From Kaistella pullorum (GTDB lineage Bacteria > Bacteroidota > Bacteroidia > Flavobacteriales > Weeksellaceae), in NCBI RefSeq assembly GCF_014837035.1, contig NZ_JACSPS010000003.1:124001-188000 (forward strand): a stretch of DNA of 64,000 nt, read 5' to 3'. Below the pieces are notes generated by a model. It made no database searches. It was not told the origin of the DNA and saw nothing but the letters and a program-made list of their open reading frames with translations. Both the position numbers and the translations under genes were made by a program. Within the stretch, counting starts at the first letter, position 1, and each line of letters opens with the position of its first letter. This document shows positions 1-64,000 of the stretch, in pieces.

Positions 1-323
1 AGCCTCGCCGTATTTGGATCCTCCACAAAGCGGGCTTCGCCGATGCTCTCTTTCCATTTGTTTTTTACATAATCGAACCCCTTGTTATCAACCTTGATAT
101 GGCCGTTATCTTTTTTCGAATATTCGGCGGTTACGTTGTTCAGGTTTTTCTCAAATTTAAAATCGATGCGGGCAATTTCGTACCATTTTCCAAGATATCT
201 GTCCGCCTCAAAATCTTTCACGGCAGTCGCTCCCTCAGGAATCCGAACTGAGCACGAATTAAAGATCAACAATCCTAAAATTCCTGCTGAAACGGGCAGT
301 ACAACGTTTTTTAATAGTTTCAT
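1..323 (-). CDS. lipocalin family lipoprotein (Blc-like), C-terminus outside window
   Basis: The reading frame starts at ATG 323 and runs off the left edge, so only about 107 N-terminal residues are visible. A lipoprotein signal peptide ends in a lipobox-like LIFNSC, followed by the lipocalin signature GKWYEIARIDFKFE with the invariant G-x-W and then NNVTAEY, as in bacterial Blc/apolipoprotein D-like proteins. Family members are outer-membrane lipoproteins that bind lipids or fatty acids. It lies 16 bp downstream of pdeM on the same strand and may be co-transcribed with the repair operon. The family call is secure; the ligand is unknown. Confidence 0.85.
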   Translation of the reverse strand, partial: MKLLKNVVLPVSAGILGLLIFNSCSVRIPEGATAVKDFEADRYLGKWYEIARIDFKFEKNLNNVTAEYSKKDNGHIKVDNKGFDYVKNKWKESIGEARFVEDPNTAR

Positions 324-339
324 AAAAATATTTTTGCAC

Positions 340-981
340 CTAATAATCAAATATGATGCCCTCTGAAAACGCGATTTTCTTGAAACCTTTATCCAAAGAC
401 TTTAGATCAAGACCGGTAAACTTGCTAAAGGCGGGCAAAACGAGCTGTTCGTCAGAGAGCGCATAGCACGGAAGCTTCACCGCCTGCCGCGCGCGGCCCT
501 GAAACACTACGCCGGGATGAATGTGCCCCGAAATCGTAAAACTGCCGGCCGACTGCGGCTCGTGCACGAATGTGAACGGTGAAATTTCAAGTAAATTTTC
601 TACTACATCAATGCAGTGATCATCGTAGAATTTTTTCTGAATTCGGTCGTGATTACCTTTTACCAAAGTGATTTTGAGATCCGGAAAACGTTCGCGCCAT
701 TCACAGAAAATATCAAGGTCACTGTTGTGGCCTGCGTGGAAGAGATCACCCACGATCAGGATGTGCGCTGCGTTGAATTCACGGACTAACTGTTCTAAAA
801 CTTTCAAGTCATCGTACAGAATCTGGGATGAAACCGCGATTCCACTTTTACGGAAATGCGCAGATTTACCTACATGCAAATCACTGATTATCAAAGTTTT
901 TTCACGCGTCCAAAAAACAGCTTTTCGGTTGGTGAAAAGCAAAGTCTCACCTTTTATTTTTTTTTCTAAACTCTTAATCAT
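340..981 (-). CDS. pdeM: ligase-associated DNA damage response endonuclease PdeM (metallophosphoesterase)
   Basis: A 213-residue calcineurin-like metallophosphoesterase. The metal-binding motifs appear in order: SDLHVGK (D34, H36), GDLFHAG (D79), GNHD (N110, H111) and SGHIHPG (H153, H155). The small size and its place after a ligase and an Lhr-type helicase match the PdeM family of the ligase-associated DNA damage response cluster. Starts at ATG 981, 22 bp after the helicase stop. Presumed role: metal-dependent nuclease or phosphoesterase acting on DNA ends; the substrate is inferred from context. Confidence 0.9.
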   Translation of the reverse strand: MIKSLEKKIKGETLLFTNRKAVFWTREKTLIISDLHVGKSAHFRKSGIAVSSQILYDDLKVLEQLVREFNAAHILIVGDLFHAGHNSDLDIFCEWRERFPDLKITLVKGNHDRIQKKFYDDHCIDVVENLLEISPFTFVHEPQSAGSFTISGHIHPGVVFQGRARQAVKLPCYALSDEQLVLPAFSKFTGLDLKSLDKGFKKIAFSEGIIFDY

Positions 982-1003
982 GTTACAAATGCAAATTCGC
1001 CGG

Positions 1004-3460
1004 CTAGCTGTCTATCATCTTTCTCATGGCTTCTTTTTGAAGTCTCATGATGCGGGAATCCAGGTCTTCACTCGTAAGACTCTGCCGCAGGCTGTCAACT
1101 TTTATAGGGAAACTGAGCGGTGTAAATGCGTTTGCAAATTTGAGGATAATTTTGGACTTTTCAATTCGTTGGAAAGCCTTCATCAGCCGGAACTCATCGA
1201 TCTGCTGATTGAAAACTTCGGCATAAGCCTGCTTGAACAGTAGGTTTTCAGGATTGTAGTCTTCGAAAACATTAAAAATAAGCCCAGAACTTGCCTGCAG
1301 GCTTTTGTTGTTTTTCTGAACACCCGGATAATTTTGCACCACCATACCGGATATCACCGCGATATCGCGGAATTTTCTGCGCGCCATTTCGGTTGCATTC
1401 ACGCTGCTAAGGACGTCCTGAATTAAATTTTCCCTGCTTAAAATCTGCTTTAAAACTTCCTCATCAATCGGGATTTCCTGCGAACTTAAAAGCTCAAAAC
1501 CATAATCGTTCATTGCCATTGAGAATGAGATCGGTGTTATTTTTGAAATCCTGAAGGCGATAAGTGCTGCCATCACTTCGTGGATTAAGCGTCCCTCAAA
1601 CGGATACATAAACAAATGATGCCCATCGCGCGTTTCAATCATTTCCACTAAAAATTCATCATCTTTCGGGATATGAGAATTGCGTTGCTGGCTCACCAAA
1701 AGCGGATGCAGAAACTTCAGTTCCTTCTCCGAGGATTTTGCCTGAAGTGAATCTGAGAGCTTCAGTCTTAAAAAATGACTTAAATGCGAGGTGAGCGGAA
1801 GTCGGCCGCCGAGATAGCTCGGGATCATCGCTTTTCCCTTTGAGTTTCGGACAAAAACGGTCATTTCTTTGATGTGCGAGATCTCCAGCACACGGCCGGC
1901 AAGGATGAAGCGGTCTTCTTTTTTGAGTCTTGTAATAAAGTATTCTTCGATCATCCCGATATATCCGCCGCCTAAAAATTTCACTTTCAGCATTGCATCG
2001 CTTACGATGACGCCTATGTTCATGCGGTGCAGCATCGCGATCCGACGGCTCGTGACCTTATACAAACCATTTTCGATGACGACCTTGTGATACTCTTCAT
2101 AATTTTTCAGCGCACCGCCGCCGACAGTAATAAACTGCAGAAGATTCTGCCATTCTGCGTCTGTGATTTCGGAAAAAGCATGTGTGGATTTTATCCGCGG
2201 GTACAGCGATTTTTCATCGAATCCGTCACCTACTGCCAGCGTCATAAGAAACTGGACAAGAACATCAAACGACATCACGACCGGCGTGCGCGGTTCTATC
2301 ACTTTCTGTTTTACGGCTTCCTTTAAAGCTGAAACCTCGATCAGTTCTAGTGAATGCGTCGGTACAAAATATATTTTTGATGTTTCAAACGGTGAATGTC
2401 CGCTTCTACCCGCGCGCTGCAGGAAGCGCGCGACGCCTTTACTCGAGCCTACCTGAATGACCGTATCTACCGGCTTGAAATCAACACCGAGATCAAGCGA
2501 TGATGTTGAAATGACGGCTTTTAGATAGCCGGAACTCAGGTTTTCTTCAATCCAGATGCGAAGTTCGCGGTCAATGGAACTGTGATGTATCGCGATTTGA
2601 CCGGCAAAGTCCGGATATTCGCGAAGCAGAAGCTGATACCACATTTCCGCTTGGCTCCGTGTATTGGTGAAAAGTATCGTGGTCTGACTTTTTAAGATGA
2701 CCGGAACCACTTTATCGACCAGTTTTGCACCAAGGTGGCCAGCCCAGGGCAGAACTTCAACCTCATCAGGAAAGATCGGGATGATGTCTATTTTCTTGTT
2801 TTCTTTCGCAACAACTTTGGTTTTCTTAAGATCATACGGAATCAGAACCTCCATCGCTTCATCGAGGTTTCCAATAGTTGCCGTGATTCCCCAAATTTTA
2901 ACTGTTTTCCGATAGCTCAGGATCTGTGAAAGCGCTAATTCTACCAGAACACCTCTTTTGGAACCGATAAGTTCATGCCATTCATCGATGGCAACACATT
3001 TCAGATTTTTAAAGAAACGCTGGTTGTTTTTTTGGGCCAATAACAACTGAAGACTTTCCGGCGTAATGATGAGGATCTCCGGCATTTTTTTAGTCTGCGA
3101 TGCGCGTTCGGCCTGTGGTGTATCACCGTTACGGACCGAAACTTTCCAGTCAAGACCAATTTCATCGATCGCTTCGGTCATGGCTTTGGCAATATCTTTT
3201 GCGAGCGCCCTCAGCGGCGTGATCCAAAGGAGATGTAAGGTACCATTATAGCGATCCGGATTGTTTAAAAAATCGGTAATGACGGCAAGAAAAACCGAAT
3301 ACGTCTTACCAAAACCCGTCGGCGCAACCACCATTCCGCTGTAACCGCGGCCAAATTTCTCCCACGTCTCACGCTGAAAAGTAAACGGCTCGAAACCTTT
3401 TGCTCCGAGCCAGCGATGCACAATGCCGTAACCTTCCGACTCCAAAAATTTTTTCGCCAT
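1004..3460 (-). CDS. ligase-associated DNA damage response DEXH box helicase (Lhr-like)
   Basis: An 818-residue superfamily 2 helicase. Walker A is APTGFGKT near residues 46-53, the DEWH box is at 159-162, and motif III-like ITATIGN and motif VI QRAGRSGH follow. The C-terminal half is the Lhr-like winged-helix/beta region typical of the ligase-associated subfamily. Its ATG shares one base with the ligase stop (TAATG at 3458-3462), so translation is probably coupled. Predicted to unwind DNA with the ligase, exonuclease and PdeM in a break-repair pathway. Confidence 0.93.
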   Translation of the reverse strand: MAKKFLESEGYGIVHRWLGAKGFEPFTFQRETWEKFGRGYSGMVVAPTGFGKTYSVFLAVITDFLNNPDRYNGTLHLLWITPLRALAKDIAKAMTEAIDEIGLDWKVSVRNGDTPQAERASQTKKMPEILIITPESLQLLLAQKNNQRFFKNLKCVAIDEWHELIGSKRGVLVELALSQILSYRKTVKIWGITATIGNLDEAMEVLIPYDLKKTKVVAKENKKIDIIPIFPDEVEVLPWAGHLGAKLVDKVVPVILKSQTTILFTNTRSQAEMWYQLLLREYPDFAGQIAIHHSSIDRELRIWIEENLSSGYLKAVISTSSLDLGVDFKPVDTVIQVGSSKGVARFLQRAGRSGHSPFETSKIYFVPTHSLELIEVSALKEAVKQKVIEPRTPVVMSFDVLVQFLMTLAVGDGFDEKSLYPRIKSTHAFSEITDAEWQNLLQFITVGGGALKNYEEYHKVVIENGLYKVTSRRIAMLHRMNIGVIVSDAMLKVKFLGGGYIGMIEEYFITRLKKEDRFILAGRVLEISHIKEMTVFVRNSKGKAMIPSYLGGRLPLTSHLSHFLRLKLSDSLQAKSSEKELKFLHPLLVSQQRNSHIPKDDEFLVEMIETRDGHHLFMYPFEGRLIHEVMAALIAFRISKITPISFSMAMNDYGFELLSSQEIPIDEEVLKQILSRENLIQDVLSSVNATEMARRKFRDIAVISGMVVQNYPGVQKNNKSLQASSGLIFNVFEDYNPENLLFKQAYAEVFNQQIDEFRLMKAFQRIEKSKIILKFANAFTPLSFPIKVDSLRQSLTSEDLDSRIMRLQKEAMRKMIDS

Positions 3461-5040
3461 TATCTGATCAGTTTTTTCACTTCTTCGATATCATCGATAT
3501 CGTCTACTTTCTTATCGCGGCGCCAACGCAGGATTCGTGGAAAACGCAGTGCGACGCCACTTTTATGCCGGTTGCTCAAGCCAATTCCTTCAAATGCGAT
3601 TTCAAATACAAGCTCGGGTTTAACGGTTCGAACAGGTCCGAATTTCTCCAGCGAGTTTTTAGTCACAAACCGGCTGACTTCCATAATTTCCTTATCCGTA
3701 AGTCCGGAATAGGCTTTCGCTACGGTCACGAGTTGGTCTTCTTTTTTTACCGCAAATGTGTAATCTGTATAGTAACCACTGCGGCGGCCACTACCTTTCT
3801 GCGCATAAATAAGCACCGCGTCTATCGTAAGCGGATCTACTTTCCATTTCCACCAATCGCCTTTCTTGCGACCTGAATGATAAAGCGAATCGCGGTGTTT
3901 GAGCATAAGACCTTCACTGTTGTTTGATCTTGAGTTTTCGCGGACATCGATCAATTCATCCCATTCTTTGAACTGTACGATTTTAGAGATGGAAATATTT
4001 TCAGGTGAATTTTTTTCGATCAGTTCTTCCAGTACTTTGCGCCGGTGCGAAAGCGGTTTGCCGCGCAGATCTTCGTCATTTAGCTCCAGAATATCATACG
4101 TAAATACCTGTACGGGAATTTCGCGCAGCATTTTTGAGGTGATGGTTTTGCGGTTCAGGCGTTTCTGAAGTTCATTAAAATTTAAAACTGTACCATCCAC
4201 CACAGCGAGAATTTCACCGTCGATCACGAAATTTCCAACCATTTTTTCGAGTTCGGCAGCAATTTCCGGAAATTGCGGTGTCACGAGTTCTTCACCGCGC
4301 GACCAAATGAAAACTTCCCCGTTACGGTGGATCAGCTGTCCACGAATGCCGTCCCATTTATACTCGGCTTGCCAGTCGGCAGGCTCACCGAGTTCATTCG
4401 TTTCTTTTTCAAGCGGATAGGCAAGACAAAACGGATAAGGTTTGGAATTATCCGGATTGATGTTGACACCCGAAATCAATTCTTCAAAATTAGCTTCACT
4501 TATTTCCCATTTGCCCATGATGCTGTGCATCAGTTGACTGGAGTCTATCTCAGAATATTTGGAAAGCGCTGTGATCAGCAGTTTTTTCGAAACGCCGATG
4601 CGGAAACTGCCACCAATCAGTTTATTAAATATAAATCTCTCGGTATAATCGAGGCCGTTCCAGGATTCGGTGACGTATTCTTTCTTTTCAGCTTCAGATT
4701 TTGTTCCGAGTTCGGCTAGCTCGCTCATCCATTGAGAAAGTGATTTTTCAATGTTGTTCTGTGGTGGCGGAAGGATCAGCGAAATCGTTTCTCCGAGGTC
4801 ACCTACTGACGAATAGCTTTCAAGAAAAAGCCACTCTGGCAGCTGAATGATCTCGAGTGCCCATTGTCTCAGAAAATTAGTATTCACCGGACGTTTCGGT
4901 CTTTTTCCGGTGAAAAGTGCGAGAAACCACAGTTTGTCATTTTCGGGCGCGGTACGCAGATATTGTACCATCGCATCCACTTTTGCGTTGGTTTTATTGG
5001 TACTTTCAAGCGATGAAATAAGTTCTGCGAAATGTTTCAT
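3460..5040 (-). CDS. ATP-dependent DNA ligase
   Basis: A 526-residue ligase. The nucleotidyl-transfer lysine lies in EYKWDGIRGQ (K228 of motif KxDG), followed by the motif III-like FVIDGEIL, the motif IV EGLMLKHRDS and the motif V WWKWK. The N-terminal about 200 residues form the DNA-binding domain of bacterial LigB/archaeal-type ligases. This is the ligase of the ligase-associated damage response cluster, not the replicative NAD-dependent LigA. It starts at ATG 5040, 3 bp after the exonuclease stop, and overlaps the helicase start by one base. Confidence 0.95.
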   Translation of the reverse strand: MKHFAELISSLESTNKTNAKVDAMVQYLRTAPENDKLWFLALFTGKRPKRPVNTNFLRQWALEIIQLPEWLFLESYSSVGDLGETISLILPPPQNNIEKSLSQWMSELAELGTKSEAEKKEYVTESWNGLDYTERFIFNKLIGGSFRIGVSKKLLITALSKYSEIDSSQLMHSIMGKWEISEANFEELISGVNINPDNSKPYPFCLAYPLEKETNELGEPADWQAEYKWDGIRGQLIHRNGEVFIWSRGEELVTPQFPEIAAELEKMVGNFVIDGEILAVVDGTVLNFNELQKRLNRKTITSKMLREIPVQVFTYDILELNDEDLRGKPLSHRRKVLEELIEKNSPENISISKIVQFKEWDELIDVRENSRSNNSEGLMLKHRDSLYHSGRKKGDWWKWKVDPLTIDAVLIYAQKGSGRRSGYYTDYTFAVKKEDQLVTVAKAYSGLTDKEIMEVSRFVTKNSLEKFGPVRTVKPELVFEIAFEGIGLSNRHKSGVALRFPRILRWRRDKKVDDIDDIEEVKKLIR

Positions 5041-5043
5041 GCC

Positions 5044-6075
5044 TTAACTTTCTTCGGGGGTTTTAGGTGCTTCGAGCATATTTTTTTCTTCCTCCTCTTC
5101 ATCGCCATAATGTGTTTTCACTTCGTAAGCTTCGATACCCAATTCATTTAAATATTTAGAAAAAACGGCAGTTTGGCCGTGCGTAACGTGCACTTTTTCA
5201 GCACCTGTTGCTTTTACGGTATCTAAAAGTCCGGTCCAGTCTGCATGATCTGAAATTGCAAAGCCTGCATCGGCAGAGCGCCAGCGACGTGAACCGCGAA
5301 CCTGCATCCAGCCGGAACATAAACCTGTAGCGCGGTTGGGGATTTTACGGATCATATTTGAATCTAAGAGTGCCGGCGGAACGATCACGATTTCGTTGTT
5401 TATTTTTTTTAAATCTTCATTAAAATAGACCGGTTTATATTCCGGTAGTTGGATACCACTGGATTCTATGGCTTCATTAATTTTTGCAACGGAATTGTGA
5501 ACAAAAATTTTACCGCACCCTTCCACCGCTTTCATGATCCGCTGTGCCTTACCAAGTGAATAGCCGATGAAAACTGATGTTTTGCCCTGTTCTTTGTTCA
5601 TCAGGTGCCAGTTTTTCATTTGCTCCGCGTATTGCTCCGGCTCCAGCCAGTTGTAAATGGGCAGTCCGAAGGTGCTTTCTGTAACAAATTCGTTGCAGCG
5701 AACGATTTCAAATGGCGTTGACAGGCCATCATCCTGCACTTTATAATCTCCGGAAAACACGCTGACATAACCTTTGTATTCCAACCTTATCTGAGCTGAA
5801 CCTACGATATGCCCGGCCGGATGAAATGAGAGTTTTACACCATTGATGCTAATCTGTTCACCGTAAGGCAAAGACTGAACTTCTATATCCGGCGAAATGC
5901 GGTGTTGCAAAATGGGTTTAGTGAAATCATGGCAAAGGTATTTTTTCATGCCCCATTTAGCATGATCACCATGTCCGTGGGAGATAACAGCCAAATCTAC
6001 GGGCCGCCAGGGATCCAGATAAAATTTTCCGGGAATGCAGTAAATGCCTTTGTTGGTGAATTCGATGAGTTTCAA
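5044..6075 (-). CDS. ligase-associated DNA damage response exonuclease (metallo-beta-lactamase/beta-CASP)
   Basis: A 343-residue metallo-beta-lactamase-fold nuclease. The motif HGHGDH (H33, H35, D37, H38) is followed by PAGHIVGSAQ, FSGDYK and a beta-CASP region with SDHADW near the C-terminus. This matches the exonuclease gene that heads ligase-associated repair operons. No ATG is available in frame before the conserved N-terminus, and the frame is closed by a stop at 6097-6099, so the TTG at 6075 is the likely start. First gene of the five-gene minus-strand run ending in the lipocalin. Confidence 0.9.
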   Translation of the reverse strand: MKLIEFTNKGIYCIPGKFYLDPWRPVDLAVISHGHGDHAKWGMKKYLCHDFTKPILQHRISPDIEVQSLPYGEQISINGVKLSFHPAGHIVGSAQIRLEYKGYVSVFSGDYKVQDDGLSTPFEIVRCNEFVTESTFGLPIYNWLEPEQYAEQMKNWHLMNKEQGKTSVFIGYSLGKAQRIMKAVEGCGKIFVHNSVAKINEAIESSGIQLPEYKPVYFNEDLKKINNEIVIVPPALLDSNMIRKIPNRATGLCSGWMQVRGSRRWRSADAGFAISDHADWTGLLDTVKATGAEKVHVTHGQTAVFSKYLNELGIEAYEVKTHYGDEEEEEKNMLEAPKTPEES

Positions 6076-6399
6076 ACGAGGTAAGTTTAGAAGGGATCAA
6101 CAAATATTACGCCGATGAAGGTGGTTGACGGTTGATGGTTGATGGTGGTTAGTATTTGAATATGTAGAGCGATCATCCTAAATCTTAAAGTTTTGTAAAA
6201 TTTCTTACCACTCTGAAAAAAAGCCATGGATGGTTTAATTCTTGTTTGCCGTCAGAACAACATTGTAAATGCAACGACAGAAGTTTCAGCCCGGATTGAA
6301 ACGGCATCCCCGCCGCGGCGGGATACAGTGGAAAGCCGGTAAAGTCTCCGGAATGTTACATCAACCGTTGCTCCTAAACCAAACAAAAAAAATATTATT
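6076..6399. other. intergenic region, divergent, no gene seen
   Basis: About 324 bp between two divergent genes. It contains a degenerate GGTTGAT direct repeat near 6125-6150 and the palindromic repeat listed separately at 6289-6339. A reading frame on the minus strand here has no recognisable protein features. Promoters for both flanking genes are expected here, but I see no full TTTG-N19-TAnnTTTG match. Confidence 0.6.
6289..6339. repeat. palindromic repeat element, copy 1
   Basis: The core CCCGCCGCGGCGGG at 6309-6322 is a perfect 14-bp palindrome, extendable by AT/AT with one bulged C. It is flanked on the left by CGGATTGAAACGGCATC and on the right by ACAGTGGAAAGCCGG. The flanks resemble those of the element at 41691-41759 (TTGAACGGAG on the left, AGTGGAAGGCGG on the right). 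Two copies with matching flanks and different hairpin cores suggest a dispersed REP-like element. It could also act as a transcription terminator or an RNA-stability hairpin. Confidence 0.55.
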
Positions 6400-6780
6400 A
6401 TGATCACACTGATTCCTGACGTTCCCGAAAATGTAGCGGCTTTCCGTGCCTCGGGTGAGATTACGAAAGATGATTTTGAAAGTGTTGTGATGCCACATGT
6501 GAAGGCTAAAGTGAACACTTTTGATGAACTGAATTACCTTCTTTTATTGGATACAGACCTCGATAAATTCACGGTGGGTGCATGGATGCAGGATGCTTTC
6601 CTGGGGTTGAAAAACCTGAGCAAATGGAACCGCGCCGCGATAGTGACCGATAAAACGGCCGTGCAGAAATTTACAGACGGTTTCAGCGCTGTGGTTCCGG
6701 GTGAATTCCGCGGATACGGAAAAGATGAACTGTCACAGGCCATCGCCTGGTGTGCGGGTGGAAATACAGATAATCATTAA
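6400..6780 (+). CDS. SpoIIAA-like (STAS/SEC14-type) domain protein
   Basis: A 126-residue cytoplasmic protein without signal peptide or membrane segment. The pattern FRASGEITKDDFESVVMPHV, then LLLLDTD, WNRAAIVTDK and PGEFRGYGKDELSQAIAW, is that of the SpoIIAA-like/STAS family. These are small proteins often found in stress or energy-metabolism contexts and of unclear function. It starts at ATG 6400 and is followed 24 bp later by a PPOX-fold stress protein, probably in the same transcript. Confidence 0.75.
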   Translation: MITLIPDVPENVAAFRASGEITKDDFESVVMPHVKAKVNTFDELNYLLLLDTDLDKFTVGAWMQDAFLGLKNLSKWNRAAIVTDKTAVQKFTDGFSAVVPGEFRGYGKDELSQAIAWCAGGNTDNH

Positions 6781-6804
6781 TCTTCTCTCTAAAAAAATAC
6801 TATT

Positions 6805-7314
6805 ATGTCAACAGAAAATCTAAACAATACGGAAGCCTTAAAAAAACTTAAAGAACTCTCTGAAAAAGCGCGGATCTGCATGTTCTGCACAGATCTTACC
6901 TCAATTCCGATCACGGTGCGGCCTATGAGTCTACAGGAAACAGACATGGACGGTAACCTTTGGTTTATCAGCAGCGACGCGAGTAACAAGAATTTCCAGA
7001 TCGCTGAAGACAACCGTGTACAGCTACTTTTCATGAACAATAGCAACTCTGAATATCTGTCGGTTTTCGGGCAGGCTTTTATCTATAAGGACAGAGCCAC
7101 GATCGAGGACAAATGGAGCAATCTCGCAAACGCATGGTTTGAGGAAGGCAAAGAAGATCCGAATGTTTCTATCATCCGTGTCGCGCCTCAGGACACCTAT
7201 TACTGGGACACGAAAGCCGGAAAACTGGTTTCACTGATCAGTTTTGCGGCGGCCGCAGTTTCAGGCACCAAAACAGATAACAGCGATGGCGTGGAAGGAA
7301 AACTGAACGTTTAA
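6805..7314 (+). CDS. pyridoxamine 5'-phosphate oxidase-fold protein (general stress protein 26-like)
   Basis: A 169-residue split-barrel flavin-binding-fold protein. It has the layout of the YdaG/general stress protein 26 family: an N-terminal helix, ARICMFCTDL, MDGNLWFISSDASNK, then a barrel and a C-terminal YYWDTKAGKLVSLI. These proteins bind FMN or FAD and are linked to stress; catalysis of true PLP synthesis is not expected. It is paired with the SpoIIAA-like gene upstream and is followed by a strong bidirectional terminator. Confidence 0.85.
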   Translation: MSTENLNNTEALKKLKELSEKARICMFCTDLTSIPITVRPMSLQETDMDGNLWFISSDASNKNFQIAEDNRVQLLFMNNSNSEYLSVFGQAFIYKDRATIEDKWSNLANAWFEEGKEDPNVSIIRVAPQDTYYWDTKAGKLVSLISFAAAAVSGTKTDNSDGVEGKLNV

Positions 7315-7340
7315 ACGCATATTAAAGCTCTGCTTAAAAA

Positions 7341-7370
7341 AATATCCGGCTGTAAAATGGCCGGATATTT
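7341..7370. terminator. bidirectional rho-independent terminator
   Basis: The stem AATATCCGGC / GCCGGATATT with a 9-nt loop (7351-7359) is flanked by an A-run on the left and a T-rich tract on the right. It lies between two convergent genes ending at 7314 and 7374, so it can serve both. Confidence 0.85.
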
Positions 7371-7373
7371 TGT

Positions 7374-8219
7374 TTATTTGAATACGTCTGCTAAAAAGCT
7401 CTTCATCTCATTGAAAGACTGTTCGTCAGCCTGCCTGTCATATGCAATTGGCAGGTTAAATTTTTTACCCGTTTCGGTAGCGTCCGGATTTGTAAAGGCG
7501 TGAAGTGCGTTTGGATAATCTACAAATTTGTAAGTGATTTTAGCGCTGTCCATTTCTTTTTTGAATGCTTCAATCTCTTCCTTAGAAACCATCTTATCTG
7601 CAGCACCGTTCAGAACAAGGTATTTTGCTTTATTATTTTTAGCACGGATTCCGGTTTTCAGATTCCCGTGAAAACTTACGACTCCTTTGAAATCGCCTGA
7701 AAGCCTTGCCATATTCAGCGCCTGTGAGCCGCCGAAGCAATAGCCGATAATTGCCATTTTATTGTAATTCGCATTAGGCGTGATGATGATTTTATTCTTT
7801 ACAGCATCGAACATGCGCCTTGCATCGATAGGGATATTATAAAAATGTGAAGACAGTTTCTGCGCTTCTTCCGGCGTTTCCACGACTTTGCCTTCACCGT
7901 AATAATCTACGGCGACCGCATAATAACCCAGTTTCGCAAGCTGCCTCACGCGGCCTTTCACGTAATCTGTAAGTCCCCACCATTCCGGCAGCACGAAGAC
8001 AACAGGAAGTTCACCCTGCAAATCAGGATTGTACGCCGCGTACGATCGATGAGTTACGCCATTTATCCCGTAGGAAATTTCTTCAGTTTTAATTTTTCCG
8101 TCCGCAGTTTCCGCAGTTACGTTTTCGGTTGGCGCGTCTGAAGACTTTTGGTCTTTTCCTGTGCACGAAATCGCAGTAAGAAAAAGTGAGAAAGCTAATA
8201 CGACTGGATATTTTTTCAT
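7374..8219 (-). CDS. dienelactone hydrolase family lipoprotein
   Basis: About 281 residues from ATG 8219. This start was chosen because it places a lipoprotein signal directly at the N-terminus (lipobox LTAISC); a longer frame from 8267 would overlap lipA. The body is an alpha/beta hydrolase with the dienelactone hydrolase features VFVLPEWWGL, the nucleophile motif GYCFGG (catalytic Cys in place of Ser), and a late ALHAF histidine. Likely a periplasmic or membrane-anchored esterase of unknown substrate. It lies 25 bp after lipA on the same strand. Confidence 0.88.
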   Translation of the reverse strand: MKKYPVVLAFSLFLTAISCTGKDQKSSDAPTENVTAETADGKIKTEEISYGINGVTHRSYAAYNPDLQGELPVVFVLPEWWGLTDYVKGRVRQLAKLGYYAVAVDYYGEGKVVETPEEAQKLSSHFYNIPIDARRMFDAVKNKIIITPNANYNKMAIIGYCFGGSQALNMARLSGDFKGVVSFHGNLKTGIRAKNNKAKYLVLNGAADKMVSKEEIEAFKKEMDSAKITYKFVDYPNALHAFTNPDATETGKKFNLPIAYDRQADEQSFNEMKSFLADVFK

Positions 8220-8244
8220 CGGGTGGTGTTTAAACTCAATATTT

Positions 8245-9111
8245 TTAATGAATGTGTTTTTCTGCATGATAAGAACTTCTTACCAATGGCGAGCTTTCAA
8301 CATGACGGAAACCGAGCGACTGCGCGAATAGCCTGTACTCCTCAAACTCTTCCGGATCCACAAAACGCTGCACCGCCAAATGTTTCTGCGTTGGCTGCAG
8401 ATACTGCCCTATGGTGATCACATCTACATTCGCCTTGCGAATATCTTCGATGGTCTGAAATACCTCGCGTTTAGTCTCGCCCAAACCAAGCATAAGTCCG
8501 GTTTTCGTGCGGTTTTGGCCGGCTTCTTTCATGTAGCGCAAAACTTCGAGGCTGCGTTCGTACTTAGCCTGAATCCGAACTTCACGCGTAAGCCTTTTCA
8601 CGGTTTCCATGTTATGTGAAATGACTTCAGGCGCTACTTCGATAAGCCTGTCGATGTGTTTTGTGATGCCCTGAAAATCGGGGATCAAGGTTTCCATCGT
8701 GGTTCCCGGCGATATTCTTCGCACTGCATTTACCGTTTCAGCCCACAAGATAGAGCCCATGTCCTTTAAATCATCACGGTCTACGGAAGTGAGAACCGCA
8801 TGTTTGATTTTCATTAATTTAATGGAACGCGCCACTTTTTCGGGTTCGTCCCAGTTTACGGCGAGTGGTTTACCAGTTTTTACACCGCAAAATCCGCAGC
8901 TTCGCGTGCAGATATTTCCCAAAATCATGAAAGTGGCCGTGCCTTCGCCCCAGCATTCGCCCATATTCGGGCAACTACCGCTTTGGCAGATGGTGTTCAG
9001 TTTGTATTTATCCACCAAAGTGCGGAGTTCACGGTAATTTTTTCCGGTCGGAAGTTTTACGCGGATCCATTTTGGCTTTTGTATTAGGGTGCTTGTTGAG
9101 CTATCGTTCAT
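8245..9111 (-). CDS. lipA: lipoyl synthase
   Basis: A radical SAM enzyme that inserts two sulfurs into octanoylated lipoyl domains. From ATG 9111, the auxiliary-cluster cysteines are C42, C47 and C53 (CQSGSCPNMGEC) and the radical-SAM cysteines are C68, C72 and C75 (CTRSCGFC). The C-terminal RSSYHAEKH carries the conserved serine ligand region. At about 288 residues it is the usual family length. Another start seven codons upstream (9132) is possible but adds no conserved sequence. Confidence 0.96.
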   Translation of the reverse strand: MNDSSTSTLIQKPKWIRVKLPTGKNYRELRTLVDKYKLNTICQSGSCPNMGECWGEGTATFMILGNICTRSCGFCGVKTGKPLAVNWDEPEKVARSIKLMKIKHAVLTSVDRDDLKDMGSILWAETVNAVRRISPGTTMETLIPDFQGITKHIDRLIEVAPEVISHNMETVKRLTREVRIQAKYERSLEVLRYMKEAGQNRTKTGLMLGLGETKREVFQTIEDIRKANVDVITIGQYLQPTQKHLAVQRFVDPEEFEEYRLFAQSLGFRHVESSPLVRSSYHAEKHIH

Positions 9112-9158
9112 TTTATCTAGAATAATTGACAAATTTAGGGAATTGCGGCGTATAAAGA

Positions 9159-9716
9159 TCAGTCGGAAAAATCGTTGGATTTCAGCAGTTCGGCCAATAC
9201 TTTTTTGGCCCGCATGATCCGTACTTTCGTGTTTGCTACCGTTAAATTAAGCTCGTCTGCGATTTCTTTAATACTTTTTTCCTCAAAAAAACGAAGTCTG
9301 ATAATCTCCTGATAGTTGGTATCAAGACTTTCAATGGTGGTAAGAATTTGGCGCTGGTCTTCTTCGGAAATCAAAAGTTCTTCCGGTGAGCGCGCGTAAT
9401 GATTCCTGAAACCTTCAAAATTCTCTGTGGTATCTTCATTTTCGCGGCTTTTCTTCCGCCAGTAGTCGATTACGGTATTTTGCGCGATGGTAAGAATCCA
9501 GGTTTTGAACTGAAAATTCGGGTCGTACAAATCGAGTTTTGCCAGCACTTTCGAAAAAACGGAAACCGTGATTTCATCTGCAATATTTTCGTCCTGCACT
9601 TTTTTCAGCACGAAACTGAAAACATCAACCCAAAAAAGATTGATGAGCTGAGTCTGTGATTTCTGATTTTTATTTTTAGCAAGAGCAATCAGCGCCAAAA
9701 GGTCTGTGGCATTCAT
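9159..9716 (-). CDS. RNA polymerase sigma-70 family factor (ECF-like)
   Basis: About 185 residues from ATG 9716. It has sigma region 2 (DVFSFVLKKVQDENIADEIT, then FKTWILTIAQNTVIDYWRKK) and region 4 (LDTNYQEIIRLRFFEEKSIKEIA, then ANTKVRIMRAKKVL). This is the ECF/group-4 arrangement of two DNA-binding regions. No anti-sigma gene lies next to it: the neighbour upstream is a divergent small gene, and lipA lies downstream 47 bp away. Confidence 0.88.
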   Translation of the reverse strand: MNATDLLALIALAKNKNQKSQTQLINLFWVDVFSFVLKKVQDENIADEITVSVFSKVLAKLDLYDPNFQFKTWILTIAQNTVIDYWRKKSRENEDTTENFEGFRNHYARSPEELLISEEDQRQILTTIESLDTNYQEIIRLRFFEEKSIKEIADELNLTVANTKVRIMRAKKVLAELLKSNDFSD

Positions 9717-9829
9717 ATTTACAAAGTTAACCAATTAATTAAAGCTGATAAACCCGGCCTTACTTTAGGTCAAAACAATTGCAGTTCTGCCTAAAAAAGC
9801 CGTAGTTTGTGTAGCTAAATTTAAGAAAG

Positions 9830-10126
9830 ATGAAATCAAAGAAAAAATATAAGAAACAGTTACTAAAAGCTTTACAGGAAATGGCTTCCACCGAATATGT
9901 ACTGCTTGAAAGCATGACGAACCTGATGCTTCTAAAGGAAATGAAGGAACAGAACATTTCATTCAAAAAAGGCGATACTTTCTCCTTTGAAGACAATATT
10001 TTCGATTACAGCGAGGACAAAAACATCCGCCAGCTGGCGAAACTGCGCAGGAAGATGCTTAAAACCATCAATAAGATTGTCGATAAAGGAAACTTCCAGG
10101 ACAAGGAAATAGAATTCTTAGCCTAA
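9830..10126 (+). CDS. uncharacterised small basic protein
   Basis: A 98-residue protein I do not recognise. It is rich in Lys and Glu, predicted mostly helical, with no signal peptide or membrane span. It starts KSKKKYKKQLLKALQEM and has a central acidic stretch FSFEDNIFDYSEDKN. It is transcribed divergently from the sigma factor (114 bp between starts) and ends 14 bp from the stop of the TPR kinase, which is convergent. Its regular codon use and clean start suggest a real gene. Confidence 0.6.
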   Translation: MKSKKKYKKQLLKALQEMASTEYVLLESMTNLMLLKEMKEQNISFKKGDTFSFEDNIFDYSEDKNIRQLAKLRRKMLKTINKIVDKGNFQDKEIEFLA

Positions 10127-10139
10127 ACTTCAGATATAC

Positions 10140-11879
10140 TTAACCAAGGGGTTTTCCGTCAACTGAGAATTGCACGCGGTACAGCGAATGCCGGCGCTCA
10201 CACTTGCCACCGAGCTGTTCTACCATTGCATCTATAATTAAGCGGCCTAAAGATTTATTCGGTGCTTTTTTGCCGAATATCCGGCCATTGTCCTGATATT
10301 CCACGTCCGCTATTCCATTTCGAATCTTTACCTGGAGCGAAATTTTAAGGATTTGATCTTCGGATGGAACGGCGTGTTTCAGGGAGTTGGTAAGCAATTC
10401 GTTGAGCAACAGACCATATGAAAGTGCCTGATCTACCGGAAGGTTAAACGGATCCATATCTGTTTCTACTATGAGCGGAAAGTTGCAGCCCGCTTTGTGT
10501 GGCTCAATGATTTTGCCGGAATATTCGCGGATTTCAATGGTTGAATTATCAAAGTTATTGATATTATAGGAAAACAGATGGTGCGCGAGTGAAATCGTTT
10601 TTACGCGCGTGTGAAGATGTTCGAACTTTCGTTTGTACTGTTCACTTTCGCATTCATCCCGCTCAAAATCTATTAAACTCAGGATGACCGAAAGATTATT
10701 TTTTACGCGGTGATTCAGTTCCCGCACCAGGAATTCCTTTTCCTGCACGTTCTTTTCCAAAGCGGCATTTTTATCCGAAATACTTTCATTCTGAATCCGG
10801 ATGCGCTCCTTGCTTTTTGAGACAAGCTTGAAGAAATAAAGCAGGATAAGCATCGAAAAAACAAGCAGTAAAGTTCCTACAACCAGAAAGCTGTTCCATT
10901 TTCTCGTATTGCGGACGCTGCTTGTAAGCTTTTGCGCACGCAACTGATTGGTTTCATAGTGGTACATCAGGTCGCGTTCCTGCACCTTGGTGAGCCGCTG
11001 CGCTTCGTTTTCCCGGTCAGTCCACAGTGCAGCGACCTTGTAGCTTTGAAGCGATTCGCCGTACTTTTTCTGCTTCTCTTCTATGCGGCTTTTCAGACGG
11101 TATATTTCTGACATGGTATCAAAGGATTCCACTTTAGAACCCAGTGCAACAGCGGAGTCATTGTATTGCTTTGCGGTGGAAATCTCGCCGCTTTTCAGAT
11201 AAAAATTGCTTAGCTTATTATACATATTCGCCACACCGTTGTGATGACGGTAAGATTTGTAAAGCCGCACCGCCTTCAGGAAATAAGGCAAAGCTGTATC
11301 GGGGTCGCTGTAGTTTTCAAAACCCAGGAACATGTTAAGTGCCGCACCGTTTTTTCGGTCGGTCACGCTTTCAGCATATTGTTCGGCCTGCATATCGAGC
11401 TTAAGCGCAAGTTTATCATCGCCAAAAGTCCGGAAGTACGAACTTTTCCTCATCAGAAAATACGTAAAAAAAGAAGTTTTGAGGTCAGAATTTTTTAGGA
11501 AGATTTCTTCAGCGTCCTGAAGTTCCCGGCGACAGTTGAGCTGATTCAGGCCCGTCTCGTAAACCAACGCGCGCTGCATACGGATACGTACCTCCTGCTC
11601 CGGTGTTAGGCGGGGACGGACTAAGATGGTTTGTGAAAGTGCAAATGACTCCTCATGAAGACCCAAAGCATTGAGACACTCCAGTTTAAGGACATCGAGC
11701 TCAGTTTGTTGCTCCATCGAAAGTTTAGCGCGATTTGAATTTATCAGGCGCAACGCTTCCCGGTGATTTGCGTAGAGCGCTTCAGTTTCGACGGTTTTCT
11801 TCAATTGCGAAAAATTGCTCTGTCCGGAAACCGAGAGGCAGAGCAACAATGTGATCGTGCAGATGAAGAATTTTCGCAT
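10140..11879 (-). CDS. sensor histidine kinase with N-terminal TPR region (HisKA_2 type)
   Basis: A 579-residue membrane kinase. A signal peptide at 1-20 is followed by a periplasmic TPR-like helical region about 30-310 and one transmembrane helix near 330-350. A short coiled coil leads to the HisKA_2 box RELNHRVKNNLSVILSLI with H390, then a HATPase domain with LLNELLTNSLKHA (N box) and a degenerate G region. HisKA_2 kinases in Bacteroidetes usually act with a LytTR or LuxR-type regulator. The LuxR-type regulator 103 bp upstream is the nearest candidate partner. Confidence 0.88.
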   Translation of the reverse strand: MRKFFICTITLLLCLSVSGQSNFSQLKKTVETEALYANHREALRLINSNRAKLSMEQQTELDVLKLECLNALGLHEESFALSQTILVRPRLTPEQEVRIRMQRALVYETGLNQLNCRRELQDAEEIFLKNSDLKTSFFTYFLMRKSSYFRTFGDDKLALKLDMQAEQYAESVTDRKNGAALNMFLGFENYSDPDTALPYFLKAVRLYKSYRHHNGVANMYNKLSNFYLKSGEISTAKQYNDSAVALGSKVESFDTMSEIYRLKSRIEEKQKKYGESLQSYKVAALWTDRENEAQRLTKVQERDLMYHYETNQLRAQKLTSSVRNTRKWNSFLVVGTLLLVFSMLILLYFFKLVSKSKERIRIQNESISDKNAALEKNVQEKEFLVRELNHRVKNNLSVILSLIDFERDECESEQYKRKFEHLHTRVKTISLAHHLFSYNINNFDNSTIEIREYSGKIIEPHKAGCNFPLIVETDMDPFNLPVDQALSYGLLLNELLTNSLKHAVPSEDQILKISLQVKIRNGIADVEYQDNGRIFGKKAPNKSLGRLIIDAMVEQLGGKCERRHSLYRVQFSVDGKPLG

Positions 11880-11982
11880 TAAACAAAACTAATCATTCTT
11901 CGGATAAAATATTAAGAAATAAATCAAGCCGAAATGGCTGGAAATTTTTTGAACGTTATTTCTATGTAAGAACGACGAATAT

Positions 11983-12630
11983 TTATTGCTTATACAGCCT
12001 GAGAATCTCAACAAGTTCAGGAATTGACTTTATTTTAAGCTTCTCAAACAGCCGGTTTTTGTACGTGCTGATCGTGGATGAATGGAGATTCAACTGATTG
12101 GAAATCTCTTTTAGCGGAAGACCTTCGGCCAATTTGTTGGCAATCTGCAATTCGCGGTCTGAGAGTACTTCAACAGGGGAAGTTTTTTTGGTACCACTTA
12201 CAGATTCAAAAAACATCGCTTCCTTCACGGCTTCACTGGCATAACGGCCAGTGGTGAGCATGGATGTAAGAGCAGTTTCAATTACGCTGGAAGAACTTTG
12301 CTTGCTCAGGTAACCGCCGGCACCCATTTTCAGGTAACGCATGGCGTACAGATCTTCGTCCTGAGAAGAAAAAATGAGGATTTTAAGGTTGGGCTGACGG
12401 TTTTTAATATAATCTATCGCTTCCTGAACGGTGCCATTAGGCATATTTACGTCCATAATAGCCAGATCCAGTTCTTCTTTTGAGATTACTTTGTATAAAG
12501 ATTTAAAATCTTCTACTTCAGTAATGATGGCGTCCGGTAACAGGCGTTTAACCGTCTGAATAAGACCCATACGCACAATACCATGATCATCTGCAACAAT
12601 AATCCTAACGTTTGCTTTTAGCTCCTTCAT
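11983..12630 (-). CDS. LuxR/NarL-family response regulator
   Basis: A 215-residue two-domain regulator. The receiver domain has the acidic pair in VADDHG, the phospho-acceptor D60 (LAIMDVNMP) and the GGYLSK lysine. The C-terminal LuxR-type helix-turn-helix runs from about residue 155 (LSDRELQIANKLAEG, LKEISNQLNL, STISTYKNRL). Its ATG overlaps the stop of the upstream kinase by 4 bp, so the kinase at 12627-13358 is a likely cognate partner. It could be the regulator of the pilus promoters nearby, but that is inference only. Confidence 0.93.
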   Translation of the reverse strand: MKELKANVRIIVADDHGIVRMGLIQTVKRLLPDAIITEVEDFKSLYKVISKEELDLAIMDVNMPNGTVQEAIDYIKNRQPNLKILIFSSQDEDLYAMRYLKMGAGGYLSKQSSSSVIETALTSMLTTGRYASEAVKEAMFFESVSGTKKTSPVEVLSDRELQIANKLAEGLPLKEISNQLNLHSSTISTYKNRLFEKLKIKSIPELVEILRLYKQ

Positions 12631-13358
12631 TCTTTCAATTTAGGTAAAAAAAGGGAAACATTGGTTCCTGTACTTTCAGATGAAACGATTTTGATACTTC
12701 CCTGCATCAAGGATATGAAATTTTTAACGATTTTTAAACTTAATCCTACCCCTGTTTCACCGGCGGTTCCCTGAAATACCGGATTTTCATACGTGTAGAT
12801 GTTCGATAAAAACTTTTCGTCCATGCCAGTTCCGGAATCCACTACCGAAATTACAACCTGATGATCTTCTGTAACTTCCTGTAAATAAATATCTTGGCCA
12901 GGCAAAGAGTATTTCACGGCGTTATTAACAATTTTGTCGAGAACATACTGAAGCAGTATCCGGTCTGTCTCAACAAAAGCCTTGGTATCACCTTTAAAAT
13001 AAAAGTTAAGGTTTTTTTGTTTTAAATCCGCAACGTATTTTTCCTGCAGATCGTGAAAAAGATCCACCACCGGGATTTTCTCAGGTTTAATCTTGTAATC
13101 GCCGTACTGCGTTTTCAGCCACGCGGTACTGTCCTGCACGGTTTGCAGATTTTTCTGCGCATCGCTTTTCACCTGGGGCAACAGCCTGAAAAAATCCTGT
13201 TCAGATATTGTTTTTTGCTCGATGGCTTCTATCAGCCACACAAAATTTCCAAAAAGTGATTTGGAGTCGTGCGCCAGAATGGAGATCAGTCCGTTCTTAA
13301 AATTGATTTCGTTTTGTAGGCTTTCGATCTTGGATTGTAGGTCGTTTAGGTCGTTCAT
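12627..13358 (-). CDS. cytoplasmic sensor histidine kinase
   Basis: A compact 243-residue kinase with no membrane segment. A short N-terminal coiled coil leads straight to the H box ILAHDSKSLFGNF (H30). The ATPase domain follows with KIVNNAVKYS (N box), VVDSGTGMD (G1) and GVGLSLKI (G2). It lacks a sensor domain of its own, so input probably comes from partner proteins or from the N-terminal coiled coil. It overlaps the LuxR-type response regulator by 4 bp and follows the hybrid kinase by 45 bp. Confidence 0.9.
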   Translation of the reverse strand: MNDLNDLQSKIESLQNEINFKNGLISILAHDSKSLFGNFVWLIEAIEQKTISEQDFFRLLPQVKSDAQKNLQTVQDSTAWLKTQYGDYKIKPEKIPVVDLFHDLQEKYVADLKQKNLNFYFKGDTKAFVETDRILLQYVLDKIVNNAVKYSLPGQDIYLQEVTEDHQVVISVVDSGTGMDEKFLSNIYTYENPVFQGTAGETGVGLSLKIVKNFISLMQGSIKIVSSESTGTNVSLFLPKLKE

Positions 13359-13403
13359 AACAAAGTAGGAAACAAAAATACTTCAATGTTATTTAAAGCA
13401 TAA

Positions 13404-16151
13404 TTATGATTTGCCTTTATCCATTTCTTTGCCAAAATATTTTCTGATCATGTCTGAAAGTGTCTGTTTTAGTAAGGGCTTGGTTAGAAAATCTGACATT
13501 CCGGCCTGTAGGCACTTTTCTTTTTCACCCGGAAGACTTCCTGCGGTGAGCGCGATAATCGGGATCTCAATATCCTTTTCAATGGTTCTGATTTTCTTAG
13601 TGGCTTCAATTCCATTGAGGTTTGGCATTTGGATATCCATCAGAATAAGATCCGGACTTTCCTTCTGGTACTGCTCGATCGCTTCATTTCCATCTTTTGC
13701 ATCGATGATTAAAGCGTGGGGCAGAATATCGCTTAAATAGGTTTTGGTCAGAAGAAGATTGATCGCATTATCTTCCGCGATCAGGATTTTTAATTCATTA
13801 CTGCTTACTTCACTGGCGACATTTTTTATCTGCTCCGGTTTTTTCTTTTCAGAATTCTTTAATGTAGACAGAACCTGATACATCTGTTTCATCCGGATTG
13901 GCTTCACAAGCCTGTTTTCTATCTCCAGCTCGTCACATGCATCCTGCAGATTACCGTCGTCAGACGAACTGTACAGCACGATATACGGTGCTACATGGGA
14001 CGGATCAGGCGTAATATCCTTCATTTTTCTGATGGTTTCAATTCCATCCATAACCGGCATGTGATAATCCATAATAATCACATCGAATTCGGACTTATCC
14101 ATTATTAAAAGCAAGGCTTTCAGGCCGCTGTCGCATTCCACTACTTCGATGTTCTTCCGTTCGAGCATCCTCTTGAGGATTTTACGGTTATTATCATTAT
14201 CGTCTACAATCAGCACACGCTTGATATCGGTTAAGCTCAGGTCATACTCTTCTTCTACGGTATCGAACTCAATATCAAAGAAAAAATCGCTGCCTTTCCC
14301 CTGCTCGCTTTCTAACTGCAGAACACTGCCGGCAAGTTCTAAGATCTGATTCGAAATCGTGAGGCCAAGCCCCGTTCCGCCATATTTTTTAGTAATACTG
14401 CCGTCTTCCTGTGAAAAGGCGCTGAAGATAACCGCTTGTTTTTCTTTGTTTATTCCAACACCGGTATCGCGCACTCCGAAGCGGAATTTCTTTTTTCCTT
14501 CGGCTAAATCAGCCAGTACTTTCACATATAATACAATCTCACCTTCCTCGGTAAATTTTAGCGCATTGCTCAGAAGGTTGACGAAAACCTGCTTTAGGCG
14601 CATTTCATCGGTCCAGACATATCTCGGAATGTTTTCGTCAATATCGATGAGCATTTCGAGCCGTTTTTTAGTGTTACTGTAGGCAACAATATTGAAGGCT
14701 TCTGAAACGAGTTCTTCTATTTCTACTTTATCGAGGTTGAGCTTAAGTTTTTGCTTTTCTAATTTTGAAAAATCCAAAATATCATTGATGATGCTGTACA
14801 ACGACACGCCGGACTGGTTGATAATGTCGAGATACTGCCTCTGTGTATCGTCCAGATTGGTTTCCAGAAGGAGTTCTGTAAAGCCGATAATTCCATTTAA
14901 AGGCGTTCTGATCTCATGACTCATGTTGGCCACAAACTCAGATTTCAATTGATAGGCTTTTTCGGCTAATTCTTTTGCAGCAACAATTTCATCCTCCATT
15001 TTTTTTCTTTCGGTGATATCCACAGCATTGGCAATGACCTGTACCTTACCGTCTACATCTTCGTCTATCGCACTCATAAAGTGCCAAACCGCTTTTTCTC
15101 CGTTTTTTTTGCGTACCGTCATTTCACCAGAGGCATGGCCCGAAGTTTTGATCTGGGTCAGGTACGCTTTTACATTTTGATGTTTTTCCGGAATGACGAG
15201 ATCGTAAAGGTTGAGGTGCTTCAATTCTTCTTTTACATAACCGGAAGCCTTAATACCGGCTTCATTTACATCCAGAATATATCCTTCGTCATCATGTATA
15301 CTGATTATTCCCTGGTTTTTTTCGAAAGGATCACGGTATTTCTGTTCATTTCTTTCGAGTAATTTTTGTTTGGTGGTAAATTCTGTAACGTCCCTTCCGA
15401 TGGTGTACACCAGGCCGGACTGCGGTTCAGGAGTACACGTCCATTCTATCCATCTCACCGCACCGGATTTTATGATGTATCTGTTGGTGAAATTGACTAC
15501 AGAATTACCCTGTGCCAGTACTTCCATTGCCTGCGTGGTGCTTTGCCTGTCTTCCGGATGAACAAATTCGATAAAAACTCTGCTCATAAACTGATCGTCG
15601 CTCCATCCAAGCATTTTCGAAAAGGTAGGATTTAATTTTACGAATTTACCGTCCAAAGAAAAAACACCTAGTAAGTCATTTGAGGTTTCGAAAAGTGCAT
15701 CATAACTGTTGAGCCGCTGTTCCTGTTCTTTATAAAAAAACCATTTTGAAGCCTGCCTCACAACCTTTTCAATGATCTGCTGAACTTCGTCATCAAAGTC
15801 TTTCACCTGCTTGGCAAATAAATTCAGATGACCGATCATATGGCCATCAAGACCCGAAATGGGATAACTTCTACGGAATTTAAGATCCGAATTTTCAGGC
15901 AGATAAACAGAATCGTCATCATTCATTTCAAAATGAGGATTGACGGGATAAATTCTGGTAACAGACGCCTCGGTAGAAGCAAGAATATAAACCTGCTCTT
16001 CTATGGTAATACTCAAACTGCAATGCTCCATGTTTGTCATTTTAGCGGCCGAAAAAACCAAAAACTCAAAAACATCGGCATATTTTTTCTCGAACGTATG
16101 TAATTTATCAGTCGCGGATTGGTCCGGATTAGTAGAATTGAGGTTGTCCAT
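13404..16151 (-). CDS. hybrid sensor histidine kinase with GAF-like, two PAS and two receiver domains
   Basis: A 915-residue soluble kinase. Domains in order: a GAF-like N-terminus about 15-140; PAS at about 150-262; a second PAS at about 270-385; HisKA with FVANMSHEIRTPLNG (H412); HATPase with NLLSNALKF, DTGVGI and GGTGLGL about 515-630; receiver 1 about 644-765 (phospho-acceptor D695); receiver 2 about 787-905 (D839). It has no transmembrane helix or signal peptide. Its ATG lies 28 bp after the stop of the adhesin-like gene of the pilus cluster, on the same strand, so it may be read from the same transcript. Confidence 0.93.
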   Translation of the reverse strand: MDNLNSTNPDQSATDKLHTFEKKYADVFEFLVFSAAKMTNMEHCSLSITIEEQVYILASTEASVTRIYPVNPHFEMNDDDSVYLPENSDLKFRRSYPISGLDGHMIGHLNLFAKQVKDFDDEVQQIIEKVVRQASKWFFYKEQEQRLNSYDALFETSNDLLGVFSLDGKFVKLNPTFSKMLGWSDDQFMSRVFIEFVHPEDRQSTTQAMEVLAQGNSVVNFTNRYIIKSGAVRWIEWTCTPEPQSGLVYTIGRDVTEFTTKQKLLERNEQKYRDPFEKNQGIISIHDDEGYILDVNEAGIKASGYVKEELKHLNLYDLVIPEKHQNVKAYLTQIKTSGHASGEMTVRKKNGEKAVWHFMSAIDEDVDGKVQVIANAVDITERKKMEDEIVAAKELAEKAYQLKSEFVANMSHEIRTPLNGIIGFTELLLETNLDDTQRQYLDIINQSGVSLYSIINDILDFSKLEKQKLKLNLDKVEIEELVSEAFNIVAYSNTKKRLEMLIDIDENIPRYVWTDEMRLKQVFVNLLSNALKFTEEGEIVLYVKVLADLAEGKKKFRFGVRDTGVGINKEKQAVIFSAFSQEDGSITKKYGGTGLGLTISNQILELAGSVLQLESEQGKGSDFFFDIEFDTVEEEYDLSLTDIKRVLIVDDNDNNRKILKRMLERKNIEVVECDSGLKALLLIMDKSEFDVIIMDYHMPVMDGIETIRKMKDITPDPSHVAPYIVLYSSSDDGNLQDACDELEIENRLVKPIRMKQMYQVLSTLKNSEKKKPEQIKNVASEVSSNELKILIAEDNAINLLLTKTYLSDILPHALIIDAKDGNEAIEQYQKESPDLILMDIQMPNLNGIEATKKIRTIEKDIEIPIIALTAGSLPGEKEKCLQAGMSDFLTKPLLKQTLSDMIRKYFGKEMDKGKS

Positions 16152-16179
16152 AAGGAGAAGATATTGTTAGGAAGTGTAC

Positions 16180-17601
16180 TTAAATTGCTGTAAAACTGTA
16201 GTAGACATTGACAGAGTAAGTGCTGCTTTCCTTCCCGACCAAAGTTTGAGCACCTGCGGGTGGAATGGTGTATCTAACATTGAGTTCGCGGTCCAATACC
16301 GGGGTTCCGTTCGTGAGTATTTTTTGCGGGGTTTTGGATAGGGGCACGTTTGCAGAACTTCCCTCCAGCCCAATCTGTAAAATATTGGAGTTAATGGCGG
16401 TCTGAACGCCGCCTTTTTTAAAGTAATTTTCGTCTGACTTTACGTAGAGTTCGAAACTCTCATTGTTGGACAATTTGATTTGTTTTTGAATCGTCTGCGA
16501 CTGCCCATTGGCGTAATGGGCAGCGGTATTAAAGTTGAAATTTACATTTTGTCCGGAACTTGGGATGGTGATCTCAGACCGCGGGAGCACTTTCAACTGC
16601 ACAGCCGTATTTTGAAGGCTGTTTATTGAATTATCTGTACTTCTTGCACTAAGGTTCAGTTCAAAAGTATAGGTTCCGGCCTCAAAAAATTGAGTTTTAA
16701 AATCTTCTGCAGAAACATAAAGTTCCGGCATGAAGCTGTTTCTGTTTCCCGGAATCACACCGAAACTGGCAGCGGAAAAATTCTGAAAAGTGGACGATAA
16801 GGCTTTCGTTGTAAGTGCCGATCCGTTACTGCCCAGTTTAATGCTGGCTATATTTCTGGTTCCCTGGGTTCCTTTGGAGGAAATGAACTGAATATGGTTC
16901 GCTGCAGCTTTCGCCCATACATTAAAATCAACCGTATGACCGATTTCGGCATTACCCAAATTACCCAAAACCCGCGTGCCGGTAATCCGGTAGTCATTCA
17001 GCGAGGAGATTTCAATATATTTTGTAGGAGTTGTCGTTAACCACCTGACGGATGCCGGTACAACTAAAACAGTTCTGAAATTACGCGGCGTAAAATCATA
17101 GTTCTGAGTGATATTCATGGAGTAATTGCCCGCCTGAAAAGCGTTCGCAGCAAACTGAGCTGCAGGAATCTTGAACGTGAAATTAATATTTCCGCGGTTA
17201 AATCCGCCGCCGAGTACCGATGAAGGCGGCTCAAACCATCTTACCGCCCCTGTGCTAAAGGACTGAAACCCCGGTAAATAACCCAAATATCCGGTAGATG
17301 GCATTTGCCCGCCCATACTTTCCAGCTGCCAAAGAAGAACAGTAGTGGGTAAGGTCAATGAGGAAGATGACTGAACAAAATTTGCACCTGACGTGGAGGT
17401 AAATGTAGGACTTACGGGACCTAATCCAAAAAAAGCATAATCCCAGTTCGTTCTGTTGGTGTACATTACCGTTGTGGGCAATGAAGTAAATTCAGACCTG
17501 TTAAAAATATTATCCTCAGGAATTGACAGGTATACATCCTGCGCTTTCACCGTCACTGAACCTACGCAAACGGCAAAAATCCCTGATAAAAAAAGCCTCA
17601 T
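16180..17601 (-). CDS. predicted tip adhesin of a chaperone-usher-like fibre (pilin-like C-terminal domain)
   Basis: About 473 residues from ATG 17601 (a GTG at 17610 is the alternative). The signal peptide ends VTVKAQ. The N-terminal about 320 residues are Ser/Thr/Asn-rich, beta-predicted and not recognised. The last about 130 residues read like the pilin subunits upstream: VQLKVLPRSEITI, then FNFNTAAHYANG (pilins: FNYSSAADYNS), FELYVKS, VRYTIP (pilins: LDYTIP) and the final YSVNVYYSFTAI (pilins: YTQTVTYTATAL). A receptor-binding domain fused to a pilin domain is the layout of chaperone-usher tip adhesins. Last gene of the chaperone-usher operon. The function is inferred from architecture and context. 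Confidence 0.65.
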   Translation of the reverse strand: MRLFLSGIFAVCVGSVTVKAQDVYLSIPEDNIFNRSEFTSLPTTVMYTNRTNWDYAFFGLGPVSPTFTSTSGANFVQSSSSLTLPTTVLLWQLESMGGQMPSTGYLGYLPGFQSFSTGAVRWFEPPSSVLGGGFNRGNINFTFKIPAAQFAANAFQAGNYSMNITQNYDFTPRNFRTVLVVPASVRWLTTTPTKYIEISSLNDYRITGTRVLGNLGNAEIGHTVDFNVWAKAAANHIQFISSKGTQGTRNIASIKLGSNGSALTTKALSSTFQNFSAASFGVIPGNRNSFMPELYVSAEDFKTQFFEAGTYTFELNLSARSTDNSINSLQNTAVQLKVLPRSEITIPSSGQNVNFNFNTAAHYANGQSQTIQKQIKLSNNESFELYVKSDENYFKKGGVQTAINSNILQIGLEGSSANVPLSKTPQKILTNGTPVLDRELNVRYTIPPAGAQTLVGKESSTYSVNVYYSFTAI

Positions 17602-17620
17602 CGTTTTCACACTTCTAAAT

Positions 17621-20422
17621 TTAAAACTTTTTCACCTTTATGGTGGTGTTTTTCTTCTTATATTCAAAAACTAAAACTTCTGAATATCCCTCTTTCGTTA
17701 CCTGAACGGTTTGGCCTGGCTGTGTGTAGCTGTACTTGTCGTTTTCAATATAAATCGTGTATCTACCGTCTTTCAGGAAGAATTCAAACTCATTACTCTG
17801 ATTAACAACAGCAGTATAAATTTTGCCGTCTTCGCCTCTTGCGTACACCACGATACCGGTCACATCTGTTTCCAAAACATCGTAAGCCTGCTTGATTTCA
17901 ATTAATTTTCCACTCACTCTGATGTTTTTTACCATTCCTACTTTGCGGTTGATATTGCTGTTCACGGTAATTACAGGATCCATCATCAGCCGCGCGCCAG
18001 CACTTTCGCTCACTTTCAGCGTATACACGCCTTCGGGTACATTCTGGAAAACGACTTTCCCGTTTTTGTCGGTCATCGCAACGAAGCTGTCAAGTTTCAC
18101 GATTTCATTTGCAAGCACTTTCTCGCCGGTTTCAAGCTGTCCGTTTGAGTTTTTGTCTTCAAATAACTGGAAGCTCACTTTGTGATTCCCAAGCGCGGTA
18201 GCTGCTGCAAAATATTTTTTAATGCCCACCCGGAATTGATAATAGCCGCTACTGGCAGCGTATGCTGCAGTAGTTTTATAACCTGAAATATTAAAATAAC
18301 CCGTGGAAGACCAGGATGGTGAAATTTTATACTCAATATTTCCGGATATATTGCTGTTCAGGTTTTTATAAAGTTCAGAATAGGATGCTCCCGCCGATAA
18401 TGACCCCGTCAGACTGTTGTTGGGAGTCTGGAAATTGTACGAAGCAAAAAGATTGTAATTGGCAAAATTTCGGTCAACATCGTAGTAAGAATTCAGATCA
18501 AAAACATTGTTGGCATTCCATTGGGCTGTGCCGTTCAGCGAGAAAGATTTATACCGGTAACTTAGGGTAGTCCTCAAACTGTTGAACCACTCTTCCTTAT
18601 TATTTTCTTTTGAATAAGAATATTCAGCCATCAGGTTTAAGCCGTGCGCACCCAATGTTGTACCGATATTTGTTTCGAAACGGTATGAAAAAAGCTCGTG
18701 CGAGTTGTAAAAATTTGCAGTTTTCTGTCTTTCAACTTTTGGTGCAAAAAAGAAATTCCACTTATTCGCAGAAAACTGATAACCTGATGACAATGCTTCT
18801 GTACTGTTGAAATAGTAACGAAGATCCGCTGCACCCGCTTCGGCAGGCGCATTCTGAAAACTCAGGAATTCCGGAATCACTTCTGAATTCTGATACTGAA
18901 TAAATGCCCGCTGCGTTGCCGAAAACTGATAGCCAATTCTTTGATTTGAAAAAAAAGACCCACGTTTGATGCCCGCATAACTTTTGGTTGAAAATGAATT
19001 CAATGACTGGAAATGCCATTTCCCGATTTTCCCATCGTAATTTGCAGCAAGTAAAACACCGGCATTTTCGTCAAGATTTGCAAGGCCTTTTTCGTGGCTA
19101 AAGCCAACTTCTGCGCTTATGGTGTGTTTCTCATTAATGATAATTGAGGATGTCGCGTTCGCAACCTGAGTGTCTACATTAAAACGCGGATCGTGATCAT
19201 ATAAATAAGACACTTTCCCGATGAAAGATTTACCGTTCCCAAAACCATATTTTGCACCGATAAGTTTGGAACCTTCAGCCTGCTGAAAATAAGTACCGAA
19301 AAGATTAAAATTATTTTCTAACGCAAGAATTTCAAATTGATTTTTTTCGCCGAACTGTCTCGAAACTTTCGCGCCTCTTCCGAAAACCGGATAATCGTAA
19401 TCACTGCTGTTGATATTTCCAAGGCGCAAAGCTGTATTTCTTCCTTCCAGTTCAAGCCAGGTATCATAAATGTTGTAGCGCCCGTCTTCAAGATAATAAT
19501 CTGCGCCGAGATTGAAGCGTGATGTTAAATTTTCGTTTACACGAAAGGTGGAGTTTCCTCTCAGCTGCGCAAAATTAAAACCAGAACTGTTTGCGTTATA
19601 GGCAAGTTCAGCAAAATTGCTTTCCGTCGTCGATTCATAGCCACGTGCAACCTGTCTGTTGTTCGATAAAATAACCAGATGAAGCGTGTTGCTACCCACA
19701 ATTTCATTATTGAATACATCTGTGGCACTTGCGGTTATATTAAATTCGGGGAAAAGCGTATTCTGCTTTCTTACGAGAATTCTGATCTCTACGGACTGTT
19801 TTTCTAAACCGGCCAGCGTGAGGGTTTGCTGTCTGGGCATCATTTCCAAACCATCAGGAATCGACTGCAGATCAATTTTTACTGTTTTTTTATTGTAACC
19901 TTGATTTTCTACCCATAAGACAATTGAAGATTCAGGCGCGGAAGGATTAATAAAGTTCTCATAAGACGCCGTGTAAATCGCGATGTTATTGTTTTCCTCC
20001 CTTTTGACGAAAAAAGACGCACTTTCAGTTTTTGAAGCAGGTGAGCTGGTGTAAGAAACATTAAATTTAATCTCGTTAGATTTCAGTTTCATGAAATCAA
20101 GATTAGCGATCAGTTTTACAGGAAGTTTTTTGGATGCGCCTGCGCCCAGGGAAAATTCATCTTTAGAATAATAAAGTAACCCCGGATATTTCTCCTGAGG
20201 CGTGATATTCTGAATGGTAATCTCCGCAGAACCTTTGTTTTCAATTACCAGAAAATTGGTAAAAGTTGAACCTTTTTCTACCGCAACACTTTCATTTTCA
20301 AAATATACCGCGATATCCTTGCTCTCCTGCGCATAGGAAAACGAAAGTTGCAGAAAAACCACTGCCAAAAGCAGTAATGTTCTTCGCAGGATGGATATCG
20401 ATATGCTATTTTGTGCTGCCAA
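17621..20422 (-). CDS. predicted outer-membrane usher-like beta-barrel protein
   Basis: 933 residues. The signal peptide is about 1-32. Ig-like segments at about 33-260 follow, then a long stretch at about 265-735 of alternating aromatic/polar strands typical of an outer-membrane beta-barrel. The C-terminus has an SdrD-B/Cna-B-like domain with FEDKNSNGQLETGE from residue 754 and a second carboxypeptidase-regulatory-like domain about 830-933. Chaperone-usher ushers have a barrel with periplasmic domains at both ends. Here the long N-terminal Ig region and the absence of an obvious plug motif are atypical. No ATG exists near the start; TTG 20422, 8 bp after the chaperone stop, is the likely start. 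An outer-membrane anchor without usher activity is the main alternative. Confidence 0.6.
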   Translation of the reverse strand: MAAQNSISISILRRTLLLLAVVFLQLSFSYAQESKDIAVYFENESVAVEKGSTFTNFLVIENKGSAEITIQNITPQEKYPGLLYYSKDEFSLGAGASKKLPVKLIANLDFMKLKSNEIKFNVSYTSSPASKTESASFFVKREENNNIAIYTASYENFINPSAPESSIVLWVENQGYNKKTVKIDLQSIPDGLEMMPRQQTLTLAGLEKQSVEIRILVRKQNTLFPEFNITASATDVFNNEIVGSNTLHLVILSNNRQVARGYESTTESNFAELAYNANSSGFNFAQLRGNSTFRVNENLTSRFNLGADYYLEDGRYNIYDTWLELEGRNTALRLGNINSSDYDYPVFGRGAKVSRQFGEKNQFEILALENNFNLFGTYFQQAEGSKLIGAKYGFGNGKSFIGKVSYLYDHDPRFNVDTQVANATSSIIINEKHTISAEVGFSHEKGLANLDENAGVLLAANYDGKIGKWHFQSLNSFSTKSYAGIKRGSFFSNQRIGYQFSATQRAFIQYQNSEVIPEFLSFQNAPAEAGAADLRYYFNSTEALSSGYQFSANKWNFFFAPKVERQKTANFYNSHELFSYRFETNIGTTLGAHGLNLMAEYSYSKENNKEEWFNSLRTTLSYRYKSFSLNGTAQWNANNVFDLNSYYDVDRNFANYNLFASYNFQTPNNSLTGSLSAGASYSELYKNLNSNISGNIEYKISPSWSSTGYFNISGYKTTAAYAASSGYYQFRVGIKKYFAAATALGNHKVSFQLFEDKNSNGQLETGEKVLANEIVKLDSFVAMTDKNGKVVFQNVPEGVYTLKVSESAGARLMMDPVITVNSNINRKVGMVKNIRVSGKLIEIKQAYDVLETDVTGIVVYARGEDGKIYTAVVNQSNEFEFFLKDGRYTIYIENDKYSYTQPGQTVQVTKEGYSEVLVFEYKKKNTTIKVKKF

Positions 20423-20430
20423 ACTGAATA

Positions 20431-21231
20431 TTAAAATTTAAAGTTCTTTTCGCCTACGCGCAAATCATTGGAGCCGGCCATTTTTACGATAGCCACGCCG
20501 AGGAAGTTTCCTGAAATATTTTCAGGCAATGTAAACTGAACGACCTGATTGGTCTGCGGAAGCATGGAAACCGAAACTGCCGGCAGCTTAATCTCTTTTC
20601 CGCTGTCTGTATTCGTCAGTTCGAATTCTACGGTAGCATCGTTGATGGTATTGCCGTCATTATGGATGCTTATTGCCACTTTTCGCTCTGGTACTCCAGG
20701 ATTAGAAACTTCGGCAATGTTGGTGATATCAAGACTTTTCACATTGTTTCCCGGCGGTGTGTAGAAAACGTGAAGACCCACCTCGAATAAAGTAATGATA
20801 CCAATCCCGTTCTGAACGTTTGCCTTATCTGCCTGCTGCGGAAGTTGCGTAAAAAACAACATGCTGTTCGTAACGTCCGATTTTGATGCGTTAGTCGGAA
20901 TTTGCATTGTAACTACAATCTCTTTTGTGCTTTTGGCCGGAACTGTTACCGTATTTTCCAGTGTAGAAAGCGACGCAGCGTTTGAGATTTTAGAAGTTCC
21001 GGCATCAGAATAAATTTTGTTTCCGTCGTCTTCCCTTACCCAGTCTTTATAATTAAGATTAAAAACATAATCTTTATCAGAACTGTTGTGAAGTGTTACA
21101 GTCTGCGTCACTTTCTCGCCCGGATTACCTGTGAAAAACAAGCGTGTAGGCGACATAGAAATACTTTGTGCCAGCAATGAGGAAGCTCCTGTGAGGATGA
21201 GAAAAATGAAAATGTGAAAAAACTTGCGCAT
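20431..21231 (-). CDS. predicted periplasmic pilus-assembly chaperone (PapD-like, two Ig domains)
   Basis: 266 residues with a signal peptide ending LLAQ. The mature N-terminus SMSPTRLFFTGNPGE matches the first strand of PapD-type chaperones (the SLDRTRVIF type), placing R30 at the conserved anchoring arginine. The segment HVFYTPPG at 154-161 corresponds to the KLFYRP strand, with H154 where PapD has its anchoring lysine. The length and two-domain layout fit the family. It heads the operon chaperone-usher-adhesin and sits behind one copy of the repeated promoter module, with a leader of about 140 nt. Confidence 0.75.
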   Translation of the reverse strand: MRKFFHIFIFLILTGASSLLAQSISMSPTRLFFTGNPGEKVTQTVTLHNSSDKDYVFNLNYKDWVREDDGNKIYSDAGTSKISNAASLSTLENTVTVPAKSTKEIVVTMQIPTNASKSDVTNSMLFFTQLPQQADKANVQNGIGIITLFEVGLHVFYTPPGNNVKSLDITNIAEVSNPGVPERKVAISIHNDGNTINDATVEFELTNTDSGKEIKLPAVSVSMLPQTNQVVQFTLPENISGNFLGVAIVKMAGSNDLRVGEKNFKF

Positions 21232-21378
21232 AATGTGATTTTAAAAAAAAATAAAAGATTTCCGAAACTACTGAAAACGAAACTAACGAACCTTTTTAAA
21301 CTGATAAAAATTCTGTAAAATGTGTTTCAGAGTTCGCTTTAATTGGCTTTTTCTGTTTTGCCGTCTCTTTTAACACTG

Positions 21379-21447
21379 CAAATTTACAGCGGACGCTGCA
21401 TTTTGTGTGTAGTTCTTAAACGAAGTCTTTGTAGTAAAATAACTACA
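21379..21447 (-). promoter_or_regulatory. pilus promoter module, copy 1 (chaperone-usher-adhesin operon)
   Basis: On the minus strand: ACTACA-N6-TGTAGT palindrome (21430-21447), a further ACTACA half-site (21408-21413) one 22-bp period downstream, then 21 bp to the -7 box TAAATTTG (21379-21386). No TTTG -33 box is present; the half-site occupies its place. Identical spacings occur in the copies at 22113-22181 and 22875-22943. Reads toward the chaperone gene. Likely an activator-dependent promoter. Confidence 0.75.
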
Positions 21448-21464
21448 CGTCCCGTTTAAAAGAA

Positions 21465-21494
21465 AACCCTCAACATTTTCAGATGCTGAGGGTT
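21465..21494 (-). terminator. terminator of pilin gene 1
   Basis: The stem AACCCTCA/TGAGGGTT extends by CAT/ATG past one mismatch, with loop TTTCAG. It lies 23 bp after the stop of the pilin at 21518 and is followed on the minus strand by TTTTCTTTT. Confidence 0.8.
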
Positions 21495-21517
21495 GGGTAT
21501 ATTAAGATGTGTTTTTA

Positions 21518-22066
21518 TTAAAGAGCAGTAGCAGTGTATGTTACTGTTTGAGTATAAGTTCCGGCTGGTTTACCAAGGATTTTTGAAGAAGATGATTCAC
21601 TTGCAGGAATTGTATAATCAAGGTTCAATGTAAGTGCGCTACCAAGCGGAGCATTTGTAACTAAATTCTGATCTTCCGCAGATAAAACAACGGGGCTTTT
21701 TGTACCGCCCATAGTTCCTGCATCTGCTGCAGCCTTGATCGTAAGTACATTCACAGGAATAAGATTCGTTCCGTTCGCAAAATTCAAACCACCGGCTTTT
21801 ACCTTTACGTTAAAGTTTTTTGTGGATGTAACTTTCAGCGCGCTGAGCTGTGCTACAGACTTAGTTGAATTGTAATCTGCAGCAGAAGAATAGTTGAAAC
21901 CGATTGTTCCACCACCAGCAATACTTCCTGCATCAATTGAGATTACGTCGTTAAGCGTAATGTTAACAGTTGTGGTAGCTGTGGTTTTTTCCTGAGCCTG
22001 AGCTGTAAAAGTTCCTAGTACAATTGCTCCGAAAGTTAATGCTGCGATTGTCAGTGAATTTTTCAT
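21518..22066 (-). CDS. pilin-like secreted subunit 1
   Basis: 182 residues. The signal peptide is MKNSL...TAQA with cleavage after A24. The mature N-terminus begins QEKTTATTTVNITLNDVISI, an alternating hydrophobic strand of the kind used for donor-strand exchange. This is followed by a beta-rich domain with FNYSSAADYN, FNVKVKAGG and LDYTIP and the terminal strand TYTQTVTYTATAL. The layout resembles CS1/CFA-I-type (alpha family) major pilins as I remember them; no alignment was computed. No cysteines in the mature part. It is nearly identical to subunit 2, with the same signal peptide, and has its own promoter module and terminator. Confidence 0.7.
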   Translation of the reverse strand: MKNSLTIAALTFGAIVLGTFTAQAQEKTTATTTVNITLNDVISIDAGSIAGGGTIGFNYSSAADYNSTKSVAQLSALKVTSTKNFNVKVKAGGLNFANGTNLIPVNVLTIKAAADAGTMGGTKSPVVLSAEDQNLVTNAPLGSALTLNLDYTIPASESSSSKILGKPAGTYTQTVTYTATAL

Positions 22067-22112
22067 AAAGATTTTTATTATTTATTAATTATTTTGTTGT
22101 CTTTTAACACTG

Positions 22113-22181
22113 CAAATTTACCACGGCACCAAAGGTTTCTCTGTAGTGCAAAATGGAAGTTGATGTAGTAAAAAAACTACA
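22113..22181 (-). promoter_or_regulatory. pilus promoter module, copy 2 (pilin 1)
   Basis: Palindrome ACTACA-N6-TGTAGT at 22164-22181, half-site ACTACA at 22142-22147, 21 bp, then the -7 box TAAATTTG at 22113-22120, all on the minus strand. The expected transcript starts about 40 nt before the pilin 1 ATG (22066). Confidence 0.78.
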
Positions 22182-22214
22182 GTATTCACAGCGTACTTAT
22201 TTAGAAAATAAAAA

Positions 22215-22240
22215 CCCTCAGCATTCAATAATGCTGAGGG
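22215..22240 (-). terminator. terminator of pilin gene 2
   Basis: Perfect 11-bp stem CCCTCAGCATT / AATGCTGAGGG with loop CAAT, 28 bp after the stop of pilin 2. On the minus strand it is followed by TTTTTATTTT. Confidence 0.85.
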
Positions 22241-22268
22241 CGGGGTATATATATAAAAGATGTGTTTC

Positions 22269-22817
22269 TTAAAGAGCAGTAGCAGTGTATGTTACTGTCT
22301 GTGTATACGTTCCCGCTGGCTTACCCAGGATATCAGGTGAAGAAGATTTTGCTGCCGGGATGGTGTAATCAAGGTTTAATACCAAAGCACTTCCCAGTGG
22401 AGCATTTGTAACTAAATTTTGATCTTCCGCAGATAAAATAACGGTATTTTTCGTACCACCCATAGTTCCTGAAGCTGCCGCAGCTTTGATCGTCAGTACA
22501 TTAACAGGAATAAGATTCGTACCGTTCACGAAATTCAAACCACCGGCTTTTACTTTTACGTTAAAGTTTTTTGTGGATGTTACTTTCAGCGCGCTTGCCT
22601 GCGCTACAGTCTGTGCAGAATTATAATCTGCGGCAGAAGCATAGTTGAAACCGATTGTTCCGCCACCTGCAGTACTTCCTGTATCGATTGAGATTACGTC
22701 ATTAAGGGTGATGTTTACAGTTGTAGTAGCTGTGTTTTTTTCCTGCGCCTGAGCTGTGAAAGTTCCTAGTACAATTGCTCCGAAAGTTAATGCTGCGATT
22801 GTCAGTGAATTTTTCAT
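22269..22817 (-). CDS. pilin-like secreted subunit 2
   Basis: 182 residues, with the same signal peptide and domain layout as subunit 1 and only scattered substitutions (for example NYASAADYNSAQTV for NYSSAADYNSTKSV). The start-to-start distance to subunit 1 is 751 bp, and promoter module, gene and terminator are all repeated, so this is a tandem duplication of a complete transcription unit. It probably provides a second version of the major fibre subunit. Confidence 0.7.
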   Translation of the reverse strand: MKNSLTIAALTFGAIVLGTFTAQAQEKNTATTTVNITLNDVISIDTGSTAGGGTIGFNYASAADYNSAQTVAQASALKVTSTKNFNVKVKAGGLNFVNGTNLIPVNVLTIKAAAASGTMGGTKNTVILSAEDQNLVTNAPLGSALVLNLDYTIPAAKSSSPDILGKPAGTYTQTVTYTATAL

Positions 22818-22874
22818 AATGATTATTATTTGTATTATTTATTTATTTATTTATTTTGTTTCCTTTTAACACTG

Positions 22875-22943
22875 CAAATTTACAGCGGCCCCAAGAGCTT
22901 ACTTGTAGTGCAAAATGGAACTTGATGTAGTAAAAAAACTACA
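22875..22943 (-). promoter_or_regulatory. pilus promoter module, copy 3 (pilin 2)
   Basis: Palindrome ACTACA-N6-TGTAGT at 22926-22943, half-site at 22904-22909 (22-bp phase), 21 bp, then the -7 box TAAATTTG at 22875-22882 on the minus strand. The predicted leader before the ATG at 22817 is about 50 nt. Confidence 0.78.
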
Positions 22944-22962
22944 CGGACCGCTGAATAAAAAA

Positions 22963-22990
22963 AACCCTCAGCATCACTGTGCTGAGGGTT
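22963..22990 (-). terminator. terminator of pilin gene 3
   Basis: Perfect 11-bp stem AACCCTCAGCA / TGCTGAGGGTT with loop TCACTG, 22 bp after the stop of pilin 3. On the minus strand it is followed by seven T. Confidence 0.87.
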
Positions 22991-23011
22991 TAATTTTTTT
23001 TCGGCGTTATA

Positions 23012-23554
23012 CTATAATGCAGTCGCGGTATAAGTTACTTTCTGGATGTATGTACCTTTGGGTTTTCCCAATAGTATCTGTGAAGCTTTTTCTGCGGAGA
23101 TTGAGTAGTTGATATTTAAAGACTGCATTGATCCTAATGAAGCATTACTTACCAAAACCTGATCGATGGCGGATAGCGTAACTTCCTTCAGCGTTCCGGA
23201 AAGGTTGCCGCTGGGCGCTGCTTCTATCTTTAAAACATCTACAGGAATAAGGTTTGCGCCGCTGACGAAATTAGCGCCGTCGGATTTTACTTTAACGTCG
23301 AAATTTTTCGACGAAATGATTACCAAACTGTTTGGAACGGTCACATTTTTCGCAGAACTGTAATCACCGGGATTCGAATAACTAAAATCTACAGCTCCGC
23401 CTGATGCCACACTGCCTTCATCAATTGACAGAACGTCGGCCAAAACAATGTTTACAGTTGTGGTAGCCTGCTCAACACTTTGTGCCTGAACATGATGGAC
23501 TCCAAAGAAGGCAGTCCCCAGAAACAGCGCAGCAATAACGGTTTGTCTATTCAT
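23012..23554 (-). CDS. pilin-like secreted subunit 3 (diverged)
   Basis: About 180 residues from ATG 23554, which puts a signal peptide at the N-terminus (MNRQTVIAALFLGTAFFG...VQAQ); an upstream start at 23572 only adds MQKNLI. The mature protein has the same pattern as subunits 1 and 2: ATTTVNIVLADVLSIDEGS, FSYSNPGDYSS, FDVKVKSDG, LNINYSI and the final TYIQKVTYTATAL. It is clearly paralogous but more diverged. It has a standard promoter, not the TGTAGT module, so it may be a separately controlled minor or initiating subunit. Confidence 0.68.
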   Translation of the reverse strand: MNRQTVIAALFLGTAFFGVHHVQAQSVEQATTTVNIVLADVLSIDEGSVASGGAVDFSYSNPGDYSSAKNVTVPNSLVIISSKNFDVKVKSDGANFVSGANLIPVDVLKIEAAPSGNLSGTLKEVTLSAIDQVLVSNASLGSMQSLNINYSISAEKASQILLGKPKGTYIQKVTYTATAL

Positions 23555-23619
23555 AATCAGATTTTTTTGCAAGCTGTGCCGTTTTCTTTTTATATAATAA
23601 TATTTTGAAGCTTGTAACT

Positions 23620-23650
23620 CAAAAATAATACTATTTTGGATATCACCAAA
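23620..23650 (-). promoter_or_regulatory. Bacteroidetes consensus promoter of pilin 3
   Basis: On the minus strand, TTTG (23647-23650), 19 bp, TATTTTTG (23620-23627): a full match to the TTTG-N19-TAnnTTTG pattern. It lies about 66 bp before the ATG at 23554. Confidence 0.75.
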
Positions 23651-23949
23651 TCATTTGTTTAAATTAATCTTTAGAAATCATAAGTGACAAATCCCTTGAT
23701 TAATAATTGGTCCGTACCAGTGAACAGTGAAATCACGATATTCTGTTTAAAAATCATCACCCATAGGCACTAGCAAAAAACCATTAGAATCCACTATATT
23801 TGATTACATTTTACTTTATTTAAAAAAAAATTAAAAGTGAAGCAGAATTTCTGTAAATGATAAAACTTTATTCCTCAAAAATTACGTAGCGGAGACTGCA
23901 AGGTTTCTGCTCTTTTTTTTACACAGCGTGTTAAAGCATAGCCAGAAAA
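23651..23949. other. intergenic region without recognised gene
   Basis: A/T-rich stretch between the promoter of pilin 3 and the nrdA terminator. I see no convincing open frame, tRNA or repeat, and no copy of the TGTAGT operator. Confidence 0.6.
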
Positions 23950-23979
23950 AAGCGTTGTCAGAAAATTCCGACAACGCTT
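23950..23979 (-). terminator. terminator of the nrd operon
   Basis: The 10-bp stem AAGCGTTGTC / GACAACGCTT has inner GAA/TTC pairing and is followed on the minus strand by a T-run. It lies 31 bp after the nrdA stop. Confidence 0.85.
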
Positions 23980-24009
23980 AATTTATTTGAGATAATCAAA
24001 AGTGATGAC

Positions 24010-25665
24010 CTACGCTTCACAACTCGAACAGGTCACAAAATTCACCATCATTTCTTTTGAAACGGACGAACTTCTTTGATAATATAAAGTCTTCACGCCT
24101 TTCTTCCAGGCTTCGATGTAAAGGTAATTCACATCTTTCACCGGCATTGTAGACGGAATCTGAAGATTCAGCGACTGTGCCTGATCGATATACTGCTGTC
24201 TCTGCGCGGCCTGAGAAATAATTTCCATTGGTGAAATCTCTCTGAAGGTTTTGAAAACTGCTTTTTCTTCGTCGGTAAGTTCTGCCAGATGCTGCACAGA
24301 ACCGTGGTTCAACATAATCGTTCTCCACGTTTCCTCATTATCGATACCTTTTTCCTGAAGGAGTTTTGCCAAATATTTATTCTTGCGCATAAAGTTTCCT
24401 TTCGCCAGACCCGCTTTGTAATAATTCGAAGCAAAAGGTTCAATTCCCGGGGAAGTCTGCCCTAAAATGGCCGAACTGGAAGTAGTAGGTGCAATGGCCA
24501 TCGTGGTCGTGTTGCGCATTCCGTAGCCTTTAAGCAACTCAGGTTCACCGTAGATGTTAGCGAGTTCCTGAGACGCGGCTAAAGACTGTTCTTTTATCTG
24601 TCTGAAAGCACGCGCGTTAAACTGTGTAGCTTCGAAACTTTCAAACGGAATCATATTTTTCTGAAGGTAGGAATGATATCCCAAAACGCCCAGACCAAGC
24701 GCACGGTGGCGCAGTGCAAAGTTTCTGGCACCCGTCAGATAGTAGTTTCCTTCCGTTTTTTCGATGAATTCTGAAAGTACCGCATCGAGGAAATAAATCG
24801 CGAGTTTCACGGCGTTGGTGTCTTTCCACTCGTCGTACAGTTCAAGGTTCATCGAAGACAGACAGCAGATAAACGACTCCTGCTCGGAAGAAGGCAGCAT
24901 AATCTCAGAACAAAGGTTACTCGCGTTGATCGTCATACCCAGGTCTTTATAAACCTGCGGCTTGTTACGATTTACATTATCGGAAAACAGAATGTATGGC
25001 AAACCTTTCTGCTGGCGGCTTTCAAGTACGCGGGCCCAGATTTTACGTTTTTCAATATCGCCGTCAATCATATCCTGCATCCAGTAATCAGGCACGCAGA
25101 TTCCTGTAAACAGGTTCTGTATCGGACTTCCAATATCCTTTATTGACAGAAATTCCTCAATATCGCCGTGATCAATATCCAGATACGCCGCGAAAGCTCC
25201 GCGGCGAACACCGCCCTGCGACACCACGTCCATCGCGGTATCGTAAAGTTTCATAAACGAAACTGCGCCCGATGATTTTCCGTTGTCGGTCACGGCTGTC
25301 CCGCGGTTTCTCAGCTCGCCGAAATAGCCCGAAGTTCCGCCACCGATCTTGGTCTGCATGATCACTTCACCCAGTTTATGCGTGATTCCTTCAATATTAT
25401 CGGGAACATGAACGTTGAAACATGAGATCGGCAAACCGCGCTGCGTACCCATATTGGCCCACACAGGCGATGAAAAACTGATCCAGCCTTTGGTGATCAT
25501 TTCCTCGAAAGCGGGCTGTAGCTCGGGCTTGTAGAGTCTTTTGGCTGCTGCGGTGGTAATCCTTTCTATGGCGCCTTTCACGGTTTCGCCTTTCAGCAGG
25601 TAGCCGCGGTTCAGCATTTGCTCAGACTCCTCGTTGAGCCACCAGATGTTTGTGTTTTCTTCCAT
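24010..25665 (-). CDS. nrdA: ribonucleoside-diphosphate reductase, alpha subunit (class I)
   Basis: 551 residues. Active-site residues are all visible: C82 (ISCFNV), the N-x-C-x-E triad N250/C252/E254 (SNLCSE), the second disulfide cysteine at C267/C268, and the C-terminal thiol pair C546/C549 (TCSSCEA). It is clearly shorter than about 760-residue enzymes because it starts directly at the catalytic domain, without the N-terminal ATP-cone that gives dATP control. It starts at ATG 25665, one base after the stop of a tiny upstream gene. It reduces NDPs or NTPs to deoxynucleotides with the radical from NrdB. Confidence 0.95.
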   Translation of the reverse strand: MEENTNIWWLNEESEQMLNRGYLLKGETVKGAIERITTAAAKRLYKPELQPAFEEMITKGWISFSSPVWANMGTQRGLPISCFNVHVPDNIEGITHKLGEVIMQTKIGGGTSGYFGELRNRGTAVTDNGKSSGAVSFMKLYDTAMDVVSQGGVRRGAFAAYLDIDHGDIEEFLSIKDIGSPIQNLFTGICVPDYWMQDMIDGDIEKRKIWARVLESRQQKGLPYILFSDNVNRNKPQVYKDLGMTINASNLCSEIMLPSSEQESFICCLSSMNLELYDEWKDTNAVKLAIYFLDAVLSEFIEKTEGNYYLTGARNFALRHRALGLGVLGYHSYLQKNMIPFESFEATQFNARAFRQIKEQSLAASQELANIYGEPELLKGYGMRNTTTMAIAPTTSSSAILGQTSPGIEPFASNYYKAGLAKGNFMRKNKYLAKLLQEKGIDNEETWRTIMLNHGSVQHLAELTDEEKAVFKTFREISPMEIISQAAQRQQYIDQAQSLNLQIPSTMPVKDVNYLYIEAWKKGVKTLYYQRSSSVSKEMMVNFVTCSSCEA

Positions 25666-25666
25666 T

Positions 25667-25825
25667 TTACTTAAGGTAATGGGTTAAAAAATTAGTAAGA
25701 AATGATGGTTTAGCAAGACCCAAAATGACTGCTATCAAAACAAATAATAAAATACATACTTGTTGTGAAATTGAAATTGAAAGGCCTTTTAAACCACCCC
25801 ATTTCTCGATTTTAATTTTAACCAT
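25667..25825 (-). CDS. small single-span membrane protein between nrdB and nrdA
   Basis: A 52-residue frame from ATG 25825 to TAA 25667. The N-terminus is basic (MVKIKIEKWGGLKG). A hydrophobic segment of about 18 residues follows (VCILLFVLIAVILGLA), with a short tail after it. The stop is separated from the nrdA ATG by a single base, so translation may be coupled. I do not recognise a family. The A/T-rich composition contrasts with nrdA. It could be chance, but the position, start and clean membrane segment argue for a gene. Confidence 0.45.
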   Translation of the reverse strand: MVKIKIEKWGGLKGLSISISQQVCILLFVLIAVILGLAKPSFLTNFLTHYLK

Positions 25826-25903
25826 AGTATAATTGTTAAATTATGTCGAGATATATTAAGAAGCAGATTAGTTTTATCTCCTTCTTTCAAATTGGTTGTA
25901 AGT

Positions 25904-26113
25904 TTATTTCTGTGAAAAAAGCAATTCTTTTATTGTGTCGTAACTTTCTTCGACGCTAATAATATAATTTTCTGCAGTGGTCAGAGTTATTTGTGTAGAA
26001 TTACCAGAATCATTAGTCTTGATTTTAATAATTTGTTTTGTATTAATTAAAACCTTCTTTCCACTTGTTTTGTAAGTCAATTCTATAAATCCATTTGTGC
26101 GCATTGGTGTCAT
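25904..26113 (-). CDS. small protein of unknown function in the nrd operon (FlbD-like pattern)
   Basis: 69 residues from ATG 26113, 7 bp after the nrdB stop. It is beta-rich with a pattern like the short FlbD-type fold: FIELTYKTSGKKVLINTKQI, then TQITLTTAENYIISVEESYDTI. No signal peptide and no membrane span. The resemblance is weak and no function should be read from it. More A/T-rich than its neighbours. Confidence 0.55.
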   Translation of the reverse strand: MTPMRTNGFIELTYKTSGKKVLINTKQIIKIKTNDSGNSTQITLTTAENYIISVEESYDTIKELLFSQK

Positions 26114-26120
26114 ATTTTAA

Positions 26121-27095
26121 TTAAAACAAATCGTTCTCCGTAATACTCTTATCGTGTTTGGTATAATCTACCGGTCGTTTCGCGAAGAAATCGTCCATTG
26201 AATTGGCAAAAACCTCTTCCTCGAACCATACCATTGGTCGGTACTCGTCGGCCGAAACATTGTAACGTGTTCCCATCCCGATCTTTTTGAGGCTGTCGTC
26301 CACACGGTATTTCATGAAGTTGAGCAGATTTTCTTTTGAAACATTGTCAATTTCGCCCATCTCGAAAATCCAGTCGAGGATTTCAGCTTCGAGCTCAATT
26401 GAATGGTCAACAAGTGTGTAAATATCTTCAATATCCGAATCGGTGAGCAATTCCGGCTGTTCCTCACGGATCTTATTGATAAGGTAAATGCCCGCATTGG
26501 CGTGGATCTGCTCGTCAACAGAGGTCCAGGCGATGATGTTCGACACATTTTTCATGTATCCTTTAAAGCGCGTGAAAGAAAGGATGATCGCAAACTGCGA
26601 GAAAAGCGACACGTTTTCAATCAAAATGCTGAACAGCAAAAGCGACGAAACATATTCTTTCGGCGTGGTGGAATTGGCGTGTTTGAGGACATTTGAAAGG
26701 AAATCAATCCTTTTTTTGATCGCGGGAATTTCAACTACATGGTTGAACGCATCATTATAACCCAAGACTTCCAACAAACGCGAATAGGCTTCAGAATGGC
26801 GGAACTCACACTCTGCAAAGGTAGATCCCAAACCGTTGAGTTCCGGTTTCGGCAAATGGTTGTAAAGGTTTCCCCAAAACGTTTTCACCGAAACTTCAAT
26901 CTGCGCGATCGCCAGCAGAGCGTTTTTCACTGCATTTTTCTCGTGAGGCTCCAGCTGCGACTGAAAATCCTGCACATCTGCGGTAAAATCTACCTCGGAA
27001 TGAACCCAAAAAGATTTATTGATGGCTTCTACAAATTGCAGCACCTCCGGATATTCGAATGGTTTGTAGTTTACTCTTTTTTCAAAAATTCCCAT
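26121..27095 (-). CDS. nrdB: ribonucleoside-diphosphate reductase, beta subunit (class I)
   Basis: 324 residues from ATG 27095; a longer frame to 27188 lacks conserved sequence. Metal ligands are visible: D43 (VQDF), E97 and H100 with the radical tyrosine Y104 (ECEFRHSEAY), a glutamate in LIENVSLF, and the DEQIH pair. The intact tyrosine suggests a tyrosyl-radical enzyme. It supplies the radical to NrdA. First gene of the four-gene minus-strand unit nrdB, two small genes, nrdA. Confidence 0.95.
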   Translation of the reverse strand: MGIFEKRVNYKPFEYPEVLQFVEAINKSFWVHSEVDFTADVQDFQSQLEPHEKNAVKNALLAIAQIEVSVKTFWGNLYNHLPKPELNGLGSTFAECEFRHSEAYSRLLEVLGYNDAFNHVVEIPAIKKRIDFLSNVLKHANSTTPKEYVSSLLLFSILIENVSLFSQFAIILSFTRFKGYMKNVSNIIAWTSVDEQIHANAGIYLINKIREEQPELLTDSDIEDIYTLVDHSIELEAEILDWIFEMGEIDNVSKENLLNFMKYRVDDSLKKIGMGTRYNVSADEYRPMVWFEEEVFANSMDDFFAKRPVDYTKHDKSITENDLF

Positions 27096-27203
27096 AGCAA
27101 AGCGGATATATTTTACAAAATTAGGCTGCCAAAGGCAGTTAAAGGTTTGTTGTGATGGAGACCGGACGTGAGCAGATGTGAAATACACATTTCCGGCAGT
27201 TCA

Positions 27204-27211
27204 CAAAAATA
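27204..27211 (-). promoter_or_regulatory. candidate -7 box of the nrd operon
   Basis: TATTTTTG on the minus strand fits TAnnTTTG and lies 109 bp before the nrdB ATG. No clear TTTG -33 box is seen. A second -7 candidate (TAAATTTG, 27358-27365) lies further upstream. Only moderately supported. Confidence 0.4.
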
Positions 27212-27512
27212 GAGATTTGGTTCACAGCAGAAAAGGTGCAATATTTAATGTATTGACAGTAAGCGATATAAGTTTTCCACAATCTGCGAATCCGTTAGCC
27301 ATCGGCGTTTCCGGCGTTCGTGAAAAGCGGCAATTTTATAAAGACAATTTCTGCACTCAAATTTACATTTAGTCTTTAAAAATTCTGTCCTGACGTGCGA
27401 AATCTCACTGAGTAATGCGCAACTACGCGAATTCAATAACCATTCAATAAAACTGAGCTAAATTGTAACAAACACAAAATTTAATACACCAATCTTGAAA
27501 GATTTCTGCTGA
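27212..27512. other. divergent intergenic region, no gene seen
   Basis: This is the remainder of the region between nrdB and the ABC exporter genes. It contains no tRNA, repeat or convincing small gene. Promoter elements for both directions are expected here. Confidence 0.55.
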
Positions 27513-28205
27513 ATGTTACTAATTAAGGACTTACACAAATCATACGATACCGGCAAAAGTAAACTGCATGTGCTGAAAGGCATCAACCTGACCATCGGTG
27601 AAGGTGAATTTGTCTCCATCATGGGTAGCTCGGGCTCTGGAAAATCTACGCTGCTGAACATCATCGGTATCCTGGATGAAAAAGATTCGGGAACTTATGA
27701 ACTGGACGGAATTCCGATCGAGGACCTTTCCGAAATAAAAGCCGCTGAATACCGCAGTCGGTTTCTCGGTTTTATCTTTCAGTCCTTTAATCTGATTGGC
27801 TACAAGACCGCCCTTGAAAATGTGGCGCTACCACTCTATTATCAGAACGTTTCGCGGAAAGAGCGCAACAAACTCGCCCTGGAATATCTTGCGAAAGTAG
27901 GTCTTGCCGAATGGGCAACACACCTGCCGAACGAACTTTCGGGTGGACAGAAGCAACGTGTCGCAATTGCGCGCGCACTGATCACGAATCCCAAAGTAAT
28001 CCTGGCAGATGAACCTACCGGCGCGCTCGATTCTAAGACCACTTATGACATCATGAAGCTTCTGCAGGAGATAAACAGCGAAGGCAAAACCATCATCGTG
28101 GTAACGCATGAACCTGACGTTGCCGCACAGACAAAAAGAAATGTGATCCTGAAAGACGGTATCATAGAAAGTGACGAGATGATCGTGCAGCGCGTTTTGG
28201 CCTAA
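27513..28205 (+). CDS. ABC transporter ATP-binding protein (MacB/LolD type)
   Basis: A 230-residue nucleotide-binding subunit: Walker [10 protein letters not shown], signature LSGGQKQR, Walker [13 protein letters not shown], and the D-loop and H-switch (VVTHE). Sequence style and neighbours place it with MacB/LolD-type ATPases that drive lipoprotein or peptide/drug export. First of four plus-strand genes encoding ATPase, two FtsX-type permeases and an adaptor. Confidence 0.93.
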
Positions 28206-28278
28206 AAGTGATATTTTTAAATATAATAATTAACGGTAAGAAGTCTGCGGACTGCTAAACCAATGTTCCCCATAGAAA

Positions 28279-29508
28279 ATGTTTGATCTAGACCGCTGGC
28301 AGGAAATATTCAGTTCGATCCGGAGTAACATCCTTCGGACGGTGCTTTCGGGCTTTACCGTAGCGCTTGGCCTATATATTTTCATCGTTTTATTCGGAAT
28401 TGGTAAAGGCTTGCAGAATGCTTTTTCTGAAGGTTTCACGCGTGATGCCCAGAACCTAATCAGCATATCAACCGGAAAAACCACGATCGCGTATGACGGT
28501 CTACAGTCGGACCGTCAGGTTACACTTACCAATCAGGATTATGACGCGATCATCGATTCGGATCCCGAAAAAGTACAGTTTTCCACGCCGAGATATTCCA
28601 CCAATCTAATGGTGAAATACGGCAAAGAAAGTGGCAATTACCAGATCAGCGGTGCGAACGAAGACGAAATAAGGATTGAAAACCGCAAGATTTTGAATGG
28701 CCGAACCATCTCACCCGGCGATGTAGACCGAAAAGCAAATGTAGCCGTGATCGGCCGTATGGTGCAAAGGGATTTGATTAAAGACGGCAACCCTGTCGGG
28801 AAAGATTTAATTATCAACGGTACTTTTTTCAAGGTGGTCGGAGTATTTTCTGACGATGGCGGCGACTGGGATGAGCGCATGATCAGCATCCCGATCACCA
28901 CACTTCAGCAGATGAAAAAAGGATCGGACACTGTGAGCACCGTCTTTATCGCCTATAATGAAAATCTGACGCCCGAAGAAGCCATTAAATACGGTGATCA
29001 GATCAAAAAAGAACTTAAAGCCCAGAAAAATGTGTCGCCGGACGACGAAAATGCGGTGTATGTAAATAACCGCGCGGAAGGCCTGAAAGATTCATTTATG
29101 TTTCTGTTCGTTATTACGATGATTGTTGGTTTTATCGGTCTCGGAACTTTGCTCGCCGGAATCATCGGCATCAGCAATATCATGGTTTACATCGTGAAAG
29201 AAAGGACGCAGGAAATTGGAGTACGGAAAGCCATCGGGGCAAAACCAAAGAGCATAGTCGGGCTCATCATGCAGGAAAGTATGGTTATTACAGTAGTTTC
29301 AGGCCTTATCGGCGTGGGCCTTGGCGTTTTGACCTTAATGTTAGTCGGTGACAGTCTGGAGAAATATTTCATCAAAGACCCGAATGTGGGCTGGGGCCTG
29401 ATACTCGCCGCATTTGTTTCGCTTGTACTTTCGGGTTTGATTGCGGGCTTTGTGCCGGCTTACCGTGCGAGTAGGATCAAACCAATCGAAGCATTAAGGG
29501 CAGAATAA
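28279..29508 (+). CDS. MacB-type ABC transporter permease 1
   Basis: 409 residues: an N-terminal transmembrane helix (VALGLYIFIVLFGIG), a periplasmic MacB_PCD domain of about 230 residues, then three C-terminal helices of the FtsX domain. The conserved cytoplasmic motif VKERTQEIGVRKAIGAKP is present, and the C-terminus reads RIKPIEALRAE. It probably forms a heterodimer with the permease encoded next. Confidence 0.9.
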   Translation: MFDLDRWQEIFSSIRSNILRTVLSGFTVALGLYIFIVLFGIGKGLQNAFSEGFTRDAQNLISISTGKTTIAYDGLQSDRQVTLTNQDYDAIIDSDPEKVQFSTPRYSTNLMVKYGKESGNYQISGANEDEIRIENRKILNGRTISPGDVDRKANVAVIGRMVQRDLIKDGNPVGKDLIINGTFFKVVGVFSDDGGDWDERMISIPITTLQQMKKGSDTVSTVFIAYNENLTPEEAIKYGDQIKKELKAQKNVSPDDENAVYVNNRAEGLKDSFMFLFVITMIVGFIGLGTLLAGIIGISNIMVYIVKERTQEIGVRKAIGAKPKSIVGLIMQESMVITVVSGLIGVGLGVLTLMLVGDSLEKYFIKDPNVGWGLILAAFVSLVLSGLIAGFVPAYRASRIKPIEALRAE

Positions 29509-29574
29509 AAGAATTTAAAAAAGAAAAATTCAGATAAAAAGAAACGGACTGATTTACCGCAAATCTAAGAACCA

Positions 29575-30852
29575 ATGAACATCATCTTTAAAGCAGACAC
29601 CTGGCAGGAGATTTACCATTCTTTGAGGAATAACAAGCTCCGCACTTTTCTCACCATGATCGGTGTTGGCTGGGGCATGTTCCTGTTCGTAAGTTTGCTG
29701 GGCGCGGCGAAAGGCATGGAAAACGGCTTCAACAAGCTCTTTTCAGGTTTTGCGACGAATTCAATCTTTATGTGGGCGCAGAATACGAGCATCCCGTACG
29801 AAGGTTTTCCGAAGGGACGGAAAACGGATCTGCATCTCTCTGATATTGACTTACTTGAAAAGAAAATTCCCGAAATCGATTATATCTCGCCCCAGAATGC
29901 CCGCGGAAATTTCGGTTCTCCGCCAGAGCAGATGTCTCGAAACGGCAAGACTGCTTCCTACACGCTGACAGGCGACTACCCAATCGGCAATAAAATCTCG
30001 GAGAAAAAACTCATTTTTGGGCGGTATATCAACGATGCTGATGTTTCAGCCAATAAAAATGTGGCTGTGATAGGCGAAGAGATTTACAAGAACTTTTTCG
30101 ATGCGAAGAAAAACGAGAACCCGATTGGGAAATCTTTTAACATCAAAGGTATTTTCTTCAACGTCATCGGCGTCTTTCGTGTAAAGCAAAGCGGCGGTGG
30201 CGGCGGCATGAACAATGACAAAACCGTCTTTATTCCGCTTTCTACTTTTACCAAAATGTACAACGACGGTGATAAAGTAGGCTTTTTTGCAGTCGTAAGT
30301 AAACCCGATGCAGATTTGGCGAAAGTGGAAGAAAGCGCCAAGAACGTCTTAAAAGATAAATACAGAGTTTCACCTGAAGACACGAATGCGTACGGCAGTT
30401 TCAACCTGGGACGTGAATTTGGCAAACTGACCGGTTTTTTGACCGGAATGCAGCTTTTGACGATAATCGTGGGCACTTTGACGATTCTCGCGGGTGTCAT
30501 CGCGATTTCAAACATCCTTTTGATCACCGTAAAAGAACGGACGAAGGAAATCGGGATCCGCCGTGCACTGGGCGCGAAGCCGGCAGAAGTCCGGAACCAG
30601 ATTTTGCTTGAAAGCGTCGTGATAACGCTCTCCTCGGGATTGCTCGGATTCATCTTCGGGATATTACTGCTGATGATCGTGAGTTTCTTTACAAAAGACC
30701 AGGATTCGTTTCCATTCTATAACCCGACCGTCAATTACGGTGAGGTTTTCGCGGCAATGTCGGTGATGGTTTTGCTCGGTTTGATTATCGGAATGATTCC
30801 GGCGCAGCGGGCGGTGCGGATTCGGCCGATTGAGGCGCTGAGGTCTGAGTAG
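29575..30852 (+). CDS. MacB-type ABC transporter permease 2
   Basis: 425 residues with the same topology and motifs as permease 1 (VKERTKEIGIRRALGAKP, C-terminal RIRPIEALRSE). It carries a Gly-rich insertion KQSGGGGGMNN in the periplasmic domain. It begins 66 bp after permease 1. Two different permeases fit a heterodimeric exporter. Confidence 0.9.
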   Translation: MNIIFKADTWQEIYHSLRNNKLRTFLTMIGVGWGMFLFVSLLGAAKGMENGFNKLFSGFATNSIFMWAQNTSIPYEGFPKGRKTDLHLSDIDLLEKKIPEIDYISPQNARGNFGSPPEQMSRNGKTASYTLTGDYPIGNKISEKKLIFGRYINDADVSANKNVAVIGEEIYKNFFDAKKNENPIGKSFNIKGIFFNVIGVFRVKQSGGGGGMNNDKTVFIPLSTFTKMYNDGDKVGFFAVVSKPDADLAKVEESAKNVLKDKYRVSPEDTNAYGSFNLGREFGKLTGFLTGMQLLTIIVGTLTILAGVIAISNILLITVKERTKEIGIRRALGAKPAEVRNQILLESVVITLSSGLLGFIFGILLLMIVSFFTKDQDSFPFYNPTVNYGEVFAAMSVMVLLGLIIGMIPAQRAVRIRPIEALRSE

Positions 30853-30984
30853 AGTTTGGGAGTTGGAGAGTTTTTGAGTGGTAAAGTGGATGAGTTGAAA
30901 GTATTTGAGTTTTTGATTAATGGTTGGTACTGATTTAAGATTTCTATGGGTGAACATTAAAACAAAAATGGAAAAATAGAAATC

Positions 30985-31083
30985 TTGAACAAATTGAACC
31001 ACTTAAACAATTTGAACAAATTGAACGATTTGAACCTTTAAACAATTTGAACAATTATATTATTATTGAACATCTTGAACAAT
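30985..31083 (+). repeat. nonamer tandem repeat TTGAACnnn
   Basis: Units beginning TTGAAC or TTAAAC recur at 9-bp steps from 30985 through 31030, slip by one base to 31038 and 31047, skip one unit, and reappear at 31066 and 31075. The last three positions vary (AAA, CAC, AAT, GAT, CTT). It lies between permease 2 and the adaptor gene. A looser GAGTTTNNGAG-like repetition precedes it from 30853. Confidence 0.75.
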
Positions 31084-31114
31084 ATTTAAATATTAAAAAA
31101 AATAAACTATTGAT

Positions 31115-32311
31115 ATGAAAAAGAAATTCACTTTAAAAAAAGGAATTTACATCTTCTTAGGTCTGCTGCTTGCGGTAGCGCTGTTTGCCGGAATTGGGTA
31201 TCTGGTTAAATCAAATTCTGCGGAAAGCGAAACTTTCCTTACGAAGAAGCCGGAAGTACGCGATATGGATGATAAAGTAATGGCCACGGGCGAAATCGTG
31301 CCGCGTGAAGAGATTGAGATCAAACCAAACATGTCCGGCATCATCGACAAGATTCTGGTCGACGAAGGTGATCAGGTAACCGCCGGTCAGCTCATCGCTA
31401 CCTTGCGCATTGTGCCAAGTGTGCAGAATGTAAATGCCGCACAACAGGAAATAAATAATGCCAATCTGCAGATCAGCAATGCACGCATGACGGTGAATAA
31501 CCAGCAGCAGCAATTTGCGATGCAGCAGAAACTGTATGCGCAGGGCGTTATTTCAAAACAGGAATACATCACGGCGCAGCAACAGCTTGTAAGTACGCAG
31601 CAGCAGTTGAGAAACGCGCAGCAACAGTTGCAGACCGCGCAGAAAAGCCTTCAGATTGCCCGTACCGGTGCTACACCTGAACTGGCAGGCCTCGCCACCA
31701 CCCAAATCCGCTCAAAAGCCAACGGTACCGTACTTGAAGTTCCGGTGAAAGTGGGGAGCCAGGTGATTGAAGCCAACTCCTTCAATGCCGGAACCACCAT
31801 CGCCTCCATCGCTAATCTTAATTCATTGATCTTTCAGGGGACAATAGATGAAGCGCAGGCCGGAAAACTGAAAGAAGGCATGGAAATGAACGTGGTGATC
31901 GGCGCACTACAGAATAAATCTTTCCCGGGCCGCGTCACCATGATCGCGCCAAAAGGTAAAGACGAGAACGGAACCATTAAATTCCCTGTGGAAGGTGATG
32001 TTTTTAATAAAACCAACGAATACATCCGTGCAGGTTTTTCGGCCAACGGCGAAATCATCCTGAGTTCACAGAAGAATGCGTTGCTGCTCGATGAATCACT
32101 GATCCAGTACGAAAAAGTGAACGGCAAAGACAGCCCGTTTGTAGAAGTGAAACAGCCGGACGGCAAGTTTAAAAAAGTGAAAGTGAAGCTGGGCGCAAGC
32201 GACGGCATCAATGTTCAGATACTTTCGGGCATTACGAAAGACAGTGAAGTGAAAGTCTGGAACCCTTCGGACAAAGACAAGGAAGCACTGAAAGAAAAGA
32301 AAAACAAATAA
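31115..32311 (+). CDS. periplasmic adaptor (HlyD/MacA family) of the ABC exporter
   Basis: 398 residues with an N-terminal membrane anchor. A biotinyl-lipoyl-like half motif (GIIDKILVDEGDQVTAGQLIATL) is followed by a Gln-rich coiled-coil hairpin around residues 115-185. The second lipoyl half and beta-barrel domains complete the HlyD fold. It would link the inner-membrane permeases to an outer-membrane factor. No TolC gene is in the window, so that component must come from elsewhere. Confidence 0.92.
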   Translation: MKKKFTLKKGIYIFLGLLLAVALFAGIGYLVKSNSAESETFLTKKPEVRDMDDKVMATGEIVPREEIEIKPNMSGIIDKILVDEGDQVTAGQLIATLRIVPSVQNVNAAQQEINNANLQISNARMTVNNQQQQFAMQQKLYAQGVISKQEYITAQQQLVSTQQQLRNAQQQLQTAQKSLQIARTGATPELAGLATTQIRSKANGTVLEVPVKVGSQVIEANSFNAGTTIASIANLNSLIFQGTIDEAQAGKLKEGMEMNVVIGALQNKSFPGRVTMIAPKGKDENGTIKFPVEGDVFNKTNEYIRAGFSANGEIILSSQKNALLLDESLIQYEKVNGKDSPFVEVKQPDGKFKKVKVKLGASDGINVQILSGITKDSEVKVWNPSDKDKEALKEKKNK

Positions 32312-32315
32312 AAAA

Positions 32316-32337
32316 AATCCCGATTTCATTCGGGATT
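32316..32337. terminator. bidirectional terminator overlapping a stop codon
   Basis: The stem AATCCCGA / TCGGGATT has loop TTTCAT, with A-run and T-run on the two sides. It serves the convergent genes ending at 32311 and 32326. The TGA of the minus-strand gene lies in the loop, so the 3' arm of its hairpin is coding sequence. Confidence 0.87.
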
Positions 32338-32931
32338 TTTTTTTGACCTTCGTACCAGAAGTGTAAAATTAAGGAAAAGCAGAAGCAGGTCCAGCGTAAT
32401 CCAAATGGCGGTTTTCATGTTCTGAAATTTCAGCGTCTCTACCAATTTAGCTGCCGCTGCAGAGAGACTAGGATTGTCGTTCGTGTAATTCTGTATTTCA
32501 ACGATCTGGTCTTCGTTTTTATTTGGAATGGGATGCTGCGAGAAATAGACCATATTCTTCGGACCCAAAAAACCTGCCACCCAAAATTCATCAGAATTCT
32601 TCATGTCGAGATACTCAATGCGGTAAAACTCACTTCGGATGTCGCCGGGATGCAGTGTTTCAAAGGATTTGGAACCATCAATGCTATCGACCCTTACCAC
32701 ATAAAAGTCGAGCGGAAAAGGTAATTTATTGATGATTTGCACCGTTAGCGCATCTTCACGAAAATGCGGAAGACTACGGCTGATAAAATAGTAAGCAAAA
32801 ACGCCCGTAGAAAACAAAACCACAAAAAGGCGGAACATCCGGCCCCAAAATCTCAGCCTTCCGGTCTTCAGAACCGTTGACATCAGCGCCGCAGAAAGCA
32901 TTACGAATAAAAGAAGGAAGAGATAAACCAT
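32326..32931 (-). CDS. uncharacterised membrane protein
   Basis: 201 residues. Hydrophobic helices at about 1-20 and 33-52, a soluble middle part of about 120 residues predicted beta-rich, and a C-terminal helix at about 172-192 followed by basic residues. I do not recognise a family. Its last codons form one arm of the terminator shared with the exporter adaptor. Upstream of it on the same strand are an HD hydrolase and a lipoprotein gene. Confidence 0.7.
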   Translation of the reverse strand: MVYLFLLLFVMLSAALMSTVLKTGRLRFWGRMFRLFVVLFSTGVFAYYFISRSLPHFREDALTVQIINKLPFPLDFYVVRVDSIDGSKSFETLHPGDIRSEFYRIEYLDMKNSDEFWVAGFLGPKNMVYFSQHPIPNKNEDQIVEIQNYTNDNPSLSAAAAKLVETLKFQNMKTAIWITLDLLLLFLNFTLLVRRSKKNPE

Positions 32932-32971
32932 CCTGTAAAATTAAATTATAAATCTAAATTTTTGTGTATTC

Positions 32972-33622
32972 TTATTGGTCGACGCGCCATTCGCGGTAAA
33001 ACTGCTGGAGAAAATTTTCCATGAAAACATGGCGCTCACTGGCGAGTTCCCTAGCCTTGGCGGTGTGCATCAAATCCTTTAGCAAAAGCAATTTTTCGTA
33101 AAAATGATTGATCGTCGTGCCCGAATTTTTCTTGTATTCGTCCTTAGACATATTCAGTTTGGGCGGAATATCGGGATGATACATTAAATTATTTTTAAAG
33201 CCTCCAAAATTAAACGTCCGCGCGATACCTATGGCGCCTATCGCATCAAGACGGTCCGCGTCCTGCACTATTTTCAGTTCGATCGGCAGATCCGCCGGGA
33301 GTTCGCCCCTGTTTTTGAACGAAATATTTTTAATGATAAATAATACCTTCTCAATTGTTGCAGGATCCACACCTTCTCTTTCCAAAAATTCAGATGAAAT
33401 CTTTAAAGCCAATGTTTCGTCACCCGCGTGGAATTTTGGGTCAGCGATATCGTGCAGCAATGCTGAAAGCTCTACCACCAAAGTGTCGCAAACCTCGTGC
33501 TGTGCGATGATCTTTGTAATTTTCCAGACGCGTTCTACATGAAACCAATCATGTCCCGCTTCTGCCCCATCCAGTTTGTGCTTTACGAAATCACATGTCT
33601 TACTGATAAGCTGCTGCGCCAT
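32972..33622 (-). CDS. HD-domain phosphohydrolase
   Basis: 216 residues. The HD metal motif is spread over HDWFHVERVW (first His), LLHDIADPKF (His-Asp) and the later DADRLDAIGAIGIART, the pattern of the YedJ/YpgQ-type HD hydrolases. Members hydrolyse nucleotides or other phosphate esters; the exact substrate here is unknown. It follows the lipoprotein gene by 4 bp. Confidence 0.9.
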   Translation of the reverse strand: MAQQLISKTCDFVKHKLDGAEAGHDWFHVERVWKITKIIAQHEVCDTLVVELSALLHDIADPKFHAGDETLALKISSEFLEREGVDPATIEKVLFIIKNISFKNRGELPADLPIELKIVQDADRLDAIGAIGIARTFNFGGFKNNLMYHPDIPPKLNMSKDEYKKNSGTTINHFYEKLLLLKDLMHTAKARELASERHVFMENFLQQFYREWRVDQ

Positions 33623-33626
33623 AAAC

Positions 33627-34199
33627 CTACTTTTTCACTTCCACAAAGTGGTAAACCTGGTTGGTTTTCGGACTGTAAATCAAGGTGCTGGCGTTCGGGA
33701 AACGCTTTATCTTATAATACTGCATCCCGCGGTCTGTCTTGATTTCGTTTATAAAACTGAGGTCAATGCTGTTCGCGGGCAAAAACTTTTCGAAAAATGT
33801 GATCTTTTCGATGATTCCCGATCCGTCTACCTTTTCATATTCGGTTTTCGATTGTGATTCATCCGTTGTAGGTTGTTCTACCAGCGTTTTTAGCAGTAAA
33901 TCTTTGTCCTGGGTTTTATATTTAAATAAATAAAAAGGTGTTCCGTTCGGGAAAGCCATTTTTTTACCTACTTCGTTTTCAAGGGTGAGCGTACTGTTCG
34001 GAAAAACTTCAGTGAAAGCGATGTTTTCGGCGCCCACCATTCTCCCGACTTGCTGCGAAATAGTTTCCTGCACGAGTTCATTGGTTTTCTGCTGCGCTTT
34101 TTCTTTCGCAGTAGTGACGGTTTGCGAGACCGTTTCCTCAATTTTGTTGCAGGAGATGACGCCAAAAAGCATCAGGCCTACTATCCAGTTTATTTTCAT
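33627..34199 (-). CDS. uncharacterised lipoprotein
   Basis: 190 residues from ATG 34199, selected because it starts the lipoprotein signal directly (lipobox FGVISC). After the anchor comes a helical, charged segment and then a soluble domain with TLENEVGKKMAFPNGTPFYLFKY. I do not recognise the family. It lies between the ABC exporter at 34229 and the HD hydrolase, all on one strand with short gaps. Confidence 0.75.
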   Translation of the reverse strand: MKINWIVGLMLFGVISCNKIEETVSQTVTTAKEKAQQKTNELVQETISQQVGRMVGAENIAFTEVFPNSTLTLENEVGKKMAFPNGTPFYLFKYKTQDKDLLLKTLVEQPTTDESQSKTEYEKVDGSGIIEKITFFEKFLPANSIDLSFINEIKTDRGMQYYKIKRFPNASTLIYSPKTNQVYHFVEVKK

Positions 34200-34228
34200 T
34201 GTATCTAAACTTTTCATTTTTAAATATT

Positions 34229-36037
34229 TTAATTTTCGCGGAACGAACTTACAAGTTTATCCAGGTTAAGGCTGCGGGCGGAAGCGTCAAAAATCTCGCG
34301 GTAAACGCCGTTCATCGCCATCAGCTCGTCATGAGTGCCATTTTCCGCCACTTCGCCTTTTTTCATCACGTAAATTCGGTCTGCATCCAGAATTTGCGAC
34401 AGCGAATGCGAAATGATCACAACGGTTCGGCCCTGTTTTATCGCATCAAGCGAGTTTTTGATCTGTTCCGTAGCAATCGCATCGAGGCTTGCTGTAGGTT
34501 CATCCAGAAATATGATTGGTGGATCTTTCAGAAACAGCCGCGCAATCGCGATTCTCTGCTGTTGCCCACCGGATAGCTGGGTCGCATCGTGGCGGTATTG
34601 CTCCGGAAGATCTAAAATCTGGTCGTGCAGATAAGCTTTTTTCGCCGCCTGAACAATTTCTTCAAAGGTGGCGTCCATGTTTCCGTAACGGATATTGTCC
34701 TCGATACTGCCCTGAAAAATATGGTTTTTTTGCAACACTAAACCGATGTCATCACGCAATGCGGCATTTTCAAAATCGTTTAGCGGCGTATCATCAAGCA
34801 AAATCTCGCCGGAGGTAGGAAGATAAAATTTACACAGAAGATTGATGACCGTCGATTTACCCGCACCGCTAAGTCCGACCAGCGCCGTAGTCTTGCCGTT
34901 TTCGATGAGCATTGAGACATCTTTCAGCGCCGCCATGCCGTTAGGATAAGTAAAATTTACATTTTTCAGTTCAAATTTTCCTTGCAGCTCAAGTGCTTCA
35001 AAAGTACCGTTTGGCTCCGTCTGGTCGTCGGCTTCCAGGATGTCAAAGAAACCTTCAGCGTAGATCATTGCATCGTTCATATCGTCATAAATCCGATGCA
35101 GTTGACGAATCGGTGCGGAAACATTGTTGAAAAGCAGGATGTGCAGCATGATCGCACCAATGGTCATCTGCTGGTCGAGTACCAAAAACACGGTAAGCAA
35201 AATGATCAGTACTACACCAAACTGTTCGATGAAAGTCTTCAGGCCATCATAGATAAAGTTCGTGCGGCGCGTAAAGAGTTGGCTGTCCATCAGTTTCATC
35301 TGCAGATCATACTGTTTTTCACCTTCAAATCTCTCGCGCACGAAACTTTTAATCACCATGATTGAGTTGATCAGATTCAGCAACCCTGAAGTCTTGCGCT
35401 CACGTTGGTTCCGCAAAGTTCTGCGTACACCGGCCAGTTTTTTGGCCTGAAGCGCACTCACGTAAAAGTAAATGGGAACAACTACGGTGGAGACCAGACC
35501 AACATATACATTCTGCATGTACATGATTACCAAAGCAATGATTGCATTTGAAAACAAAGGCAAGATATCGATAAAGAAGTTCTGGACGAGCTTGGTCAAG
35601 CTTTCTATTCCGCGGTCTATGCGCACCTGCAGCTTGCCAGACTCGTGGTTTTCATCATTAAAATAAGAGACACGGTAAAGCAAAATCTTGTCAATCACCG
35701 ATTGAGCCAGGACAGAACTCGTGCTTATTCTTATTTTTTCACCATAGAATTTCTGCCCAAACTGTATAAAGATATTCAGCAGTTCCTTGCCTAAAAGTAC
35801 AGCGGAGATGACAACCAGCACGTGGATTCCTTCACTCATCGGATGTGGCAGCTGCGTGAGCTGCGTCACTTCGTCAACCGTATATTTCAGCACAAGCGGA
35901 TTTACCTGCGCCAGCAACGCACCTACAAAAGTGAGGAGCAGCGTGCCGATAATCATCTTGCGGTACGGCCTGATGAACGGGCGGAGCTGCCTGTAAATCT
36001 GTAGAAGGTTGATTGTCCTGTTAAACGGTTTCGGCAT
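34229..36037 (-). CDS. ABC transporter with fused permease and ATPase (MsbA/lipid or drug exporter type)
   Basis: 602 residues: an N-terminal six-helix transmembrane domain (about 20-330), then an ATPase domain with Walker A GLSGAGKST, signature LSGGQQQR and Walker B IIFLDEPTASLD. This is a half-transporter that works as a homodimer. Homologues move lipids, drugs or peptides outward; the substrate is not deducible here. Confidence 0.92.
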   Translation of the reverse strand: MPKPFNRTINLLQIYRQLRPFIRPYRKMIIGTLLLTFVGALLAQVNPLVLKYTVDEVTQLTQLPHPMSEGIHVLVVISAVLLGKELLNIFIQFGQKFYGEKIRISTSSVLAQSVIDKILLYRVSYFNDENHESGKLQVRIDRGIESLTKLVQNFFIDILPLFSNAIIALVIMYMQNVYVGLVSTVVVPIYFYVSALQAKKLAGVRRTLRNQRERKTSGLLNLINSIMVIKSFVRERFEGEKQYDLQMKLMDSQLFTRRTNFIYDGLKTFIEQFGVVLIILLTVFLVLDQQMTIGAIMLHILLFNNVSAPIRQLHRIYDDMNDAMIYAEGFFDILEADDQTEPNGTFEALELQGKFELKNVNFTYPNGMAALKDVSMLIENGKTTALVGLSGAGKSTVINLLCKFYLPTSGEILLDDTPLNDFENAALRDDIGLVLQKNHIFQGSIEDNIRYGNMDATFEEIVQAAKKAYLHDQILDLPEQYRHDATQLSGGQQQRIAIARLFLKDPPIIFLDEPTASLDAIATEQIKNSLDAIKQGRTVVIISHSLSQILDADRIYVMKKGEVAENGTHDELMAMNGVYREIFDASARSLNLDKLVSSFREN

Positions 36038-36088
36038 TGGCTAATTTTGGCTTAGCGTGTTGGTGATGAGCGATTTTATTTAAATAGA

Positions 36089-37150
36089 TCAGTTCTCAAA
36101 CGGGAAACTCGTGAGATAGTGCAGTTCGGCTGTACTTAATTTTTTTGCTGCGGATTCTGCCTCTTCTTTAGACAGCGCTTCACCAATGAGTTTTTTCTGA
36201 AAAACGAATGAGTTATTGGCGTTTTTGTCAACCACCTGATTAAAAATATGTTCGATTTCCGAGTTAGACAGAGACGCAAAACTTACATCTTCGAAGCCGT
36301 ACATCAGTCTCAAGTCACCGATTCCGGCGAAATTTTCTTCAACAAAATCCTGTAACTGTGCTTTCGAATCAAAATTTCCGGCCCAAATATTATAGACATA
36401 GGTTTTCTTTTTAGGTTTATTAAGAATATCCTGATACACGAAATTCTCACCTAGATATGCTTCCCTGACCATCGGATCATTGGCTAAATCCTGCGGCAAA
36501 CCTTCTTTAAGGATTCTGCCTTCGAACATGATGTAGGTCTTATGCGTGATTGCGAGGGTTTGCTGTACGTTATGATCCGTAATCAGGATGCCGATATTTT
36601 TGTCGACAAGACTTCTTACAATCTTTTGGATATCTTCTACCGCGATTGGATCTACCCCTGCAAATGGTTCATCCAAAAGAATAAAACTGGGGTTGGTCGC
36701 CAAACAGCGCGCAATTTCCGTCCGCCGTCTTTCACCACCAGAAAGCAGGTCCCCACGGTTTTTTCGCACGTGCTGAAGTGAAAATTCCTCAATCAGTTCA
36801 TCTACTTTCATCTGCTGTTCACGCTTCGAAAGTTTGGTGAGTTGCAGAACGCCGAGGATATTGTCTTCCACAGATAATTTTCGGAAAACCGAGGCTTCCT
36901 GCGCCAGATAGCCAATCCCTTTCTGGGCCCGGCGGTACATCGCATCGTTGGTAATCTCTTTATCATCAAGGAAAATCTTTCCGGATGTAGGTTTTACCAA
37001 ACCAACGATCATATAAAAACTGGTGGTTTTCCCGGCACCGTTCGGCCCCAGCAGCCCGACAATTTCGCCCTGCGAAACCTCTACTGAGACGCCTTTCACT
37101 ACTTTTTTCGGTCCGTATTCCTTTATTAAATTTTCTCCGCGTAGAATCAT
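36089..37150 (-). CDS. lptB: LPS export ABC transporter ATP-binding protein with extended C-terminus
   Basis: 353 residues from ATG 37150; a longer frame to 37216 is not conserved-looking. The first about 240 residues are typical LptB: Walker A GPNGAGKTT, signature LSGGERRR, Walker B FILLDEPFAGVDP, ending VREAYLGENF. About 110 extra residues follow, starting KPKKKTYVYNIWAGNFDSK, which I do not recognise. LptB drives transport of lipopolysaccharide from the inner membrane with LptFG. Other Lpt genes are not in the window. Confidence 0.9.
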   Translation of the reverse strand: MILRGENLIKEYGPKKVVKGVSVEVSQGEIVGLLGPNGAGKTTSFYMIVGLVKPTSGKIFLDDKEITNDAMYRRAQKGIGYLAQEASVFRKLSVEDNILGVLQLTKLSKREQQMKVDELIEEFSLQHVRKNRGDLLSGGERRRTEIARCLATNPSFILLDEPFAGVDPIAVEDIQKIVRSLVDKNIGILITDHNVQQTLAITHKTYIMFEGRILKEGLPQDLANDPMVREAYLGENFVYQDILNKPKKKTYVYNIWAGNFDSKAQLQDFVEENFAGIGDLRLMYGFEDVSFASLSNSEIEHIFNQVVDKNANNSFVFQKKLIGEALSKEEAESAAKKLSTAELHYLTSFPFEN

Positions 37151-37310
37151 ACGGCAAATATAAGAAAAAGCATGCCGAGCGCGCGTAAGCAGTGATGCGA
37201 AGGGAAGTGTAATCATCAGGCATCATTGAAATCCGCACGGCACCATTAGAAAAAATTTAACAAAACAAGGCTAAAAAAACTTATATTCGCTGCTATTATT
37301 TTTAGGCGTT

Positions 37311-37805
37311 TTGAGTGTAAAGGAAAAGGAATTTGCGAAACTCATCAAAGATAATCAGGGTTTGATTATTAAAGTTTCGCGTCTGTACACAAACTCACTG
37401 GAGGATGAGCAGGACCTTTTTCAGGAAATCGTGTTACAACTCTGGCGTTCTTACGACACATTCAAAGGCCAATCTAAAATTTCGACGTGGATGTACCGCG
37501 TGGCCCTGAATACAGCAATCACACTTTTCCGCAAGAAGACAAAATCGCCGCAGACCGATGAACTGATGGATTTTCACGCCAGCAGCTATCTGGAAGATGA
37601 TGACGAAAAGCAGCAGCAGATTTCGCTTCTTTACAAAGTAGTGAAAATGCTGCCACAGGTGGAAAGGGCGATCGTGATGATGTATCTGGATGATTTGCCG
37701 TACCGCGATATCGCCGAAAACCTTGGTATCACCGAAGTGAACGCGCGTGTGAAGATGAACCGGCTGAAGAAAACCCTGAAACAACTAATGGAAAAACATG
37801 CCTGA
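37311..37805 (+). CDS. ECF-type RNA polymerase sigma factor
   Basis: 164 residues with region 2 (DEQDLFQEIVLQLWRSYDTFKGQ, split by the usual loop; WMYRVALNTAI) and region 4 (PQVERAIVMMYLDDLPYRDIAENLGITEVNARVKMNRLKKTL). No ATG fits: the frame upstream is closed by TAA at 37272-37274, so the TTG at 37311 is the likely start. Its stop overlaps the ATG of the next gene by 8 bp, which marks a sigma/partner pair. Confidence 0.9.
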   Translation: MSVKEKEFAKLIKDNQGLIIKVSRLYTNSLEDEQDLFQEIVLQLWRSYDTFKGQSKISTWMYRVALNTAITLFRKKTKSPQTDELMDFHASSYLEDDDEKQQQISLLYKVVKMLPQVERAIVMMYLDDLPYRDIAENLGITEVNARVKMNRLKKTLKQLMEKHA

Positions 37806-38472
37806 ATTTGATTTAGATAATTTAAAAAAAACCTGGCAGGAGCATAAAGTAGAGCCAAAATACAGCAACACCGAAATAGAGGCGATGCTGAACAAATCAT
37901 CGCGAAACTACGTGAAATATATCCTCTGGATAAGTATCGCAGAATTTTTAGTGATTCTTTGCCTTAATATTTACTATACATTTTCAAGCGATGATGCCGG
38001 ATCTTTCATAAAGATGCTCGAAAAACTGGGCGTGCACAACACCTTGAAACTGCAGGCAGATTTCGCACATCTCTATTTTGTACTGAAAATTATCAGCCTG
38101 CTGGTCACCGCATTTTTCGTCATCCGTTTTTACCAAAACTACCGCAAGATTCATGTAGAATCTAACCTGAAAAAGCTGATCCTGCAGATCATCCGGTTCA
38201 AAAAAACCGTGAACCTGTTCATTTTGATCAACATTCTGTTGCTATTGGCTTTCACTGTGGTACTTACCGTTTTCAGTTTCATTGCTTTAGCGCAACAGTC
38301 AATCCACCTGAATCATCCAACTTTAATCGGCTTTATAGTGGGCTTGGTGGTGATGACGCTTATCAGCGTGTTGCTGATTTGGGTTTATTACCGAATTGTG
38401 TACGGCATCATACTTAAAAGACTCGGCAAAAATCTCACTGAACTTCAAAGAATCGACAACCAGGAACTATAA
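37798..38472 (+). CDS. membrane protein paired with the ECF sigma factor, possible anti-sigma
   Basis: 224 residues. An N-terminal cytoplasmic part of about 35 residues is followed by four predicted transmembrane helices (about 40-58, 93-112, 140-163, 175-197). The 8-bp overlap with the sigma factor gene and the cytoplasmic N-terminus are what one expects of a membrane-bound anti-sigma factor. There is no recognised anti-sigma domain, so the role is inference from context. Confidence 0.65.
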   Translation: MPEFDLDNLKKTWQEHKVEPKYSNTEIEAMLNKSSRNYVKYILWISIAEFLVILCLNIYYTFSSDDAGSFIKMLEKLGVHNTLKLQADFAHLYFVLKIISLLVTAFFVIRFYQNYRKIHVESNLKKLILQIIRFKKTVNLFILINILLLLAFTVVLTVFSFIALAQQSIHLNHPTLIGFIVGLVVMTLISVLLIWVYYRIVYGIILKRLGKNLTELQRIDNQEL

Positions 38473-38500
38473 AAAAAGGTCAGCGCTTGCTGACCTTTTT
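38473..38500. terminator. bidirectional terminator
   Basis: The 12-bp stem AAAAAGGTCAGC / GCTGACCTTTTT has a GCTT loop. It lies between the convergent genes ending at 38472 and 38512. Confidence 0.9.
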
Positions 38501-38511
38501 AATTTTAATCT

Positions 38512-39990
38512 TTATAACTCTTTCCGAAGCCTTGCCACCGGAATATTAAGCTGTTCGCGGTATTTCGCAATGGTCCGGCGGGCGATATTGTAACCCTTTT
38601 CTTTCAAAAGACCTACGAGCGCGTCATCGGTAAGCGGCTTGCGCTTGTTTTCTTTGCTGATGACTTCCTGCAGATGATTTTTGATCTCTTTAGTCGATAC
38701 TTCTTCACCGTCATCGTTGATGAGTGAATCCGAGAAAAGGCTTTTCAGATAAACGATGCCGTTCGGCGTGTCCGCATATTTACTTTTCACTACACGTGAA
38801 ATCGTTGAAATATCAAAACCGGTGATATCTGCGACATCTTTCAGAATCATTGGCTTCAATGATTTCTCATCACCCGTGATAAAGTAGTTTTTCTGCAGTT
38901 TTACAATTGCTGAAATGGTTTGCAGCAAAGTATTCTGTCTTTGATTGATCGCATCAATATACCATTTTGCGGCATCCAGCTTTTGCTTGATAAAAAGCGC
39001 AGCCTGCTTATGGTCCGGCGATTTCTTATCGTGAGAATACGTGGTAAGGATCTCCTTGTATTCGTCTGAAACCCGAAGGGTAGGCGCATTTTTGCTGTTC
39101 AGTAACGGAATAACGTCCGTCTGCCCATTCTTACCTTCTTTTATTTGAATTACAAAATCGGGGATGATTTCTTGGTTGATCGTGATGGTTTGTGTATCAA
39201 AGTTTCCACCTACACGCGGTGAAAGTCTTGAAATTACTTCCAGCGCATCTTTCAGGTCCTCTTCTTCAATATCGTATTTCTGGATGATCTTGTTGTAATG
39301 CTTGTTCGTAAGCGCATCAAATTGATTTTTAAGGATGCTTGCCGCTAAACTTACCGCTTTGTCAGCGCTCACCTTCTTCTCAATCTGAAGCAACAGACAT
39401 TCTTGTAGGTTTCGGGCGCCAACACCGGGCGGATCAAGTTTCTGTACGTAATTTTCAAGAACGTCCACTACGTTTTCCTGCGTCGTATAGATGCCCTGCG
39501 CGAATGCAAGATCGTCAACAAGCTGCTTGATCTCACGACGCAAATACCCATCGTTATCGAGGTTTCCGATGATGTATTCGGCGATTTTGAGGTCTTCACC
39601 CTCGATGTTTGCGAGCCTTATCTGCTCTAAAAGATAATCGTAAAGCGACTGTCCCTCGGTGAGCAAAGAACCGCTGTCAAATTCCTCGTCATCGGCAGAA
39701 TAATTGCTCGATGCGGTTTTGTATGCAGGTTCATCATCGAAAATATAATCATTCACATCAAAATCTGTATCGATGCTGTCTGTGCCTTCTTCTTCATAAG
39801 TCTCTTCGGCGGACGGGAATTCTTCTGTTGAAGCATCTTCCTGTACTTTTTCCAGCGCCGGGTTTTCTTCCAGTTCGCGCTCCAGCTCTTCCTCGAACTC
39901 GAGCGTGTGTAGCTGGATAAGCTTCATGAGCTGTATTTGCTGCGGCGCTAATTTCTGGCCGAGGCGCATTTGTAAGTTTTGTTTTAACAT
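38512..39990 (-). CDS. rpoN: RNA polymerase sigma-54 factor
   Basis: 492 residues with the three sigma-54 regions. The N-terminal activator-contact region starts LKQNLQMRLGQKLAPQQIQLMKLIQL. A very acidic linker of about 60-110 follows. The core-binding region is about 120-330, and the C-terminal RpoN box reads ARRTIAKYREQLNIP. The adjacent plus-strand transcript is converged upon by a shared terminator. No enhancer-binding activator is in the window. Confidence 0.95.
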   Translation of the reverse strand: MLKQNLQMRLGQKLAPQQIQLMKLIQLHTLEFEEELERELEENPALEKVQEDASTEEFPSAEETYEEEGTDSIDTDFDVNDYIFDDEPAYKTASSNYSADDEEFDSGSLLTEGQSLYDYLLEQIRLANIEGEDLKIAEYIIGNLDNDGYLRREIKQLVDDLAFAQGIYTTQENVVDVLENYVQKLDPPGVGARNLQECLLLQIEKKVSADKAVSLAASILKNQFDALTNKHYNKIIQKYDIEEEDLKDALEVISRLSPRVGGNFDTQTITINQEIIPDFVIQIKEGKNGQTDVIPLLNSKNAPTLRVSDEYKEILTTYSHDKKSPDHKQAALFIKQKLDAAKWYIDAINQRQNTLLQTISAIVKLQKNYFITGDEKSLKPMILKDVADITGFDISTISRVVKSKYADTPNGIVYLKSLFSDSLINDDGEEVSTKEIKNHLQEVISKENKRKPLTDDALVGLLKEKGYNIARRTIAKYREQLNIPVARLRKEL

Positions 39991-40084
39991 TCCTTATCTG
40001 GTCTCACTAATGTGATTTGTGCGTTTTTATAGCAATATTGCTGTTTTCTTATTTCACTTAATATGGCTAAAAGTACTGAATTTT

Positions 40085-41530
40085 TTAGAATTCAGCGTTG
40101 TGCGGCGTTCGCGGGAACGGTATCACGTCGCGGATATTGGTCATTCCCGTTACGAAAAGCACCAGTCTTTCAAGCCCAAGCCCAAAGCCAGCGTGCGGAA
40201 CCGACCCGAATTTTCTTGTATCCAGATACCACCACAACTCGTGTTCGTCAACATTCATGGTTTTCATTTTCTCCTGAAGTACAGCCAATTTTTCCTCACG
40301 CTGAGAACCTCCGATTATCTCTCCAATTCCCGGGAACAGCACATCCATGGCTGCTACGGTTTTGCCATCCTCATTCAGTTTCATATAGAATGCTTTGATC
40401 TCTTTCGGATAATCGAAGAGCACCACCGGGCTTTCAAAATGTTTTTCAACCAAGTAACGCTCATGCTCACTCTGCAGGTCTGCGCCCCACTCTTCTATCG
40501 GAAACTGGAATTTGCCCTTCTTGTTTTCTTTTGAATTCTTTAAGATATCAATCGCTTCGGTGTACGAAACGCGCTTGAATCTTTTCTGGATGACATTCTG
40601 CAATTTTTCGATCAGGCCTTCATAAGCTCTGTCTTTTTCGGGTTTCTGCTTTTGTTCTTCCGCGAATCTTTTATCGAGGAAATCGAGGTCATCCTTGCAG
40701 TTTTCAAGCACATATCCAATGACATATTTGAGGAAATCTTCGGCTAAATCGATGTTGTCTTCCAGGTTGTTGAAGGCCACTTCCGGCTCCACCATCCAAA
40801 ATTCTGCGAGGTGGCGTGTAGTATTTGAGTTCTCTGCTCGGAAAGTCGGCCCGAAGGTGTACACGCGGCCAAGTCCCATCATCGCAGTTTCCACATTCAG
40901 CTGACCCGAAACGGTGAGATTTGTCTTTTTTCCGAAGAAATCCTGGCTATAATCGATCGCGTTGTTTTCATCCCTCGGAATTTGATCGAGGTCAAAATTC
41001 GTTACACTGAACATTTCACCCGCACCTTCCGCATCTGCACCCGTGATCACAGGCGTGTGCATATAGAAAAACTGATTTTTGTTGAAGAACTGATGGATGG
41101 CAAAGCTTACCGCGCTTCTTACACGGAAAACTGAACCGAAAAGATTGGTTCGAAACCGCAGATGCGCCTGCTCGCGCAAAACCTCAAGCGAATGTTTTTT
41201 GGGCTGAAGAATGGTTTTATCACGCTCTTCGGTGAAATTATCGCCCAGGATGATGATTTTCTTCGCGATGATCTCAATCGTTTGGCCCGCACCCTGACTT
41301 TCAATCAGTTCACCTACAATCTTAAGTGAGGCGGCAGTGCTGATATTCTTAATGATATTTTCATCAAACTTCTCGAAATCTACCACAACCTGAAGGTTAT
41401 TGATCGTAGAGCCGTCATTCAGTGCGATGAAACGGTTGCTGCGGAAAGCGCGCACCCAGCCCTGCACAGTGATATCGTGATGTAAAAGTTTTTTATAATC
41501 TGTAAGTAGTTCGTTGATCGTGGTTCTCAT
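40085..41530 (-). CDS. asnS: asparaginyl-tRNA synthetase
   Basis: 481 residues, class II synthetase. The N-terminal OB-fold anticodon domain ([20 protein letters not shown]) is followed by the catalytic core with motif 2 [21 protein letters not shown] and motif 3 [15 protein letters not shown]. The length and the FWMVEPE segment indicate the AsnRS branch and not the AspRS one. It charges tRNA-Asn. Confidence 0.96.
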
Positions 41531-41593
41531 TAGTTTAAATCAATAATGTTTTTATCTGAAACGGCCGACTGAATACAACACCGGTGTTTCCTA

Positions 41594-41601
41594 CAAATGT
41601 A
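41594..41601 (-). promoter_or_regulatory. candidate -7 box of asnS
   Basis: TACATTTG on the minus strand, 64 bp before the asnS ATG, matches TAnnTTTG. No TTTG -33 is evident at the usual distance. Confidence 0.4.
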
Positions 41602-41642
41602 CTGAAAAGCGGCGTAATTTTTGATGCAGGAAAGAAGAATTT

Positions 41643-41680
41643 GCGGGTGCCGAAATATTGGCAACCCGTTTTTTTTTGCT
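41643..41680 (+). terminator. terminator-like hairpin on the plus strand without a cognate gene
   Basis: The stem GGGT(bulge)GCC / GGCAACCC with loop GAAATATT is followed by nine T on the plus strand. Both neighbouring genes are on the minus strand, so there is no known transcript for it to end. Confidence 0.4.
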
Positions 41681-41690
41681 TCCCAAACCC

Positions 41691-41759
41691 GCGATCCGAC
41701 TTGAACGGAGCTCTTTTTGCGAAGCGCAGCGAAGCAAAAAAGCGGGAGTGGAAGGCGGA
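41691..41759. repeat. palindromic repeat element, copy 2
   Basis: Left flank GATCCGACTTGAACGGAG, hairpin CTTTTTGC / GCAAAAAAG around GAAGCGCAGCGAA (41713-41742), right flank GCGGGAGTGGAAGGCGG. The flanks parallel those of the element at 6289-6339, pointing to a dispersed family. A second small hairpin, GGCG...CGCC, lies at 41754-41769. Confidence 0.55.
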
Positions 41760-41777
41760 AAAATCGCCCTGAAAAAT

Positions 41778-42320
41778 CTACTCGTCTTTCTTTGACGGCA
41801 CCAGGAACACATCCATCAAACCTTCCGGTAAAGCCATTTTCAGGAATTTTTCTTCACGGTTTAGTTCCAGGATCCAGTCTTTGATGATCGGAATGATGAT
41901 TTGCTTGCCCGCAAAATCGAGCATGAAATAATGCTGCGCGGTCTGGTCGTTTACCGATACGATGGTTCCGCAGCTTTTGCCGTCTTCTTCCCGGATTTCA
42001 TAACCGATTACCTCATGATAGTAAAACTTGTTGCCGGTAAGGTTCGGCAGCGTAGAAAGCGGTAGATAGACATCTTTACCAAGTGACTGGTCCACAAGCG
42101 CCTCCGTAGAATTCTTGAACGAAATGATCAGCGTATCGGCTTTTCCCCAAGACTGTTTTGCCACGAAAAATGGCACCAGCATGCCGTTGATGTCTACGAA
42201 AACCGAATCGAGTTTGCTGTACATTTCGGGCTGGTCTGTATCAAGTTTCAGAAAGACGTTTCCCTGCAGGCCATGTCGGCGGGTGATTTTGCCTAAAAAA
42301 TAGCAGTCTTCTTTTTTCAT
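41778..42320 (-). CDS. rimM: 16S rRNA maturation factor RimM
   Basis: 180 residues from ATG 42320 (a longer frame to 42374 begins in the intergenic region). The N-terminal RimM domain reads YFLGKITRRHGLQGNVFLKL. The PRC-barrel C-terminal part has YYHEVIGYEI, then IIIPIIKDWILELNREEKFL. It assists 30S head assembly by binding S19. It lies 123 bp after rpsP on the same strand, the usual rpsP-rimM order. Confidence 0.94.
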   Translation of the reverse strand: MKKEDCYFLGKITRRHGLQGNVFLKLDTDQPEMYSKLDSVFVDINGMLVPFFVAKQSWGKADTLIISFKNSTEALVDQSLGKDVYLPLSTLPNLTGNKFYYHEVIGYEIREEDGKSCGTIVSVNDQTAQHYFMLDFAGKQIIIPIIKDWILELNREEKFLKMALPEGLMDVFLVPSKKDE

Positions 42321-42398
42321 ATTCTTATTTAATCTAAAAAACTGAAGGAGTAAGAAACCTCTCAGCAGTTGCAAATATAAATGGTTTTAAAATAACAA

Positions 42399-42419
42399 AG
42401 ACGCCTGCAAAAGGCGTCT
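42399..42419 (-). terminator. hairpin between rpsP and rimM
   Basis: Perfect 8-bp stem AGACGCCT / AGGCGTCT with loop GCAAA. The minus strand continues TTGTTATTTT, only moderately T-rich. It probably attenuates transcription from rpsP into rimM. Confidence 0.6.
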
Positions 42420-42443
42420 CTGAATGTATTTTGAAAGAAATTA

Positions 42444-43172
42444 CTAAGCTTTTGCTTCGTCGTCACCTTCAGTTTTAGGCGCTACAGCGTCAGCAATTTT
42501 TTCAGTAACATCTGCTACTGTTTCTTTCACTGCGTCTACTACTCCTTCTACTGCAGCTGCTGCGTTACCAACTGCTTCAGCAACTGTATCTACTACTGAT
42601 TTCTCTTCGGTAGCGGTTTCTTCTGCAGGTGCGTTAGCTGCTACTTCTTCTGCTGCTTTAGCGTCTGCCGCGGCTTTCTCTTCAGCTAATTTTGCGTCAG
42701 CCTCAGCTTTTGCGTCAGCTTCGATTTTCGCTGCTGCGTCAAGTCTTGCCTGGTTTACTTTAGCTTCAGCTTCAAAAGCTGCTTTTTTAGCATCTTCTTT
42801 AGCCTTCTTCAGTCCGTCTTTTTTACCAAGAACCTGCTGCTCCTTGCCTTCCAACCATGTGTTGAATCTCTTTTCTGCTTCAGCTTCGTCAAATGCACCT
42901 TTAGCAACACCACCTAAAAGGTGTTTTTTGTAAAGTACGCCTTTGTAAGAAAGAATCGCTCTTGCAGTATCGGTAGGCTGTGCACCGTTGTTAAGCCATT
43001 TTACTGCTGAGTCTACGTTCAGCTCGATGATTGCAGGGTTTGTAACTGGGTTGTAAGTACCCAATTTCTCGATGAATTTACCATCTCTTTTTGCTCTTGC
43101 ATCTGCAACTACGATGTGGAAAAAAGGTTTTCCTTTTTTACCGTGTCTTTGTAATCTGATTTTTACTGACAT
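42444..43172 (-). CDS. rpsP: 30S ribosomal protein S16 with long Ala/Glu-rich tail
   Basis: 242 residues. The first about 85 are S16 proper ([25 protein letters not shown], then [10 protein letters not shown] and the [17 protein letters not shown] segment). The remaining about 155 residues are rich in Ala, Glu, Lys and Asp with a long predicted helix at about 95-185. The family norm is about 80-90 residues in most bacteria and longer in Flavobacteriia. The tail is expected at the ribosome surface. Confidence 0.95.
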
Positions 43173-43220
43173 AAATGTTTGATTTTGTGGGAACTCGTCC
43201 CTGTTTTATTATTAAGTGTG

Positions 43221-43228
43221 CAAAGATA
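43221..43228 (-). promoter_or_regulatory. candidate -7 box of rpsP
   Basis: TATCTTTG on the minus strand, 49 bp before the rpsP ATG, matches TAnnTTTG. The -33 region is weak. Confidence 0.45.
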
Positions 43229-43293
43229 ATTAATTTATCGGAACCGGCAGCGCTGATTTTTATTTAAATTAAACTGAATCACACAGCCGCAGC

Positions 43294-43821
43294 CTACTGG
43301 AAGAACACCATGATGAGCGACAGCACAAAGCCGATGCCCGCATAGATCATCCCACGGCGGAACGCTTTTGATTTGAAATTAAACATCCAAAAGGATGAAA
43401 TCACGAAAAAGAACAGCACCAGCCCGAAAAGCGTATTGAGTGAGGCATAGCGGTGTTTGGAGGTGGATTTGTGCAGTTCATTGAACTTTTCGAGCACGTA
43501 CGGAAGCTGCATTTTAGAATATTTTGCCTCGCCGGTCTTTACGTTGTATGTTCCCTGCTCAAATTTTCTTAGATCGCCTTCACTGCCTTTGAATTCTACG
43601 TTTCGCATTTTGATTTCCTTTGCGAGTTCCTTTTCGGTAAGGCTTGGTCTCAGAACCACTTCATACTTGTTCTCTTTTTTAAGGAAATTGGTGTCGCGGT
43701 AAATGAGTAAAACACCGCTGATCGCGTAAACCGCCATGATCCCGGCCGTAAAATAGCCTAAATAACGGTGCAGGATGCGCATCGTAGCCTTCACATTCTG
43801 TTTTTTCTTTTTAGATTCCAT
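43294..43821 (-). CDS. PepSY-associated membrane protein
   Basis: 175 residues. The start MRILHRYLGYFTAGIMAVYAISGVLL matches the first helix of PepSY-TM proteins; a soluble part of about 85 residues follows, then two helices at the end. PepSY-TM proteins accompany siderophore receptors and may reduce iron or protect against proteolysis. It lies 94 bp after the TonB receptor gene on the same strand, which supports a link to iron uptake. Confidence 0.75.
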   Translation of the reverse strand: MESKKKKQNVKATMRILHRYLGYFTAGIMAVYAISGVLLIYRDTNFLKKENKYEVVLRPSLTEKELAKEIKMRNVEFKGSEGDLRKFEQGTYNVKTGEAKYSKMQLPYVLEKFNELHKSTSKHRYASLNTLFGLVLFFFVISSFWMFNFKSKAFRRGMIYAGIGFVLSLIMVFFQ

Positions 43822-43915
43822 AGTTTTTTAATGTTTAATTTGACTTTTAATGATAAAAGTGGAAACCTGAATTTCCACTATTTATCGCTGAATTTAATTT
43901 GATATTTGTTTTTTC

Positions 43916-46132
43916 TTAAAGCTTGTAAGTAAATGTGAGATAAAAATTCCTCGGCGTGATCGGGTTCACCGAATAGTTTTCGTGATAGTTGTAATTCACC
44001 GTGTCGAACAGGTTTCCTACTTTGGCCATCACGCCAAATTTCTTCCAGTCGTACCCTGCCGACAATGCAACAGTGGCATAATCATCAATCGGCAACAGTC
44101 TTGAAACGCCGTTTCGCGTATCGATGGTTTCTTTGGTATCATTCCAACCCGCGATTCTGTCACCCACAAAATAAACGCTGGCACCAAGTCTCAAACCTTC
44201 AACATATTGGGTAAATGTGTAAAAAACAGATGCGTTCGCAGTAGTAGCCGGCGTTCGCACAAGTCGCTGATTTTCCACATAACCAAAATCCACTGGCGTA
44301 TCAAGGTAAACTGAATGGTTGTAAGATGCACCCGCAATTATCGAAAGGTTTGGCAACGGATTACCGGTAATATCGAGTTCTACACCGCGGCTGCGCATCT
44401 TTCCGGCAAATTCTTTAATGGTGGAATCGTTATTAACCTGACCCTGAGCATTAAATTCCGCCATTTGGTAAAAGTTTCGGTTTTCAATCTGGTAAAGCGA
44501 AAGGTTCAAAGCTACCGTATTGTTCCAGAAATTCTTTTTCATACCCAACTCGAACTGATCGATGATGGAAGGTGTGAGTGAGTTTTCGTAGATATCGCGA
44601 CCGGTATTTGCAGAAAACGAATTGGTATACGTGGCAAAAACAGAAAGATTGTCATTCGGCATATACACCAAACCTGCTTTGGGTGAAAAGGCCCTGTCCA
44701 CAGTTCCTGCGGTCAGTCCTGTCTGGTTGGAAGCGAAAGACTTCTTCTCAGTATCTTTATTTTCAATATAAGACCATCTCAAGCCAGCCAATACTTTAAA
44801 CTGTTCGGTAATACTGATGAAATCCTGTGCATAAATTCCAAAACGCTGCGTTGGGATCCGCGTTCTGTCTCTTTTGGTTGAAGTGGGCATTGCACCGCTG
44901 GCCCAGGAAGAAGGGTCGTCAAGATATACTAAACCGTTGGTCGCGTTGCCGCCCGTTCCATAAACTGTTTGCGACAGATCAAAAGCGTACGCATCCGCGG
45001 TGCCGTAATCACCATCTGTTCCGATGAGGATCTTGTGATTTAATTTCCCGGTGTTGAATTCACCGTTTAAATTTAGTTGTAAAGAAGTATAATTCTGCTC
45101 GTTATACGTCTTGTTCACCGGACGGTTCCATTTCAGGCGGTCTGCATTATCGTAGGTCCAGGTAACCCTTTCAGTTGAGAAATAATCTTTCGTGTAATTT
45201 TGGTAAGAAGCAACGGTATTAAGTGTCCACAAATCATTGAACTGATGATTAAATGTGATTCCAGCCGTGGCTTGCTGCGTATTCTGATATTGCCAGTCAG
45301 CTCCCAAAAAGGAGTTACGTGGCAGAAAAGTGTTGAGTGAATAAGATTTGTCACGGTTCTCTATGGCACCAATTCCGAAATCAGGCGTGAAATCATTTCT
45401 AAGATAATCAGCCTCAACGATCAGCTGAGATTTTTCACCGATATTGAAAAGCAAAGAAGGATTGAAATAATATTTTTGAGATTCTACCACATCACGGAAA
45501 CTTTCAGCGGTTTCATAGGTACCGTTCACACGAAATGCAACTTTCTTGCTCAGCGGTCCATAAAAATCAACAGTAGGCTTGTAAGTGTTCCAGCTTCCGA
45601 CATTCAGACCGGCGCTTCCACCGAAATTAAACCTGGGTTTCTTGGTTACAAGATTCACCACGCCGCCTGCAGCCACGTTACCATAAAGCATTGCGTTGCC
45701 TCCCTTCAGCACTTCTACCCGCTCCAGACCCGAAGTTTCAGGAAAAACACCGCTGTTTACCCGCGAACCATTCTTAAAAATATTGTCATTTCCGAAATTG
45801 AAGCCACGTCCACCAAAGCTGTCCTGCGAATTTCCGCGGGATGATGTGATATAAAGTCCATTCACATTCTGTAAGACGTCACTCAACTGTTTTGCCTGCT
45901 GTTGCTCGATGATCTCGTGCGTCACGATAGCGATAGGCTGCGGATTCTCCATCACCGTGAGATTAGATTTCGTGGTGAACGTTTTTGCAGTATTCGGGTT
46001 TCCGGTTTTGTGAAGGTTGATATCTTCAATCTGCTGTACGCGCAACGTGTCGTTTTCTGGGTTGAAACTCATCTGCGCGGTAGCCGAAACGCTTATAAAA
46101 AGTAATCCTACGGCAACAATCTGCTTTTTCAT
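43916..46132 (-). CDS. TonB-dependent siderophore receptor
   Basis: 738 residues. Signal peptide about 1-19. The plug domain starts near residue 60 (PQPIAIVTHEIIEQQQAKQLSDVL, broken here only by its natural variation; RGNSQDSFGGRGF; ERVEVLKGGNAMLYG). A 22-strand barrel follows, ending in the terminal strand PRNFYLTFTYKL. The FhuA/FpvA-like plug and size indicate a ferric siderophore receptor; the ligand is unknown. Preceded by a consensus promoter with two candidate iron operators. Confidence 0.92.
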   Translation of the reverse strand: MKKQIVAVGLLFISVSATAQMSFNPENDTLRVQQIEDINLHKTGNPNTAKTFTTKSNLTVMENPQPIAIVTHEIIEQQQAKQLSDVLQNVNGLYITSSRGNSQDSFGGRGFNFGNDNIFKNGSRVNSGVFPETSGLERVEVLKGGNAMLYGNVAAGGVVNLVTKKPRFNFGGSAGLNVGSWNTYKPTVDFYGPLSKKVAFRVNGTYETAESFRDVVESQKYYFNPSLLFNIGEKSQLIVEADYLRNDFTPDFGIGAIENRDKSYSLNTFLPRNSFLGADWQYQNTQQATAGITFNHQFNDLWTLNTVASYQNYTKDYFSTERVTWTYDNADRLKWNRPVNKTYNEQNYTSLQLNLNGEFNTGKLNHKILIGTDGDYGTADAYAFDLSQTVYGTGGNATNGLVYLDDPSSWASGAMPTSTKRDRTRIPTQRFGIYAQDFISITEQFKVLAGLRWSYIENKDTEKKSFASNQTGLTAGTVDRAFSPKAGLVYMPNDNLSVFATYTNSFSANTGRDIYENSLTPSIIDQFELGMKKNFWNNTVALNLSLYQIENRNFYQMAEFNAQGQVNNDSTIKEFAGKMRSRGVELDITGNPLPNLSIIAGASYNHSVYLDTPVDFGYVENQRLVRTPATTANASVFYTFTQYVEGLRLGASVYFVGDRIAGWNDTKETIDTRNGVSRLLPIDDYATVALSAGYDWKKFGVMAKVGNLFDTVNYNYHENYSVNPITPRNFYLTFTYKL

Positions 46133-46143
46133 TAATAGTTTTT

Positions 46144-46223
46144 ATTTAGAATGATTTAAAATAACGATGCAAATGTAAAAAAGCAAAGCCTTTGGACCAA
46201 ACTTATTTGTAATAATTCTAAAT
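46144..46223 (-). promoter_or_regulatory. promoter of the TonB receptor with two candidate iron operators
   Basis: On the minus strand, TTTG (46198-46201), 20 bp, TACATTTG (46170-46177), a full promoter match. Two 19-bp palindromic sites flank it: 46205-46223 just upstream of the -33 box and 46144-46162 near the transcript start. Each differs from ATTTAGAATNATTCTAAAT at two positions. The arrangement suits repression by a Fur-type regulator; that assignment is inference. Confidence 0.6.
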
Positions 46224-46288
46224 AAAATTCCCTCTTGAAAGCTAACGGGCTGATGATGAAGTAATTTATAAATATGATAAATGTCAGT

Positions 46289-47665
46289 TTAGGACTTTTT
46301 CAACAAAAATCCGAAGACTAAAAAGACCAAACTGATGAGCATATACGTGATTCCGTTGGGTGCCGTGGCAGTTCCAAGCAGCACGACTACGATTCCAAAT
46401 ATGGCTGTCACCGCCATGATTTTTTTTAAAATTTTATTTCCGGTAAAGACATCTTTGCGGAAAAGACGGAAAAGACCGATGAAGAGCGCGCCGTTTACCA
46501 TATATATGAAGACAATCGGGATTGCCGAAATATCGAATCCTCTCTCTGTGAATACCGGCGCTGTGTTGCTCACAAAATAGATGAGCATATACATAATAAT
46601 GATCGCAAGACCCAGCAATGCACTGTTCACGGGCATTTTCGTCTTGGGATCGATAACATCGATATTCAGAAACTTCTTTGCTTTAGGCAAATTTGAAAAC
46701 TGAAACGGTACACGGATGGTTGCCAGTAAAAGACCGTTTGCAGCGCCCAATACAGAGATAATGATGAAAAGCTGCATCACCAGCGCGCCTGTGTTTGAAG
46801 CAACCTTGCGCGAAAACTCCGTGATATAGGTGTCTTTCAAAGCAATGATTTCGTCACCACTCATCCGCAGTACGATTCCCGAATAATAAGAAACGTAAAT
46901 TACCATCACCGCAATTGTCCCAATGATCAAAGCTTTCGGTAGGTTTTTTCGGGAATTTTTTATCTCACCGGAAATCTGTGTCGCGATGTACCATCCGTCG
47001 AACGCAAACGAAATCGGAACAAAACTCGCCGCTACTAAAAGAATAAATGACGGTGAACTGCTGGTATTTTTCACTGCAAAAGCAAAAGTATTGGTTTCCT
47101 CCACGTCGCCCTTCATCAAACTTAAAATACCGATGGAAGCAATCAGAATAAGCGGAAGAATCTTCAGCACCATTGTGAACTGCTGGAAAATCCCACTGCT
47201 TCTGGGCCGGAAAATATTAAAGACAAAAAAAATCAAAACATTTACTAAGCCAATCAGCAAAAAATGAAGATTTCCCGGCGAAAAACTCATGAATTCAGCG
47301 CAGAAATACGCAATATAGATGCCCGAAACGGTAAAGAGAACCGCAGTGAGCAACGGATAGAACAGACTCATGTACATCCAGCCGACGAAATAGCTCGCTG
47401 TCTCACCGAAGCGGAAATTTACATAATTGAGCACGCCACCATCTTTCGGCAACACTTCGGCATAATTCGACATCGAAATGGCACCGAAAACCACACTGAT
47501 CCCGACAATTACAAAACCTAACAGTCCCGCGAGGACATTGCCCTGTGTAGCGACCAAAACATCGTCAACTTTAAAGAATATTCCTGAACCAATGACCTGG
47601 CCGATCACCATCGAAATTGCGGTGAACAGGCCGTATTTGGCCTCGAGCTGCTGGTTTTTCTCCAT
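46289..47665 (-). CDS. APC-family amino acid permease
   Basis: 458 residues with about 12 hydrophobic helices. The N-terminal motif GLFTAISMVIGQVIGSGIFFK is typical of APC transporters (unwound helix 1 with the GSGIF motif). It probably imports or exchanges amino acids with protons or sodium. The substrate is not deducible. No obvious operon partner: the ABC-F gene lies 37 bp upstream. Confidence 0.9.
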   Translation of the reverse strand: MEKNQQLEAKYGLFTAISMVIGQVIGSGIFFKVDDVLVATQGNVLAGLLGFVIVGISVVFGAISMSNYAEVLPKDGGVLNYVNFRFGETASYFVGWMYMSLFYPLLTAVLFTVSGIYIAYFCAEFMSFSPGNLHFLLIGLVNVLIFFVFNIFRPRSSGIFQQFTMVLKILPLILIASIGILSLMKGDVEETNTFAFAVKNTSSSPSFILLVAASFVPISFAFDGWYIATQISGEIKNSRKNLPKALIIGTIAVMVIYVSYYSGIVLRMSGDEIIALKDTYITEFSRKVASNTGALVMQLFIIISVLGAANGLLLATIRVPFQFSNLPKAKKFLNIDVIDPKTKMPVNSALLGLAIIIMYMLIYFVSNTAPVFTERGFDISAIPIVFIYMVNGALFIGLFRLFRKDVFTGNKILKKIMAVTAIFGIVVVLLGTATAPNGITYMLISLVFLVFGFLLKKS

Positions 47666-47701
47666 AAAATTTGAATTACATTTTAAGAATATAACGATGC
47701 G

Positions 47702-49582
47702 TTATTCCTGAAGTTCAAGCCAGCGAAGTTCGAGATTTTCAAGCTCGTCTCCCAACTTCTGAAGTTCTGCAGACAGCGTGGAAATTTTGTCGTAATCGGT
47801 TTCGTTATTCAGTTTTTCAAGGATTTCTGCCCGAAGTTTTTCGAGGTTTGGCATTTCCTTATCGATCATTTCAAGTTCACGCTGCTCTTTGAAACTCAAT
47901 TTCCGCTGCGGTGGTTTTTCGACTTCCGTTTTTGGCGTTGGTGTCTCAACTTTCGGTTTAGCTTCCACCGCCGGACTTTTTTTGCTGAGTTCCTGACTTC
48001 GTACTTCGCGATATTCGGAGAAATTGCCTACGAAACCGCGGACTTTTCCTTCACCCTCAAATGCCAGGACGTGATCCACAATTCTGTCCATAAAATAACG
48101 GTCATGCGATACGATGATCAGCGAGCCCTGAAACTGCAGCAGGAAATTCTCGAGTACTGTGAGCGTCGGAAGATCGAGGTCGTTTGTCGGTTCATCGAAA
48201 ATGAGGAAATTCGGATTCTGATACAGCACGTACATCAGATGCAAACGCCGCTTTTCGCCACCGGAAAGTTTCGAGATCGGCGAATATTGTGTTTGGTCAT
48301 CAAATAAAAACAAGCGCAAAAACTGCGACGCCGAAATTGTGCGTCCGTTCGCCAGCGGGAAATTCTCACCGATTTCTTTAATGAAATCAATCACACGCTC
48401 ATCTTCTTTATACGTAAGGCCTTTCTGCGAGAAATAACCGAATTTAATGGTTTCTCCGGTTTCTATTTCGCCATTATCGTAGGGTTCAAGCCCTTGGATG
48501 ATATTTAAAAGTGTAGATTTTCCGGTACCGTTCTGGCCGATGATGCCCACTTTCTCGCCGCGCTGAAACTGGTAGCTGAAATCTTTAAGCAAAACCTTTG
48601 AACCAAAACTTTTATCGATATGCTTAAGCTCCAGGATTTTTTTTCCGAGACGCTTCATCTCAAAATCCAGTTCCAGACTTTGCTTGCGGGTGTCTTGTTT
48701 CGCTACTTTTTCTGTCTCATAGAAATCTCCGATACGCGATTTCGACTTGGTGGTACGCGCTTTTGGCTGGCGACGCATCCATTCCAGTTCTTTGCGGTAA
48801 AGATTTTGTGCCTTATCGATTGTCGAATTTAAATTTTCTTCGCGGATGATCTTGTTTTCAAGGTACGTCGCGTAACTGCCGTGGTGTACGTAGAGATTGT
48901 TATCCTCCATTTCCCAGATGATATCACACACAGAATCAAGAAAATAACGATCGTGCGTTACGAGCAGCAGCGTGATTTTCGCTTTCGAAAGGTAATTTTC
49001 GAGCCATTCAACCATCTCTACATCAAGGTGGTTCGTGGGTTCATCCATAATTAAAAGGATGTGACGGTGTTCTGCGCGGGTTTCCGTCAAAAGTTTTGCA
49101 AGTGCAACCCTTTTTATCTGTCCGCCGGAAAGCGTTCCCATCTTCGCCTCCAAATCTGTGATTTTTAGCTGCGTGAGAATCTGCTTCATCTCATTTTCAA
49201 GGTCCCAGGCTTTGTGCATCTCCATCTCGGCCAGGGCTTTGTCCATGTCATCTGGATCTTCGGTATGCAGCGCGTGGTGGTAATTCTTTACAGCCATGAT
49301 AGGCGGCGAATCAAGTGTCATCATGAACTCCTCCACCGAAAGTGCGGAATCGAACTCAATTTCCTGATCGAATAAAACAACCTGAATATCTTTATTGATC
49401 ACCACATTGCCCGAATCTGCAATCTCTTTGCCCATCAAAATCTTGAGCAAGGTAGATTTTCCACTGCCGTTTTTGGCTACGATCGCAATTTTATCGCCTT
49501 CATTTACATTAAAGGCAATGTCTTTAAACAATACTTTGAGGCCATAAGATTTGGTGAGATTTTCGGCGGAAACGTAGTTCAT
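47702..49582 (-). CDS. ABC-F family ATPase
   Basis: 626 residues with two ATPase domains in one chain: first Walker A VAKNGSGKST and signature LSGGQIKR, second Walker A GQNGTGKST and signature LSGGEKRR. A linker follows the first domain. A C-terminal helical coiled coil covers about 545-626. No transmembrane part is present, so it is an ABC-F protein (Uup/translation-factor type) acting on ribosomes, not a transporter. Confidence 0.93.
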   Translation of the reverse strand: MNYVSAENLTKSYGLKVLFKDIAFNVNEGDKIAIVAKNGSGKSTLLKILMGKEIADSGNVVINKDIQVVLFDQEIEFDSALSVEEFMMTLDSPPIMAVKNYHHALHTEDPDDMDKALAEMEMHKAWDLENEMKQILTQLKITDLEAKMGTLSGGQIKRVALAKLLTETRAEHRHILLIMDEPTNHLDVEMVEWLENYLSKAKITLLLVTHDRYFLDSVCDIIWEMEDNNLYVHHGSYATYLENKIIREENLNSTIDKAQNLYRKELEWMRRQPKARTTKSKSRIGDFYETEKVAKQDTRKQSLELDFEMKRLGKKILELKHIDKSFGSKVLLKDFSYQFQRGEKVGIIGQNGTGKSTLLNIIQGLEPYDNGEIETGETIKFGYFSQKGLTYKEDERVIDFIKEIGENFPLANGRTISASQFLRLFLFDDQTQYSPISKLSGGEKRRLHLMYVLYQNPNFLIFDEPTNDLDLPTLTVLENFLLQFQGSLIIVSHDRYFMDRIVDHVLAFEGEGKVRGFVGNFSEYREVRSQELSKKSPAVEAKPKVETPTPKTEVEKPPQRKLSFKEQRELEMIDKEMPNLEKLRAEILEKLNNETDYDKISTLSAELQKLGDELENLELRWLELQE

Positions 49583-49743
49583 TTGGAAGGTTTAGATTGA
49601 GCGTAAATTTGAGACTGCAAAAATACTAATATTTAAGCGGATAATGAGGAACGCAGAAAGGCGGTCAACAGGCCGCCTAGGTTTGTCTGCAAGCTTAAAA
49701 GGATTGTCGTGCGGAAAAGTCCCGCTGAACTTCACCTTGGTGA

Positions 49744-50607
49744 TTAATCAATCGTCAGCCTTTTGAGCGACCAAAGACTGCCGTTGTACACATTCACGTC
49801 TACTTTTGTGTTGATTCCATAAACGATTCCGTTCTCCGTAAACTGCCACATATCCCAATTACCGGTAGGTGTAGGCTGCGGCACATCGTTGTAATTGGCG
49901 AGCCAGAGCGGATAATCATCAAATTCGCCCTGCAGGAAATCTTTGTGATAATGGTAATAGGTATAAATGATGGGTTTCACGCCGTACGCTTCCTCGATAA
50001 TCCGGCACCAAATTTTCAGATCTTCGATGAGCTTTGCGTTCGATTTTCGCCGTGGTATTTTTTCGATGTCCAAAACCGGCGGCAAATCTCCTTCCTCAAG
50101 CTTCACATTTTCAAGGAAATTGTTGGCCTGACGCACCGGGTCTTCATCTGCGCGGTAAAAATGGTATGCACCACGGATCAGTTTATGCTTTTTGGCGAGC
50201 TGCCAGAACTCCTCGAAATGTTTGTCTGCACTTCGGTTGCCCATTGTGGCTCTTAAGATTACAAATTCTATAGGAATTGCGCGGTTGGCGATACTCAAAC
50301 TGTCCCAGGCAATATCTTCTTTGCGCTGATAATGGGACATATCAATGCCAAAAGTCTTGTCATTGTAACCGGTAATGATTCTGTTGATGCGCTGCTCTTC
50401 GGCTTCGGTATTGCTCAGGGACTTATGCTCGAATTTATCAAAATACATCGCATAATAGAAGGTGAGCGTTTGTTTAAGGTAAAAACCAGTTCCGATCAGC
50501 GCTGCTATTAAAATTAAAAGCAGGACCTCCCGCCGCAAAAGCCAGTGGCGCTTTCGTTTCTTATGAATTTTCCTTTTCGTCTTTCGCGCTGAAGATTTCT
50601 TTGCCAT
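49744..50607 (-). CDS. membrane-anchored GH25 lysozyme-like hydrolase
   Basis: 287 residues from ATG 50607. A strongly basic N-terminus (KSSARKTKRKIHKKRKRHW) precedes a transmembrane helix at about 26-44. The GH25 domain follows with FGIDMSHYQ, VILRATMGN, LPPVLDIEK and DMWQFTENG. The family cleaves peptidoglycan between MurNAc and GlcNAc. The anchor suggests it acts from the inner membrane into the periplasm. Confidence 0.9.
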   Translation of the reverse strand: MAKKSSARKTKRKIHKKRKRHWLLRREVLLLILIAALIGTGFYLKQTLTFYYAMYFDKFEHKSLSNTEAEEQRINRIITGYNDKTFGIDMSHYQRKEDIAWDSLSIANRAIPIEFVILRATMGNRSADKHFEEFWQLAKKHKLIRGAYHFYRADEDPVRQANNFLENVKLEEGDLPPVLDIEKIPRRKSNAKLIEDLKIWCRIIEEAYGVKPIIYTYYHYHKDFLQGEFDDYPLWLANYNDVPQPTPTGNWDMWQFTENGIVYGINTKVDVNVYNGSLWSLKRLTID

Positions 50608-50640
50608 GGCCTGCAAAAATAGCGTATAAAAATAAAAAAC

Positions 50641-50655
50641 CGTGCAAGGCGCACG
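50641..50655 (-). terminator. terminator of deoC
   Basis: The stem CGTGC / GCACG around AAGGC is followed on the minus strand by GGTTTTTTATTTTT. It lies 33 bp after the deoC stop. Confidence 0.75.
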
Positions 50656-50688
50656 ATTTCCTGATTGTACTTAATGTATTTAAATTAA

Positions 50689-51432
50689 TTAATATCCGTC
50701 CTTAATTTCCTGGTCAGAAACCAATGAAAGCGCAGAAGAAGTTCCGATTCTTTTCACACCCATCGAAATCATTTTTTGGGCATCTTCGGGCGACTTTACG
50801 CCACCGGCAGCCTTAACCGAAAGTTTTCCGGCGTTCTGTATCATCAGTTCAATTCCTTCAAAAGTAGCACCGTTCGGCTTGCCGTCTTCGGTAAGATAAA
50901 AACCTGTAGATGATTTCACAAAGATGTCCGGAAGTTGGTTTTCCTCAAAATTTGCTTCCGCCCATTCGCGGATATCTTTTGTGATCGCTACAATCTGTTC
51001 GTCGGTAAGCGCTGCAATTTCTATAATCCATTTCACCACTTTCCCGTTGTCAACCGAAAGTTTGGTCCCTGAGACAAATTCGTTTTTCACAAGGTCTTTC
51101 TGTCCGGCTTTGTAGGCTTCGTAGTTGATTACGAAATCGAGTTCATCTGCACCGTCCGTGATGGCTTTTTCAGCTTCCACGAGTTTTTCTGCAGTACTTG
51201 CAGTACCTTCATGAAAACCCATTACAGTTCCAACTTTCACGGCCGAACCTTTAGAAACGAGATAATCTTTAATCTCTTTTACAAAATCGGGCCGGATCAT
51301 CACCTCATAAAAACCGTTTTGAATGGCTTCATCGGTAAGTCGATAAACTTTTTGGCGCGTCTCTTCTTCGCTGATGCCCGCCTGAGACGGTGTTTTCAGG
51401 TATGTAGAATCTAAAAATGCAGTGATATTCAT
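50689..51432 (-). CDS. deoC: deoxyribose-phosphate aldolase
   Basis: 247 residues, a TIM-barrel aldolase. The Schiff-base lysine lies in DIFVKSSTGF and the second active-site lysine in VKAAGGVKS. It splits deoxyribose 5-phosphate to acetaldehyde and glyceraldehyde 3-phosphate in nucleoside catabolism. It lies 5 bp after an Lrp/AsnC regulator on the same strand. Confidence 0.94.
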   Translation of the reverse strand: MNITAFLDSTYLKTPSQAGISEEETRQKVYRLTDEAIQNGFYEVMIRPDFVKEIKDYLVSKGSAVKVGTVMGFHEGTASTAEKLVEAEKAITDGADELDFVINYEAYKAGQKDLVKNEFVSGTKLSVDNGKVVKWIIEIAALTDEQIVAITKDIREWAEANFEENQLPDIFVKSSTGFYLTEDGKPNGATFEGIELMIQNAGKLSVKAAGGVKSPEDAQKMISMGVKRIGTSSALSLVSDQEIKDGY

Positions 51433-51437
51433 AGCTT

Positions 51438-51908
51438 TTAAACTTTCAGTTGTCTGTTAATACTTTGTTCGAGGGAGATAAAGGTTTCGGTTCTGGTAAC
51501 GCCTTTCAGTTTCTGCAGCTTGTTCAAAATTTGCATCAGATGATCATTATCACGGCACAGCACTTTAAGAAAAATCGTATAATTCCCCGTCGTATAATGC
51601 GCTTCTACCACTTCGTTTACTTCTTTCAATGCTTTCACCGCATCATGATAATGGCTGGGCTGCTCAAGATAGACACCAATATATGAAACAACGTTATACC
51701 CTATTTTTCGAGGGTTCAGGAATGAAATGGAGTTTTCTATAACGCCCGCCTGCTCGAGTTTTTTGATGCGCTGATGTACGGCCGTGGTAGAGATCCCCAC
51801 ATTTTTGGAGATGTGGGCCAGAGAAGTCTTGGCATTATCCATCAGCATATAAATAATTTCTTTATCCACAGGGTCTAAGTGGTAACTCGAGTTTATTGCA
51901 CTTTTCAT
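51438..51908 (-). CDS. Lrp/AsnC-family transcriptional regulator
   Basis: 156 residues: an N-terminal helix-turn-helix (LDPVDKEIIYMLMDNAKTSLAHISKNVGISTTAVHQRIKKLEQAG in overlapping parts) and a C-terminal RAM domain (VVSYIGVYLE, VVEAHYTTGNYTIFLKVLC). Such regulators sense amino acids or small molecules. Close upstream of deoC (5 bp), so co-transcribed with it; whether it controls deoC is unknown. Confidence 0.92.
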   Translation of the reverse strand: MKSAINSSYHLDPVDKEIIYMLMDNAKTSLAHISKNVGISTTAVHQRIKKLEQAGVIENSISFLNPRKIGYNVVSYIGVYLEQPSHYHDAVKALKEVNEVVEAHYTTGNYTIFLKVLCRDNDHLMQILNKLQKLKGVTRTETFISLEQSINRQLKV

Positions 51909-51937
51909 ATCGTAGTGTTCTATATATTTTTTTAAGT

Positions 51938-52858
51938 TTAATTTAATACCGTTATTACAGGAAAATGATCGCTGTATCCGCCCAGATATCGTTTTCCCGC
52001 ATACGTCCTTGCCGGCCGCTGAGCCAATTTCCGGTTGCTGCTTCTCAACTTCTCGTGAGAGAAAACTTTAGCGGCGGTAAATTTAAGCGGAAAGTCTGAT
52101 TGCTGAAAGTGTTCAGACAACATGATTTGATCAAACGTTTGGCCGCTCTTATTGTGAAACGTAGAGTATATTCCGTTTGTATACAGATCGGCAAAAGGGT
52201 TGAAAATTTGTTTTCCAGAATTGTTTTTAAATATTGGGAGAAGCATCTTGTCATCCGGATTACAATTAAAATCACCCATCAAAATCACTGCTTCGGAATT
52301 GCTGTTTTGTGCGATGTCGGCGGCTAAACGTCTTACAAGGTTTTCGCGCAAACCAAAATTTGCATCTTTATCCTTCCTCGAAGGAAAATGAACGACGTAC
52401 GCGTTAAAAATTTCGTTACAAAACCCGAGTCGCACATGCAGGATATCCCGCGTGTCAAAGACCTGCCCTGATTCTTCCGTCAACCGAATAGTCTTGGAAG
52501 ACAGAATTTCTACTTTTTCGGGATCGTAAAGCAATGCCACATCTATTCCACGTGTATCTGCGGAAGGGAAGTGTACAGCGCGGAAAGCTTTAAAAAAAGG
52601 CAATTCAAGAATATCAGTAAGTGCTTTCTCACCCTGAATTTCCGCAACTCCGAACAACATTGGCAAGACACCTTCGGAAGCCGAAATCAATTCAGCAACG
52701 TGAGCTATCTTATTAAGTTTTTGGCGGTATTTGCGGTCGTCCCAATTTCGTAATCCTGAAATTGTAGGGTCCGCGCTGTGAACAGGAGGCGCGTCCGGCA
52801 GCAATAAATTTTCGACATTATAAAATGCGAAAATCTCCTTCGATCTGTCATATTCCAT
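51938..52858 (-). CDS. endonuclease/exonuclease/phosphatase family protein
   Basis: 306 residues. EEP-fold motifs: FAFYNVENL, VAEIQGEKAL (catalytic Glu), MGDFNCNPDD, and YSDHFPV at the C-terminal end. No signal peptide. The fold covers nucleases and phosphodiesterases; the substrate is unknown. It lies 29 bp upstream of the Lrp gene on the same strand. Confidence 0.88.
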   Translation of the reverse strand: MEYDRSKEIFAFYNVENLLLPDAPPVHSADPTISGLRNWDDRKYRQKLNKIAHVAELISASEGVLPMLFGVAEIQGEKALTDILELPFFKAFRAVHFPSADTRGIDVALLYDPEKVEILSSKTIRLTEESGQVFDTRDILHVRLGFCNEIFNAYVVHFPSRKDKDANFGLRENLVRRLAADIAQNSNSEAVILMGDFNCNPDDKMLLPIFKNNSGKQIFNPFADLYTNGIYSTFHNKSGQTFDQIMLSEHFQQSDFPLKFTAAKVFSHEKLRSSNRKLAQRPARTYAGKRYLGGYSDHFPVITVLN

Positions 52859-52919
52859 CTGCGTGCATACCTTTACTTTTGCAATGTAAAATTACGAATA
52901 ATAATTGGTTATGAGTGGA

Positions 52920-53594
52920 TTATTGCAGCAGATCAGGCCGACGTTCGCGGGTGATTTTTATCGCCTCATCATGCAGCCAGTCTTCTATTTTGCTGAAGTT
53001 ACCACTGAGCAGCACTTCGGGCACATCAAGACCTTTGTAGCTCGCAGGCCGTGTGTATACCGGCGGTGAAAGCAAATCATCCTGAAAGCTGTCTGTCAGC
53101 GCGCTTTGCTCGTCATTCAGCACGCCAGGAAGAAGCCGGATCACGGAATCGGCCAGCACACAGGCGGCCAGTTCTCCACCGGTAAGGACATAATCGCCAA
53201 TCGAGATTTCTTTGGTAATGTGGAGATCACGCACACGCTGGTCAATCCCTTTGTAATGACCACACAGAAAGATCAGATTCTCCAATGTAGAAAGTTTGTT
53301 TGCGATTTTTTGATTTAATGTTTGCCCGTCCGGTGTAAGGTAGATCACCTCATCATAATTGCGCTGAGACTTTAGTTCTGAGATGCAGTTATCCAGCGGT
53401 TCTATCATCATCACCATGCCAGCTGAACCACCGTAAGGCGCATCGTCTATCTGGCGGTATTTTCCCAATCCATAGTTCCGGAGATTGTGAAAGTGGATTT
53501 CAACCAATCCTTTATCAACAGCCCGTTTCAGGATCGAAGTTTTAAACGGACTTTCCATGAGCTCCGGTAAAACGCTTATAATGTCAATTCTCAT
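52920..53594 (-). CDS. trmD: tRNA (guanine-37-N1)-methyltransferase
   Basis: 224 residues of the SPOUT knot family. The SAM-binding segment is [14 protein letters not shown], preceded by [12 protein letters not shown], and the catalytic loop near [16 protein letters not shown]. It makes m1G37 in tRNAs with a G at 36. Overlaps ndh by 4 bp (ATGA). In many bacteria trmD sits with rpsP and rimM; here they are about 10 kb apart. Confidence 0.95.
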
Positions 53595-54853
53595 TGTTCA
53601 GTTTCATTCTTTTTGTTGGGGATGATGATAAGCCGCAGCGACGAATCCTTGTTAAAATAACTCCACATCCAGTTGAAAAATATTGCGACCTTATTCCGAA
53701 CGGAGAGGATGAGCATCAGATGCAGGAACATCCAAAAATACCAGGCCAGCAAGCCCTGGAATTTAAAATTCGGCAAATCCACTACCGCGCGGTGTTTTCC
53801 TATCGTGGCCATGCTGCCGCGGTCTGTATATTCAAATTCTTCCCACTGATTCTGTGATTTCCTGAGCAGATTCCGGCCCAGATTTTTCCCCTGATTGATC
53901 GCCACGTTTGCTACCTGAGGATGTGCGGCCGGGTATTTGGGCGTTTCCATGTAAGCGATATCACCAATCGCAAATATATTATCGTATCCTAATACACGGT
54001 TGTATCGGTCGGTTTTATAGCGGTTTCGCACCACGGTTTTAGGGTCAAGCCCATCAATGATATTTCCCGTTACGCCAGCAGCCCAGATCACATTATTGGA
54101 TGGGATCGACTTTCCGCTCTGCATATATACTTTGTCGCCATCATAGTCAGTCACGAACTCTTCGCTCATGAAGATTACGCCCAGTTCTTTAAGGTATTTT
54201 TCACTCATCACCTGAGATTCTTCACTCATCGTGCTCAGTGAGGTGGGCGTAGAACTTACAAGAATCACATTCAGGTTACTGAAATTCATGTGCGGATAGT
54301 CGCGTGGAAGGATCTCGCGCTTCATTTCGGCAAATGCGCCGGCCAGCTCCACACCTGTAGGTCCACTGCCTACGATCACGATATTCCAGTTGCCATCATC
54401 AGTGCGTGATTTCTGCATGATGATTTTTTCAAATGTAAGCAGCACGTGATTTCGTATGGCGATGGCTTCCTGCGTATTCTTCATACCAAATGTTAACGTC
54501 TCCATCTTATCATTTCCGAAGAAATTGGTCTTGCAGCCTGTAGCCAGAATCAGTTTATCATAGGTAATCTCGCAATCCGGAGAAACTATTTTGTTTTGGG
54601 AAGGTAAGATTTGGTTTACCTCCATCATCCTGTATTGGATGTTGCGCGAGCGCTGAAATATTTTTCTGAAAGGAAAGGATATGTTGCTTGGCTCGATTCG
54701 CCCACAGGCCACCTGATAAAACAGCGGCTGAAACATGTGGTGATTCACCTTATCGATTACAATCACCTTCTTGTTTTTGTTATTTAGCATTCTTGCGAGT
54801 TGCAGGCCGGCGAAACCGCCGCCGATGATCACAATTTTTTCTCGGCTTTCCAT
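53591..54853 (-). CDS. ndh: type II NADH dehydrogenase (NAD(P)/FAD-dependent oxidoreductase)
   Basis: 420 residues with two dinucleotide-binding folds: FAD site [15 protein letters not shown] near the N-terminus, NADH site [18 protein letters not shown] about 165-185, and the second FAD motif [12 protein letters not shown] hydrophobic helix at about 375-395 ([18 protein letters not shown]) suits membrane attachment. It transfers electrons from NADH to quinone without pumping protons. Confidence 0.9.
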
Positions 54854-54910
54854 AATACAAATTTAAAAGTTTTTGTACAGCTAATATTCCGGTGGCGAAT
54901 GCAAAAAAAA

Positions 54911-54928
54911 TCCCTGAAAGTTCAGGGA
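54911..54928 (-). terminator. terminator of the small T9SS gene
   Basis: Perfect 8-bp stem TCCCTGAA / TTCAGGGA with a 2-nt AG apex, so effectively a four-nt loop. The minus strand continues with eight T. It lies directly after the stop at 54931. Confidence 0.85.
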
Positions 54929-54930
54929 GA

Positions 54931-55287
54931 TTATTGTTTTACTATTTGCGTCACCTTCTGCGTATTGTCGCTCATGATGTAGCGCATCAGGTACTTTCCG
55001 GGTTTTAACCTATCGAGCCTGATCTCTCCGGAGTTCATATTCACAGCATATTCAGCAACCTGCATTCCAAGAATGGAATAAAACGTAACCGATTTTATTT
55101 TAAGTAAAGGATCTTTAGACTTCACCACTATGAAATCACGTGCCGGATTCGGGTAGGCAACCATCAAGCCGTCATCAGACTTTTGTGATGCTGCCAAAGG
55201 CTCCCGGGCTGCCGACTGCGCGGAAACATGACCCGAAAAAGCGGTAAGCGAACCGATTAAAAATATCGAAAACAGTAATTTTTTCAC
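54931..55287 (-). CDS. small secreted protein consisting mainly of a T9SS type A sorting domain
   Basis: 118 residues with GTG start 55287. A signal peptide (to SAQ) is followed by about 20 linker residues. The rest is a type IX secretion C-terminal sorting domain: VAYPNPARDFIVVKS, FYSILGMQV, LKPGKYLMRYI and the final TQKVTQIVKQ. T9SS proteins normally carry a passenger domain of hundreds of residues; here there is none. The role of a lone sorting domain is unknown. Confidence 0.85.
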   Translation of the reverse strand: MKKLLFSIFLIGSLTAFSGHVSAQSAAREPLAASQKSDDGLMVAYPNPARDFIVVKSKDPLLKIKSVTFYSILGMQVAEYAVNMNSGEIRLDRLKPGKYLMRYIMSDNTQKVTQIVKQ

Positions 55288-55321
55288 CGTATATAACTTT
55301 ATATTTAAGAGAATATCCTTA

Positions 55322-55352
55322 CAAATGTAAGAATTTGGAATTTACTCACAAT
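55322..55352 (-). promoter_or_regulatory. promoter of the small T9SS gene
   Basis: On the minus strand, ATTG (55349-55352), 19 bp, TACATTTG (55322-55329), a near-full Bacteroidetes promoter match about 35 bp upstream of the GTG. Confidence 0.55.
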
Positions 55353-55382
55353 AGTTTTTTTATAAAACTATCTTTAAATTTG
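55351..55382 (+). promoter_or_regulatory. hemB promoter with inverted repeat
   Basis: The -7 box TAAATTTG is at 55375-55382, 35 bp upstream of the hemB ATG. Just upstream, 55351-55371 is a perfect 8-bp inverted repeat ATAGTTTT-N5-AAAACTAT, where a -33 box would be expected. A candidate operator; it could also be only an A/T-rich upstream element. Confidence 0.5.
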
Positions 55383-55416
55383 CAGCGCATAGTTCAAATA
55401 CTATTCCAAAAGAAAA

Positions 55417-56412
55417 ATGATCCTATATTCACGAAACCGTAGACTCCGCACATCTGCGTCCATACGCGCGCTGGTGCAGCAAACGGTACTTACCACAAAT
55501 GATCTCGTGATGCCCGTTTTCGTGATGGAAGGCGAAAATACCAAAGAAGCAATAGCGTCGATGCCAGGAATTTTCCGTCGCTCGATAGACCTTACTGTTC
55601 AGGAATGCCGCGAACTGTTTTCATTGGGCATAAAAGCCGTAAATCTGTACATGAAAGTGCCGGAAAACCTTAAAGACAATAAAGGCACTGAATCCTGGAA
55701 CCCTGATGGGTTGATGCAAAGAACCATTAAAGCAATAAAAGACGCGGTTCCGGATATGGTGGTAATGCCTGATGTGGCGCTGGACCCTTACTCGATTTAT
55801 GGCCATGACGGCATCATAACCAACGGAAAGGTAGACAATGACGCGACGAATGACGCTCTAGTAACGATGTCTATATCTTTGGCTGACGCCGGCGCCGACA
55901 TTCTGGCTCCCAGCGACATGATGGACGGACGCGTAGCAGCGATGCGCGAAGGTTTGGAAGAAAACGGACATACTGACGTGGGAATCCTGAGTTACGCCGC
56001 AAAATATGCGAGTTCGTTCTACGGTCCCTTCCGCAGTGCGCTGGATTCTGCACCAAAAGATTTTGCGGACATTCCAACTGACAAAAAAACGTATCAGATG
56101 GACTTCCACAACTCCCGTGAAGCGCTCGATGAAGTGTACAAAGACGTAGCAGAAGGTGCCGACATCATTATGATCAAACCCGGCATGCCTTACCTTGATA
56201 TCGTGGCAAAAGTTCGCGAAGCGATTGATTTACCGATTGCAGTATATAATGTAAGCGGCGAATATGCCATGCTGAAAGCAGCCGCACAAAACGGCTGGCT
56301 AGACAATGACCGTGCGATCCTGGAGAGTCTGACGTGTATAAAACGCGCCGGCGCTGATATGATCTTCACTTATGCAGCAAAAGAAGCCGCCGTGCTTCTC
56401 AATAATCAATAA
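55417..56412 (+). CDS. hemB: porphobilinogen synthase (delta-aminolevulinate dehydratase)
   Basis: 331 residues. It condenses two 5-aminolevulinate molecules to porphobilinogen in haem synthesis. The substrate-binding segments YGPFRSALDSAP and IKPGMPYLDI are present, and a catalytic lysine lies in SGEYAMLKAAA. The length is standard. It stands alone on the plus strand between minus-strand genes, with its own promoter and a terminator right after the stop. Confidence 0.96.
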   Translation: MILYSRNRRLRTSASIRALVQQTVLTTNDLVMPVFVMEGENTKEAIASMPGIFRRSIDLTVQECRELFSLGIKAVNLYMKVPENLKDNKGTESWNPDGLMQRTIKAIKDAVPDMVVMPDVALDPYSIYGHDGIITNGKVDNDATNDALVTMSISLADAGADILAPSDMMDGRVAAMREGLEENGHTDVGILSYAAKYASSFYGPFRSALDSAPKDFADIPTDKKTYQMDFHNSREALDEVYKDVAEGADIIMIKPGMPYLDIVAKVREAIDLPIAVYNVSGEYAMLKAAAQNGWLDNDRAILESLTCIKRAGADMIFTYAAKEAAVLLNNQ

Positions 56413-56416
56413 AAAA

Positions 56417-56436
56417 AAAGGAATCAACTGATTCCT
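56417..56436. terminator. bidirectional terminator
   Basis: The 8-9-bp stem AAGGAATC(A) / (T)GATTCCTT has a small AACT loop, an A-run on the left and a T-run on the right. It serves hemB and the convergent gene ending at 56451. Confidence 0.87.
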
Positions 56437-56450
56437 TTTTTTGCTTTGTC

Positions 56451-56744
56451 TTAAAACCATCCTTTTTTGTTGTGCACATAGGTGCGGTCAAACTGTTCAT
56501 CGGTCATCGTTAGGTACACAATACCTTCAATAAAAGGAATGAGTGTCGCGAGCCCACATGTTACGATATTCAGCACGATTTGTATGATTCCTTCCGTAGT
56601 ATAGCCAAGAAAAAATTTGTTTGCACCAAATGCACCGAGCAAAATTCCGAGAAGTCCCGCTGCCAACTTCTTTTCTGAGCGGTAATAATTGTTTGGTTGA
56701 GGATTGTGCCCGTGTTCGGGATTTGTATAGCCGTAAGTTTCCAT
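56451..56744 (-). CDS. TM2 domain-containing protein
   Basis: 97 residues with the TM2 pattern: two helices around SEKKLAAGLLGILLGAFGANKF, FLGYTTEGIIQIVLNIVTCG and the acidic turn LIPFIEGIVYL. An N-terminal hydrophilic His/Asn-rich tail precedes them. TM2 proteins are small membrane proteins of unknown role. Confidence 0.88.
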   Translation of the reverse strand: METYGYTNPEHGHNPQPNNYYRSEKKLAAGLLGILLGAFGANKFFLGYTTEGIIQIVLNIVTCGLATLIPFIEGIVYLTMTDEQFDRTYVHNKKGWF

Positions 56745-56800
56745 TGAGTTGTTTTTAATGTTCTAAAATCTGTCGGAAACTTTTTTATTCTGTTACATCA

Positions 56801-57310
56801 TTAAATTTTACCTAAGAAGAAAAGTCCATAGCATTTTTGGTTTTCGTCAAGGCCCAGGAATTCACCGAGATGATTAATGAGACCCGGACTACTCCAATAA
56901 CAACCTACATCATGAACTGATGCCGTAAGGTACATGTTCTGCACAGCCATCGCAGTGGCAGCAATCTCTTCCCACTCCGGCACCAGACCGCTGAAGTTAA
57001 CTGAAATACTGATGACTGCATCAGCTTTAGCGGCTTTTTCAGTGATGCTGACGTATTTTTTTTCGAGAAAATTTTGGGGAGCAACGGTTGCTTTATAGAT
57101 TTCAGCCATCTTTTCACCCAAAGCACGCTTTTCTTCGCCTTTAAAAACTTTAAACCGCCACGGCTTGGTTCTTTTGTGGTTGGGTGCGAATTCCGCAGAT
57201 TTCAGGATTTCGTGCAGTATTTGATCATCGATTTCCTCAGCCGTGTAATCCCTTGGAAAAGTACTTTTCCTTTGTTCAATGATCGCTTTTAGAACTGTTG
57301 CTTTATCCAT
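56801..57310 (-). CDS. nitroreductase family protein
   Basis: 169 residues in the small YdjA-like nitroreductase group: RRKSTFPRDYTAEEID-like N-terminus (here QRKSTFPRDY), FAPNHKRTKPWRFKVFKG, then the FMN-site residues near AATAMAVQNMYLTA and the C-terminal GLFFLGKI. It probably binds FMN and reduces nitro compounds or quinones with NAD(P)H. It starts at ATG 57310, 21 bp after the GreA-like gene. Confidence 0.88.
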   Translation of the reverse strand: MDKATVLKAIIEQRKSTFPRDYTAEEIDDQILHEILKSAEFAPNHKRTKPWRFKVFKGEEKRALGEKMAEIYKATVAPQNFLEKKYVSITEKAAKADAVISISVNFSGLVPEWEEIAATAMAVQNMYLTASVHDVGCYWSSPGLINHLGEFLGLDENQKCYGLFFLGKI

Positions 57311-57331
57311 TTAATAGGTTTTTTTAAGAGC

Positions 57332-57781
57332 TTACATAACGTGCTCAATGGTCTGGCTGATGTTATTCAACACAAAAGAATCACCCGCGCTTTTACCAAA
57401 CATGATCTTTGCCATCGGGCTTTCCTCTGAAATTGCATAGAAACGGTCTCCTTCGTAAAAGAATTCGCCAAGTGAAACCGAAATATAAAATCTTGCCTTG
57501 TTCGTGAAAACCATCGAACCCAGTTGCACGGTTTCGGTAGGTTTATTCAGAACTTTCAGCATATTGCGGTTCAGGTCGTGCAGTGAACCAAGCTGTCTTT
57601 GCATTTGGTAAATCTCCTCCTGTATCTCCTCGCGAATAGAATCGTATTTGGGTGTCTTTTTTATATCGCGGCTTGCATCCTGTGTGAATTCCAGAAAATT
57701 TTCAAGTTTCTTTATCTTGCCGGCGATCACCTCCAGAACGTAGCTTCGTATGTCGCTTTTCAATGCTGTGCTTTTGCGCAT
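57332..57781 (-). CDS. GreA/GreB-type C-terminal domain protein
   Basis: 149 residues. A helical N-terminus (about 1-80) is followed by the GreA C-terminal domain pattern: VQLGSMVFTNKARFYISVSLG, then ISEESPMAKIMFGKSAGDSFVL. True GreA has the acidic tip in its coiled coil; here the helical part is different, so cleavage activity is doubtful. Probably a transcription factor that contacts RNA polymerase. Confidence 0.72.
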   Translation of the reverse strand: MRKSTALKSDIRSYVLEVIAGKIKKLENFLEFTQDASRDIKKTPKYDSIREEIQEEIYQMQRQLGSLHDLNRNMLKVLNKPTETVQLGSMVFTNKARFYISVSLGEFFYEGDRFYAISEESPMAKIMFGKSAGDSFVLNNISQTIEHVM

Positions 57782-57834
57782 ATCTGCTCTTTTTAATTTA
57801 ATTTAAAAATTTAAAGAGAAAAAGATGCCAATTT

Positions 57835-58635
57835 CTAGCCCGAAACCGCTGTCATTTTTTGCCGCACCGCTTCGTACAAAATAGCGCCGCACGCCACAGA
57901 TACGTTCAGCGACTGTGTTTTACCTTCAATCGGCAGTTTGATTTTCTCATCAGAATGATGCAGAACTTCTTTTGAAATACCTGTTTCCTCATTGCCCATC
58001 ACCACCGCGCATGGCTCAGTGAAATTCACGTCGTAAATGAGTTTGTTTGCCTTCTCAGTTGCTGAAAAAACCTGTACACCCGACTGTTGCAGGAAATCGA
58101 CTGTATGTGCAAGATTTTTTTCCTTACAAATTTTCAGATTGTAGATTGCGCCTGCACTTGTTTTTATCGCATCTGAATTGATTGGTGCGGCTCCTTTTTC
58201 CGGCAAAATTACGGCGTGGACACCCACACATTCGGCTGTACGGCAGATGGCGCCAAAGTTCCTCACGTCGGTAAGGCGGTCAAGAATAAGCAGGAACGGT
58301 GTTTTTCCTTCCTCAAAAAGGCGCGGCAATACATCTTCAATCTTTTCAAAAGGCACATCAGAAATAAACGCCACCACACCCTGATGATTTTTGCGTGTGA
58401 AACGGTTAAGTTTCTCTACAGGAACATAGTTTGGGCGGATGCCGTGTTTGGAAAGCAGATTTTTAAGTTCCTGGTAGATTTCACCCTGAAGCGCGTTCTG
58501 AAGGAAGATTTTATCTACGGTTTTTCCCGCGTCGATCGCTTCCATCACAGGCCGCAGACCAAAAATGAAATCGTCTTTTTTACTGCCTTCAGGTCTTTGA
58601 GATTCGGGGTTGTTATTTTTATTCTCGTAGTTCAA
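57835..58635 (-). CDS. rlmB: 23S rRNA (guanosine-2251-2'-O)-methyltransferase
   Basis: 266 residues, SpoU/TrmH family. Motif 1 is LDRLTDVRNFGAICRTAECVG, motif 2 VVMGNEETGIS and motif 3 IPIEGKTQSLNVSVA-like (here LPIEGKTQSLNVSVACG). The N-terminal substrate-binding part with FGLRPVMEAIDAG matches RlmB. No ATG is available near the N-terminus; TTG 58635 is the likely start. Confidence 0.9.
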   Translation of the reverse strand: MNYENKNNNPESQRPEGSKKDDFIFGLRPVMEAIDAGKTVDKIFLQNALQGEIYQELKNLLSKHGIRPNYVPVEKLNRFTRKNHQGVVAFISDVPFEKIEDVLPRLFEEGKTPFLLILDRLTDVRNFGAICRTAECVGVHAVILPEKGAAPINSDAIKTSAGAIYNLKICKEKNLAHTVDFLQQSGVQVFSATEKANKLIYDVNFTEPCAVVMGNEETGISKEVLHHSDEKIKLPIEGKTQSLNVSVACGAILYEAVRQKMTAVSG

Positions 58636-58673
58636 TTTGTTTTAATTTAAATGTTAAATGATTCGGTTACAGA

Positions 58674-59144
58674 TCAATACTGCTCGCCCAGGATTGCGCG
58701 CTTCTGTGCCATCGCATACCCGTAATGCAAAGATTCGTGCATGTTATTGAAAATGATCGCGTCCTGTATATTTTTAAGGTCCAGCCCGAAACTTGTGGTG
58801 TAAGGTGTATAATCTGCAAAGAAATCGTCATCATAATCCTTCATCAAAATCTTCGATGTTTCCGTAAGCAAAAATCCAAGATCCACTACCTCAGACTGTT
58901 CCACATTTAAGTTTGGAAGGGTGCCTTTCTTGTAAGTTTCGATCCAATATTTATCAATCCGGAATGGGTTTCCGCTCAGATAGTAGCAGAGCAACTGCTG
59001 CGTTGCAACGGTATGTGCGATATTCCAGTAGATATTGTTATTGAATCCATCGGGTATCAGCATCAGATCTTTATGTGAAGTTTCTTCAAGTATCTGCAAA
59101 AGATTTTTCCGAACCTGCCGATGTGCCTGAAAATGATAATTCAT
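58674..59144 (-). CDS. DinB family protein
   Basis: 156 residues from ATG 59144. A four-helix-bundle DinB/YfiT pattern: IYWNIAHTVATQQLLCYYLSG with the metal histidine, and a late NNMHESLHYGYAMAQKR with two more histidines. Such proteins bind a metal and may transfer thiols; the function is unknown. It is divergent from the MoxR operon. Confidence 0.82.
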   Translation of the reverse strand: MNYHFQAHRQVRKNLLQILEETSHKDLMLIPDGFNNNIYWNIAHTVATQQLLCYYLSGNPFRIDKYWIETYKKGTLPNLNVEQSEVVDLGFLLTETSKILMKDYDDDFFADYTPYTTSFGLDLKNIQDAIIFNNMHESLHYGYAMAQKRAILGEQY

Positions 59145-59380
59145 TAGATACGTATTTAATCGTTCAAAATTAGAGTAATAAACTGAGAATGACAAAAGAG
59201 AGGAATCAGCGGCAGCTTTTTCAAATAAATTTTTTACTTGCGATAAATTTTGGTGACTTTAGCGCTATTTATAATCATCTCGGGCGATGTGTTAACAAAC
59301 TTTAACTTAATCTTGGCACTAATTATGTTGACTGATGACGCGTTTATTTGGAAATTTACCGGTTTATTAATTCAAAACAC

Positions 59381-60385
59381 ATGTCAGAACAACATCAGGC
59401 TGAAGACATCAGACAACTTACCGAAAAAGTTCGTGAACAGAACTATTTTTTCACATTACTGAAGCAGGAAATCAACAAAGCAATTATTGGTCAGGAATAT
59501 ATGGTAGACCGTCTGCTGATCGGTCTTTTGGGCAACGGACACGTTCTTTTGGAAGGTGTGCCCGGCTTGGCAAAAACCTTGGCGATCAAGACGCTTGCCG
59601 ATGCTGTTCAGGGTGAATTCTCCAGAATTCAGTTTACGCCTGACCTTCTACCGGCCGACGTGGTAGGTACAATGATGTACAACATTAAAGAAAACGATTT
59701 CACCATAAAACGCGGACCCATTTTCGCCAATTTCGTGCTGGCAGATGAGATCAACCGTGCACCTTCAAAAGTACAGTCGGCTTTGCTGGAAGCGATGCAG
59801 GAAAAACAGGTGACCATTGGCGATGAGACAATGCCGCTACCAAAACCCTTCCTCGTTCTCGCCACGCAAAACCCTATCGATCAGGAAGGTACGTACCTTT
59901 TACCTGAAGCACAAAGCGACCGTTTCATGCTTAAATGTACGATCAGCTATCCGGATTTTGAAGATGAACGGAAAATTATGAAGATGGTTGCCACCAGCCA
60001 CCAACCGGAGATAAAACCCGTCATCTCTATGCAGAATGTGGTAGATGCCAAAAGTTTGATCAACCAGATATATCTGGATGAAAAGATTGAAAAATACATT
60101 CTTGACATGGTTTTTGCGACGCGGACACCCGAAAAATATGGTTTATCAGAGCTGAAAAATTACATCAGTTTCGGCGCTTCGCCGCGTGCTTCAATCAATT
60201 TAGCAATTGCAGCTCGTGCAGTTGCTTTCCTCAGAAACCGGGCTTTTGTGCTGCCGGAAGACGTAAAAGAAATTGCCAAAGACGTGCTGCGTCACCGCAT
60301 CGGACTTAGTTTTGAAGCGGAAGCGGAGGAAATAACGGCAGATGAGATCGTGAATCAGATTTTAGGCAAAGTGCAGGCGCCATAA
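59381..60385 (+). CDS. MoxR-family AAA ATPase
   Basis: 334 residues from ATG 59381; an in-frame TTG at 59348 is the alternative. Walker A GVPGLAKT, Walker B VLADEINRAP and the sensor segment LATQNP are present. MoxR ATPases act as chaperones for cofactor insertion or assembly of neighbouring VWA proteins. It is the first gene of the Bat-type operon: MoxR, DUF58, BatD-like, BatA, BatB. Confidence 0.92.
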   Translation: MSEQHQAEDIRQLTEKVREQNYFFTLLKQEINKAIIGQEYMVDRLLIGLLGNGHVLLEGVPGLAKTLAIKTLADAVQGEFSRIQFTPDLLPADVVGTMMYNIKENDFTIKRGPIFANFVLADEINRAPSKVQSALLEAMQEKQVTIGDETMPLPKPFLVLATQNPIDQEGTYLLPEAQSDRFMLKCTISYPDFEDERKIMKMVATSHQPEIKPVISMQNVVDAKSLINQIYLDEKIEKYILDMVFATRTPEKYGLSELKNYISFGASPRASINLAIAARAVAFLRNRAFVLPEDVKEIAKDVLRHRIGLSFEAEAEEITADEIVNQILGKVQAP

Positions 60386-60420
60386 GACGTATTAAAAATG
60401 GCATTAAATAAAACTTTGGC

Positions 60421-61284
60421 GTGCAGATAAAAGATATCATCAGGAAGGTAAAGCAAATCGAGATTCGGACTAAAAAGAAGTCTGAATCGACGCTGATGGG
60501 TCAATATCACAGCGCTTTCAAAGGTCAGGGAATGACTTTCTCGGAAGTGCGTCCATACCAGTTTGGTGACGAAATCCGCCGGATCGACTGGAACAAAACT
60601 GCGCGTTTTCGTGAACCATTCGTAAAAGTAATGGAGGAAGAACGCGAACTCACGATGATGCTCCTCGTGGACATTTCTTCATCAATGGATTATGGCACGC
60701 GCACGCAGCTGAAACGTGAATTTGTAGCTGAAATCGCTGCCAGTGTGGGCTTTTCCGCCGCAGGAAATAATGATAAAGTTGGCCTTATTTTATTTGCAGA
60801 TAAAGTCTATAAGGTGATTCCGCCACAGAAAGGCCGCAAGCACATCCTCGCGATCATCAGTAATATTTTGTCTGCTGATTATGTACCTGCGGCGACCGAC
60901 GTGAACGGCTCATTGCAATATATGATGAGTGTTTTCAAGAAAAAGTCACTTGTTTTTATGTTTTCAGATTTTCACGATCAGTATGACACCAAAATTCTGC
61001 GCGTGGCTGCAAAAAAGCATCAGCTGCTTGCGATGAGAATTGCGGACGATAAGGATTCAGGCATCCCGGATGTGGGCTACGTACTTTTCCGCGATGCGGA
61101 GACAGGGCGGCAGATCTGGGCAAATACTTCCAATGCACGTTGGCGTTATGAATTTGCTGAGAAACAAAAGCAGAATTTAAAAATATTAAAGGAAGATTTC
61201 GAAAATTCTTCCGCGGGCTTCATGAACATCAACACGGGTGAAGACTACACCAAATTTTTGTACGAATATTTCCGGAAGCGATGA
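60421..61284 (+). CDS. DUF58 domain protein (VWA-like)
   Basis: 287 residues with GTG start 60421, 35 bp after MoxR. The DUF58 core is GQGMTFSEVRPYQFGDEIRRIDWN. A VWA-type metal site lies at LLVDISSSMDYG (D-x-S-x-S). No membrane helix. Overlaps the next gene by 4 bp (ATGA). Probably forms a complex with MoxR and the VWA proteins. Confidence 0.93.
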   Translation: MQIKDIIRKVKQIEIRTKKKSESTLMGQYHSAFKGQGMTFSEVRPYQFGDEIRRIDWNKTARFREPFVKVMEEERELTMMLLVDISSSMDYGTRTQLKREFVAEIAASVGFSAAGNNDKVGLILFADKVYKVIPPQKGRKHILAIISNILSADYVPAATDVNGSLQYMMSVFKKKSLVFMFSDFHDQYDTKILRVAAKKHQLLAMRIADDKDSGIPDVGYVLFRDAETGRQIWANTSNARWRYEFAEKQKQNLKILKEDFENSSAGFMNINTGEDYTKFLYEYFRKR

Positions 61285-62207
61285 ACCGCTCTATCATTAA
61301 TCAAAATATTTTGAAAGGTTTTTATTTAATTTTTACGTTGCTCACAGGCGTTTCCGTTTTTGGTCAGACTTTAGGTTCCAAACTTGAGAAACGCACGCTG
61401 GCATTGGGTGAAGTTGCCGTTTTTCAGGTTACCGTATCAGATCTTCAGGGCAAGGGCGTCGTTTCTGCGCCCAAAAACGAACTGCTGCCTTTTCATTTTG
61501 AAGAAGTGAAAGACAGCATCACCAAACAGGCCGATTTATATGAAAGAGTGATTGAATTTGCAGTGTTTGAAGAGGGGAAATTTACGATACCAGCACTCGA
61601 TTTCACCATCGGCGGCCGACTTTACCACACTGTTCCTTATGAAGTGGAAGTCATCAATACTGCGCAAAAAGGTGACCAGATCAGCGACATCATGAAGAAC
61701 AAAGAAGTGAAGCTGGGTGCGCAGGATTATTGGGAACTTTATAAATGGTATATTCTGTCTGCTTTGATTGTTCTAGCGCTGATCTTCATTATTTATATGA
61801 TCGTACGCTATGTGCGCCGAAGAAAAAATTCACCGGTGGTGATGACTAATCAGACGCTGCGTGAACTGGACAATCTGAAGAAGAAAAAATATATCGAAAC
61901 TGGCGATTACCGTTCGTTTTATGTGGAATTGATCGATATCACCCGAAACTTCATTACAAAACAGTATAAAATCCCTGCAGATGTGCTGCTGACGGACGAT
62001 TTGATCGATGTAATGAAAATGAACAACACCATCTCGCCCGAAAATGAAAAAATAGTAGAAGAAGTATTTCTTCGTGGAGATTTGGTAAAATTTGCCAAAA
62101 CTTTTCCGGATCAGGATACAATGCAAAAAGATTTCAGTGATATGCGCGGATTTGTGAAAAGATCATCAAAAGATCTGGAAGTTGAACAACTTAGAACAGG
62201 CGTGTAA
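61281..62207 (+). CDS. BatD-like membrane protein in the aerotolerance-type operon
   Basis: 308 residues. The N-terminal hydrophobic segment (LKGFYLIFTLLTGVSVFGQ) is a likely signal peptide. A periplasmic domain (about 30-130) resembles the BatD/oxygen-tolerance beta fold: LEKRTLALGEVAVFQVTVSD. A transmembrane helix lies at about 153-175, and a cytoplasmic C-terminal helical region (about 185-308) follows. Overlaps BatA by one base (TAATG). Confidence 0.7.
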   Translation: MNRSIINQNILKGFYLIFTLLTGVSVFGQTLGSKLEKRTLALGEVAVFQVTVSDLQGKGVVSAPKNELLPFHFEEVKDSITKQADLYERVIEFAVFEEGKFTIPALDFTIGGRLYHTVPYEVEVINTAQKGDQISDIMKNKEVKLGAQDYWELYKWYILSALIVLALIFIIYMIVRYVRRRKNSPVVMTNQTLRELDNLKKKKYIETGDYRSFYVELIDITRNFITKQYKIPADVLLTDDLIDVMKMNNTISPENEKIVEEVFLRGDLVKFAKTFPDQDTMQKDFSDMRGFVKRSSKDLEVEQLRTGV

Positions 62208-63211
62208 TGAAGTTGGATTTACTCAATTTTGAATTTTTCAGTCCGTGGTTTTTGCTGCTGTTTGTAGCACTGATCCCTCTGCTGGTGCGTGATATCAGTT
62301 CAAAGAAAATTGAAGGCATTAAACTTCCGACCACACAGAACATGACCGAAAACCGTGGAATAGTCTTCATTCTGTCTTTTCTTAAATTCACCAAATACGT
62401 CATCCTTTTGGCCCTCATCATTGCAATGGCGCGGCCGCGCACATTTACGATTTCCCAAAACACCGATGACACGAAAGGGATAGACATCATGCTGTCCATC
62501 GATGTTTCTTTGAGTATGCTGGCGCGCGATCTGGAACCCGACCGTCTTACCGCCTTACAGAATATCGCGAAAAAATTCGTTGAAAACCGGCCGGTTGACC
62601 GGATCGGATTGGTCACTTACTCCGGCGAAGCTTTTACAAAAGTTCCGCTCACGTCGGATCACGCCGTGCTGTTGGAAGAACTTGATAACCTGAATCCGCT
62701 CGAGCTGCAGCCCGGAACCGCGATCGGTGAAGGTCTTTCGGTAGCGGCGACACACCTTCGCCACAGCAAAGCGAAATCGAAAATCATCATTTTGATGACT
62801 GACGGTGTGAATACGATCGAAAACGCGATGCCCGCACAGGTGGGAGCACAGTTGGCCAAAAGCAATGACATCAAGGTCTATTCAATCGGGATTGGTACTA
62901 ATGGATACGCGCTGATGCCGACACACACCGATATTTTTGGGGATTTGGTCTTCAATGAAGTCGAAGTGAAGATTGATGAGCCCGTACTGCGGGAAATTGC
63001 ACAAACCACGGGCGGCAAATACTTCCGCGCCACATCAAATGACAGACTTTCTGAGATATATGCTGAAATAGACCAGCTTGAAAAATCGGAGTTGCTCAAC
63101 GCAAAACTTTATAATTATGAAGAATATTTCAGGTTATTTTTGTGGATTGCGCTGGCAACACTGCTGTTGGACGCACTGCTGCGTTGGGTTTTGTTTAAAT
63201 TTTTAAACTAG
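62207..63211 (+). CDS. BatA-like VWA domain protein
   Basis: 334 residues. Two N-terminal helices (about 8-25 and 55-75) are followed by a VWA domain with the metal-ion site IMLSIDVSLSMLARDLEP, TYSGEAF and LMTDGVN, and a C-terminal helix (about 305-325). In Bacteroidetes aerotolerance operons BatA is the first VWA protein anchored in the inner membrane. Confidence 0.92.
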   Translation: MKLDLLNFEFFSPWFLLLFVALIPLLVRDISSKKIEGIKLPTTQNMTENRGIVFILSFLKFTKYVILLALIIAMARPRTFTISQNTDDTKGIDIMLSIDVSLSMLARDLEPDRLTALQNIAKKFVENRPVDRIGLVTYSGEAFTKVPLTSDHAVLLEELDNLNPLELQPGTAIGEGLSVAATHLRHSKAKSKIIILMTDGVNTIENAMPAQVGAQLAKSNDIKVYSIGIGTNGYALMPTHTDIFGDLVFNEVEVKIDEPVLREIAQTTGGKYFRATSNDRLSEIYAEIDQLEKSELLNAKLYNYEEYFRLFLWIALATLLLDALLRWVLFKFLN

Positions 63212-63222
63212 AGTAAACGGAT

Positions 63223-64000
63223 ATGAATTTATATCTTGGCAATTATTGGTATTTACTTTTGCTGTTGCTGCTGCCGCTGCTCGGGTACCTTGCATTCCGT
63301 TTTAAAAGGTGGAAACAGCACCGCCAGAATATATTTGCAGAAACCCGGTTCCGGGAAGAACTTTTCCGTAAACGCAGCGGTTTCGCTAAGTTTTTCCCCT
63401 TTTTGTATCTGCTCGCTTCACTTTTTCTTATCTTAAGTATCGTGGATTTGCTGGGCGGCTCAGAAGAAGTGGAAACCAACCAGAAAATGAACAACGTGAT
63501 CTTCATGCTGGATGTTTCAAATTCAATGAATGCCCAGGATGTCGAGGAAAATCGACTTTCGCAGGCGAAGAATATCATCGTGAATACCATGCAGCGCATG
63601 ACCAATGATAAGGTGGGAATCGTAGTATTTGCCGGAGAGGCAGCATCCATAATGCCTCTGACAACCGACTTCACAGCCGCTGAAACTTACATAGGAGGAA
63701 TTGATACGAATGTGGTGAAAATTCAGGGAACAGATTTCTTAAGGGCCATGCAGACCGCGGCGATAAAATTTAAGAATATTGCTAAAGGATCGCGAAAAGT
63801 GGTTTTGCTGAGTGACGGCGAAGATAACGAGGGCAATGACAAAGCAGCCGCCAGGCTCGCTAAGAAAGAAGGCATTACCATTGTTTCGGTGGGCATAGGG
63901 ACTGAAGAAGGCGCACCCATCCCGGAATATGTTTTCGGTCAGTTGATGGGTTACAAAAGCGGTCTTTCAGGTCAGACTGTTATTTCAAAAAGACAGTCAA
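63223..64000 (+). CDS. BatB-like VWA domain protein, C-terminus outside window
   Basis: ATG 63223, 11 bp after BatA; about 259 residues visible before the right edge. Two N-terminal helices are followed by a VWA domain: FMLDVSNSMNAQD (D-x-S-x-S), VVFAGEASSIMPLTTDF and VLLSDGEDNEG. The layout matches BatB, which partners BatA. Genes for BatC (TPR) and BatE-like proteins are expected beyond the window. Confidence 0.9.
   Translation, partial: MNLYLGNYWYLLLLLLLPLLGYLAFRFKRWKQHRQNIFAETRFREELFRKRSGFAKFFPFLYLLASLFLILSIVDLLGGSEEVETNQKMNNVIFMLDVSNSMNAQDVEENRLSQAKNIIVNTMQRMTNDKVGIVVFAGEAASIMPLTTDFTAAETYIGGIDTNVVKIQGTDFLRAMQTAAIKFKNIAKGSRKVVLLSDGEDNEGNDKAAARLAKKEGITIVSVGIGTEEGAPIPEYVFGQLMGYKSGLSGQTVISKRQS

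Follow-up and report, generated by a model that had tools for sequence, protein, structure and literature searches.

The six-gene cassette at positions 16180-23554 of a 64,000-nucleotide stretch of the Kaistella pullorum genome (contig NZ_JACSPS010000003.1; the whole stretch is hereafter called the window) very probably represents a strongly diverged chaperone-usher system of Bacteroidota. A sequence-only reading of this DNA had proposed such a system from the types of parts encoded, and the proposal is supported here by profile comparisons with controls and by predicted models of a subunit and of the barrel protein. The evidence comprises homology of the chaperone and of the barrel and C-terminal domains of the large outer-membrane protein to chaperone-usher parts, a pilin-like fold of the subunits, homology between the subunits and the end of a two-domain protein, conservation of the whole cassette in other genomes, and promoter modules that occur nowhere else in the genome.

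All six open reading frames (ORFs) are present on the minus strand, and the part types assigned to them earlier are borne out. Their order of transcription is three subunits, chaperone, barrel and tip. They are not chance ORFs, since orthologues lie in the same order in other genomes, and each of the six proteins begins with a signal-peptide-like stretch, as read by eye. For subunit 1, orthologues back the ATG at 23554 as the start codon in place of the TTG at 23572 chosen by the ORF program. The cassette-linked unit extends beyond the six genes to include three regulatory genes 3' of the tip gene. The features, in window coordinates, are as follows.

23012-23554, minus strand: pilin-like subunit 1, about 180 aa (ORF, alignment with the other subunits, orthologues)
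22962-22991, minus strand: terminator-like stem-loop 3' of subunit 1
22926-22943, minus strand: palindrome TGTAGT-N6-ACTACA before subunit 2, 5' of the TAnnTTTG promoter box
22269-22817, minus strand: pilin-like subunit 2, 182 aa (ORF, orthologues, subunit alignment)
22214-22241, minus strand: terminator-like stem-loop 3' of subunit 2
22164-22181, minus strand: palindrome TGTAGT-N6-ACTACA before subunit 3 (repeated module)
21518-22066, minus strand: pilin-like subunit 3, 182 aa, sharing 90% identity with subunit 2 (ORF, alignment, model)
21465-21494, minus strand: terminator-like stem-loop 3' of subunit 3
21430-21447, minus strand: palindrome TGTAGT-N6-ACTACA before the chaperone-usher-tip genes (repeated module)
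20431-21231, minus strand: periplasmic chaperone, 266 aa, two Ig-like domains (Pfam, profile comparison)
17621-20422, minus strand: usher-like outer-membrane protein, 933 aa (profile comparison, model, structure search)
16180-17610, minus strand: two-domain tip protein, 476 aa (HMM and hhalign to subunits)
13404-16151, minus strand: hybrid histidine kinase, PAS-HisKA-HATPase-two receivers (several orthologous loci have it 3' of the tip gene)
12627-13358, minus strand: sensor histidine kinase, HATPase_c (syntenic)
11983-12630, minus strand: NarL/LuxR-type response regulator (syntenic; proposed to act on the palindromes)

The orthologue search covered 80 relatives together with a scan of 84,980 species genomes, and orthologous loci were found in Chryseobacterium, Paenimyroides, Arenibacter and one MAG labelled Myroides. 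Protein identities are about 68-93% in further genomes of the family, Chryseobacterium and Paenimyroides, and 41-67% in Arenibacter, and on contigs of sufficient length the chaperone, barrel and tip genes come after two to five subunit genes. A second, divergent arrangement, subtype B, occurs in the same genus and elsewhere (L018-L024, L070, L072, L100) and comprises a subunit, a chaperone, a protein of about 330 aa and a barrel; both subtypes are present in two genomes (G003, G032). Outside the orthologous loci, the chaperone profile has matches in 43 of 296 sampled Bacteroidota genomes, a figure that counts chaperone-family genes and not complete systems, since in three loci (L080, L095, L099) such genes have neither a pilin-like gene before them nor a barrel gene after them. 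The neighbourhood of these three genes is itself conserved, with a gene of about 480-500 aa just 5' of the chaperone-family gene. Most of the loci inspected encode between one and four small secreted proteins 5' of the chaperone and a protein of 860-1490 aa 3' of it, and the chaperone and large genes often overlap by a few bases or lie at most 30 bases apart. Linkage was gauged against a control set from the same loci, made up of 173 other ORFs with lengths of 220-360 aa: an ORF of at least 800 aa lies directly downstream of 36 of the 51 chaperone ORFs and of 12 in the control set. In another three loci (L081, L087, L088), a gene of 344-379 aa starting with MGR(A/P)MLII is located 5' of the subunit genes.

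The 266-aa protein, which had been taken for a PapD-like chaperone with two Ig domains, is homologous to PapD-type chaperones as judged by profile comparison, and the match spans both domains. Against 18 PapD-type chaperones, hhalign gives 97.1% for the family as a whole and 95.9% for the close family, percentages that here and below come from single pairwise comparisons, not database-wide probabilities, and are therefore read against controls; shuffled and reversed profiles score at most 19. Arg30 of the A1 strand aligns with Arg8 of FimC. The G1 donor strand of FimC is matched by GIGIITLFEVGLHVFY, a strand of alternating hydrophobic residues, in which the Lys of FimC is represented by His154 in the window's subtype and by Lys in subtype B (GVKIYHR vs RIKLYYR). 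The gene is present as a single copy in the whole genome (2.56 Mb), and no relative of the chaperone was found in viral contigs or plasmids. The search of Pfam pilin, PapD and usher families that had been suggested as a check gave a divided answer: none of the six proteins in the window reaches a curated threshold of these families, and an NCBIfam search with them returned no meaningful match, but distant chaperone-family members reach PapD_N at 3e-4 and 9e-4, just under the cut-off, and distant cassette members approach Usher (3e-4) and CooC_C (1.3e-5), both below cut-off. Distant cassette members also have a DUF4402 match above cut-off.

The Pfam cut-offs that the chaperone does pass are those of fn3_5 and WxLIP_PGBD (PF06030; 32.0 vs 27.3 bits). 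By sequence, its sole credible relative among solved chains is EfmWxLIP1 (9i1y), with an E value of 0.0014 over both domains, and hhalign aligns the chaperone family at 98.7% over 258 columns (close family 96.8%) with a WxLIP family of seven members, drawn from lactic acid bacteria and enterococci, whereas controls made by reversal or shuffling do not score above 20. These matches speak for a Gram-negative counterpart of the WxL locus, in which a WxLIP-like holder would anchor small beta proteins and the barrel would only export or anchor them, with no fibre being formed. Such an arrangement is nevertheless very unlikely, as the 266-aa protein lacks a C-terminal transmembrane helix, the subunits have no WxL motif at their C termini and reach just 6% against WxL proteins, their structural matches are pilins, and the conserved barrel is usher-like, whereas WxL loci have no barrel. 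The chaperone of a diverged chaperone-usher system remains the preferred identity of the 266-aa protein.

Classical PapD-type chaperones and WxLIP show a similarity of 0.3%, so that the Bacteroidota chaperones match two families which do not match each other. The WxLIP hairpin strand has been predicted to insert, in parallel orientation, into a gap in WxL and thereby complete its beta-sandwich, in a 2023 paper that mentions neither chaperones nor fimbriae (PMC10599100). As modelled, this insertion would be donor-strand complementation in all but name. It may be proposed, with confidence falling somewhat short of even, that the Bacteroidota chaperones link PapD-type chaperones and WxLIP, two systems so far regarded as unrelated, that WxL loci constitute an usherless strand-complementation chaperone system, and that donor-strand chaperoning predates or crosses the divide between Gram-negative and Gram-positive bacteria. 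If true, pilus assembly in Gram-negative bacteria and the WxL surface complexes of Gram-positive ones would belong to a single family. The WxLIP encoded by one plasmid record (CP069367.1, 101773-102459) shares 73.5% identity with its Enterococcus faecium counterpart; the record, which carries the label Klebsiella pneumoniae, is possibly mislabelled or contaminated.

The 933-aa protein consists of two N-terminal Ig-like domains (about 35-255), a barrel (about 260-745) and two C-terminal beta domains (about 746-933). The earlier description of it as a beta-barrel protein gains support both from profiles, which match ushers, and from a predicted structure whose barrel part best matches FimD. When 48 Bacteroidota barrel proteins were compared with 15 proteobacterial ushers, hhalign gave 97.5% with a score of 114.9, and the close family alone gave 89.2% with a score of 64.1. 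Among controls, E. coli TonB-dependent receptors, LptD and BamA reach at most 1.0%, while 20 column shuffles score no more than 21 and the reversed profile no more than 37. The signal divides into 90.5% for the barrel and 78.5% for the C-terminal domains, and both pieces are homologous to the corresponding parts of FimD/PapC. The cut-off of Usher PF00577 is reached neither by the window's protein nor in any of 198 Bacteroidota genomes (0/198), and a blind search of these genomes yielded a single match below cut-off (5e-5, in G251), which proved to be the large gene directly 3' of the chaperone homologue found earlier. The Pfam matches of the window's protein itself are weak ones to Ig and CarboxypepD_reg/SdrD_B families. 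The AlphaFold model is weak overall (pLDDT 53.2, from a shallow alignment of 15 rows), with a fairly confident N-terminal Ig-like pair and confident strands in parts of 433-635; among solved structures compared by VIA-align, the barrel of this weak model is closest to FimD (residues 326-646, Z 13.1, rmsd 6.0, 262 residues), which Foldseek also finds. A functional reading of the first Foldseek list for this protein was discarded, the list being dominated by generic Ig proteins that match the N-terminal domains. Amphipathicity peaks number 25-30, compared with 19-26 in FimD (barrel plus plug). Profile similarity to the plug is 1.2%, and the plug stretch is the worst modelled part, with strand-like alternation.

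No canonical usher N-terminal domain was detected in the 933-aa protein, whose profile similarity to the FimD N-domain is at most 2.4%; two Ig-like domains stand in its place. The model folds residues 36-251 into a pair of beta-sandwich domains nearest to WxLIP (Z 10.3) and the YadV chaperone (Z 9.1). This second Ig pair of the cassette (module 35-255) thus resembles WxLIP and a pilus chaperone in predicted fold, whereas sequence profiles detect no relation to chaperones (29%) or WxLIP (2.4%), and no common descent is claimed on account of these scores. The pair may dock the chaperone-subunit complex. Because the canonical usher N-terminal domain was not found, the cassette is likened to the chaperone-usher pathway in its working and placed outside any named clade.

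The subunits had been described as having N-terminal alternating strands, and subunit 1 carries the donor-strand-like stretch ATTTVNIVLADVLSI in this position. The mature form of subunit 3 (157 residues, window 21521-21991) was modelled from 36 sequences with a pLDDT of 90.7, and the model shows an Ig fold whose first 16 residues, containing the alternating ATTTVNITLNDV, are unpaired. The predicted structure agrees with the expected incomplete Ig fold and free N-terminal donor strand. In sequence, no similarity to E. coli pilins was detected by the subunit profile (6%), no credible relative was found among solved structures, and the profiles of distant subunits retrieved FimA alone, with a non-significant E value of 0.2. 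In structure, Foldseek ranks TLP-1a first for the subunit 3 model, followed by CfaB and by subunits of the type 1 pilus, CS20 and Csu, so that CfaB leads the chaperone-usher rows (1.6e-3). VIA-align likewise places TLP-1a (9ikj, Z 10.0) and TLP-1b (9ikk, Z 9.9) at the top over 146 residues, and CsuA/B from the CsuC-CsuA/B complex leads its chaperone-usher rows with Z 8.1. Most of the VIA-align list consists of chaperone-usher pilins with Z-scores of 6-8, and, as each of these is middling by the scale of the tool, it is the consistency of the list that argues for a pilin-like subunit. On the further suggestion of a CS1/CFA-I (alpha) type, the two chaperone-usher rankings differ: CfaB comes first in Foldseek, but the archaic CsuA/B comes first in VIA-align.

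The same structural lists bear on another explanation, namely a fibre of donor-strand type that would polymerise on the cell surface, as TasA-type or archaeal strand-exchange filaments do, and for which the barrel would be a passive export pore. It draws on the leading positions of TLP-1a and TLP-1b and on the presence among the VIA-align matches of two filament entries (9h8b and 9bab) other than chaperone-usher pilins. This explanation appears highly improbable, since surface-polymerising systems need neither a chaperone nor a barrel, whereas here both match chaperone-usher parts against controls and their genes adjoin one another through the phylum. TLP-1a and TLP-1b, reportedly filaments from environmental water samples of the CryoSeek study, are the nearest solved structures to the subunit, and a system of this kind could be the source of TLP-1.

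Tip adhesins such as CsuE, CfaE and FimH combine an N-terminal region of their own with a C-terminal pilin domain. The 476-aa protein, previously described as a two-domain secreted protein, has the same layout, with a C-terminal domain (334-476) that shows homology to the subunits (HMM 2.3e-21, 99.1% in hhalign) and an N-terminal part of about 330 aa that has no known relatives. Being the sole cassette protein with this combination, it would be positioned at the fibre tip, where it could serve as an adhesin, and the fibre might function in adhesion or biofilm formation. That the same chaperone-usher chemistry yields a short fibrillum or a capsule-like layer at the surface, instead of a long pilus, is unlikely but deserves some weight: F1-like chaperone-usher systems make capsule-like layers, nothing in the sequence sets the length of the fibre, and orthologous loci usually have two to five subunit genes that resemble one another. 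Against this reading, there is a dedicated two-domain tip protein, and subunit 1 is diverged while the other copies are nearly identical, features characteristic of pili that have both major and minor subunits.

In the proposed chaperone-usher mechanism, Sec would export the subunits to the periplasm, where each would have an incomplete Ig fold until it is completed by the G1 strand lent by the 266-aa chaperone. The chaperone would then hand the subunit over to the 933-aa barrel in the outer membrane, whose two Ig-like domains probably receive the complex instead of the usual N-terminal domain. At the barrel, the N-terminal extension of the next subunit would displace the chaperone strand, and the fibre would grow outward with the two-domain 476-aa protein at its tip.

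Each subunit gene is followed by a stem-loop of 12-13 bp with a T-rich tail, and these near-identical terminators suggest separate transcription units for the subunits and for the chaperone-usher-tip genes. Upstream of subunit 2, of subunit 3 and of the chaperone lies one copy of a module in which the palindrome TGTAGT-N6-ACTACA is followed by a TAnnTTTG box, a promoter element of the Bacteroidota type. The module occurs three times in the 2.56 Mb genome, always in the cassette, and the backward pattern is absent (0 copies); the palindrome, expected 0.17 times by chance in the window, recurs in many orthologous loci. As a scan for sigma-70 promoters gave no excess over chance, the promoter reading is based on this repeated module. 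A sensor kinase with a response regulator, or all three regulatory genes, follow the tip gene in many orthologous loci, and the hybrid kinase, sensor kinase and NarL/LuxR-type regulator occupy this position in several distant loci as well as in the window. Such synteny makes dedicated two-component control of the cassette likely, and the linked system probably acts on the palindrome promoters.

If this reading is right, a pilus type has been overlooked in a large group of environmental and host-associated bacteria, and an usher without the standard chaperone-docking domain would make it testable which usher parts are essential. A search of the open-licence literature found no description of a chaperone-usher system in Bacteroidota, although most subscription papers lie outside it and a prior description is possible. 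Surface fibres of Bacteroidota include the type V (FimA/Mfa1) lipoprotein pili of Bacteroidales, to which the cassette would be similar in making such a fibre; this type was rejected, as the cassette has no Pfam match to the FimA or Mfa families, no lipobox cysteine in any subunit sequence, and a chaperone and usher instead. Assignment of the proteins as T9SS cargo was also rejected, the domains of such cargo being absent. With WxLIP (DUF916-DUF3324), the chaperone shares both Ig domains over their full length, but WxLIP ends in a membrane helix at its C terminus, has partners that carry the WxL motif, and lacks an outer-membrane usher. TLP-1a and TLP-1b resemble the subunit model in structure, whereas the TLP subunit has 236 residues and no sequence match to the cassette subunit.

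Among chaperone-usher systems proper, type 1 pili (FimD/FimC/FimA) share with the cassette the barrel matched by the model and the Arg and G1 strand of the chaperone, and differ at the position of His154; profiles detected neither their usher N-terminal domain nor their plug in the cassette's barrel protein. The gene order of Csu is CsuA/B-A-B-C-D-E, and this archaic (sigma) system is similar to the cassette in its order of subunits, chaperone, usher and tip, in its small subunits with an N-terminal donor strand, in its two-domain tip protein and in CsuA/B as the best chaperone-usher match in VIA-align. The cassette differs from Csu in having no PF00577 or PapD_N match at cut-off and in its two Ig-like domains in place of the usher N-terminal domain. 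Archaic systems have been recorded in Proteobacteria, Cyanobacteria and Deinococcus-Thermus, with Bacteroidota not among them (PMC4654587), and classical and alternative systems are confined to beta- and gamma-proteobacteria (PMC9452303). The alpha (CS1/ECP) systems, from which the cassette is set apart by the same lack of Pfam matches at cut-off, resemble it in the ECP order of pilin, chaperone, usher and tip, in the leading chaperone-usher position of CfaB in Foldseek, and in the match of one distant usher to CooC_C, the C-terminal domain of the CS1 usher. The gene order fits Csu and ECP alike, and the hits point toward both alpha and sigma.
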